Source: Bacillota bacterium
Lineage (GTDB): Bacteria > Bacillota_I > Bacilli_A > ML615J-28 > CAG-698
Length of the DNA: 44,013 nucleotides
Assembly: GCA_016280895.1 (NCBI GenBank)
Contig: JAEEHM010000099.1
Coordinates: forward strand, 1 to 44,013
Direction of reading: 5' to 3'
In this document: positions 1-44,013 of the stretch, one piece after another
Numbering within the stretch: the stretch's first letter is position 1
Layout of the letters: each line of letters opens with the position of its first letter
Notes under the pieces: model-generated
What the model saw: the letters and a program-made list of their open reading frames with translations, nothing else
Database searches by the model: none
What the model was told of the DNA's origin: nothing
Translations under genes and position numbers: made by a program

Positions 1-860
1 ATTAATGGATAAATTGCGACAGCAAAGAAGGATAGAATGAAATATCTAATTGTGTGTAAGAATAATAATTCTGGATTAATTAGATTAAATAAATATTTAA
101 TTCCTTCTTTTAACGCAAAGATTAATATAAAACCAATGATTACTCTAAATATCTTTTTTAATTTTGTACCCTCTTTAGGATCAAAATTAACGATTTTCTC
201 TTCAAATATTACGCCTAAGCTTAAGCCTAAAATAGTTCCAATTCCGCTAAAATCGTCTTTAGATGACGCAAAGAAGATAAAGATAAGACCAAATATTACA
301 AGGCCAATAAAAATAAAGGTCTTCTTTTCCTTGACTTTAGTAAAAAGTAGATAAACTAAAAAAGCAATAATAAAACCAAGAAGTGAACCTACTATTACAT
401 CAAGCAACCAATGTACACCTAAATATATTCTTGATAAAGCAACCATCACAATCATAAAGATGGCGAAAAGCCAAAACTTTTTGTTCTTAATTTGTAGTCC
501 TAGTGAACAGAACAAGGATGATGCCCACATAGCATGTCCACTTGGAAATGAATATGTACCCCTTAATTCTTCAGTATTCACAAAGAAGTTTTCCATCGAC
601 ACAAATCTTACATTCGGATCATTAATTGGTCTTTCTACCTTACATATATCTTTTAAGATGCTATTTGATGTACTTGCAATTAAAGCACTCACTCCCACAA
701 CAATTGGTATTTTTTTATCTATTGCCCAGTAACAAATTCCCATAATAACAATAAATATTAATTCTTGCCCAAACATTGTGAAGAACGCAAATATTACATC
801 AAATACAGCTTGAAAGTTTTCAAATATTCCTTGAAACCACTGTGAAAATGATACTTGCAT
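1..860 (-). CDS. PAP2-superfamily membrane phosphatase, truncated at the left window edge
   Basis: Manual minus-strand translation from ATG at 860 (RBS ggag upstream) is open to the window edge: MQVSFSQWFQGIFENFQAVF...KVERP...PSGHAMWASS...SRIYLGVHWLLDVIVG. These are the three PAP2 motifs. Absent from the ORF track because no stop lies in the window. Confidence 0.9.
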   Translation of the reverse strand, partial: MQVSFSQWFQGIFENFQAVFDVIFAFFTMFGQELIFIVIMGICYWAIDKKIPIVVGVSALIASTSNSILKDICKVERPINDPNVRFVSMENFFVNTEELRGTYSFPSGHAMWASSLFCSLGLQIKNKKFWLFAIFMIVMVALSRIYLGVHWLLDVIVGSLLGFIIAFLVYLLFTKVKEKKTFIFIGLVIFGLIFIFFASSKDDFSGIGTILGLSLGVIFEEKIVNFDPKEGTKLKKIFRVIIGFILIFALKEGIKYLFNLINPELLFLHTIRYFILSFFAVAIYPL

Positions 861-896
861 ATTTTTCTCCTTTTAAGATGCAATTTTATTCAATTT

Positions 897-902
897 ATTA
901 TA
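897..902 (-). promoter_or_regulatory. -10 element (TATAAT) of the PAP2 gene promoter
   Basis: Minus-strand TATAAT about 37 nt upstream of the ATG. Confidence 0.45.
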
Positions 903-940
903 TCATATTTTTTCGATATAAAAAAGAATAATCGCATTAC

Positions 941-969
941 TTTACTAAATTTTTAAAAAAGTATATAAT
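941..969 (+). promoter_or_regulatory. sigmaA-like promoter for the psuG unit
   Basis: TTTACT-17 nt-TATAAT, upstream of RBS ggagag and ATG at 1001. Confidence 0.6.
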
Positions 970-1000
970 AATTACAGATTAATTAAATGGAGAGATTTAT

Positions 1001-1924
1001 ATGAAAGAATACATGAAATATGTAAGTATCAGTAAAGAAGTAAAAAATGCACTTGATAATAATATTCCAATTGTTGCATTAGAATCAACAATCATATCTC
1101 ATGGAATGCCATATCCTAAAAATCTAGATGTTGCTAGAGCATGTGAAAATGAGGTAAGAAATAATGGCTGTGTTCCCGCAACAATTGCGATTATTAAGGG
1201 TAAAATTAAAATCGGCCTTAATGATGAAGATTTAGAATACCTCGCTAAAACTGGTCGCGCTGTCATTAAAGTATCAAGGCGTGATATACCATATGTAGTA
1301 AGCATGGGTCTAAATGGTGCAACAACAGTTTCTGCAACTATGTATATTGCATCCCTTGCTAATATCAAAATTTTTGCAACTGGTGGTATTGGTGGTGTAC
1401 ATCGTGGTGCTAGTGAAACATTTGATATTTCTTGTGATTTAGAGGAACTAGGCAGAACAAACGTATGTGTTGTATGTGCTGGTGCTAAAGCAATCTTAGA
1501 TCTTGCTAAAACAAAAGAATATTTAGAAACAAAAGGTGTTTTATTAATTGGTTATAACACAGATTATCTTCCTGCTTTTTATAATTCAAAATCAGCATAC
1601 ACTGTTGATTTGAATGTGAAAAAGCCAGAAGATATCGCCTCAATCATCAAATGTAAATATGAACTTGGACTAGATGGTGGTATCTTAATTACTAATCCAG
1701 TACCAAAGGAATATGAACTAGATGAAAAAATAATGAATAAAGCAATTGATGAGGCTATTGATGAAATGAATAAACTTGGTATTACTGGAAAAGAAACTAC
1801 CCCATATTTACTTGCTAAAATTTGCGAACTAACAGGTGGAGATAGTTTAGAATCTAATATCAAGCTTGTTTTAAACAATTGTAAACTGGCATCACTTATT
1901 GCGAAAGGTCTAAAAAATATATGA
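1001..1924 (+). CDS. psuG: pseudouridine-5'-phosphate glycosidase
   Basis: ALESTIISHGMPYPKN, TVSATMYIA, FATGGIGGVHRGA, NPVPKEYE motifs of the PsuG/YeiN family; about 307 aa. Confidence 0.92.
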   Translation: MKEYMKYVSISKEVKNALDNNIPIVALESTIISHGMPYPKNLDVARACENEVRNNGCVPATIAIIKGKIKIGLNDEDLEYLAKTGRAVIKVSRRDIPYVVSMGLNGATTVSATMYIASLANIKIFATGGIGGVHRGASETFDISCDLEELGRTNVCVVCAGAKAILDLAKTKEYLETKGVLLIGYNTDYLPAFYNSKSAYTVDLNVKKPEDIASIIKCKYELGLDGGILITNPVPKEYELDEKIMNKAIDEAIDEMNKLGITGKETTPYLLAKICELTGGDSLESNIKLVLNNCKLASLIAKGLKNI

Positions 1925-3078
1925 AAAAAGTTTTAGGCCTAATATTAGAACTAAATCCGTTTCATAATGGTCATAAATATTTCATTGAACAAGCAAAAAA
2001 GGAAGCAAATCCAGATGTAACTATTGCTATTATCACCTCTTCTTTTTCAATGCGTGGTGAAGTATCATTAATTGATAAATTCACTAAAGCCGATTTATGT
2101 ATACAAGAAGGAATAGATTTAGTTTTAGAATTACCATTTTTATATGCTAATAACAGTGCAGATTATTTCGCGTATTCTGCAATATCAATTCTAAATGAGG
2201 CTGGTATTACTGATTTAGCTTTTGGTACATGTATAGATTCTATTGATAAATTACAAAGAATTTATCAATACACCCTAAGTGATTCTTATAATTGTTTGTT
2301 GAAATCATTTTTAGATAAGGGCAATTCTTATCCAAATAGTGCCTTAAAAGCCTTTATGGAAGTTTGTGATGATAAAGAATTAATTAATAATTTCACTCTC
2401 CCAAACAATACCCTTGCTATTTCATATTTAAAAGCAATCGATTCAGTCAATAAATCAATTATCCCACATTCAATAAAAAGAATTGATAATATGTATTATG
2501 ATAAATCATTAAGCAATACTTCATATACTTCTGCTACTTCCTTAAGAGAAGCATTAAAAAAGAAAGAAGATATTTCTAAATATATCTTCTATTCTTATGA
2601 TTTTGTTGATGAAAAAGAAGCAAACAATAATTTATATCAATTATTAAAATTCAATCTCATCACAAAAGATGTAAAAGCATATGAAAATATTGCATCAGTA
2701 AATGAAGGAATTGAAAATAGACTAATTAATATTAATGATTGTGAATCTTATGACAGTTTTTTAGAAAATGCTGCTACTAAAAGATATCCACTCAATCGAT
2801 TAAAAAGATTAGTTTTAAATATTTTACTTGATACAAACAAAAAATATGAAAATATGAATTCATATCTTCCATACTTGCGTATCTTAAGAACTAATGATTT
2901 AGGACTCAAGCAAATAAAAAATAAAAAATGCATTACTAACCTTAGTAAAGCATTTAAAGAAATTGATGATGATTTAAAAGAAATATTAGATTTTGAATTA
3001 AAAGTTACAAAATTATATGATTTAATCACAAATAAAAATATTTATAAAGAAGAATTTATCTTTGGAGTAAGAAAATGA
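1921..3078 (+). CDS. tmcAL: tRNA(Met) cytidine acetate ligase (TmcAL/YlbM family)
   Basis: N-terminal LGLILELNPFHNGHKYFIEQAK nucleotidyltransferase motif; length about 385 aa; ATGA overlap with psuG. Confidence 0.85.
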   Translation: MKKVLGLILELNPFHNGHKYFIEQAKKEANPDVTIAIITSSFSMRGEVSLIDKFTKADLCIQEGIDLVLELPFLYANNSADYFAYSAISILNEAGITDLAFGTCIDSIDKLQRIYQYTLSDSYNCLLKSFLDKGNSYPNSALKAFMEVCDDKELINNFTLPNNTLAISYLKAIDSVNKSIIPHSIKRIDNMYYDKSLSNTSYTSATSLREALKKKEDISKYIFYSYDFVDEKEANNNLYQLLKFNLITKDVKAYENIASVNEGIENRLININDCESYDSFLENAATKRYPLNRLKRLVLNILLDTNKKYENMNSYLPYLRILRTNDLGLKQIKNKKCITNLSKAFKEIDDDLKEILDFELKVTKLYDLITNKNIYKEEFIFGVRK

Positions 3079-4025
3079 AAACTGATGAAATAAAAGCAAG
3101 TTTAGGTCAAATCTTTGATCCTGTAAGACATAAATCATTAGCTGAATTAAATGCAATCAAATATGTCGGCTTTAATGATGAAAAAGACAGTGTCGTCTTG
3201 ATTGTAGAAGTAAAAGATACAACATCAAAAGAAACTGATGCATTAAAGAGACAAATAGCTAAGCTAATAAAAATCGATTTAGGCTATTCAGGTGTGAAGA
3301 TTCAACTTGAAGAAAGCAAAACTTCAGGTGTTGGTGGTAAGGATACAAAATATATTTTTATAACATCAACTAAGGGTGGTGTTGGTAGATCAACAATTAC
3401 TATCAATTTGGCATACAGCCTAAAAGAAAAAGGCTATAAAGTCGGAATATTAGATGCATGTGTATACAATGCTGCAATTTCTAAGCTGTTGAAAGTTAAA
3501 GATGATCGTTTAGCAGTTGATGCTTCTAATAAATTAATTCCATTCCATCATGATGACATGGAAATCATCTCTACAGATTATTTTTCTGAGGAAGAGGAAC
3601 CATTAATGTGGCGAGGTGATATGATTTCATCAATGCTTTCAAATTATGTTTTCCAAGTAGCTTGGTCAAAGGATTTAGATTATATCATCATCGATATGCC
3701 TGCATCAACTGGTGATGCTTTAATCGATATGGCTAATTACCTACCTAGTGCTAAAGCTCTCATTTTAACTAATGATGATCATTTTAGTGCCCTTCAAGCC
3801 TTAAAAACATTTAAAGCCTTGATGGATTCTAAAATATCTACAATCGGTTTTGTGTTAAACAAAAGCAAAAATGAACACGATGTTAAAGAATATTTAGAAA
3901 ACAAATGTTTAGCTGAATTAATTGCATCAATTCCATTATCTAAATTAGATAATAATAATCGTTTCTTAGATAATGAGGCTAAAACCGCAATTGATGATAT
4001 TGCTGATTTAATATTAATCCAATGA
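3075..4025 (+). CDS. Mrp/NBP35-like P-loop ATPase with N-terminal MIP18/DUF59-like domain; divergent Walker A
   Basis: FDPVRHKSLAELNAIKYV (DUF59-like), STKGGVGRSTITINLA deviant Walker A, DYIIIDMPASTGD; no C-terminal CxxC. Confidence 0.75.
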   Translation: MKTDEIKASLGQIFDPVRHKSLAELNAIKYVGFNDEKDSVVLIVEVKDTTSKETDALKRQIAKLIKIDLGYSGVKIQLEESKTSGVGGKDTKYIFITSTKGGVGRSTITINLAYSLKEKGYKVGILDACVYNAAISKLLKVKDDRLAVDASNKLIPFHHDDMEIISTDYFSEEEEPLMWRGDMISSMLSNYVFQVAWSKDLDYIIIDMPASTGDALIDMANYLPSAKALILTNDDHFSALQALKTFKALMDSKISTIGFVLNKSKNEHDVKEYLENKCLAELIASIPLSKLDNNNRFLDNEAKTAIDDIADLILIQ

Positions 4026-4056
4026 AAAAAGGAACTTTTTTAAAGTTCCTTTTTAT
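4025..4056. terminator. bidirectional intrinsic terminator
   Basis: aaaggaacttt/aaagttccttt hairpin flanked by A and T tracts between convergent genes. Confidence 0.85.
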
Positions 4057-4367
4057 TTTTCTTCACTTTCTTCTTCTTCGTCTTCATCAACATTATTTTG
4101 TTCATAAAGATCCAACATTTCTTCAATTAAAGCCCATTCATCATCATTAGTGACTTCAAATAATTCACCACTAGCTTCTCCATCTTTTTCAATATATTGA
4201 GCAGCCATTACATTAATTCTACCATCTTCATCTTCATCTCCTACAGGATAGAATAGAACATAGTCTTTATTAAATTCATCTGCATGGAAAGTAAATAAGA
4301 TTTCACATAATACTTCATTACCATTATCATCAATGTAAGTCAATTTGTTGTCTTTTTCGTCTATCAT
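4053..4367 (-). CDS. DUF1292 family protein (YrzB-like)
   Basis: Acidic 104-aa protein, EVLCEILFTFHADEFNKDYVLFYPV; located after ruvX as in Firmicutes. Confidence 0.8.
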   Translation of the reverse strand: MIDEKDNKLTYIDDNGNEVLCEILFTFHADEFNKDYVLFYPVGDEDEDGRINVMAAQYIEKDGEASGELFEVTNDDEWALIEEMLDLYEQNNVDEDEEEESEEK

Positions 4368-4379
4368 ATTTTTCCTCCC

Positions 4380-4796
4380 TTATTTCAAAGAATCAAGATA
4401 AGATTGTAGAATAATGCTTGCAGCAATTTTATCGACATTCGCTTTTCTCTTTTTTCTACTTAAATCAGCATCTAACATATAGCTATGTGCCATTTTTGTT
4501 GTTAGGCGTTCATCATACATAATGACTTCAATTTTAAGTTCATCTTCTAACATTTTCTTAAATGTTTTACAGTAATCAGATTGAAATCCTTGTGATCCAT
4601 CCATATTCTTTGGAAGGCCAAGAACTATTTTTTCAATACCTCTTTCCTTCACCACTAGTTTAACACAATTTAATGCTGCTTGTAAATCATTTTCTTCAAT
4701 TCTTTCAGTTCCAATTGGACTTGCAATAATCCCTAAATAATCACTTACAGCCATTCCAACAGTACGAGAGCCTAAATCAATACCAAGTATTCTCAT
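4380..4796 (-). CDS. ruvX: Holliday junction resolvase RuvX (YqgF family)
   Basis: MRILGIDLGSRTVGMAVSD, VLGLPKNMDGSQG, YDERLTT motifs. Confidence 0.93.
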   Translation of the reverse strand: MRILGIDLGSRTVGMAVSDYLGIIASPIGTERIEENDLQAALNCVKLVVKERGIEKIVLGLPKNMDGSQGFQSDYCKTFKKMLEDELKIEVIMYDERLTTKMAHSYMLDADLSRKKRKANVDKIAASIILQSYLDSLK

Positions 4797-7499
4797 CTAG
4801 CATTCCTCTACCATCTTCTTAACAGCATTAAATGCATCAAGAAGTTTGCTGATGTCTTTACCACCAGCTTGGGCGAAATCAGGACGTCCACCACCATTAC
4901 CACCAGTAATGATTGCTGCAGCCTTCACAATTTGACCAGCATTTAATGAAGATACTTTATTCTTGCATACAAAGATAATCTTTCCATCATTAACAAGCGC
5001 AAATAGTATCATTGAATTCTCTTTTTGTTCAGCTAGGCTATCAGCTAAATCTTTTACACTAGCAAGATCACTATCTTTAATTTCTTTCATTAACACATTA
5101 ACATTATTTATTAGTTCAAAATCTTTGTTGAAAGAATTAATATCAAGCGCATTCTCACTCTTTGCTTTTTGATTAACTTTCTTTTCTAATTGCTTAGCTA
5201 ATTCTTTTAATTCATTTGCGTATTCTTTAACTTCAACAATATATTCATATGATTCAAAATATGCAGGCTTATTTAATTTAACTTCTTCTTTTAATACTTC
5301 TTTATAAGAATTGATTCTTGCTTCTAATGCTTGAATATCCTTATAAATATTTTCTAAAGTCTTATCAATTGCAGCCTTAATCATATCATTACTTGCAGCT
5401 TCAATTCTAAAAATACCAGATCCCTTAGATTCAATTCCTAGAATTGTGAAGTGCTTAATTTCTTTAGTATTTTTAACATGGCAACCACCACAAAATTCTT
5501 TTGAATAGTCCATATCAACAACACGAACCATCTTTCCATACTTCTCGCCGAATACTGCTTGTGCTCCAAGCTTCTTTGCTTCTTCAATTGGAAGAACCTT
5601 AGTAGATACTTCAATTTCATCTTCTATTTTTTGATTAACGATTTTTTCCACCTTTAATAATTCATCTTTAGTAAACATATTAAAGTTGTTGAAATCGAAT
5701 CTTAAGAATTCAGGTGATACATAAGAACCTTGTTGAAGAATGTGTTTTCCACCAACTTCTCTTAGTGCTTCATTCATTAAGTGAGTAGCACTATGGTTGC
5801 ATTGAATGTAGAATCTTAACTTTTTATCAACACATGCTTTTACGACATCGCCCTTATGAATCTCTACATCCTTCATATCAACAAGCATACCTGCTTGGCC
5901 ATTAGGTAATTTCAAAGTATCTAATACTTCGAAGTCTTCACCATTTAAAGAGATGCTTCCTCTATCACCAATTTCACCACCCATTTCAGCATAGAATGGA
6001 GTTTCTTTTAATACGATAACAGCTTTACCACTTGCACTTTGTGCTTCTTTATCATTGCTGAATAGACCAACAACTTCAGATGTTGCTTCTAAATTATCAT
6101 AACCAATAAATGTCGATTCTTCTTTGAATTTCATCATATCAGCATTTTGAACATTCATTGATTGCATAGCACCACGAGCTTTTCTAGCTCTTTCTTTTTG
6201 CTTTTGAAGTTCTTCTTTGAAGCCTTCTTCATCAACAAGATAGCCAGATTCTTCTGCTACTTCTTTTGTTAACTCTAGAGGGAAACCAAATGTATCATAA
6301 AGCAAGAAAGCAGTTGCTGCATCAATTTTCTTATCCTTACTAGAAGCCATAAAGTCTCTTAATTTCTTTTCACCAGATTCTAGTGTTGTCAAGAATTTTT
6401 CTTCTTCTTGCTTAATTTGTTGCGTTACAATTGCTTCTTTTTCAAGTAAGTAAGGATAGAATACTTCCATTAATTCTACACATGGTCTTACCAAACGATA
6501 TAAGAAAGCCTCATTCATACCTAACTTTTTACCATATCTAACTGCTCTTCTTAAGATTCTTCTTAAAACATAGCCACGGCCTTCATTAGAGAATGTAGCA
6601 CCATCAGAAAGCGCAAATACTGTACTTCTTACATGGTCTGCAATTACCTTAAATGCCATTTGGCCCTCGTATTTAATACCAGTAATTTCTTCAGTCTTAT
6701 TGATAATTGGCATAAATAAGTCAGTATCATAATTTGTTTCTACTTCTTGCATTACACAAGCAAGACGCTCTAAACCAGAACCGGTATCAATATTTTTAGA
6801 AGGAAGCTCTTTATATTCACTTCTCTTAACACCAATCTTCGAATTGAATTGTGATAATACTATATTCCAAATTTCAATATAACGATCATTTTCAATATCA
6901 TCTTTAATCATTCTTGGACCAATATTATCTTTATCGTATTTTGTTCCTCTATCAAAGAAAATCTCTGTATCAGGTCCACATGGTCCTTCACCAATTTCCC
7001 AGAAATTATCTTTTACAGGAACTAAATGATCAGGACTAATACCACATTCAACCCATCTATTAAATGTATCAGTATCATCTGGATAATATGTAATATATAA
7101 TTTATCTTTAGGGAAATCAAACCATTCTTTAGATGTTAGTAATTCTACTGCCCATTTAATCGCATCATCTCTAAAATAATCACCAACAGAGAAATTTCCC
7201 AACATTTCAAAGAATGTATGATGTCTTGCAGTTTTACCAACATTTTCAATATCATTAGTTCTAATTGATTTTTGGGCATTAGCCATTCTTCTATTTTGAG
7301 GGATTTCTCTTCCATCAAAATATTTCTTTAATGGAGCAACACCGGCATTAATCCAAAGTAAAGTTGGATCATTATGTGGTATTAATGATGCACTAGGGAT
7401 AATATCATGTCCCTTTGATTTCCAAAAATCCAACCACATTTGTCTGATTTCATAAGCTTTCATTTTCTTCATAATTTTATACCTTCTTTCATTTTGCAT
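4797..7499 (-). CDS. alaS: alanyl-tRNA synthetase (start may be internal at MKKMKAYEIRQ, near 7472)
   Basis: LFWINAGVAPLKKYF-type core, GRGYVLRRILRRAVRYG, HSATHLMNEALREVGG, CGGCHVKNTKEI, GGGGRPDFAQAGG. Confidence 0.97.
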   Translation of the reverse strand: MQNERRYKIMKKMKAYEIRQMWLDFWKSKGHDIIPSASLIPHNDPTLLWINAGVAPLKKYFDGREIPQNRRMANAQKSIRTNDIENVGKTARHHTFFEMLGNFSVGDYFRDDAIKWAVELLTSKEWFDFPKDKLYITYYPDDTDTFNRWVECGISPDHLVPVKDNFWEIGEGPCGPDTEIFFDRGTKYDKDNIGPRMIKDDIENDRYIEIWNIVLSQFNSKIGVKRSEYKELPSKNIDTGSGLERLACVMQEVETNYDTDLFMPIINKTEEITGIKYEGQMAFKVIADHVRSTVFALSDGATFSNEGRGYVLRRILRRAVRYGKKLGMNEAFLYRLVRPCVELMEVFYPYLLEKEAIVTQQIKQEEEKFLTTLESGEKKLRDFMASSKDKKIDAATAFLLYDTFGFPLELTKEVAEESGYLVDEEGFKEELQKQKERARKARGAMQSMNVQNADMMKFKEESTFIGYDNLEATSEVVGLFSNDKEAQSASGKAVIVLKETPFYAEMGGEIGDRGSISLNGEDFEVLDTLKLPNGQAGMLVDMKDVEIHKGDVVKACVDKKLRFYIQCNHSATHLMNEALREVGGKHILQQGSYVSPEFLRFDFNNFNMFTKDELLKVEKIVNQKIEDEIEVSTKVLPIEEAKKLGAQAVFGEKYGKMVRVVDMDYSKEFCGGCHVKNTKEIKHFTILGIESKGSGIFRIEAASNDMIKAAIDKTLENIYKDIQALEARINSYKEVLKEEVKLNKPAYFESYEYIVEVKEYANELKELAKQLEKKVNQKAKSENALDINSFNKDFELINNVNVLMKEIKDSDLASVKDLADSLAEQKENSMILFALVNDGKIIFVCKNKVSSLNAGQIVKAAAIITGGNGGGRPDFAQAGGKDISKLLDAFNAVKKMVEEC

Positions 7500-7730
7500 A
7501 TAGGAATAAAAAAATCCTATATGAAATAATTCATATAGGAGCGATTTTTCAAACGCGGTACCATCCTACTTACAAATAAAATTTGTATCTTAATTAGTTG
7601 TTAACGCCAACATACGAAAGATTTTCATCTTTAGCTCCAAAGTAGCATTAATCTTTTATTCTTAAGCTTTTCACCTACCAGCTCTTCTCTAAGCGAAATC
7701 AAAGACTAAATTCTTTTTCATAGCTCTATT
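7500..7730 (-). ncRNA. T-box leader, probable tRNA-Ala sensor upstream of alaS
   Basis: Minus strand shows AGGATGGTACCGCG (T-box), AGAGAAGAGCTGGTAGGTGAAAAGCTT (stem I) and a candidate GCU specifier in AATGCTACTTTGGAG (7644-7646). Confidence 0.92.
7505..7545 (-). terminator. T-box intrinsic terminator
   Basis: Minus strand: TCCTATATGAA TTAT TTCATATAGGA TTTTTTT. Confidence 0.9.
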
Positions 7731-7736
7731 ACAATA

Positions 7737-7765
7737 ATTATACACTTTATTTTTATTTTATGCAA
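7737..7765 (-). promoter_or_regulatory. sigmaA promoter of the alaS T-box transcript
   Basis: TTGCAT-17 nt-TATAAT on the minus strand. Confidence 0.75.
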
Positions 7766-7769
7766 TCTT

Positions 7770-9431
7770 TTATTTTACATTAATTATTGATGGAATAATA
7801 AATGGATGTTTTTTACTAATTTTATAGATAAAATCAGCAAGTATTTTTCTTAAATCTTCATTTGCTTTTGAAAGATCTAAATTTCTCTTATTCAAATAAC
7901 GATACACATTACTTAAACATATTTTTTTAAGTTCATCAATATATTGATCATCATCATACATAAATCCTATTGATACAACCTCAGGTCCACCAAGAACAAT
8001 TCTATATGTTGTATCAACACTTATAGATACAAAAATAATTCCTTCTGCACTCAATTGACCACGATCTTTTAATACAACTGAATTAATATCACCAATTAAG
8101 CTACCATCTCTTAAAATATCACCAGTTTCAATAAATTCAGATGTAGATATTAAATTACCATTTTCAAATTCAGCAACTTGACCATTTTCTAATAAAAGAA
8201 TATTCTCCTTTGGATAACCTGCATCGGTTGCAACATTTCTTTGTTGATACTGATGTCTAAATTCACCAACAATTGGGATAATGTACTTAGGTTTCAACAT
8301 CGCATACAACATTTTTAAATCTTCAGGAGATGCATGTGATGATTTGATTTGCGATTTTTGAATTTGATTAATATTAGCACCAGTGGCAAGAACCATCGAT
8401 AATGTCCTTTGCGCAATTTTTTCAGTTCCAGCAATAATTGGTGATAATAACATAATTTCATCATCTTTGTTGATTTGAATTAATTTATCTTGACCATTAC
8501 ACATTCTTTGAATCATATAGAATGGTTCATGTCTAACACCTGCTACTATTATTACTAAATCCTTATCATCATTTTTAATTTCTTCAGTTAAAAATTTTAA
8601 ATTTACTAATTTATCTTTCGGAATATTTAAATATCCACGTTCAATTGCGATATTCACAATTCTTTGTGTTTTTCTTCCAATAAGTGCAATTCTACGATTG
8701 TATCTTGTTGCAATATCTACTACTCTTTGAATTTTGTCTAAGTCAGTTGAATACAAACTAAAGAGTACTCTTTTATTTTTCATTACTGCTTTAGTAACAA
8801 TATTTTCATATTCCAAATGGTTGTTTGGACGATTAATATTACCTGTGCCAATTGATTCAGATGCTAATGCAAGTACACCATATTTCGCAATATCATTAAT
8901 ACGATCAAAAGAAATATGGTATTTAATATCAATATTGACATCAAATGAAAAATCAGGTGCATACACAATTGCGCCATCTTCGGTAATAATCGCAATATTT
9001 AAAGCTTCAGGAATACTATGGTTTACACTATAGAATTCTACCTTCACATTTCCAAATCTCAATTTTTTATCTTCATTTATACGATATAATCTATATGCAA
9101 CAATTGGCATTTCTGCTTCCTGTAAATTATCTTCTAAAATAGAAATAGTAAAATGACTACCATAAACATTTATATTAAATCTCTTTAAAAGCTCACATAC
9201 AGCACCAATATGGTCTTCATGTCCATGGCTTAAAAAGATACCTTGAATATCATCTTTACGTCCCTCTAAATATTCAAAATCTGGATATACTGCATCGATA
9301 CCAAGTAAATCCACTGTTGGATATTTTAATCCTGCATCTAAAATAAATAATGCTTTATCGACCTCAACTACAGTCATGTTCTTGCCATTTTCGCCAAGGC
9401 CACCTAAATTGAAAAATCTTATTCTACTCAT
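7770..9431 (-). CDS. rnj: ribonuclease J
   Basis: FNLGGLGENGKNMTVVE, FLSHGHEDHIGA, QIKSSHASPEDLKMLYAMLKPKYIIPIVGE. Confidence 0.93.
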   Translation of the reverse strand: MSRIRFFNLGGLGENGKNMTVVEVDKALFILDAGLKYPTVDLLGIDAVYPDFEYLEGRKDDIQGIFLSHGHEDHIGAVCELLKRFNINVYGSHFTISILEDNLQEAEMPIVAYRLYRINEDKKLRFGNVKVEFYSVNHSIPEALNIAIITEDGAIVYAPDFSFDVNIDIKYHISFDRINDIAKYGVLALASESIGTGNINRPNNHLEYENIVTKAVMKNKRVLFSLYSTDLDKIQRVVDIATRYNRRIALIGRKTQRIVNIAIERGYLNIPKDKLVNLKFLTEEIKNDDKDLVIIVAGVRHEPFYMIQRMCNGQDKLIQINKDDEIMLLSPIIAGTEKIAQRTLSMVLATGANINQIQKSQIKSSHASPEDLKMLYAMLKPKYIIPIVGEFRHQYQQRNVATDAGYPKENILLLENGQVAEFENGNLISTSEFIETGDILRDGSLIGDINSVVLKDRGQLSAEGIIFVSISVDTTYRIVLGGPEVVSIGFMYDDDQYIDELKKICLSNVYRYLNKRNLDLSKANEDLRKILADFIYKISKKHPFIIPSIINVK

Positions 9432-9526
9432 AATTTCACCTAATTTATTATATCATTAAATAATCTTTTTTACAATCTTTATTATAATTTATTTAGATAG
9501 GAATTATTCATTTAATTATTTATATA

Positions 9527-9566
9527 TAAAAAAAGAGGATTAAGAAAATCTTAATCCTCTCTTTTA
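9527..9566 (-). terminator. intrinsic terminator of the 21520->9594 unit
   Basis: agaggattaag aaaa tcttaatcctct hairpin with flanking A/T tracts. Confidence 0.9.
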
Positions 9567-9593
9567 TTACTTAATTATAAATTCAATTTATAA

Positions 9594-12500
9594 TTATTCA
9601 GCCTTTGCCCAAACAGCTTTTACTTCTAAGTTTTGCTTTAATGAAGCAGGGAATGATGTAAATATTTGACCATTAGCATCTTCCCAAGCAACGAATGTGA
9701 AGCCTTCTTTTTCAGGAGCAGATACTTCTAATCCGTGGCCATAAACATATTTAACTTCGTTTTCTTCAAACCATTCGCCACCATTTAAGTCAAACTTAAC
9801 TGTAAATGTATTAGCTTCAGCATCTGCATCACCTATAGCAGGAACTTCTGTCATATCTGTATATTTAACTTCAGCTAAAGTATTTTGAATCTTATCAGAT
9901 GGATCACCACCATCCCAGTAACAATTATTAGCATCAATTTGGATACTTGAAGCATTCATAATAATTAATGAATTACATTCTGGGTTAGCTTGATGATCTG
10001 TGATAATATTGTTGTTTGCCTTAATAGTTGTATTTGTAGGAAGACTAGCAATACTATTTCTAACAAATCCAACGCAACTATTTATTGTATTATAATTGAT
10101 GTTAAATTCTAATGTTTCTTCTGCTGTACCTTTGTAAGCATTTAGAGTTATAACACCATGATAATAAGTACCTGAATTAGTACCACAATTTTCAAATGTA
10201 TTATTCAAAATATTATATGTACCAGCACCAATTGCTCTTAGCCAAATTACATATTGTTGATAATTTGAGAATACATTGTCAGAAATTGTCACATTACCTT
10301 TAACACCAAAAGCACCACTATTGTCAACTTTAATTGCATCATTGTAATTATTACGTTTAGCATTAAATACATTACCAACTATAGTTAAATTTTCAATATC
10401 CTTAATAAACATAATCATAGGACGATCAGATTCAACGCCTTCTAAAGCATATTCATATCTACTATCCTTCAAAGTAACATTTTTAATTGCCTTATCAGCA
10501 GCAGCTACTAAATGAATAGGGGCAGTGCCATTAGTGTTTCCAGCATTTACAGAACTAGCATTGAAAAATACTTTTTCAATTGTTAAGTTTTCAAATTCAG
10601 CTTCATTAGCAAATACTCTAGCAGCACCAGTTAATTCTATACCTTTTAATGTAACATTGTTTGCACCAATTACTAAGTCACTATTGAAGATAGCTTCTTC
10701 AGCTCTAGGACCAAAATTAGGATTTTGGTTAGCATTAGGACCTAAGATTGTGATACCAGCAGTTGCAATTGTAGCACCAGCATATGTACCAGCAGCAACT
10801 TTAATTGTAGAGTTTTCAGCAGCAACAGCTAATGCAGCTTCTAATGTAGCGAATGCGTTTGTGCCAACAACATATCTAGCTTTTCCGAATGTTACATAAG
10901 CACCAGCTTCTAAGCCTTCAGCTTTTGCAGTAACAACTAAGAATTCAGTAGATTCAGTTACAGGCCATTCAACTTCATTAGCTGCAGGATTTGCTTTAAT
11001 ATAAGCATTTAATACAGCCTTAACATTATTTAAATCAGTGAAATCCATACTTTCAGTTAATACGCCACTGTCAATATGAGCATCCATAGATAATAAACCG
11101 TTAATATTAGCGATGAAGAACATCTTGTTATCTAATGTCCATTCATAACCTTCTTTTGAAGGATCTAATTCAGGTTGTTTAGCCAATTCAACTAATGCAT
11201 TAAATAACCAAGCCCATTTAGCTTTCATTTCAGCATTGTTATAGAAATCAACAAAATAACTTGTTTCAGTAGAACCTGTATCTAATTCAGTAATATCAGC
11301 GATACTAGCATCTGTGTGTTCATTAAAATCAGCAACGAATTCAGCAGCTAATTTGTTTGCTAAATTAGTGAATAAATATTTATCCATGATAGCATTGAAG
11401 TTTGCTTCATCAGAGAAATCCATACTTACAGAACCAAAGTGTGTATCTTTGTGTTCAGTTCTAGTAAGGAATCCGCAAAGGTTAGCAAAGAAGAATGGTT
11501 TATGGTTAGCTAAATCAAAATCAGCAGCACTTGGATCATGAGCTCCAGTACCTTCTAAATCAGATAATGCTTGGAATAACCAACCCCATTTATCAGCCAT
11601 ACCTTCAGCAGTATAGAATGTAACTAATTGACTAGAATCACAATGATCTGTATCAATATCACTAGCACTTGACCACTCAGTTCCAGCTTTTTCATTAACA
11701 TCAGCGATGAATGCTTGACCTAATAGATCTAATTCGCCTTCAACTTTTTCAGCAGAGAATGCAGATTTAACATCTTCAACTGGAGGTTCTTCATTTCCAC
11801 CACCGATAGGTTTTAATTCAGCAGTATAGAAGTAACCAGGGAATTGAGAAACACCAATCTTAGAAGCGTTATCGCCACTAATGTACTTAGTTTCAGATAA
11901 TGCAAATGTATTACCAACTTTACCCTTGTTTTCATAAGAACCGAAGTAAACAACAGCTGTAGCAGCAGCGCCATCTTTTTCATAAGAGATAGTAGCTGTT
12001 AATACGCCTAATGTAGCATCATATACCCATTCACCAGCAGCATCATCTAACTTCATGTTATTATAATTACCATTTCTATAAGCAACTAGATATTTGTCAC
12101 CTAATTTAATAGTATAAGTATTTTCTTTACCTTCAACAGCAGCAACAACGAAATCAGCAGCTTTAGCTAATTTATCAGTAGATGTTAAAGCACCTTTATC
12201 GTTTAATGCGCCATCAGCAAATAACATACCATAGCCTTCAACAGCGCTTTGATCCATACCAATCTTGTATGTTCCAGCAGCCATAGTAGCAAGTTTAGTT
12301 GCAACTAATTCAGCTTCTTGTAATGTATATAAGTAACCAGGGAATTGAGAAACACCAATCTTAGAAGCGTTATCGCCACTAATGTACTTAGTTTCAGATA
12401 ATGCAAATGTATTGCCAACTTTACCCTTGTTTTCATAAGAACCGAAGTAAACAACAGCTGTAGCAGCAGCGCCATCTTTTTCATAAGAGATAGTAGCTGT

Positions 12501-14180
12501 TAATACGCCTAATGTAGCATCGTATACCCATTCGCCAGCAGCAGCATCTAACTTCATGTTATTATAATTACCATTTCTATAAGCAACTAGATATTTGTCA
12601 CCTAATTTAATAGTATAAGTATTTTCTTTACCTTCAACGGCAGCAAGTACGAAATCAGCAGCTTTAGCAGGTTTATCAGTAGCAGTTAAAGCACCTTTAT
12701 CGTTTAATGCGCCATCAGCATATAATACACCATAACCAGCAACAGCGCTTTGATCCATAGCAATCTTGTATGTTCCAGGAGCAACTGTTTCAACTTTCTT
12801 GCCGATATATTGAGTGCTTGATGCAGCATCAACAGCAACTTCAAATGTAACTGTATCAGTAGCTTCACCAGCTTTTAATGTAGCAGTTAAAGTAACTTTG
12901 CAAGCTTCAGCAGGTAAAGTGAATGTAACTTTAGAGCCATCTTCAGCAACAACAGCACATGCATTGTCAGAAGCCCAAGAAATAGAAACTTGTTCGCTAT
13001 AAGCTAAACCAGCAGTTTGTAATTCAACAACTTTGTCTTCATCAACAGCAGTTACAGGAGCAAGTAAAGCACCCTTTTCATAAGCAACAGCTTCAGCATC
13101 AGAAAGAGCAGGAAGTTGTAAATTAGAGAATGCATCAGCAGTAACTGGAGTTAAGTAGAATGCACCATCATAAACACATACAACGCCAGTAGCATCAGCA
13201 GTGTAACCAGCTTTGTGGCTAGCTTTGAATGTAGCTTGATCATCTTTAGTTAATGGACATACAGATGAAGAAATTCTAATATAAGATTCTAATGAACCTA
13301 ATTTGAATTTATAATAACCACTTGCTAAATCATCTTCTGTTTCAACTGATAATGTAACACCCTTAATTGTAACAAGTAAGCCTTGTTTTCCAACTAATGC
13401 TTCATCTTTTAATGATTGAGCAGCAGTGAATGTAGCTGTGTAATCAGCAACTGGAACAGTAGCGATTTCCTTATTTAAGATTTCGTATGAGCATTTAGCT
13501 ACTTCTAATGTACCAGAATAGATATCCTTAGTACCAGTAACTCTTACTTCCATACCTTCTTTAACTTGGTTTTCACCTTCAGCAGATGGGTCTTCACTTA
13601 GACCATATGCATAATATGCACCATCAGCATCTTGTAAATATAAGCAGTTAGAAGAATTTCCTTTAGCCTTACCGATAACAGCTGTAACAACACCCTTAAC
13701 AGTAACTACAGCGCCTTTTTCAGCAGCGATGTATTCAGCATATGATAATTCTTTAAATGCTGGTACAGTGAAAGAATATTCTTTAGTAACTTCTTTGCCA
13801 TCTAAAGTAATAGTAGCTTTCAATGTATAAGCAATTTCAGTGCTTGATTTTTCATTTACGTCGATAGTATATTGAGTACCATCAGCATTTAATGTAACTA
13901 CAACGTCACTAGCTTGACCTTTAGTTACAGTTACAGTCCATGCAACATCTAGGCCTGTTGATTTAGCAACAACTGCCCAGTCTGCAGTAGTAACACCAGC
14001 TTTATCACGATATAAAGCATCGATGTAGTCGATAGCTGTTTTTAATTCAGCTGGGATTTCTGGTTTTGTTCCTCCGCCTTCTTGATCATCTGGTTTATTT
14101 GTGTCTTTATCGCAAGCGAATGCAAATAAACCAAGAACTGCGACTAGAAGAAACATAAAGAATTTTGTGAACTTTTTCAT
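9594..14180 (-). CDS. 1528-aa multidomain surface lipoprotein: OB-fold-like, Ig-like, two tandem ~150-aa modules, two copies of an unidentified domain, beta-helix, C-terminal InlB/Listeria-Bacteroides-type repeat
   Basis: Signal peptide with LGLFAFAC; VVTVKGVVTAVIGKAKGNSSNCLYLQDADG; beta-helix style region after ATLEAALAVAAENSTIKVAAGTYAGATI; C-term VKFDLNGGEW...GFTFVAWEDANGQIF. Confidence 0.8.
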   Translation of the reverse strand: MKKFTKFFMFLLVAVLGLFAFACDKDTNKPDDQEGGGTKPEIPAELKTAIDYIDALYRDKAGVTTADWAVVAKSTGLDVAWTVTVTKGQASDVVVTLNADGTQYTIDVNEKSSTEIAYTLKATITLDGKEVTKEYSFTVPAFKELSYAEYIAAEKGAVVTVKGVVTAVIGKAKGNSSNCLYLQDADGAYYAYGLSEDPSAEGENQVKEGMEVRVTGTKDIYSGTLEVAKCSYEILNKEIATVPVADYTATFTAAQSLKDEALVGKQGLLVTIKGVTLSVETEDDLASGYYKFKLGSLESYIRISSSVCPLTKDDQATFKASHKAGYTADATGVVCVYDGAFYLTPVTADAFSNLQLPALSDAEAVAYEKGALLAPVTAVDEDKVVELQTAGLAYSEQVSISWASDNACAVVAEDGSKVTFTLPAEACKVTLTATLKAGEATDTVTFEVAVDAASSTQYIGKKVETVAPGTYKIAMDQSAVAGYGVLYADGALNDKGALTATDKPAKAADFVLAAVEGKENTYTIKLGDKYLVAYRNGNYNNMKLDAAAGEWVYDATLGVLTATISYEKDGAAATAVVYFGSYENKGKVGNTFALSETKYISGDNASKIGVSQFPGYLYTLQEAELVATKLATMAAGTYKIGMDQSAVEGYGMLFADGALNDKGALTSTDKLAKAADFVVAAVEGKENTYTIKLGDKYLVAYRNGNYNNMKLDDAAGEWVYDATLGVLTATISYEKDGAAATAVVYFGSYENKGKVGNTFALSETKYISGDNASKIGVSQFPGYFYTAELKPIGGGNEEPPVEDVKSAFSAEKVEGELDLLGQAFIADVNEKAGTEWSSASDIDTDHCDSSQLVTFYTAEGMADKWGWLFQALSDLEGTGAHDPSAADFDLANHKPFFFANLCGFLTRTEHKDTHFGSVSMDFSDEANFNAIMDKYLFTNLANKLAAEFVADFNEHTDASIADITELDTGSTETSYFVDFYNNAEMKAKWAWLFNALVELAKQPELDPSKEGYEWTLDNKMFFIANINGLLSMDAHIDSGVLTESMDFTDLNNVKAVLNAYIKANPAANEVEWPVTESTEFLVVTAKAEGLEAGAYVTFGKARYVVGTNAFATLEAALAVAAENSTIKVAAGTYAGATIATAGITILGPNANQNPNFGPRAEEAIFNSDLVIGANNVTLKGIELTGAARVFANEAEFENLTIEKVFFNASSVNAGNTNGTAPIHLVAAADKAIKNVTLKDSRYEYALEGVESDRPMIMFIKDIENLTIVGNVFNAKRNNYNDAIKVDNSGAFGVKGNVTISDNVFSNYQQYVIWLRAIGAGTYNILNNTFENCGTNSGTYYHGVITLNAYKGTAEETLEFNINYNTINSCVGFVRNSIASLPTNTTIKANNNIITDHQANPECNSLIIMNASSIQIDANNCYWDGGDPSDKIQNTLAEVKYTDMTEVPAIGDADAEANTFTVKFDLNGGEWFEENEVKYVYGHGLEVSAPEKEGFTFVAWEDANGQIFTSFPASLKQNLEVKAVWAKAE
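11830..12279. repeat. copy 1 of a ~450-bp intragenic direct repeat
   Basis: Near-identical to 12331-12780 at a 501-bp offset. Confidence 0.95.
12331..12780. repeat. copy 2 of the ~450-bp intragenic direct repeat
   Basis: Near-identical to 11830-12279; scattered substitutions, in frame. Confidence 0.95.
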
Positions 14181-14207
14181 TTTTTTCTCCTTTTTTAGTT
14201 CTCTTTT

Positions 14208-15686
14208 TTATTCATTAACAGTAATTTGTTTTGCAGAAAATACTTTGATTTGATAAGAACCACTGAAATAATCTACAATACCCTTTACTGTAATGGTCTT
14301 GTTTAAGTACTCGTCTTCAGTAACTAATTGTGTCTTAGCTGAATCCTTGTACAACACTACAGTACGTACAGTAATATTTTGACCATTACATGTACATTTT
14401 AATGTTATTGCACCCTTTGATGAACTAGTTTCATCAGTTGTAGTGTATGCAGCAACAACATATAAATCATTCATTTGAATTGAAGAATTCATTACAAGTT
14501 CGCCATACTTATAAGTTTTACTAACTTGTGTTTCATTTCCTTCTTCATCTTCAATAACGAAATCAACTGTCTTCTCACTTAAGAATGTTTCAGGACTTGT
14601 AACAGTATAAGCTGCTTTTAATCCTTCTTCTATAAGTTGAGTATTTTCTGGGCTATCTGGATGCATTAAATCATATTCCAAGCCAGAAACCTGATAAGTA
14701 CCACCGTTCTCATAATATTGAACAGTACCAACAACTCTAACACGGTTACCAACACTTAAAGCGTTTAAGATTGGACCGGCAGCGCCGAAACCATAATATA
14801 CTTGCATACCGAAGTAAATGCCTAATTCTTCATCATAATCTTCAACATAAACTGTTTGACTATAATCTTTTGTTACAACACCTTCGAATGCAACCTTAAC
14901 TCCATTATATTCACTAATATTTAATCTAATTTCTTTTAATGTAGCTTCTACTGCTGTACCATAATACATATCTGGATCTTCTTTACCAGAATATACATTT
15001 AACTGTAATTTTTTAGCTTGTTCGATAGCAGCAACAGCAACTTCACCATAACGGTTTTGTGCTGAGTTAGAAGCAATAGCAAGACCTTCTTGTAAAATTT
15101 CGATATTTAGATTTCTATAATCTTTGTCTTCAGCTGTTTTATACCAAACCCAAAGAAGATAACGGCTGCCAGTAGAATCATGTTCCCAATCACTACCATC
15201 ACATTCAATATAAATTGATGTAGCAGCACTTAATTTTGCTTTTGTGAATCTTGATGCTGTCTTACCATAAGGTTCAATCTTACCAGTAGATTCTGGAGTA
15301 TTAACAGCAAGATATCTAGCTTTCACAAAATCTTGACCTAAAGTGTTATTAGCTGGAAGATTGAAATGTGTTGTATCACCATCAATAAATGATTTAACTG
15401 TAACTTCATATTTTAAAGTACTAGAATTTAAATCTAATTTGACAGCTGATGCATAATCAATTTTTCCATCTTCACCAGGATCTGGGATATCAATGTTTGG
15501 TGGATCTTCTGTTCCAGTATTTCCACCAGGATTATCCCCACTTTGGCCAGTATTGTTATTATTATTGTTTCCTTCTTGATTTTGGTTTTCTTTCTTTTCT
15601 TCAGTTTCTTGTTTACAAGCAACTAATGAAAAGCAAGCACTTAGCATGAATAAGATTATAGAGAATAATCTTATAAATTTTTTCAT
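14208..15686 (-). CDS. thermonuclease (SNase)-family lipoprotein with C-terminal OB-fold-like region
   Basis: Lipobox SLVAC; VKSFIDGDTTHFNL, ARYLAVNTPEST, YGKTASRFTK, GSRYLLWVWY, RYGEVAVAAIEQAKKLQLNVYSG; then VKVAFEGVVTKDYSQTVYVEDYDEE (OB-fold-like). Confidence 0.88.
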   Translation of the reverse strand: MKKFIRLFSIILFMLSACFSLVACKQETEEKKENQNQEGNNNNNNTGQSGDNPGGNTGTEDPPNIDIPDPGEDGKIDYASAVKLDLNSSTLKYEVTVKSFIDGDTTHFNLPANNTLGQDFVKARYLAVNTPESTGKIEPYGKTASRFTKAKLSAATSIYIECDGSDWEHDSTGSRYLLWVWYKTAEDKDYRNLNIEILQEGLAIASNSAQNRYGEVAVAAIEQAKKLQLNVYSGKEDPDMYYGTAVEATLKEIRLNISEYNGVKVAFEGVVTKDYSQTVYVEDYDEELGIYFGMQVYYGFGAAGPILNALSVGNRVRVVGTVQYYENGGTYQVSGLEYDLMHPDSPENTQLIEEGLKAAYTVTSPETFLSEKTVDFVIEDEEGNETQVSKTYKYGELVMNSSIQMNDLYVVAAYTTTDETSSSKGAITLKCTCNGQNITVRTVVLYKDSAKTQLVTEDEYLNKTITVKGIVDYFSGSYQIKVFSAKQITVNE

Positions 15687-15701
15687 AGTTTTACCTATTT
15701 A

Positions 15702-17231
15702 TTAATATTCACATTCATCAATTGCATCTTCGAATGCTTCAGCGATGAAGCCATAAACATTGCTAGTTTGACCAGATAATACCTTAGTAACTAATGAACC
15801 AACTTGGTCACGAGCTTTAGATGAACCATTGAAAGCAGGAGATGTATAATAAGCAGATTCTTGAGTTAAGCAAACCTTAGCTGATAAAGCAGCAATATTA
15901 TCTCCACCATTAGCTTTTTCAGTGAATGCCTTATAAACTGGGTTTTCAGCAACAGACTTTAATACTGGAACATATCCAGAAGCCATTGAGAATTCAGCTT
16001 GGAATTCAACTGAAGTAACTAAATATCTTACAAATAGCCATGAAGCAACGATTTGTTGATCAGTAATACTTGAACCACCAGCATTGTTGAAGATACAAAC
16101 GCTTGGACCTTGAGAAATAACTCTTGGTCTGTTAGGATTCATTTGTGGAATAGATGCGATGCCAACATTAAATGGATATACGCTCTTTTCATTTCCATCT
16201 TCATCTTCAATTGTAACCTTAGCAGGTCTTTGGTGAGTAGCACCAGCAGATGAACCGATTGACATATATGATCTTGTACCTGTTTCAGCTACAAATAGAC
16301 CAGATGTATAAGCACCATAAATAGTTTGAGTTGTAATCCAACCATTTTGATACCATGTTCTAAATTCATTTAATAAAGCCTTATTAGTATCATTATTGAA
16401 TAGATAATGAGGATCTTTAGCTGATGTATAACCAGAACCGCATTGTTCACACATTGTGATGAACCAGTTAGCTTCTGAGTCATATCCTAGAGGAATAGAT
16501 GTAGGATCGATTTCTTTAATCTTCTTACATACATATTCTAAAGATGTAGTATCATTTTCACCTTCACTGAACCAGTGAGTAGGAACTGATAAATTGTTTT
16601 CAGTAAAGAATGTTTCATTGTAATATAAAACTTCTGTTGATTTAGAGAATGGCATTGTATACATTAATCCATCTCCAAATTGTCTACCTTCATTGTAGTA
16701 ACCTTCAATGAAGTCAGCCTTTTGTTCAGCTGTTAAACCAATGTTAGGATCATCAATTAAGTTATCTAGAGTTACAACAGCACCAGGTAAGTTATAAAGT
16801 GCTACATGGTCTGGATAACAATAAGCGATGTTAGGTTGATTACCAACTGTTAATTCAGTTGAAATTTGGTTTCTAACGTCATCATATCCACCAACTTGTT
16901 CATGATTAACAATGATGTTAGGATATGTCTTATTGAATTCTGTAATATATTTTTCTAATACAGTACTTAAGTTTTGTCCCATTGTATGGTAGAACTTAAT
17001 TTCAACTTTGCTGCCATCATATCCGCCAGCAGGAACTGTGAAATTAGGTTGCTTTGTCTTTTCATAATTTTGACTAGAACCAGTGTCGTTTGATAATGCT
17101 TTTGCATTAGCAACGATTTCTTCAATGCTCATGAATTCACCTGTTTTGCCTCCGTCGTTGGTACATCCAACAAGAGCGAATGCTAAAGCAAGAATTAACA
17201 TGAAAATAAAAGTAATTTTAAATTTTTTCAT
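15702..17231 (-). CDS. ABC transporter extracellular substrate-binding lipoprotein (family 1 / UgpB-like)
   Basis: Lipobox FALVGC; VEIKFYHTMGQNLSTVLEKYITEFNKTYPNIIVNHEQVGGYDDV. Confidence 0.88.
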   Translation of the reverse strand: MKKFKITFIFMLILALAFALVGCTNDGGKTGEFMSIEEIVANAKALSNDTGSSQNYEKTKQPNFTVPAGGYDGSKVEIKFYHTMGQNLSTVLEKYITEFNKTYPNIIVNHEQVGGYDDVRNQISTELTVGNQPNIAYCYPDHVALYNLPGAVVTLDNLIDDPNIGLTAEQKADFIEGYYNEGRQFGDGLMYTMPFSKSTEVLYYNETFFTENNLSVPTHWFSEGENDTTSLEYVCKKIKEIDPTSIPLGYDSEANWFITMCEQCGSGYTSAKDPHYLFNNDTNKALLNEFRTWYQNGWITTQTIYGAYTSGLFVAETGTRSYMSIGSSAGATHQRPAKVTIEDEDGNEKSVYPFNVGIASIPQMNPNRPRVISQGPSVCIFNNAGGSSITDQQIVASWLFVRYLVTSVEFQAEFSMASGYVPVLKSVAENPVYKAFTEKANGGDNIAALSAKVCLTQESAYYTSPAFNGSSKARDQVGSLVTKVLSGQTSNVYGFIAEAFEDAIDECEY

Positions 17232-17250
17232 ATATCCTCCCTTTAAAATT

Positions 17251-18135
17251 TTAACCTTTTATACCACTACGGCTTACGCCTTTCATAATGTATTTACGTA
17301 AGAATATAAATACTAAGAACAATGGTGCTGATACAATAGCAACAGCTGCCATTTGCACAGGGTAGTTAACATCACCCGTAGTTGTTGAGAATGCATTTCT
17401 TAAACCATTTGTGATTAATTTATGATTTGCATCATTAGCAACTAAACGAGGCCAAACATAGGAGTTCCAAGCTCCCATCATCTTTAAGATAGTAATTGAA
17501 ATCAATGTTGGAAGTGAAAGTGGAATCATAACCTTCCATAGATATTTCAAATCACTAGTTCCATCAACCTTTGCAGCCAAATACAATTCATTAGGTATTT
17601 GTAAGAAGTTCTGTCTTAGCAAGTAAATATAGAATACACTAACTAAGAATGGAACGATCAGTACTAAGAATGTATTTTGCCATTTAAATATGCTTACAGT
17701 AGCATAATTTGTAATAGTAAATAATTCACCAGGAATCATCATAGTTGCAAGTAAACCTGCAAATAAGATGTTCTTTCCTTTAAATTCCAATCTTGCAAAA
17801 GCGAAAGCTGAAAGCACAGTTACAATTAATGATAATACAGTTGATACTAAACCAACATATAATGTATTGATAAATAATGAACCTAAGCTTGCAGTATCAA
17901 ATGCTTCTGCATAGTTTCTAAATAATACATGTTTAGGGAACAATGTTGGAATTGTTTCCTTATATTCTTCTAAAGATTTAAGTGATGAGTTAATCATCCA
18001 ATAGAATGGGAACAAAATAATCAAAGCCATTATAATTAAGAATGCATAAACTAAAATCTTAACTAATACTCTTACAACAGCTTGTTTCCTTGTTACTTGT
18101 TCCATGTTCTTTTCAATCATAGTAACATTTGCCAT
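17251..18135 (-). CDS. CUT1-type ABC permease (MalG/UgpE-like)
   Basis: LFPFYWMINSSLKSLEEY; YLAAKVDGTSDLKYLWKVMIPLSLPTLISI EAA-like loop. Confidence 0.9.
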   Translation of the reverse strand: MANVTMIEKNMEQVTRKQAVVRVLVKILVYAFLIIMALIILFPFYWMINSSLKSLEEYKETIPTLFPKHVLFRNYAEAFDTASLGSLFINTLYVGLVSTVLSLIVTVLSAFAFARLEFKGKNILFAGLLATMMIPGELFTITNYATVSIFKWQNTFLVLIVPFLVSVFYIYLLRQNFLQIPNELYLAAKVDGTSDLKYLWKVMIPLSLPTLISITILKMMGAWNSYVWPRLVANDANHKLITNGLRNAFSTTTGDVNYPVQMAAVAIVSAPLFLVFIFLRKYIMKGVSRSGIKG

Positions 18136-18145
18136 AGCACACCTC

Positions 18146-19096
18146 CTAATAATGTACTCGCTTCTTACTTACGTATAAGTTAAGAAGAGTAACTATTAGA
18201 ATAATACCAAATAGTATTAATGCAGCTGCACTAGCACGTCCATAATTTGGTGTAGATGAATACAATTCATTATAGATAAATCCTACCATTGTATTTAATC
18301 TACCAGCATCATCTGCAGGTCCCATCTTTTCACCAAAAATACCAACGATACTTGAATATTCTTTAAATCCACCAATGAAACCAGTGATAACAACATATGC
18401 AATCATAGGTGATAATAGTGGAACAGTAATTCTCCAAAATACTCTTGCTCTTGATGTACCATCTACCTTAGCAGCATCATAATATTGTTTATTAACACTT
18501 TGTAGGCCACCAAGTAAGATTAAGATCTTGAATGGAAGTGCATTCCAAACAATATAAATAACCATAACAGTCATATTAGCAAGGTATGTAGAACCTGAGT
18601 TAATCCAGTTGACTGGACCAAGTCCAAATACTCCAATTATATTATTAATGATACCCGCGGTTGTAATGATTTGGTTAGGAGTTCCATAAGCAGAACCAAC
18701 CATATTAAACATAGCTGCAAATACCATACCAATTGCGATTGAGTTTGTAACATAAGGTAAGAAGAATATTGTTTGAAGTAATCTACTAAGTGGTTTAATA
18801 GAGTTCAAACAAACTGCAATCAATAAAGCAAGTAGTGTTGAAACTGGAACAGTTATAACACAAAGTAATAAGGTATTCTTCAAACATTTAAAGAAGTTCT
18901 TATACTTTAATACTTTCGCAAAGTTCTGAAGGTTAAATGCATATTTAGTACCATTCATTGCTTCTAATGGATTATATCCTTCTAGAAATGAAATTCTAAT
19001 TGTGTTAAATATTGGATATACAGTAAATATTAGAAGTAATACAATGGCAGGAGCTAAATATATCCAAGCCTTCCATTGATGTCTACTTTCAACCAT
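18146..19096 (-). CDS. CUT1-type ABC permease (MalF/UgpA-like)
   Basis: WIYLAPAIVLLLIFTVYPIFNTIRISF; YDAAKVDGTSRARVFWRITVPLLSPMI. Confidence 0.9.
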   Translation of the reverse strand: MVESRHQWKAWIYLAPAIVLLLIFTVYPIFNTIRISFLEGYNPLEAMNGTKYAFNLQNFAKVLKYKNFFKCLKNTLLLCVITVPVSTLLALLIAVCLNSIKPLSRLLQTIFFLPYVTNSIAIGMVFAAMFNMVGSAYGTPNQIITTAGIINNIIGVFGLGPVNWINSGSTYLANMTVMVIYIVWNALPFKILILLGGLQSVNKQYYDAAKVDGTSRARVFWRITVPLLSPMIAYVVITGFIGGFKEYSSIVGIFGEKMGPADDAGRLNTMVGFIYNELYSSTPNYGRASAAALILFGIILIVTLLNLYVSKKRVHY

Positions 19097-19098
19097 AA

Positions 19099-20298
19099 TT
19101 ATTCCTCAGTATTTTCTTCAACTGCTTCTGTTTCTTCTACAGTTTCTAAAGCAGGTTCTTCTACTTTCTCTTCTTCTTTTTGTGGAACATATGTTGGAGT
19201 TTGACCTTCTAAATAGATTCTTTCTTCAGTTTCTTTATTGAAGATAAAAATCTTATTAGGTTTAATATCAAATGTAACTTCTTCTTTTCCTTCTTCAATC
19301 TTATTATCAGCATCAATGATACTTCTAATAATTGGATTTGCTGATTCTTCTTTTGTTGAAACAACTGATACATCACGACCCATTACTTCAACATTAGCAA
19401 GTTTAAGTTTTAAAGCACCATTTTCTTTTAAGATAAAGCCTTCAGGTCTAATACCAATGATAACTTCTTGATTTTCAATTCCATTAGCTGAAGCAACCTT
19501 ATCTTCACCAATATAAATAGCACCATTTTCAACTCTACCATTGAATACGTTAATAGGTGGAGTACCTAAGAATTTAGCAACGAATAAATTTACTGGACTA
19601 TCATATACATCTTGAGGTTTACCAATTTGTTGGATAATACCCTTCTTCATAACAACGATCATATCACTAATACTCATAGCTTCTTCTTGGTCATGTGTTA
19701 CGAACACTGTTGTAATACCAGTAGATTTCTGGATACGTTTAATTTCTTCACGTGTTTGAAGTCTTAGTCTAGCATCTAGATTTGATAATGGTTCATCTAG
19801 TAATAATACTCTTGGCATCTTAACTAAAGCACGAGCAATAGCAACACGTTGTTGTTGACCACCTGAAAGTTCAGAAGGCTTTCTGTTCATCAACTCATCA
19901 ATTTGAACTAGTTTAGCAACATTGTAAGCACGTTCCAACATTTCATCCTTGCTTAATTTATCTTCACCCTTTAAATTTTGAAGTGGGAATAAGATGTTTT
20001 GCTTAACTGTCATATGAGGATACAAAGCATAATTTTGGAATACTAAACCAACTCCTCTTGACTCTGGTTCTAGATTAGTTACATCATCATCACCAAAATA
20101 GATTTTACCACTTGTAGCAGCTTGAAGGCCACAAATCATATAAAGTGTTGTACTCTTACCACAACCAGATGGTCCTAAAAGACCAATTAATTTTCCATCA
20201 GGAATTTCAAAAGTGAAATTATTAACAGCAACTACTTCGCTACCATCTTTGTTCCTACTTGGAAAGATCTTTGTCAAATTCTCTAAAACAACTTTCAT
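19099..20298 (-). CDS. ABC ATPase (UgpC/MsmK/MalK-like)
   Basis: GLLGPSGCGKSTTLYMICGLQ; LSGGQQQRVAIARALVKMPRVLLLDEPLSNLDARLR; C-terminal TOBE-like region. Confidence 0.93.
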   Translation of the reverse strand: MKVVLENLTKIFPSRNKDGSEVVAVNNFTFEIPDGKLIGLLGPSGCGKSTTLYMICGLQAATSGKIYFGDDDVTNLEPESRGVGLVFQNYALYPHMTVKQNILFPLQNLKGEDKLSKDEMLERAYNVAKLVQIDELMNRKPSELSGGQQQRVAIARALVKMPRVLLLDEPLSNLDARLRLQTREEIKRIQKSTGITTVFVTHDQEEAMSISDMIVVMKKGIIQQIGKPQDVYDSPVNLFVAKFLGTPPINVFNGRVENGAIYIGEDKVASANGIENQEVIIGIRPEGFILKENGALKLKLANVEVMGRDVSVVSTKEESANPIIRSIIDADNKIEEGKEEVTFDIKPNKIFIFNKETEERIYLEGQTPTYVPQKEEEKVEEPALETVEETEAVEENTEE

Positions 20299-20313
20299 AT
20301 TTTATCCTTTCTC

Positions 20314-21087
20314 CTAATAGGTCTTTTCCCTATTAACTTCTTCTTCATGAAGTTTCTCTCTATATTTAATTCTTTCTTCATTAGTATTAAATATTTTTTG
20401 ACTTTCTTTATCAACTACTACAGTATACGCAAATGCATCATGAATAAGAGTTCTATTCTTAGTTGCAAATAATAACACAATTTGTACAAGTAGTAGTCCA
20501 CCAATAACAATTGTTCCTGCTATGCCAATAAAACCAAACACAATAGCAAGGGCAAGTAATACAGGTATCATTGTTTCAACAACATATTTTCCTATAACAG
20601 TTCTCGCAAATAATTGCACAGTAGATACCTTGACACCATCATTTTTAATGACGCAGATAGAAAATATTTTCTTTCCAACTGTTTGTCCATTTTTAAAAAT
20701 CAGTGGAATGATAAATTCTGTAATAAATATTCCAAAGAATAAACCAACACTTATTATCATAATTGATAAATTAATAACAAGGTTAAATTCTTTAATTGCT
20801 TCTTTGTCATTAGCGTATTCTAAATTTGCTTGTTCTAATCTTTCATCATATGCTTCTTGTTCTTCTTTTGTTAAATCTTTATATTTATCAGAAGTACCCA
20901 GTAAATCAATATCATACTTTTCATTGTAGTAATCATAATATTCATTTACATTGTCGATATGTTCATTATAATTTGTAATCAAAGATATCAACCAAGCAGC
21001 ACCAACACTTAAGATGAGTACTAGAATAAAATCTAATAAAGAAGCAGCAATCCTTTTAAGGATACTCGCTCTTTCAATGTCCAACAT
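20314..21087 (-). CDS. RDD family membrane protein
   Basis: ILKRIAASLLDFILVLILS, NGQTVGKKIFSICVI; membrane helices. Confidence 0.8.
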   Translation of the reverse strand: MLDIERASILKRIAASLLDFILVLILSVGAAWLISLITNYNEHIDNVNEYYDYYNEKYDIDLLGTSDKYKDLTKEEQEAYDERLEQANLEYANDKEAIKEFNLVINLSIMIISVGLFFGIFITEFIIPLIFKNGQTVGKKIFSICVIKNDGVKVSTVQLFARTVIGKYVVETMIPVLLALAIVFGFIGIAGTIVIGGLLLVQIVLLFATKNRTLIHDAFAYTVVVDKESQKIFNTNEERIKYREKLHEEEVNREKTY

Positions 21088-21091
21088 ATTC

Positions 21092-21520
21092 TTATTCTTC
21101 GTCTTTTAATAAATAACTAAAGACTAAATTAACCAATTGACATACAAGACCAATAATAGCAATAATTACTGATATTAAAATAATTGCATTAGCTTGAGCT
21201 ATTTTATCTTCTAAATTGATAGAAGTTACGATCTTTGATCCTTTAAAAACAAATAAAAAAACAACATAGCCAATTGCAAGTAAAATAGAACTTCCTTTTA
21301 AAATAAAGTATGGTACATGTTTCTCTTTTGCACTTTCGCAAAACAAAAACATGATACTACTTCCAAAAGCAAGTATTATACCAATGAATAGCCATGTTGC
21401 TGTATTGTTCATTTTTAAATCTGTCATTAAAACATAAAAAAGACCTGCTAAAAAGACTAGCGTCCCACCAGCAAATAAAGAAATGTTTTTGACTAATAAT
21501 TTATTCATAAAACCCTCCAA
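21092..21520 (-). CDS. small membrane protein of unknown function (about 4 TM)
   Basis: Four hydrophobic segments; 4-nt gap to the RDD gene; RBS ggaggg. Confidence 0.65.
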   Translation of the reverse strand: MEGFMNKLLVKNISLFAGGTLVFLAGLFYVLMTDLKMNNTATWLFIGIILAFGSSIMFLFCESAKEKHVPYFILKGSSILLAIGYVVFLFVFKGSKIVTSINLEDKIAQANAIILISVIIAIIGLVCQLVNLVFSYLLKDEE

Positions 21521-21646
21521 ATAGAGTATTTATTGAATGCAGATTTTTTTCAATCTACACATATATATATTTTACCAATAAATGCAATTTTATTCAAGAC
21601 TTTTATATTTCTTTTTTCACTTTTTTTATCTTTTTTTATAATATTT

Positions 21647-21901
21647 TTATTCTAATTCCTTTATCTTTACTTTTCCAATTGCAATATCGACTAATTTTAT
21701 TGTGAATGGCTCTGTATAATGTGCTATTTTACTCTCTACACATACAAAAAATGGATACACTGAAGTTATCCTTGATTCAGCATTTTCCACCTTCAATCTT
21801 CCATCTTTAATACTCACATGAATCATTACATCTTCTTCTTTTAAATTTTTTAATTTTTCAAATATTTCTTTTTCTGTTAGCTTGTTTTCCATAATAATCA
21901 C
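21647..21901 (-). CDS. small protein, possibly Veg family
   Basis: MIHVSIKDGRLKVENAESRITSVYPFFVCVESKIAHYTEPFTIKLVDIAIGKVKI resembles the Veg core (GGRRKT..G...ETYPSVFVI....SYSYADVLT). Confidence 0.55.
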   Translation of the reverse strand: MIIMENKLTEKEIFEKLKNLKEEDVMIHVSIKDGRLKVENAESRITSVYPFFVCVESKIAHYTEPFTIKLVDIAIGKVKIKELE

Positions 21902-21979
21902 CTACATATTTATTATATCACTTTTAAAATTTTTATGTAAGTAATATTTTTAACTAATTGAAAACTTCCTATTATAAAA

Positions 21980-22004
21980 AATATAAAGCTCAATAAAGAG
22001 CTTT
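21980..22004 (-). terminator. intrinsic terminator of the asnA-GNAT unit
   Basis: Minus strand AAAGCTC TTTATT GAGCTTT followed by ATATTTTTTAT; overlaps the stop codon. Confidence 0.7.
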
Positions 22005-22428
22005 ATATTTTCTTTCTCATATAAGTATGTTCCATATTAGCATCCATGAAAATATCGCCATATGCAACATAACCTAATTTCTCATAGAAATCTAATTTAT
22101 CAAGCTGAGCTTCAATATAGACTTCATGGTATCCAAGTGTTTGTGCTACCTTTTCAATTGAGGAAATCATCTTAGTTGCATAGCCTCTTCCACGATATTC
22201 TTTTAATGTTGCAATGCGACCAATATGTGCTCTGTTCTCTTCATAAATCATTCTCGCACATGCTACATATTCTTCATTCTCATCAGCATACAAAAACATT
22301 TCTCCATTGAATTCAGCAAGATCCATATCTAATTCATAAGGCACATTTTGTTCCTTATTAAACACTTCAAATCTTATTTTAAAATTAGTTAATATTTGAT
22401 CCTTAGTCTTACAAATAATTAATCCCAT
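22003..22428 (-). CDS. GNAT family N-acetyltransferase (ElaA-like)
   Basis: HIGRIATLKEYRGRGYATKMISSIE; FYEKLGYVAYG. Confidence 0.85.
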   Translation of the reverse strand: MGLIICKTKDQILTNFKIRFEVFNKEQNVPYELDMDLAEFNGEMFLYADENEEYVACARMIYEENRAHIGRIATLKEYRGRGYATKMISSIEKVAQTLGYHEVYIEAQLDKLDFYEKLGYVAYGDIFMDANMEHTYMRKKI

Positions 22429-22436
22429 GTATTCCT

Positions 22437-23447
22437 CTATAATAAATTGATATTATATTTCTTGAATTCTTCAATATCTTCATCACTCCAATATGATGAT
22501 TGTACTTCACCAATATGGACTTTCTTTAACATATACATACAAATTCTTGATTGACCAATACCACCACCAATTGTGTAAGGAAGAGTCTTATTTAAGATTC
22601 CTTGATGATATGGGAATTCTAATTTATATTCTTCTTTCTTTTCTTTTATTTGGCTAAGTAAAGAGTTTTCATCTACTCTAATACCCATAGAAGATAATTC
22701 AAAACCAATCTTTAATGGTTCGTACCAAAGAAGGATATCACCATTTAAACTCCAATCATCATAGTCAGCAGCTCTACCATCATGTGGTTCGCCATCTTTT
22801 AATTTACCACCAATTTGCATTAGGAATACTGCTTTGTATTTCTTACATATTTCATTTTCTCTTTCTTTTCTAGATAAACTAGGATACATATCTTCTAATT
22901 CACTTGTAGTTAAAAACTTAATATCTGCAGGTAAATCTTGTTTTAAAGCAGGGAATTCTTTTACTAATTTTTCTTCAGTTTTAAGTAAGGCAGAATAAAT
23001 CTTTTTAACTGTTTCTTTTAAAGTATCAAAGTTTCTTTGTTCCTTAGTAATTACCTTTTCCCAGTCCCATTGGTCAACATAACAAGAATGCATATTATCT
23101 AATTCCTCAAATGGTCTAATCGCATTCATATCCGTATATAAGCCTGTACCTACTTCAAAATCATATTTCTTTAAAGCATATCTTTTCCATTTAGCAAGCG
23201 ATTGAACTACTTCTAAATATGTTCCTGTTTCTACATGTGTAAAACCAACAGCTTTTTCATAACCATTTAAGTTATCATTTAAACCAGTCTTTGGTTGAAC
23301 AAAAAGTGGTGCAGATACACGAAGTAAATTTAATGATGAAGCTAATTCTCTTTCAAAATTATCTTTTACCAATTTTATAGCAACTTCAGTTTCTTTTAGA
23401 CTTAATAATGATTTGTAATCTTTAACATAATATTTCATAATATTCAC
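22437..23447 (-). CDS. asnA: aspartate--ammonia ligase
   Basis: KETEVAIKLVKDNFERELASSLNLLRVSAPLFV, FDVGTGLYTDMNAIR-type core, GGGIGQSRICMYML. Confidence 0.94.
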   Translation of the reverse strand: MNIMKYYVKDYKSLLSLKETEVAIKLVKDNFERELASSLNLLRVSAPLFVQPKTGLNDNLNGYEKAVGFTHVETGTYLEVVQSLAKWKRYALKKYDFEVGTGLYTDMNAIRPFEELDNMHSCYVDQWDWEKVITKEQRNFDTLKETVKKIYSALLKTEEKLVKEFPALKQDLPADIKFLTTSELEDMYPSLSRKERENEICKKYKAVFLMQIGGKLKDGEPHDGRAADYDDWSLNGDILLWYEPLKIGFELSSMGIRVDENSLLSQIKEKKEEYKLEFPYHQGILNKTLPYTIGGGIGQSRICMYMLKKVHIGEVQSSYWSDEDIEEFKKYNINLL

Positions 23448-23518
23448 CTCTAAATAATTATTACTATTATTTTACTATTTTTATTATATTTATTCAACAC
23501 TTGTTATCTATTTTTTTG

Positions 23519-23547
23519 TTGTAAAACGTTTGTAAAAAAGGTATAAT
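23519..23547 (+). promoter_or_regulatory. sigmaA promoter for the DUF2752 gene; predicted leaderless
   Basis: TTGTAA-17 nt-TATAAT; -10 ends 6 nt before the ATG at 23554. Confidence 0.7.
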
Positions 23548-23553
23548 ATTAAT

Positions 23554-23904
23554 ATGAAAAATATAAAATTACTTAAACTTATTTTACGAATAATTAGAAT
23601 AATCATATATTTAGCTTTATTTATCACATTTGCGATTATTCCAACAACAGAATTTATTGGTCATAGCATATGCTTAATTAAGATACTTACAGGCTATGAT
23701 TGTCCTACCTGTGGCGTCACACGTGCCTTTTCATCGCTTATGCACCTTAAATTTATTGATGCATATCATTTTAATCCAGCTTTCACACTTGTGATTTTTC
23801 CAATAGTTTTGTTTATAATTATTAATGATATTATAAATATGCTTATTGAATGGATAGCAAGAAAGGAAACATGTTCATATCTTGAACATCTATTTGTGAT
23901 ATGA
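23554..23904 (+). CDS. DUF2752 domain membrane protein
   Basis: LTGYDCPTCGVTRAFSSLMHLKFIDAYHFNPAF. Confidence 0.85.
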   Translation: MKNIKLLKLILRIIRIIIYLALFITFAIIPTTEFIGHSICLIKILTGYDCPTCGVTRAFSSLMHLKFIDAYHFNPAFTLVIFPIVLFIIINDIINMLIEWIARKETCSYLEHLFVI

Positions 23905-24086
23905 TTTCTTTCTTATATTATTTATTCTTAGTATTATTCTCTTTATCTGCATATTCTTGTTTTATTGTTTATGTTTTGATAATAAAGAAAAAAATTGTTA
24001 ATAAGAAATATCTTATAATCACAATTCTAATAATTCTTTCTTTATTATTCTTATTCTTATGGAATTATATAAGAAATATAAAATAA
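23901..24086 (+). CDS. 61-aa hypothetical membrane protein
   Basis: ATGA overlap with the DUF2752 gene; two hydrophobic segments. Confidence 0.55.
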   Translation: MISFLYYLFLVLFSLSAYSCFIVYVLIIKKKIVNKKYLIITILIILSLLFLFLWNYIRNIK

Positions 24087-24127
24087 GTTCTAATCATCTT
24101 TAATGATAATTAGAACTTATTTTTTTA
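24087..24127. terminator. bidirectional terminator
   Basis: taagttctaatcat ctttaa tgataattagaactta hairpin followed by T-run, between convergent genes. Confidence 0.85.
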
Positions 24128-25873
24128 TTGCATTATATAATATAGTGATTGCCAATTATCTCTTTTCTTCGCATATTGACTTTTTTTCATCACATCAATT
24201 GAATATTCTAATTTAGTTCTTTCAAATAATTCAGTTATATGATGAGCCTTAACTGCCTCACTAAAATCATCAATCATTTCATTTCGATCTTTCACATCCA
24301 TATCTAATCTTGTTAAATTTAGATAAGCTAAATTAAGTGATAATTCACCTAATCTAAAACGATATTTAGCTTCAGTTTCAATATATGCTTTATTAAGTAA
24401 ATTAGCAGCTTGTTCTTCTAATTTATCAGTAAACATAGGATGATCACTATCATCATATAACCATAAATCATATCCCTTAACAGCATCTTCAAATAAGAAT
24501 ATAAAATCAAATACAGCTTTAGCTGCTTTCTTTCCATAATATGCTTTACAGAATTCCATTACTTCATCTTCAAGTACAAGATTATCATATCGCATAAAAC
24601 GAGCGGCAATATATGCTTTTAGTTTATCTAAGTATCCTCCACCACCGTGAGAGAAATTACCTTGCATCAATAAGCCTTTCACATTGTTTTTCTTATAGAA
24701 TTCAATGTTTTTAGTCATACTTCTCAAATTAGGGAAAGGAAGTAAATAATTTCTAAAATTAACAGCATAATCCCAAATATAAAGTCTATTTGTAATTTTT
24801 GACCATTTCATGAAATCATCATAGAATAAACCACCTCTACTCTTTGGATTCATTCTATATTCTTCTTCAATTGATCTTGACCATGAACATTCAATATTAC
24901 ATAATCTCACAATTACATTCTTATCTGGTATTAAAGTTTTTGGAGGTTTACGTGAATATTGATATGCAAATGTATGTATTAACACATCTGGATATTCCTT
25001 ATTTACCTCTCTTGCAACTTTAGACACAAAATTAATAATCGATGCACTTTGTGCTTCTTCTTTATCATCAAGGGCCTTGCACTTATCACATTCACATGCC
25101 ATCTTAATAAAGTGACCCATCCATTCATCTTGAGCTACAGAAAAGATATGACAATCCATATGATTTCTTTTCCATTCTTTCACTTTTTCAACAGCAAGTT
25201 TAAATACATCTTCATTTGATAAACAAAGTTCAGTATGTTCCTTTACTCTATGACCATCAATATATGAAAAATATTCTGGATGTGTATCAAAATATTCTTT
25301 TGGACTAACAATATCAGAAAATGAATGGTGGAAATTGAACCATTTATTTTTACCGCCTTCTCTTTCGCCTAAATCAGCCAAATTACTATTCAACATATTT
25401 TTAGATGCAAAACAAGATGTAAAAGCATCAGTGAAATATACTTCACGATATTCAAATTTGAAATCAAAGATGATTTCATTTTTAAACACAATATCATCTA
25501 CTTCCTTATAAGTTTCACAATCAGACGCAAAGCATCGAAAATGAATATAATCTTCTAAGAAACGATATACTGCATATAAAATAGCTCTTGGTGAATTACC
25601 ATCAATAATTAAATCATCACCAACTTCTTTAATTATAAAAGCTTCATCACTTAAATTATTTAATCTTTCATCTTTCTTATTGCCACGTGCCCTACCAATT
25701 ATAATTTCTTTACCATATTTATCGCACTTATCAGAATATATAGGTAGTGGACAATTAGTACTTAAATATAAATATTTTTCAAGTTCACTAGCTGCAAATC
25801 TTTCACATACGCTAGCATCCTTATTATTCACAATATAATATTCACTTCTTTGATTTTTAATAATTTCTAACAT
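24125..25873 (-). CDS. DUF4838 domain protein (alpha-glucuronidase-like N-terminus)
   Basis: ERFAASELEKYLYLST..., IIIGRARGNK, GNSPRAILYAVYRFLEDY, EYFSYIDGHRVKEHTELCLSNEDV; start assigned to MLEIIKNQ (RBS just upstream) rather than the longer ORF start at 25933. Confidence 0.8.
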   Translation of the reverse strand: MLEIIKNQRSEYYIVNNKDASVCERFAASELEKYLYLSTNCPLPIYSDKCDKYGKEIIIGRARGNKKDERLNNLSDEAFIIKEVGDDLIIDGNSPRAILYAVYRFLEDYIHFRCFASDCETYKEVDDIVFKNEIIFDFKFEYREVYFTDAFTSCFASKNMLNSNLADLGEREGGKNKWFNFHHSFSDIVSPKEYFDTHPEYFSYIDGHRVKEHTELCLSNEDVFKLAVEKVKEWKRNHMDCHIFSVAQDEWMGHFIKMACECDKCKALDDKEEAQSASIINFVSKVAREVNKEYPDVLIHTFAYQYSRKPPKTLIPDKNVIVRLCNIECSWSRSIEEEYRMNPKSRGGLFYDDFMKWSKITNRLYIWDYAVNFRNYLLPFPNLRSMTKNIEFYKKNNVKGLLMQGNFSHGGGGYLDKLKAYIAARFMRYDNLVLEDEVMEFCKAYYGKKAAKAVFDFIFLFEDAVKGYDLWLYDDSDHPMFTDKLEEQAANLLNKAYIETEAKYRFRLGELSLNLAYLNLTRLDMDVKDRNEMIDDFSEAVKAHHITELFERTKLEYSIDVMKKSQYAKKRDNWQSLYYIMQ

Positions 25874-25920
25874 ATTTACCTCTTTTTCTTTTATTATTAT
25901 ACCATATTTAGTCATATAAA

Positions 25921-25950
25921 AAAAGAACAACAATTGAAATTGTTATTCTT
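25921..25950 (-). terminator. intrinsic terminator after the PPTase gene
   Basis: agaacaacaat tgaa attgttattct with flanking A/T tracts. Confidence 0.6.
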
Positions 25951-26605
25951 TATTCATCAAGTCAGGAATTACGCAAAGATTTCTTTCTTTAAATAAATTC
26001 TTTTCCATTTTCTTAGTCAAATGAGCACCCACAAAACTTGCAATATAACCATCACAATAACAGGTAATATATTTCGCAATTGGATAATTTGCGTATACAA
26101 CAGTATTATCTTCATAATCAATCACAATATCATGAATATTTTTAATTAAACCAAGACCAATATATTTTAAATATGCTTCTTTAATAGTCCAGATTTGCGT
26201 AAAAGTAGTATTATCATCAGTATTATAGAAATTATAATCATTATCATTATAAACTCTTCTTGTTAATCTATCCAATCTATCCTCTTTAAAATTTTGAATA
26301 TATTGAACATCAACACCAATTTCTTCATCACTTAATGACATTAGACACATATCATTAGAATGAGAGATGTTGAAATGATAAGTGCCATCCTTGAAATCAG
26401 GTTTACCATATTGATTAAATACTAATGTTGAATCAAGATTTTCTTTTTCTACTACATACTTAAACAAGATATCCCTTGCTATTTTTTCTTTTCTTTTTGC
26501 AGCATTAGTGATATCTTTATATTCATCATTATTTGAAAATCCCTCAATTACTTCTTCTTTGATCGTACTAATCTTTAAGTAATAATTTTTCAACATAATC
26601 TTCAC
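25943..26605 (-). CDS. 4'-phosphopantetheinyl transferase, Sfp type
   Basis: FNISHSNDMCLMSLSDEEIGVDVQ; FTQIWTIKEAYLKYIGLGL. Confidence 0.9.
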   Translation of the reverse strand: MKIMLKNYYLKISTIKEEVIEGFSNNDEYKDITNAAKRKEKIARDILFKYVVEKENLDSTLVFNQYGKPDFKDGTYHFNISHSNDMCLMSLSDEEIGVDVQYIQNFKEDRLDRLTRRVYNDNDYNFYNTDDNTTFTQIWTIKEAYLKYIGLGLIKNIHDIVIDYEDNTVVYANYPIAKYITCYCDGYIASFVGAHLTKKMEKNLFKERNLCVIPDLMNKE

Positions 26606-26654
26606 CCAATTATATTATATTATAATAATTTTCAATTGTAAATTAAATAAAAAA

Positions 26655-26696
26655 TAAAAACGATTTCTAAAATTTCTTTTAAAAATCGTTTTTTTT
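26655..26696 (-). terminator. terminator of the cobalamin-riboswitch unit
   Basis: aaaacgattt...aaatcgtttt inverted repeat followed on the minus strand by a U-rich tract. Confidence 0.75.
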
Positions 26697-26697
26697 A

Positions 26698-27240
26698 TTA
26701 TTCATTTGTTTGGTCGATAATTACTTGTTCATCATTATCAATTAAATAAACATCATTTTTCTTTAATGCTTTGTAAAGTGGATTATATAACCACAATACT
26801 GTGATAACAGAACATGCCACTAACACAATTTCAAATGGTATGTCAGCAATAACATAGGCTTTGAAATCGACTTTATAAAAAACTACACTTGATAAGACGA
26901 AGATCCAACAATACAATAATGCTCCAATTCCTGCAACTGTTGCTTTTACATAGATATTTTTCTTTCTCACAAAATAACTTGCAAGCATTATTGTTTCCCA
27001 ACCAATAAACATTGGTAAGATTACATATAAGGTCATTGAACCTACAAATAGATTATCTAATAGTACATGCATTAACACAATTGCAGTTCCCCACTTAGGG
27101 CCACAATATGCTCCATATAGTACTAATAGTAATACTGTAAGTTGAACATTAGGAATAAATGATAGAGCTTCTTCTTGAACAAATATAATCGCTGTAAGAA
27201 TAGCAGTTACTACAACTTTTAAGATTAGTTTTTTTCTCAT
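26698..27240 (-). CDS. ECF transporter S component-like protein, probable cobalamin uptake
   Basis: Small multi-TM protein: TAILTAIIFVQEEALSFIPNVQLTVLLLVLYGAYCGPKWGTAIVLMHVLLDNL; downstream of a cobalamin riboswitch. Confidence 0.7.
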   Translation of the reverse strand: MRKKLILKVVVTAILTAIIFVQEEALSFIPNVQLTVLLLVLYGAYCGPKWGTAIVLMHVLLDNLFVGSMTLYVILPMFIGWETIMLASYFVRKKNIYVKATVAGIGALLYCWIFVLSSVVFYKVDFKAYVIADIPFEIVLVACSVITVLWLYNPLYKALKKNDVYLIDNDEQVIIDQTNE

Positions 27241-27638
27241 AGCTTAGTTTCCCTTAAACTTACTACTAATCCATCCTTTATTTTAATACCATCTATGGTG
27301 TAATTTGAATAAACATCATCAACATAGATAGCTAGATATGTAGTAGTAAAATCAGTTTTAACATCATCGATGTCATATAACCATACACCAGTTTGTGTTT
27401 CGCTATATCTTACAGTGTAGTTTTCTTTAATAATTGACCAAACAGAATCTCCCTCTTTATAATTAAATTCCCTTTTATTCACCTTATTATCAAGTGTCAC
27501 AATCTCAATAGTGATTGTGCCGACATCTTGAGATACTGCATTTTTCTTTTCTACTTGTTTTGCAATGATTAATGCTCCAATTGCGAGTGATAAGAAAAAT
27601 ACAGTAATAAGGACTTTAATCAGGATATTTTTACGCAA
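27237..27638 (-). CDS. membrane-anchored DUF4430 (transcobalamin-like C-terminal) protein
   Basis: N-terminal TM; VTIEIVTLDNKVNKREFNYKEGDSVWSIIKENYTVRYSETQTGVWLYDIDDVKTD...YLAIYVDDVYSNYTIDGIKIKDGLVVSLR. Confidence 0.75.
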   Translation of the reverse strand: MRKNILIKVLITVFFLSLAIGALIIAKQVEKKNAVSQDVGTITIEIVTLDNKVNKREFNYKEGDSVWSIIKENYTVRYSETQTGVWLYDIDDVKTDFTTTYLAIYVDDVYSNYTIDGIKIKDGLVVSLRETKL

Positions 27639-28863
27639 AGATGTTTACAGCCTTTCCAGAATCTCTTTGTGCTTTATAAGCCATTAAGCTAGCATAAATT
27701 TGGTTTGTAGAATAATTGATATCTGTATCTTCTTTACTCCATTTAACAAGACCTAAATCAGCATCATAATAATCAAGAACTAATTGAAGTAAATCTTTAC
27801 CACTTTCATCTTTTACTTCTCTTGCATTGATATTATTTGCAGCAAGTGGAAGTAACATTAATGCAGTTGAGCATCCATTTCCTTGATCAGCAGCAGTGAT
27901 ATTATTTAATTCTTCTAAAGTGAAAGTCTTAAATACTGATAAGTTAGTCATTTGCCAGTTCCAACCATCAAGACCCCATTCAGTGCCAGCTCTATATTCA
28001 GTAGTTGATAAAGCAGTAACAGCATCAGATGTAACCTTTAATGCATAAGCAGGTGATAGATAGAATGGAGTTGCGTATTCATTGTATGCAGTATCAGCAG
28101 CTAAATTAGTCATATAAGTAGTATATGCAGCAGCAAATGCTGTTAAATCTAAATTAAGTGCTCTAGCAGCATAGAAATATTTACCCCATGTAGCACCATC
28201 ATATTCAGCAAAGTTTTCAGCTTCTAGTGCAGTCTTTAAAGCGGCATCAAATTTATTAGCATTAAATAAATTAGCATCATAACCAGCTGTCTTCATCATA
28301 TAAAGACTCATTGCTGACCAATAATCAACAGTCTTCATATCTTTAGAATTAGCAACAACTTTAGAGAAAGTATTCTTCATATAAGAATAAATAATCTTAT
28401 CAACTAATACATCACTAGCATCTAATTTGCCGTAACCTGATTCTACAGTGTTCCAACATTCAGCAATAAATTCAAATTTATCGCCATCATCAATTACTAA
28501 ACCATCAACACCAGTTGAAGCATAAGCACCATTTTCATAAAGTGCTAAATACCAATTAGCATCAACGATTGAGTTTGAAATTGAAGCAACGCTTGTACCA
28601 TAATCAGTCTTGTATGTTACAGCATTCATTTCATTATTAATAGCATCTAATACTGATGCTTGATCTTTAGTAGAAAAAGTCTTTTCAGCAAGTACTTTAC
28701 CATCAATATCTACAACCTTAACTGAATAAGATTTGTATGTTTCAACAACTGGTGGTTCAGGAGTATTTCCTCCATCCTTCTTCTCATCATCTGCTTTCTT
28801 ACATGCGAAAGCAAATAATCCAAGTAATAAAACTAAGATTAAACAAAGTCTTTTCTTAAACAT
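27631..28863 (-). CDS. lipoprotein with N-terminal DUF4430-like domain and C-terminal prenyltransferase-like alpha/alpha-toroid; candidate B12-binding protein
   Basis: Lipobox LGLFAFAC; SYSVKVVDIDGKVLAEKTFSTKDQASVLDAINNEM...WYLALYENGAYASTGVDGLVIDDGDKFEF; then helical repeats; directly after a B12 riboswitch. Confidence 0.75.
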   Translation of the reverse strand: MFKKRLCLILVLLLGLFAFACKKADDEKKDGGNTPEPPVVETYKSYSVKVVDIDGKVLAEKTFSTKDQASVLDAINNEMNAVTYKTDYGTSVASISNSIVDANWYLALYENGAYASTGVDGLVIDDGDKFEFIAECWNTVESGYGKLDASDVLVDKIIYSYMKNTFSKVVANSKDMKTVDYWSAMSLYMMKTAGYDANLFNANKFDAALKTALEAENFAEYDGATWGKYFYAARALNLDLTAFAAAYTTYMTNLAADTAYNEYATPFYLSPAYALKVTSDAVTALSTTEYRAGTEWGLDGWNWQMTNLSVFKTFTLEELNNITAADQGNGCSTALMLLPLAANNINAREVKDESGKDLLQLVLDYYDADLGLVKWSKEDTDINYSTNQIYASLMAYKAQRDSGKAVNIFA

Positions 28864-28884
28864 TAAAATTTTTAACTATTTATT

Positions 28885-29090
28885 AACTTCCATCGTCTCC
28901 CAGCGTTTTCCATTATAAACAGCTTTCCTCATATTAAATTACTTAGGCAAGTCTCCTGGCTTAACATCATCTTCCATACCCCTTCTCACATATTTGCAAT
29001 GGTTTGGTATTTCATCCGTATCACAGTTGCTGGGACAGTCCAAGATTCACACTTGTGTTCCTTATTAAGTATTCCTACACCTAGCATTGT
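28885..29090 (-). ncRNA. cobalamin (B12) riboswitch
   Basis: Minus strand: AGGTGTAGGAAT...AAGGAACACAAGTGTGAATCTTGGACTGTCCCAGCAACTGTGATACGGATGAAA...GTGAGAAGG...GATGATGTTAAGCCAGGAGACTTGCC; includes the classic B12 box. Confidence 0.96.
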
Positions 29091-29144
29091 ATATTATATC
29101 ACTTTTTAAAAATATATGCGAATATATAAAGATTTCTTTACAAA

Positions 29145-29168
29145 AAAAGATTGAATATTATTCAATCT
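29145..29168 (-). terminator. terminator after the histidine kinase gene
   Basis: Minus strand AGATTGAATAATATTCAATCTTTTTTTG, overlapping the stop codon. Confidence 0.8.
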
Positions 29169-30912
29169 CTTCGTTCTTCTTAAATTCAACAATAAATTTT
29201 GTTCCAACATCTTTTTTACTTTCAACACTTAATTTGGCCTCTAACACATTACATATCTGCTTCACAATATTAAGTCCAATACCACTACCACCTTTTCTTC
29301 GATTATGGCTTTGGTCAATACGATAGAATCTTTCAAATATTCTATCAATATCTTTTTCATCAATACCGATACCAGTATCAGCAACAGTAAGGATTATCTT
29401 AGCATCTCTTTCTTCCACATTTATGTAAACTTTACCACCTCTTCGATTATATTTAATCGCATTGGATAGTAAATTACTAATTAAATGATCAAGTAAATTT
29501 GTTTGTTCATAAATATATAAATTCTCATCAACATTTACTATTATTGATATATATTCTTTATCAGCCTGTTCTGTATAAGCTTCAACTGTACTTGAAATAA
29601 CATCTTTGAAATAAACCTTTTCCTTATCTCCTTCTAGATTACGTCTGTATTCTAGATTAGATAGGTATAATAATTCATCAATTGTCATCTTCATTTTAAT
29701 TGATTCATTATATATAACATTCAAATATTTCTTTGTTTTTTCATCTGCATTATCATTGATTGCTAGCAACAATTCGGAAAAGCCTCTAATTGAGGTAATT
29801 GGGCTCTTTAATTCATGTGATGCATTAGAAATAAATTCTGCTTTCAATTCATCATTTGTTCGCTTTTCGGTAACATCAGTCATAAGGACAATAAATAAAC
29901 CTATTTCTTGATTATCACTAAACCATTTATTTTTTAAATAATCAATTGATGTAGCATATATTTTTTCTTTCACACGATCAACAATATCAAAATATTCATC
30001 TTCATGTTTTTTAATTGCTTTTTCAATATTTGAAAGTAGTAAATCAATTGTTAATACACGATGATAATTGATATTCTCTTCTACCTTGCCACTAATATTT
30101 AATACTTCTTTAGCATAATCATTTATTAATAATATTTCTTCATTTTCACTAATAATGATTATTCCTTGTTCCATATTGTTGATAACAAAATCAATTTTTG
30201 AATGCTCAAATCTAATGCTTTGCATAGATTTTAAAATATTCTTATTTACTTCATTGATTTCTCTTAACACATTTTCTACTTCACTATATCTATGACTATC
30301 CTCAATTTCTTTATACTCGCCTTCATTGATGGTCTTTAAATGGGAATCAATCTTTTCCACAATTTCCACAATATTTTCTGATGTCTTCTTAGAAAAGAAA
30401 ATACTTAAGAATAGACCGATTATTAAAAGAATTAATAATACCAATAAATTCATATACAAGAAGGAAGTATTAAATGAATATTCCGTAGATGTTCTCATAA
30501 TAATATCATTAGATAATATCTTAATATAATAAATCCTTTGTTGATCTACATATATTCTATCATTATCTGTACTTGCTTCATTAGCTCTTAATAATTCACT
30601 ATCACTAATTGATGCAGAAATAGTCACTCCGATCATATCATTTTCTGAGTCTTTCACAATATTTCCGTGGCTGTTACAAATAGTAATTTGTAACCATTCT
30701 TGATTCTTCGTGAAACTATCGACAACACTATTCAATTCTTCATCAGTTGATGTCTCCATAATTTGATTAGACACAACATTTGACATATTGATTAATTGTG
30801 TTTCCATTGAACGGAGGTTGTAATATGATGAAAAAGAAAACGAAAATAAGAAAAAGATAAGTAAGCTTATTCCAGTAATAAACGCATTACGACGAATAAT
30901 CTCATCCTTCAT
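29158..30912 (-). CDS. sensor histidine kinase (PhoR/ResE-like)
   Basis: Two TM segments, PAS-like region, FISNASHELKSPITSIRGFSELL, LISNLLSNAIKYNRRGG, DTGIGIDEKDIDRIFERFYR. Confidence 0.93.
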   Translation of the reverse strand: MKDEIIRRNAFITGISLLIFFLFSFSFSSYYNLRSMETQLINMSNVVSNQIMETSTDEELNSVVDSFTKNQEWLQITICNSHGNIVKDSENDMIGVTISASISDSELLRANEASTDNDRIYVDQQRIYYIKILSNDIIMRTSTEYSFNTSFLYMNLLVLLILLIIGLFLSIFFSKKTSENIVEIVEKIDSHLKTINEGEYKEIEDSHRYSEVENVLREINEVNKNILKSMQSIRFEHSKIDFVINNMEQGIIIISENEEILLINDYAKEVLNISGKVEENINYHRVLTIDLLLSNIEKAIKKHEDEYFDIVDRVKEKIYATSIDYLKNKWFSDNQEIGLFIVLMTDVTEKRTNDELKAEFISNASHELKSPITSIRGFSELLLAINDNADEKTKKYLNVIYNESIKMKMTIDELLYLSNLEYRRNLEGDKEKVYFKDVISSTVEAYTEQADKEYISIIVNVDENLYIYEQTNLLDHLISNLLSNAIKYNRRGGKVYINVEERDAKIILTVADTGIGIDEKDIDRIFERFYRIDQSHNRRKGGSGIGLNIVKQICNVLEAKLSVESKKDVGTKFIVEFKKNEEIE

Positions 30913-30921
30913 TTTCTACCT

Positions 30922-31602
30922 CTATTCATTGATTATATAACCAACTCCACGTACTGTTTCAATATATACATCACTTGTGTATGCAGCAAGTTTTTCTCTG
31001 ATTGCTTTTATATGCATATCAAGAGTTCTTGTTTCAACTAAGAAATCATAACCCCAAATGTGTTTTAATAATTTAGAACGTGTTACTACAATTGATACAC
31101 TTTCAAGTAATATTTGGACGATATCATATTCCTTAGATGTTAAATCTAAAGGAATATCTTTATAATATACCTTGTGTTTCACAATATCTAAACTTAAATC
31201 ACGTGCTTTCAAAATCTTATTTTTGTGCATGCCTACCTTACGCAAGTTAACATTAACACGTGAAATAAATTCAAGTAAGCCAAATGGCTTTGTGATATAA
31301 TCACTAGCACCCATATCCAAACCTCTAACGATGTCAAGTTCTGATGATTTAGCACTAACGATAATTACAGGAATTTCCTCAGTTTCTTTATTCTCTTTTA
31401 AGATTTTTAAGACTTCATAGCCACTCATTCCTGGAAGCATTAAATCTAAAATAATTAATTCTGGTTTGCTAACCTCTAATTTCTTAAAGAAAGATTTAGG
31501 TTCTAAAAAACCAAAAGCTTCAAAACCATTCTTTTCTAATGTTTCTCGTTCGAGTTCATTGATGTTTTCATCATCTTCAATAAAATAAATTAATCTTTTC
31601 AT
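30922..31602 (-). CDS. OmpR/PhoP-family response regulator
   Basis: IYFIEDDENI, LIILDLMLPGMSGYEVL, SAKSSE, DYITKPFG; winged helix LTSKEYDIVQILL, RTLDMHIKAIREKL. Confidence 0.94.
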   Translation of the reverse strand: MKRLIYFIEDDENINELERETLEKNGFEAFGFLEPKSFFKKLEVSKPELIILDLMLPGMSGYEVLKILKENKETEEIPVIIVSAKSSELDIVRGLDMGASDYITKPFGLLEFISRVNVNLRKVGMHKNKILKARDLSLDIVKHKVYYKDIPLDLTSKEYDIVQILLESVSIVVTRSKLLKHIWGYDFLVETRTLDMHIKAIREKLAAYTSDVYIETVRGVGYIINE

Positions 31603-31611
31603 ATTCTTCTC

Positions 31612-32712
31612 CTATAAATTATATTTTTTTCTAACTATAAAATAAAAACTTAACATCACTATTGATATCACGATTCCCATAATTGGAATTGCGATATAAT
31701 ATTTAGTTTCAAAATAAACATCACCAGCACCAACAGCAGGAATGCCAGCTGGATCTTGAGGTAAACCATATTCATATGCTATCTTTGTGATATTCAACAT
31801 TTGAATAATCGGAATGCCATTTTCTAAATAAGTTTCTAGTAGACCCTTATGATCCAAATCAGTACTAGATTTATTTAAAGTCAAATAATTAGGTTTTACT
31901 AAACCACGATAATTAACAGCATTAGTATAACCATTTCCCATCGACACAATTGTTCCACCAACATTTAAAAATAATTTTAAATTTGGACATTTTTCTTCAA
32001 TATATTCTATTCTTTTTTGAATGTTTTTCTTAAAATCACTTTCACTTATGAACTTTACAGCACTAGAATTAATTCTTAGCATCAATTCTTCTCTTACATC
32101 ATTAGGAAATTCTGAGCCATCATCATAAGCACCACCAAAGGATACATAATCTAACTTATTCTCATATATACCAAGTTCGTATAAATAATTGGCCATATCA
32201 AAATAAGTAAAACTAATATCTGTAGCACCATAACTAGAAGCACCAATACCTGTCATAGATATAAATTTAAGTCCATATTCCTGCGCCGCAATTGTTGCTG
32301 AAATGTTTAATGCAGGGAAAGATCCCGATGTAACAATCGCAATTTCATCACCGCTTTTTAAATTAGCTTCCTTAAACATCTTAATGTATACAGCTGCAAA
32401 ATTAGGATTTGTGCTTGTTCTTTTAGCTGCAGGTTCTCCTTCAGTAGTTTGAATCTTACTATGAAGTGGACCTAACATACCACTTTGATATTTATCTTCA
32501 CTACTTAAGCTTAAACCTAATTCTTGTTTCTTTTCTTTTATTTTTTGAAAAGCAAGTTCTGCTTTTTGGCTTGCACTTTCCATTATTTCGTAATAGCGGT
32601 CTTTCGTTGATGTGCTTGTAGTAATTGTAAGCATATATATTACGATAAGTAGTGCACCCCAAAAGGCAAGTAAAATATTTATGTATTTGGGGCTCTTATC
32701 TTTAACTACCAT
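31612..32712 (-). CDS. pgsW: poly-gamma-glutamate system protein PgsW
   Basis: Directly after pgsC; membrane-anchored, FKEANLKSGDEIAIVTSGSFPALNISATIAAQEYGLKFISMTGIGASSYGAT, LNVGGTIVSMG, QDPAGIPAVGAG. Confidence 0.8.
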   Translation of the reverse strand: MVVKDKSPKYINILLAFWGALLIVIYMLTITTSTSTKDRYYEIMESASQKAELAFQKIKEKKQELGLSLSSEDKYQSGMLGPLHSKIQTTEGEPAAKRTSTNPNFAAVYIKMFKEANLKSGDEIAIVTSGSFPALNISATIAAQEYGLKFISMTGIGASSYGATDISFTYFDMANYLYELGIYENKLDYVSFGGAYDDGSEFPNDVREELMLRINSSAVKFISESDFKKNIQKRIEYIEEKCPNLKLFLNVGGTIVSMGNGYTNAVNYRGLVKPNYLTLNKSSTDLDHKGLLETYLENGIPIIQMLNITKIAYEYGLPQDPAGIPAVGAGDVYFETKYYIAIPIMGIVISIVMLSFYFIVRKKYNL

Positions 32713-32713
32713 C

Positions 32714-33160
32714 TTATGCTCCTATGATATTTCCGATAAAGACCACAAACTCAATAATACACATTACAACAACAAGCGAAGGAATAGTTTTTGCTACTCC
32801 TTGTTTTGAAATGTCATTCGCAATTAGACCCGCAATTGTGTATCCAATTAAGGATATACTCAATAAATGAATTGAGAGTCCATTGATAATTAATTCCAAA
32901 ACAATATTCAATAAAATACTAATAATTATCATTATCGCAAATCTACGTTTACCAAAAATAATCAAATACCTCGAAATAAATTTCACAATATAATAAGTAA
33001 TAACAGCAACAATTATTGTGTACACAATTCTTTGCGGCTGATTAATATACATTGCAAGCAATCCCGGTACAATAATACCACCTGGAGAAATATGAGTAAT
33101 CTCATAAAAAATGATACTAATTAAAATACCTAATACCAACACATTGAAATCAATTGTCAT
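32714..33160 (-). CDS. pgsC: poly-gamma-glutamate biosynthesis protein PgsC/CapC
   Basis: LGILISIIFYEITHISPGGIIVPGLLAMYINQPQRIVYTIIVAVITY; about 148 aa, 4-nt overlap with pgsB. Confidence 0.92.
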   Translation of the reverse strand: MTIDFNVLVLGILISIIFYEITHISPGGIIVPGLLAMYINQPQRIVYTIIVAVITYYIVKFISRYLIIFGKRRFAIMIIISILLNIVLELIINGLSIHLLSISLIGYTIAGLIANDISKQGVAKTIPSLVVVMCIIEFVVFIGNIIGA

Positions 33161-34272
33161 AGCTTTTCACCATTTTTTCTGAAATACTCAAGTATTTTCA
33201 TTCCCTTTCCACCGATATTACCAATTGCGAAAATTATATCTTCATGATTTAAATCTTCAATTTTGTGTAATCGATTAACTTCTATACTAATTCCATTCTT
33301 TTTCAATCTTTTAATAATGTAATTAGGATTAGATCCATATATTAAAATCTTCTTTGCTTTTAAATTACTTAAAAGCTCAATATGTTGTACTACCCTACTA
33401 GGTCTATCAAATCTACTATTAAGTAGGATTGTTAATGAATTATAATCATATTCTTCTATTACTTGATTATATACTATTCTAATTGATTCTGGGTCATTAA
33501 TAGAGAAACCATTTAAAAATATTGTGTTATCATATTTTATCTTTTCATATGCTCCAATATCATGATGATAATTCTTCATTCCTTCAAAGAATTTATTTAC
33601 ATCAAGATTAAATGCTTTCGCAACTTCTAGTGCACACGCAATATTTTCTTTAAATGTTTCTAAATTATCACCATCATATTCACTTGCAAGCAATACCTTA
33701 GCATCCTTTTTTTTCGCATTTTCTTCAAAGATATTTAAAAACTTATCTTCGCCACATACTAATATTCCCTTATTTGGAATTGTGTTAGAAAAAGAATATG
33801 CGATATCTTCTAAAGTACTACCCATCTCATCCAAATGGTCTGCACGTACATTTGTAATAACTGTACAATCACTTCTTAATATCATCTCTTCAGATATTTT
33901 TTGAAGTTCTGGTTTAACTGCCATACATTCTAATATTAAGACCTCTGCACCTTCCTTATATGCACGTCTCATCATTTGGATTTGTTCACGAATATTCGCA
34001 TTACCCAATCTTTTAATTAATACATCTTCATTATTAGTATTAATGTACATCGGCTTAGTACCTGTAGTTTTACTAAAAACCTTATAGCCACAGGCTCTAA
34101 AACCAGCATCAATTAATCTAGTAGTTGTTGATTTTCCTCTAATTCCATTAACATGAATAAGGTATTTAAATGATTTTCTTATCTTATTTATATATATTTT
34201 TTCAAGCACAATATAAGTAAGATAGCCAATCATCAAAACTAATACTACTATTGTGATAAACATCTTATTCAC
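33157..34272 (-). CDS. pgsB: poly-gamma-glutamate synthase PgsB/CapB
   Basis: IHVNGIRGKSTTTRLIDAGFRACGYKVFSKTTGTKPMYI; ECMAVKPELQKISEEMILRSDCTVITNVRADHLDEMG. Confidence 0.95.
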   Translation of the reverse strand: MNKMFITIVVLVLMIGYLTYIVLEKIYINKIRKSFKYLIHVNGIRGKSTTTRLIDAGFRACGYKVFSKTTGTKPMYINTNNEDVLIKRLGNANIREQIQMMRRAYKEGAEVLILECMAVKPELQKISEEMILRSDCTVITNVRADHLDEMGSTLEDIAYSFSNTIPNKGILVCGEDKFLNIFEENAKKKDAKVLLASEYDGDNLETFKENIACALEVAKAFNLDVNKFFEGMKNYHHDIGAYEKIKYDNTIFLNGFSINDPESIRIVYNQVIEEYDYNSLTILLNSRFDRPSRVVQHIELLSNLKAKKILIYGSNPNYIIKRLKKNGISIEVNRLHKIEDLNHEDIIFAIGNIGGKGMKILEYFRKNGEKL

Positions 34273-34918
34273 CCTTAAATAAAAGTTCTGTTGCTTTTAT
34301 TAATTCAAGTGTTGTCGTAATTTCATATGCATACACATTATTCTTATGTGATAAATCAGAAAGTAATCCATCTTCATTACCAGAACTTAGATAAATATTC
34401 ATGTTAGCATATGGGAATAAGGATTCAATCAATTGATCAGATGTAGCACCACGTCTGCTTAGACCACCAATGTGAATACAGATTAAGCTAATCTTTCCAC
34501 GCCTACATTTAGACACAAAAGCATTAGCTCTTGCTATTTCATCATCTAGTGTCAATTCACTAGCAGCCAAGGCCTTAATACTACAGCCTACAAAAAGTAG
34601 TACAGCACTATCATCATCTACATCAGATGCTTCTAGAAAATTATTTACTTCATATGTAAAATAATCAACATTATCTAATACTACTTCTTTGTATTCTTCA
34701 ATATCTTTAGATTGACCAATTGAAGTAACATATACCTTCTTTCCTTTTAATGAAGCTTTCATTTCTTCTGGAAAGACAGTATCATCATATGTTATTTCTT
34801 TGTCCTTATTTTTATCTACATCAACATCTTTTTTACATGCAATTAGGAAAATCGATAAAACCAATACAAGCAATACAATAATAATTCTATTCTTATTTTT
34901 TGTATTGTTTAATTCCAT
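34265..34918 (-). CDS. DUF6305-like lipoprotein
   Basis: Start assigned to MELNNTKNKN; lipobox FLIAC; KKVYVTSIGQSKD...VGCSIKALAASELTLDDEIARANAFVSKCRRG...GGLSRRGATSDQLIESL; paralogue at 43528. Confidence 0.75.
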   Translation of the reverse strand: MELNNTKNKNRIIIVLLVLVLSIFLIACKKDVDVDKNKDKEITYDDTVFPEEMKASLKGKKVYVTSIGQSKDIEEYKEVVLDNVDYFTYEVNNFLEASDVDDDSAVLLFVGCSIKALAASELTLDDEIARANAFVSKCRRGKISLICIHIGGLSRRGATSDQLIESLFPYANMNIYLSSGNEDGLLSDLSHKNNVYAYEITTTLELIKATELLFKGE

Positions 34919-35450
34919 CTTCGAATAAGTCATTTCCTTTCGTATCATAAGTTACAATCGCAAAGAAGTTTTCAACTTCTAATCGTCTTACTGCCTCAGC
35001 ACCTAAATCTTCGTAGCAGATAAGCTCACATTTTTTAATAGAATCACCAATGCTTGCAGCAGCACCACCAATTGCGGATAAATATACTGCCTTATATTTT
35101 ACAAGCATATCTTTATATTCTTTACTTCTTGGGCCTTTTCCAATCATCACTTTAAGGCCTTCCTTCATCATTGCTTCACTATAAGGATCCATTCTATAGC
35201 TTGATGTAGGACCAGCTGAACCAATTACACGACCTGGAGATGCAGGAGTAGGACCTACATAATAAATAGCTCCACCCTTAATATCCATTGGTAGTTCTTT
35301 TCCTTGTTCTAATAATTCCACAAATCTCTTATGAGCAGCATCTCTTGCAGTGTAAACAACTCCACTTAATTCAACTTGATCGCCTGCTCTTAAATCTAAA
35401 ATTTCTTTTTCACTTAATGGTAAATGTAATTTTTTAATCATTTTTATCAC
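34893..35450 (-). CDS. fumarate hydratase class I, beta subunit
   Basis: YYVGPTPASPGRVIGSAGPTSSYRMDPYSEAMMKEGLKVMIGKGPRSKE. Confidence 0.93.
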   Translation of the reverse strand: MIKMIKKLHLPLSEKEILDLRAGDQVELSGVVYTARDAAHKRFVELLEQGKELPMDIKGGAIYYVGPTPASPGRVIGSAGPTSSYRMDPYSEAMMKEGLKVMIGKGPRSKEYKDMLVKYKAVYLSAIGGAAASIGDSIKKCELICYEDLGAEAVRRLEVENFFAIVTYDTKGNDLFEDGIKQYKK

Positions 35451-36290
35451 CTAAAATATATAAGATTTATGTCTTGCAGCATGGCATTGAATATTGATTG
35501 CAAGTGGAAGGGATGCTATATGACAAGGATATGCTAAAGCCTTAACAGCAAGGCATGTTTGTGTTCCACCAAATCCCATAGGACCAACACCAAGAGCATT
35601 AATTTCTTCTTTCAATTCACTTTCCAATTTAGCAAGAATTGGATCTTCATTTACATCATCAACTTCTCTAAGTAGAGCTTTTTTAGCAAGTAGTGCACTT
35701 TGTTCAAGATTACCACCAATACCTAAACCAACAATGATAGGTGGGCATGGTTTACCACCACCCTTAAATACAGTATCAAGTACAAGTTTTTTAATACCTT
35801 CAACTCCATCTGCAGGAATTAAAATTTTAACTAAGCTCATATTTTCTGATCCGCCACCCTTAGGTGCAACATCAATTTTAACCTTATCACCTTTAACTAA
35901 TTTAACATGCACAATTGCAGGTGTATTATCCTTAGTATTAACTCTATCTAGAGGATGTTTAACAACAGATTTTCTTAAATAACCATTAATGTATGCTCTT
36001 CTAACACCTTCATTGACAGCCTCATATATATCACCATCAAAATGAACATCATAACCAACTTCTAAAAATACTACAGCAACACCTGTATCTTGACATATAG
36101 GTAATTGTTTATCTCTTGCAAGTTCATCATTTTGAATAATTCTTTCTATTACTTCTTTTCCAAGTGGTGATTCTTCCTTTTCTTTAGCTTCTTTTAAAGA
36201 TGCTAAAATATTGCATGGAATATTACGACATGCATCAATGAACATCTCCTCAATCTTATCAGTAATTTCACTTACTCTTACTTCTCTCAT
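35451..36290 (-). CDS. fumarate hydratase class I, alpha subunit
   Basis: [73 protein letters not shown]. Confidence 0.94.
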
Positions 36291-36301
36291 ATTTTCTCCT
36301 C

Positions 36302-37528
36302 TTATATTCCTAGTTCAAATATTTTATTTATTTCTTTTAAGAAACAAGCTAATATCAATAAATCAGCTGCTCCTCCAAAGCTTAAGTTTTCTTTTAAACA
36401 TAAATCATTTAAATAATCATGATTCTTATTTTCTTTAAATTCATTTTTTATAAAATTATATTTTTCAATACTACCACATCTTTTAAGTAAAGTAGTATCT
36501 TCAATATTAATAATTAAATAAATAAGTGCATCCATTAAATCATCTTCAAAATTATATATATTCATACAATCTTGTAAATGCACAAAACCAGATTCTGCTT
36601 CTCCTCTTGCACCTAAAATACCATATTTTTGATATGCAATTTTACCAAAGGTATCACTACCTTCTTTTAATTCATCACATATTCCCTTACTTAATATTTC
36701 CACATATTCAAAGATACTTAAATCAGTATTAGATTTTAATTTTAATCCAAGTGCACAAAGTAATATTCCGAGATTAAAGATTAAACCCTTATATGCATTG
36801 ATATTAGATGTCGCAATTAACATCTTTGTTTCTAAAGACGCACCAATATGACGCATTTCTTTTTTAATATATTCAATATCATCATTTAAATATGCAAGTT
36901 CAAAGAATGAATAAAATTCACCAACAATCGCATTTTTAGCCTTTATCATTAGGTCATAATTCATATCTTTGTGACTTGATTTAAAGTTTTTACATACAAG
37001 TCCAAATTTAGGTTCTAAATCAAGTTCTTTTAAAATCGCAACATTTGTATATTCAGTAATGATATTATGCATATAATTAAGCACATTAATCTTAATATAT
37101 CCATTAATTTCACTATCACTATGTCTTTTTAATCTAGCACACACAAAGGCAGGTTCATTACATATGAAGCACTTTCTCAAAGTACCTCTTGATTCTGATT
37201 TATCACTATTATAAAAAACATCTAAATCAATAAATCTACCTAAATTATCATTTTCTTCTATCTTAACACATTCTTCTTTTAAATTCTTATCTTTATTAAA
37301 ATAAAATAATTTATATATTCCATCATCACTTTCTTTAACAACTTGCATACATGGATTTAAATTATCAATCAATTTAGAAAAATGATTTACTAAAAAATAT
37401 GCTTCTTTTGTATTCTTATTCATTCCAGCAATATTAGCATGAACTGATATAATTTGATATTTATCAATATCTTTTTTAATTATCTTTATTCTTTCTTCTC
37501 TGGCTTTTAAAATATCACTTGCTTCCAT
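36302..37528 (-). CDS. citXG: CitX-CitG fusion: holo-citrate lyase synthase / triphosphoribosyl-dephospho-CoA synthase
   Basis: N-term ANIAGMNKNTKEAYF...RGTLRKCFICNEPAFVCARLKRHS (CitX); C-term GLVCKNFKSSHKDMNYDLMIKA...GILGARGEAESGF (CitG). Confidence 0.88.
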   Translation of the reverse strand: MEASDILKAREERIKIIKKDIDKYQIISVHANIAGMNKNTKEAYFLVNHFSKLIDNLNPCMQVVKESDDGIYKLFYFNKDKNLKEECVKIEENDNLGRFIDLDVFYNSDKSESRGTLRKCFICNEPAFVCARLKRHSDSEINGYIKINVLNYMHNIITEYTNVAILKELDLEPKFGLVCKNFKSSHKDMNYDLMIKAKNAIVGEFYSFFELAYLNDDIEYIKKEMRHIGASLETKMLIATSNINAYKGLIFNLGILLCALGLKLKSNTDLSIFEYVEILSKGICDELKEGSDTFGKIAYQKYGILGARGEAESGFVHLQDCMNIYNFEDDLMDALIYLIINIEDTTLLKRCGSIEKYNFIKNEFKENKNHDYLNDLCLKENLSFGGAADLLILACFLKEINKIFELGI

Positions 37529-38522
37529 ATTTCACCATCGCAATACTTCTAAGCACTAAGCTACATTCATTTGGACAATATTTAAGTGCTTCATCAATCT
37601 TACCTTCTTCAAGTAAAGCTCTAACCTTTTTAGCACTTATTATTTCTCCATCTTCTTTTAATCTATCGATAATTTCTAATTTATCACCTAATATATCTTT
37701 TAATGTTTGATTATATATTTGCATCTTACTTGATTCTTCACTACCAACGAATCTTTTCTTAATATGCAAATCTTTCATAAAATAATTCTTAAATATTAAA
37801 GCATCAACTTTCGCATTTTCTTCTATTTTCTCGCTTTCACTTTTTAAGAAATAATCAGGAAATGTAAGACTCGACACAATATATTTAGTAGATGCCATTA
37901 CATACACATTTGAAAGTCTTCTAGTTGCAAGATATGCAAGTGATAATCTTTCTTTAAAACTAAATACAGATTTATCTTCTTCCACAATAAATACTACAAC
38001 ATTATTATATTTCTTTTTAGCTTCTTCAATTAAATAAACATGTCCATTAGTAATTGGATTAGCATTAAGAACAACTGCAGCAAGTGATGTATTTTCATCT
38101 AAGGTAGAAAAATTCAATTCTAACACTTTTTTTATTTTCTTGATTTCTTCATCTATTGAAGATATTCCACCTTCTAACATCACTAATTTATCAGTTTTAA
38201 CTAAAACTCGAAAACCTAAGCTTTTAAATGTTTCTTCATAAATTGCTTTTGTGAATACTTGATATGAAAATATATTATTAATTCTAAAATAATTTAATGC
38301 TTCATTAATTAAGATACCTGCTAAATTTTCACCTTGATAATTTGAATCAACAGCAAGATCTTTAATGATATATGAACTAATTGATATTGTTCCTACAATT
38401 TTATTATCATCTTCTAAATAAAATGTTTTATCAATATCATCAGCATATTTTAAATCAAATTTATTTAAGAATTCTTTTACTAATTCTTTTTCATTATTTA
38501 GAATTGCTTCTTTAATTTGCAT
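37515..38522 (-). CDS. citC: [citrate (pro-3S)-lyase] ligase
   Basis: N-terminal GNAT domain (IKDLAVDSNYQGENLAGILINEAL) plus SLAAVVLNANPITNGHVYLIEEAKKKYNNVVVFIVEED. Confidence 0.9.
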   Translation of the reverse strand: MQIKEAILNNEKELVKEFLNKFDLKYADDIDKTFYLEDDNKIVGTISISSYIIKDLAVDSNYQGENLAGILINEALNYFRINNIFSYQVFTKAIYEETFKSLGFRVLVKTDKLVMLEGGISSIDEEIKKIKKVLELNFSTLDENTSLAAVVLNANPITNGHVYLIEEAKKKYNNVVVFIVEEDKSVFSFKERLSLAYLATRRLSNVYVMASTKYIVSSLTFPDYFLKSESEKIEENAKVDALIFKNYFMKDLHIKKRFVGSEESSKMQIYNQTLKDILGDKLEIIDRLKEDGEIISAKKVRALLEEGKIDEALKYCPNECSLVLRSIAMVKYGSK

Positions 38523-38539
38523 ATAATCACCTTTTTATT

Positions 38540-38568
38540 ATTATACTATATTTTCCAGTTTATTTCAA
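38540..38568 (-). promoter_or_regulatory. sigmaA promoter of the citC...histidine kinase unit
   Basis: Minus strand TTGAAA-17 nt-TATAAT, then RBS AAGGTGAT. Confidence 0.8.
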
Positions 38569-38578
38569 ACTATCATTT

Positions 38579-38622
38579 ATTCTTTTAGAAGATACGAATA
38601 TTTTCATATCCTCTAAAAGAAT
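38579..38622. repeat. ~18-bp-stem inverted repeat/hairpin
   Basis: attcttttagaagatacg...catatcctctaaaagaat with an 8-nt loop; pairs along nearly the full length with G-U wobbles. Confidence 0.8.
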
Positions 38623-38623
38623 A

Positions 38624-38643
38624 GGGGAGTAATATTACTCCCC
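38624..38643 (-). terminator. perfect palindrome, probable terminator of the 1308-aa lipoprotein gene
   Basis: ggggagtaatattactcccc, followed on the minus strand by TATTCTTTT. Confidence 0.7.
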
Positions 38644-38656
38644 GTAATTCTTTATT

Positions 38657-41600
38657 TTATTTTTTTGTAATATTCAAACAAGCACCTAATACACCATACA
38701 TAATATATGGATAATCTTTTGAACCAGTTGAAGATTGAATGATATACATTTCACCAGTATAGCCATAAGTGAAGATTGTAGCACCAGCAGTAGCTGTTGT
38801 ACCATATTGATTATCATTGCTTACACTATCAACGATAGTATTAGCATATAACCATTCATTATTGTTTACAGCCTTAGCAAGTGACATACCATGAGTACCA
38901 AAATAGCACTTCTTTCCACTTGTGATATTATATCCTGTACCAGGTACTACAACTGTATCAGTAATTGCAGCATCGTCTGCTAATGATCCCTTGAAGAAGA
39001 TAGAGAATGTATAATTACTAGTTCTTCCAATATAGAATGGATTTTCATTAGTACCAACTAACTTATATACTGTATATTCATGAGTTGTTGCACACTTAAC
39101 ACCATTCTTAGTAATAGTTAACATTAATGCAGCGATATCATCTTGACTATCAATTGTATGTTCTGCATCAACTGTTGGGTTAAACCATGAAGTACCTTCT
39201 TCTACGCCAGTCTTAGTAGCTGATGTTGAATCAGTAGCTTGAACAGCTTGACCTTTCTTAGTTAAGTTAGTTAATTCAACTTTATCACCAACAGCAAGTG
39301 GAGTTGTATCTTCACCAAATGTAATATCATATTTTTCATACTTAACTTCACCAGCAAATGCATCTAAACCGATAATATTAGTACCATCTGTTAAGTACAT
39401 TGCTTGTGTAGGATAAGTTGCAATTGTACCGCTTGAACCAGTTGCAAATCCAGCAACAGTTGCAACCATAACTTCTACTGTAGATTCATCAGCTAAAGCT
39501 AATACTTCAGCTACTGTTAATTTAGCAGCTTCAGCAGCTTTTAAAGTAATAGTGAATGCTTTTGTTAATTCCTTAGTGCCAACCATAACTTTTGCAGTTA
39601 AAGTAACTTCTGTATCACTTGTTACTGCATTGTATGCACCAGCAGCAGTCATAACATCTGAATTACTTGTTTCCCAAGTAACATCTAATTCACCATCAGC
39701 ATTGTAAGTAACTTTTGCAGGAAGTGCAAGTTCACCAGCAGATGCAGCAGAAATTTCAGTAGCAGAGATGAAGTCTTCCATCTTAGCTGAAACGATATTT
39801 TCAATTGTTTCATTAGCATCAATTTCAATTGGCTTAATTAATGTCCATGCTTGCATTGTAGCACCATTATATCCACCAACAGCATAAATAGTAGCATAGA
39901 TTGTGAAGCACTTAGAACCAGTTGTAGCTGGAATTCCAACTGCTGTCCACCATTCATTAGCAGGGTCTAATAATTGATAAGCACCTAAACTAATTACTAA
40001 GCTTCTATTTGTTCCATTCATTGAATATCTAGCATCAGCAGATGATGCAGCACCCTTATAATTGATTTGATAACGTGGGTTCTTAGAAGTTGAACCAGTA
40101 CCAACTAAATTAATCTTTCCACTGAATTTAACAACTAAACCTCTAGTTGCATTATGTCCAGCTAAGAATGTAGCTAATTCTTCATCACTATCAACATCAG
40201 CAGCAAGTTCTAATTGGCTATAATCAATAGTATTGCCAGAAGATTGAATAACAACTGTACCACCTTGTAAAGTAGCACCATCATCATCAATTGAAATTGA
40301 AGCACCTCTGATTTGTAGTAAATCACCAGCTTTAATATCATTTTCACCTACTTTGTAATCAGTTGTTTGATAATAAACAACTCTCTTACCATCAGTAAGC
40401 ATGATACCATTACGATGTTCTTCACTATTTTCAGAAGATGTACCAATAGCAGCAACGTAAGCATTTAATTTAGCGATTGTGCCATTACCAGCAGTGATAG
40501 CTTCACTAATTGTAACTGGAGTAATTTCAGCAGCTAACATTGAAACCTTAATAGAGAATGAATATTCTTTTAAGTTGCAAGTATATTTAGCAGTTAAAGT
40601 AACTTCAGCTGGATCTAATAATTGAGGATATGCACCAGTTGTTGCATTAATTAAATCATTATTAGAAGATTCCCAAGTAATAGCATATTCAGTTTCATCA
40701 ACTGTAACACTTGCAGGAAGTGCGAATGTACCAGCTTCTTGAGCAACAACTTCTAATTCAACGTTTTCTTCAATTTCATTTCTAACTTTTTCGCTTACAT
40801 CTTGTACGCAAGCACCAGCATTAGGAATGATGAAAGGCCACTTAGTTTCGCCAAGTTGATATACAGAATATGCATAAATAACAGTTCCTGTATAATGGTT
40901 AGCACCTTCAGTCTTAATTGGAACATTATATTGAGATTCCCATTGAGTCATTCCGTTTACTGCAAAGTTAGCAACTAAGAAACAGAATTGTCTAGAATTG
41001 ATTAAACCATTAGCAGCAGAATCTTTTCCAGGTCCAAATTGATACCAATTGAATGAAGTTGAACCAGAAGCAACCATCCAAGGATTTACAACCTTATAAA
41101 GAACGATTTCTTGATGATGGTTATCAATAACAGCTTGATAATCATCGGCAGTTCTTAATTCAATAGGGTTAAGTGTACTATAATCTAAAGGACTTCCTTC
41201 TTCAGTTACTTTGAATGATTTAACATCTTGGAATGCTTTTAATTCTTCATGATCACCTAAAGCAGACCATTTAGCAACAACTTGAACTTTATTACCAGAT
41301 TTAACACTAGCTCTTTGTTCAGAAGATGCGCATACGATAGCATATTCTTTAGTGTTTTCATCAAATAAAATAACATAGCTATAAGGACTAGATTCATGGC
41401 TTAAACCAGTAGCAGCTACAGTAGCATTTAATACTACATAGTTTTCCTTAGTTTTACCAGTTGCAAGATCAACACTTTCAATTGCTTTTACAGTAGTATT
41501 GAAATCTTGACTAGCACTCTTTTCACCAGCAGAGATAGTTAATGTTAATACAACAGCACTATCAGCAGTTAATGATAAATCAACACTAGCCTTATTATCA

Positions 41601-42583
41601 GCAATAGTAATACCATTACCAGACTTAACAGTCCATTCAAATTTAACACCAGGTTCAGCTTCATATAAAGTAGTAAGTTCTAATGTACCCCATACTTCTT
41701 CTTCAACTGAAACACTTGCAAATACTTCATCCTTAACAGTATCAATATCAACGATGTATTCTTCAATTGTATCAGCAAATGCGTAAGCAATCCAACCATC
41801 GATACCATCACCCATCTTTAATAAAGTGATGTTAGCACTGATCTTTTTACCAACTTGATCTGCAAATGCTTGTTTACAAGAATCATCAAATAAGATTGTA
41901 CCAGTACTATCAGTCCAGAACATTCTATTTGCTTCATCAAGTGAAATAGCACCAGTTAAATTAAATAATTTACCATAATTAGCTCTATCACTTGCAGCTA
42001 ATGCTTGAACAGCTTCAATTGTAGTTGCACTAGCAGAAATAGCAGTTTTACCACTTGATAATACTTCAACACTAGCATTCTTAACGAAGATTTGACTAGC
42101 AGCAACAGAAAGTTTACCACTTAATTTAACTTCATCACCTAGTTTTAATGTAGCTAATTTGCTAGATTGTGAATCAGCAAGTTTAGCATATAAACCTGTA
42201 GTTCCATCAGATAGATAGAAACCATCATTTGTTTTAGCAAATACAACACCAACTACATCTACTGCACTATTATTTGCACCAGCAATAGCATCAGCAACTG
42301 TAGCAAGTTTCGCAATTTCTTCGGTCTTAGTAGCACCACAAACTGTACAAGTATAAGTTTTTTCACCCTTTGCACTTGAAGTTGCAGCCTTTGTTACTTT
42401 ACCTTCATCCCATGTATGTGCAGCCTTTTCAGATACTTCATCACAATGTGAGCATTCATGCCAGTGATTTTCAGCATCGAAAGACCAATCTGTTGAAAAC
42501 TTATGAGTGTCTTTCTTACAAGCAGCTAAGCCTAAAACAAGACAGAACATAATAACAGCAATAACAAAAATTCTTTTTTTCAT
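38657..42583 (-). CDS. 1308-aa lipoprotein with Cys/His-rich N-terminal motif, repeated OB-fold-like and bacterial Ig-like domains
   Basis: Lipobox LGLAAC; HWHECSHCDE...HTWDEGKVTKAATSSAKGEKTYTCTVCGATKTEEI; VDVVGVVFAKTNDGFYLSDGTTGLYAKL; TLPAKVTYNADGELDVTWETSNSDV-type Ig repeats. Confidence 0.75.
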   Translation of the reverse strand: MKKRIFVIAVIMFCLVLGLAACKKDTHKFSTDWSFDAENHWHECSHCDEVSEKAAHTWDEGKVTKAATSSAKGEKTYTCTVCGATKTEEIAKLATVADAIAGANNSAVDVVGVVFAKTNDGFYLSDGTTGLYAKLADSQSSKLATLKLGDEVKLSGKLSVAASQIFVKNASVEVLSSGKTAISASATTIEAVQALAASDRANYGKLFNLTGAISLDEANRMFWTDSTGTILFDDSCKQAFADQVGKKISANITLLKMGDGIDGWIAYAFADTIEEYIVDIDTVKDEVFASVSVEEEVWGTLELTTLYEAEPGVKFEWTVKSGNGITIADNKASVDLSLTADSAVVLTLTISAGEKSASQDFNTTVKAIESVDLATGKTKENYVVLNATVAATGLSHESSPYSYVILFDENTKEYAIVCASSEQRASVKSGNKVQVVAKWSALGDHEELKAFQDVKSFKVTEEGSPLDYSTLNPIELRTADDYQAVIDNHHQEIVLYKVVNPWMVASGSTSFNWYQFGPGKDSAANGLINSRQFCFLVANFAVNGMTQWESQYNVPIKTEGANHYTGTVIYAYSVYQLGETKWPFIIPNAGACVQDVSEKVRNEIEENVELEVVAQEAGTFALPASVTVDETEYAITWESSNNDLINATTGAYPQLLDPAEVTLTAKYTCNLKEYSFSIKVSMLAAEITPVTISEAITAGNGTIAKLNAYVAAIGTSSENSEEHRNGIMLTDGKRVVYYQTTDYKVGENDIKAGDLLQIRGASISIDDDGATLQGGTVVIQSSGNTIDYSQLELAADVDSDEELATFLAGHNATRGLVVKFSGKINLVGTGSTSKNPRYQINYKGAASSADARYSMNGTNRSLVISLGAYQLLDPANEWWTAVGIPATTGSKCFTIYATIYAVGGYNGATMQAWTLIKPIEIDANETIENIVSAKMEDFISATEISAASAGELALPAKVTYNADGELDVTWETSNSDVMTAAGAYNAVTSDTEVTLTAKVMVGTKELTKAFTITLKAAEAAKLTVAEVLALADESTVEVMVATVAGFATGSSGTIATYPTQAMYLTDGTNIIGLDAFAGEVKYEKYDITFGEDTTPLAVGDKVELTNLTKKGQAVQATDSTSATKTGVEEGTSWFNPTVDAEHTIDSQDDIAALMLTITKNGVKCATTHEYTVYKLVGTNENPFYIGRTSNYTFSIFFKGSLADDAAITDTVVVPGTGYNITSGKKCYFGTHGMSLAKAVNNNEWLYANTIVDSVSNDNQYGTTATAGATIFTYGYTGEMYIIQSSTGSKDYPYIMYGVLGACLNITKK

Positions 42584-42596
42584 TTTCTCCCCTTTT

Positions 42597-43520
42597 TTAT
42601 GAGCGAGTCCATATCAAATCAAACATTGCTTCTAAAATATTTAATTGATGTCTCACTCTGATTTCTAAATCAATAGTATTTACGCCATTTTCATATCCAC
42701 GATTAGTTTCAATTGTATAAACAACCTTATCAGGATAAGTAGTTGTAAAGTAGTAATTAAAACTACCAAGCTGATTTGCACCCTCTTGTCTAAATTCAGT
42801 TTCTGATTCTAGACGATAAGTTTCATTATATCTTTTAATTAATTGTCTCATAAAACGACTATTATTACTTGCAATCAAAGTATTACCAAGTGTAGTTTTA
42901 AGACCTTCTTCTTGTTGTTCCCAACTATGTAATGATTCATGTAAATCAATAATATAATCAGGTTCAAAAGCCTCTACAGTTTCCACAATAGCACTTGAAA
43001 TTTGAATACTTGCTTCCTTAGCACTTTCATATCTACCAACAGGAAATGATCTATTCAAATCACTAAAATCATATCCAGTAACTTTATATCTTGAATCAGC
43101 TTTATCAGCTAAGATATTTGCTTGAGGAATAAGTAATATTTCACCACAAATACCATTTTCAGTTTCAAGAGCTGTTACAAGACGAAGCCCTGCAGTCCAA
43201 CCAGCGGTTTCATCGCCATGAATACCACCAACGATTGCAACCTTTGGACCTTCCTTATCAGTAGTGAACTTATAAACTGTAGTTACAGAATCAGTTCCTT
43301 CTAATATTTTCCAGTTTGTAACTGTAACATTAGCAGGATCTTCTTCTTTTGGATCATCATCAATTGGTTTTACTTCACCACCTTGATTTTCACCACTTTG
43401 ATCATCAGTTTTACCATTTTCATCATCTGTTTTATTATTACAGCCAACTAATAAAAGACACAACACAATTATCAAAATCAGGCCTAAAGTTTTTATGTTT
43501 AATAAGACTGATTTTTTCAT
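42597..43520 (-). CDS. M14/succinylglutamate desuccinylase (AstE/aspartoacylase)-like lipoprotein
   Basis: Lipobox LLLVGC; GGIHGDETAG (HxxE), YDFSDLNRSFP, YIIDLHES, VVYTIETNRG. Confidence 0.85.
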   Translation of the reverse strand: MKKSVLLNIKTLGLILIIVLCLLLVGCNNKTDDENGKTDDQSGENQGGEVKPIDDDPKEEDPANVTVTNWKILEGTDSVTTVYKFTTDKEGPKVAIVGGIHGDETAGWTAGLRLVTALETENGICGEILLIPQANILADKADSRYKVTGYDFSDLNRSFPVGRYESAKEASIQISSAIVETVEAFEPDYIIDLHESLHSWEQQEEGLKTTLGNTLIASNNSRFMRQLIKRYNETYRLESETEFRQEGANQLGSFNYYFTTTYPDKVVYTIETNRGYENGVNTIDLEIRVRHQLNILEAMFDLIWTRS

Positions 43521-43527
43521 ATTTAAA

Positions 43528-44013
43528 TTATAAACCTAAAATTACTTTGAAATAAGTAGTCATTTCCCATTCATCAGAAAATGCAAATAAATCTTTTCCT
43601 TTACACCAATCTGTAGAGAATTTTCCATCATAATCAGCACCTTTAGCAGCAGCTGTCTTATCACCATTATCATAGATTAATGTTAAATCAGCACCTTTAG
43701 TAGCAGCTTCAATGATACCATCTGAAGAATCTCCACGTCTTGCTTTACCTGATAATTGAACGATAACTAATTGAATGCCTTCTTTTTCAGCAAAAGCTTT
43801 AGCTCTAGCAACTTCACCAGTTTGAGTGATTTCAGCAGCAATACCTTTTGATGTATAACCAACAACAGCGATTACAAGTGAGCCAGCTTCAACATCACTA
43901 GCTTGTAATTGTTCACCGAAAGTATAAGCAACTTTTTCACCATTTTCAGTAACTTCATCAATCATTTCTTTTAAATAAGCACGGTCAGCTTGTCCAAATG
44001 TAGTAACATAAAG
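43528..44013 (-). CDS. DUF6305-like protein, truncated at the right window edge
   Basis: Frame is open past the annotated ORF to the edge: LYVTTFGQADRAYLKEMIDEVTENGEKVAYTFGEQLQASDVEAGSLVIAVVGYTSKGIAAEITQTGEVARAKAFAEK...GKARRGDSSDGIIEA; homologous to 34265-34918. Confidence 0.75.
   Translation of the reverse strand, partial: LYVTTFGQADRAYLKEMIDEVTENGEKVAYTFGEQLQASDVEAGSLVIAVVGYTSKGIAAEITQTGEVARAKAFAEKEGIQLVIVQLSGKARRGDSSDGIIEAATKGADLTLIYDNGDKTAAAKGADYDGKFSTDWCKGKDLFAFSDEWEMTTYFKVILGL

Follow-up and report, generated by a model that had tools for sequence, protein, structure and literature searches.

The 44,013-nucleotide stretch of DNA analysed here (the window), which belongs to a 1.81 Mb assembly (125 contigs, 84% complete) of a Gram-positive-type bacterium from gut or sediment, carries what is probably a B12-repressed operon for the uptake of corrinoids. 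A riboswitch, three genes and a terminator form a compact three-gene operon (Table 1) that encodes, in order, a lipoprotein with a predicted transcobalamin-type beta domain, a small DUF4430 protein with a membrane anchor and the S component of an ECF transporter. The initial annotation had read these genes as a riboswitch-controlled B12 uptake module, and this reading is now backed by the riboswitch itself, by the relationship of the S component to the cobalamin transporter CbrT, by a shared set of ECF genes and an adenosylcobalamin (AdoCbl)-dependent enzyme elsewhere in the genome, and by the B12-using enzymes and adenosyltransferases encoded next to the module in relatives.

Table 1. Features of the operon, with positions in the window.
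Feature	Position	Strand	Evidence or remark
Candidate promoter, TTCGCA-18-TATAAT with TG before the -10 element	29093-29122	(-)	just upstream of the riboswitch; weak evidence
Cobalamin riboswitch aptamer, RF00174, full length (1-189)	28928-29099	(-)	82.3 bits; gathering score 31.5
Lipoprotein gene, 410 aa	27631-28863	(-)	first gene
Predicted transcobalamin-type beta-grasp (SLBB/DUF4430) domain of the lipoprotein, residues 45-136	28456-28731	(-)	pLDDT mostly about 80-95
Predicted all-helical, alpha-toroid-like C-terminal domain of the lipoprotein, residues 149-402	27658-28419	(-)	predicted structure and weak matches
DUF4430 protein gene, 133 aa	27237-27638	(-)	TTG start; overlaps the stop of the lipoprotein gene
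ECF S component gene, 180 aa, CbrT-related	26698-27240	(-)	4-base overlap with the DUF4430 gene
Intrinsic terminator hairpin followed by a T-rich tail	26656-26693	(-)	-15.5 kcal/mol, z -4.7

The overlapping gene ends, present at both junctions as originally described, together with the flanking signals identify the three genes as a compact operon. The riboswitch seen upstream of them is a full-length RF00174 aptamer, which moves the end of the unit from 29,090 to 29,099; no second RF00174 match was found in the assembly, and since the only one stands directly before these genes, its placement is not due to chance. The terminator, first placed at about 26,690, corresponds to an A/T-rich hairpin that was missed by the terminator scanner. 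Promoter-like sites, of which the candidate in Table 1 is one, are no commoner in the sequence than in shuffles. The riboswitch leader folded no better than shuffled sequences and contained no visible terminator, and an expression platform was not found in it. On the upstream side, a histidine-kinase gene ends immediately before the B12 unit, and a T-tailed hairpin in front of the unit looks, by eye only, like the terminator of that gene. Downstream of the operon lie genes for a phosphopantetheinyl transferase (25943-26605, minus strand) and a DUF4838 protein (24125-25933, minus strand) weakly similar to GH67 and NAGLU N-terminal domains.

The lipoprotein begins with a signal peptide and Cys21, a lipoprotein cysteine that is kept in 38 of 39 relatives, and is predicted to be exported and held at the surface by the acylated cysteine. 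Its predicted structure (pLDDT 75.6) comprises a beta domain followed by helices, with the boundaries given in Table 1. The initial annotation had called it a DUF4430/alpha-toroid protein; the DUF4430 part stands by fold, the sequence score of 15.4 bits lying under the Pfam cut-off, and PF14478 is matched by 28 of 41 homologous lipoproteins at E 0.01. In the PDB the model is matched best by 3u7z, a DUF4430 protein, and by the human transcobalamin beta domain in its apo and cobalamin-bound forms (5no0 and 5np4; for 5no0, E 5e-4, probability 1.00 and TM 0.70). These are followed by whole transcobalamins, intrinsic factor and haptocorrin, for which little over 100 columns were aligned, about the size of the beta domain. 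The 267-residue intrinsic factor chain 2pmv_B, taken to be the separate alpha domain of that protein, is matched weakly (probability 0.89, TM 0.45, E 0.13).

The assignment of the helical domain as an alpha-toroid is moderately supported. Among the helical parts of 36 relatives, the families matched by more than one member were PF00432 (in five), PF01122 (in two, best E 0.00045) and an unrelated DUF (in two); the first two, matched weakly, are alpha-alpha toroid families, the second being that of the eukaryotic cobalamin-binding protein. A profile of just the helical domain matched nothing in the PDB beyond helical-repeat proteins, by chance, and was discarded. The predicted structure agrees with the order first reported for the two domains, beta before toroid; this order is indeed opposite to that of the animal proteins, but it is not new, as Burroughs et al. 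2007 (PMC1796856) already describe toroids on either side of the beta domain.

The second protein is, as originally proposed, a DUF4430 protein with a transmembrane anchor: residues 7-25 form the N-terminal anchor, by which it is predicted to sit at the membrane, and PF14478/DUF4430 is matched with 24.0 bits, just above the Pfam cut-off of 23.8. About half of the anchored DUF4430 proteins contain a pair of cysteines (columns 154 and 165 of alignment A5), which the window protein lacks; the pair could form a disulfide, perhaps in a transcobalamin-type insert.

The third protein is recognisable as an ECF-type S component, both by the Pfam family ECF_trnsprt (35 bits against a cut-off of 30.7) and by six hydrophobic segments and a predicted six-helix fold (pLDDT 86) that matches 4huq_S, RibU, BioY and ThiT. 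Such fold matches are general and do not tell vitamins apart. A profile built from 51 S-component sequences, searched against all PDB sequences, gave a single match, 6fnp_A (E 9e-7), over nearly its full length and with a PNVQ motif common to the family and to 6fnp_A. With a profile of 12 sequences no S component had been reached, and its sole match, to FliQ, was due to chance. Entry 6FNP is ECF-CbrT, and CbrT transports both cobalamin and cobinamide (PMC5997447); chain A, 182 residues long, is taken to be the S component CbrT because of its length. In this sequence search, the S component of the window groups with CbrT rather than with the S component of another vitamin, and it would be expected to bind and transport cobalamin. 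Grouping with a different vitamin family was the outcome that the initial annotation had named as refuting its proposal.

No EcfA or EcfT gene had been seen nearby, and a shared energising module had been expected. A single EcfT gene occurs in the genome, with two ECF ATPase genes ahead of it and truA behind (ecfA-ecfA'-ecfT-truA, on contig C122), and there are seven PF12822 S components. A shared ECF module serving several S components is the group II arrangement, and the S component of the operon presumably partners this EcfAA'T module. A search for B12-dependent enzymes, also suggested at the outset, turned up a glmS-mutL-glmE operon on contig C100, which encodes AdoCbl-dependent glutamate mutase. 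Glutamate mutase needs AdoCbl. Searches of the 84% complete genome found no CbiC, of de novo corrin synthesis, and no PduO- or CobA-family corrinoid adenosyltransferase; the adenosyltransferase is either missing from the assembly or of another type, or AdoCbl is imported ready-made. In the nearest genus mate, the S component and any PF02310 match are both absent.

Of 100 related genomes, 19 have a homologue of the lipoprotein, and when 19 neighbourhoods were fetched through these matches, 16 proved to contain RF00174. A second sample, which overlaps the first in part, several contigs having equal lengths in both, was obtained by scanning a single S-component motif over bacterial and archaeal species genomes; its 51 loci are named as Acholeplasmataceae, Anaeroplasma, Izimaplasma/Izemoplasma, Erysipelotrichaceae, Holdemanella and similar bacteria. 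RF00174 stands upstream in 44 of these loci, and five of the remaining seven have less than 1.6 kb of contig ahead of the S gene. In nearly all 51 loci an anchored DUF4430 gene lies directly 5' of the S gene (this second gene has DUF4430 sequence support in 28 of 48 cases at E 0.01, the others being assigned by position and alignment), and in 38 a longer lipoprotein gene precedes it. About eleven loci have the DUF4430 and S genes only, without a lipoprotein, and in L031, L035, L036 and probably L113 the lipoprotein consists of the helical domain alone. The existence of toroid-only lipoproteins and of modules reduced to DUF4430 and S component indicates that it is the DUF4430 protein with which the S component is constantly paired, so that these two form the core of the module and the toroid lipoprotein is an add-on for capture.

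The genes next to the module in relatives point to the use of B12. In L035 the genes glmS-mutL-glmE come after the module; in L054, L056 (Floccifex porci) and L065 it is metH that does so, accompanied by its activation domain or metF. In L106 the module has histidine-degradation genes on one side and a complete cluster for lysine fermentation on the other. This cluster ends in the AdoCbl-dependent lysine 5,6-aminomutase, whose gene, among the genes found, could be placed on the contig of the module for L067/L106 only. Adenosyltransferases of the PduO or CobA type are encoded beside the module in seven loci (L109, L116, L118, L119, L120, L121 and L122). Across the 100 related genomes, a PF02310 B12-binding protein above the cut-off is present in all 20 genomes with a strong S match and in 36 of the other 80 (p 1.5e-6, uncorrected for kinship), PF02310 occurring also in enzymes of uncertain B12 need. 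As a separate observation, in L074, L083, L092 and L094 the same lysine cluster, just downstream of the module, has a lysine riboswitch ahead of its start. Another variant is found in L124, L125, L127 and L128, where a longer S component is encoded together with EcfT and a fused double ATPase, and with RF00174 in the first two loci and a DUF4430 gene in the last two; these units apparently represent a dedicated, non-shared cobalamin ECF system.

The arrangement found here suggests a route in which low intracellular cobalamin would lead the riboswitch to permit expression and the lipoprotein, whose acylated cysteine would hold it on the outer face of the membrane, would clamp cobalamin between its beta-grasp domain and the helical toroid in the manner of animal transcobalamin. 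The anchored DUF4430 protein, positioned beside the S component, would then receive or clamp the corrinoid, and the CbrT-related S component would bind it and topple it inward on joining the shared EcfA-EcfA'-EcfT. The imported vitamin would serve the AdoCbl-dependent glutamate mutase (GlmS-MutL-GlmE) in the fermentation of glutamate and histidine. Binding of B12 by each of the three proteins is predicted, and the hand-over from lipoprotein to anchored DUF4430 protein to S component is suggested in this order because some of the genes are dispensable in relatives, where modules keep DUF4430 and S without the lipoprotein. More tentatively, and with less than even confidence, we propose that the system may behave as a two-chain transcobalamin, the toroid of the lipoprotein and the separate anchored beta domain closing on B12 in trans before passing it to the CbrT-like S component. 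If true, the ECF transporter would have a capture relay of its own outside the cytoplasm, although S components of this class are usually thought to bind their substrate without one.

Other readings of the same genes were weighed against uptake of cobalamin by such a relay. The machinery could be as described and its physiological cargo a precursor or another cobamide, such as cobinamide or pseudo-B12, a view favoured by the dual specificity of CbrT (PMC5997447) and by the CobA or PduO adenosyltransferases found beside the S component in some relatives. We consider it unlikely: CbiC of the de novo pathway is absent, and complete cobamides would account just as well for the metH and mutase neighbours. 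A different question is whether the DUF4430 proteins touch the vitamin at all, or are structural or gating accessory subunits of an S component that alone binds B12. ECF-CbrT does transport B12 in vitro without any such protein (PMC5997447), the DUF4430 protein accompanies the S component even where the lipoprotein is missing, and 3u7z, a relative of solved structure, bears the name of a putative metal-binding protein; yet the DUF4430 domain matches the B12-binding beta domain of transcobalamin, and in the lipoprotein it is fused to a toroid-like domain, the very combination of transcobalamin, which makes a purely accessory role improbable in our view.

Uptake of cobalt or another metal under B12 control can be brought forward on the grounds that B12 riboswitches also precede some cobalt transporters (PMC2667541) and that CbiO/CbiQ-like neighbours are mentioned by Burroughs et al. 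2007 (PMC1796856). However, CbiC is absent, so that importing cobalt to build corrins de novo seems to make little sense; CbrT is the only S component that the PDB sequence search matched, and the neighbours in relatives are B12-using enzymes and adenosyltransferases; we therefore rejected this explanation, which we regard as highly improbable.

Several known systems resemble parts of this operon. The closest transporter, ECF-CbrT of Lactobacillus delbrueckii (6FNP, PMC5997447), shares the S-component fold, significant similarity over nearly the full length, the PNVQ motif, a B12 genomic context and the use of a shared ECF module; the relationship is distant, as the profile E-value above indicates, and in the window two transcobalamin-like proteins of extracytoplasmic type are encoded in one transcription unit with the S component. 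Burroughs et al. 2007 (PMC1796856) describe secreted or surface SLBB and toroid proteins of low-GC Gram-positive bacteria, with the toroid on either side of the SLBB domain, often with a second SLBB paralogue in the operon and near CbiO/CbiQ-like genes, in bacteria without B12 synthesis; from these neighbours and this lack they predict B12 scavenging. Compared with those systems, the operon of the window has the S component alone and relies on a distant shared ECF module, and toroid-only lipoproteins with a separate beta domain occur among its relatives. The beta-domain fold, and probably a helical toroid, are shared with animal transcobalamin, intrinsic factor and haptocorrin, whereas the window protein is lipid-anchored, nearly unrecognisable by sequence, and does not have the toroid-then-beta order of that family, its beta domain preceding the helical one. 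Likened by name alone, the L. rhamnosus protein K8Q211 is annotated as 'Additional lipoprotein component of putative cobalamin ECF transporter' (PMC9963975), a name that already states the proposed role. Surface-exposed lipoproteins of gut Bacteroides also capture B12 (PMC6143338), an analogy only, in that surface lipoproteins of anaerobic gut bacteria bind the vitamin, with a different envelope and importer.

This kind of operon is accordingly already known as a prediction, from Burroughs et al. 2007 (PMC1796856), the characterised CbrT and the annotation name; what this analysis adds are the riboswitch statistics, the relationship to CbrT, the versions with the toroid only or DUF4430 only, and the enzymes encoded nearby. 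A search of mainly open-access literature found no experimental study of such a module. The analysis ties predicted bacterial kin of the human B12 carriers to an experimentally known type of importer and to B12-using enzymes. It makes testable, with small and expressible proteins, the use of extracytoplasmic substrate-binding partners by ECF transporters and the binding of B12 by bacterial toroid and beta-domain proteins as in transcobalamin, and it suggests how amino-acid fermenters that depend on B12, such as those of the Acholeplasma, Izemoplasma and Erysipelotrichales type, obtain the cofactor.

Several other features of the window lie apart from the operon. A T-box leader (RF00230, 98.7 bits, 7534-7730, minus strand) is located upstream of the alanyl-tRNA synthetase gene (4797-7499). 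The region 31612-34272 (minus strand) encodes a poly-gamma-glutamate system protein (TIGR04332, 288 bits), close to a gene resembling those of Mur ligases, and these genes possibly serve poly-gamma-glutamate synthesis. Finally, the minus-strand genes at 9594-14180 and 38657-42583 encode proteins of 1528 and 1308 aa in which only an atrophied bacterial Ig domain was recognised.
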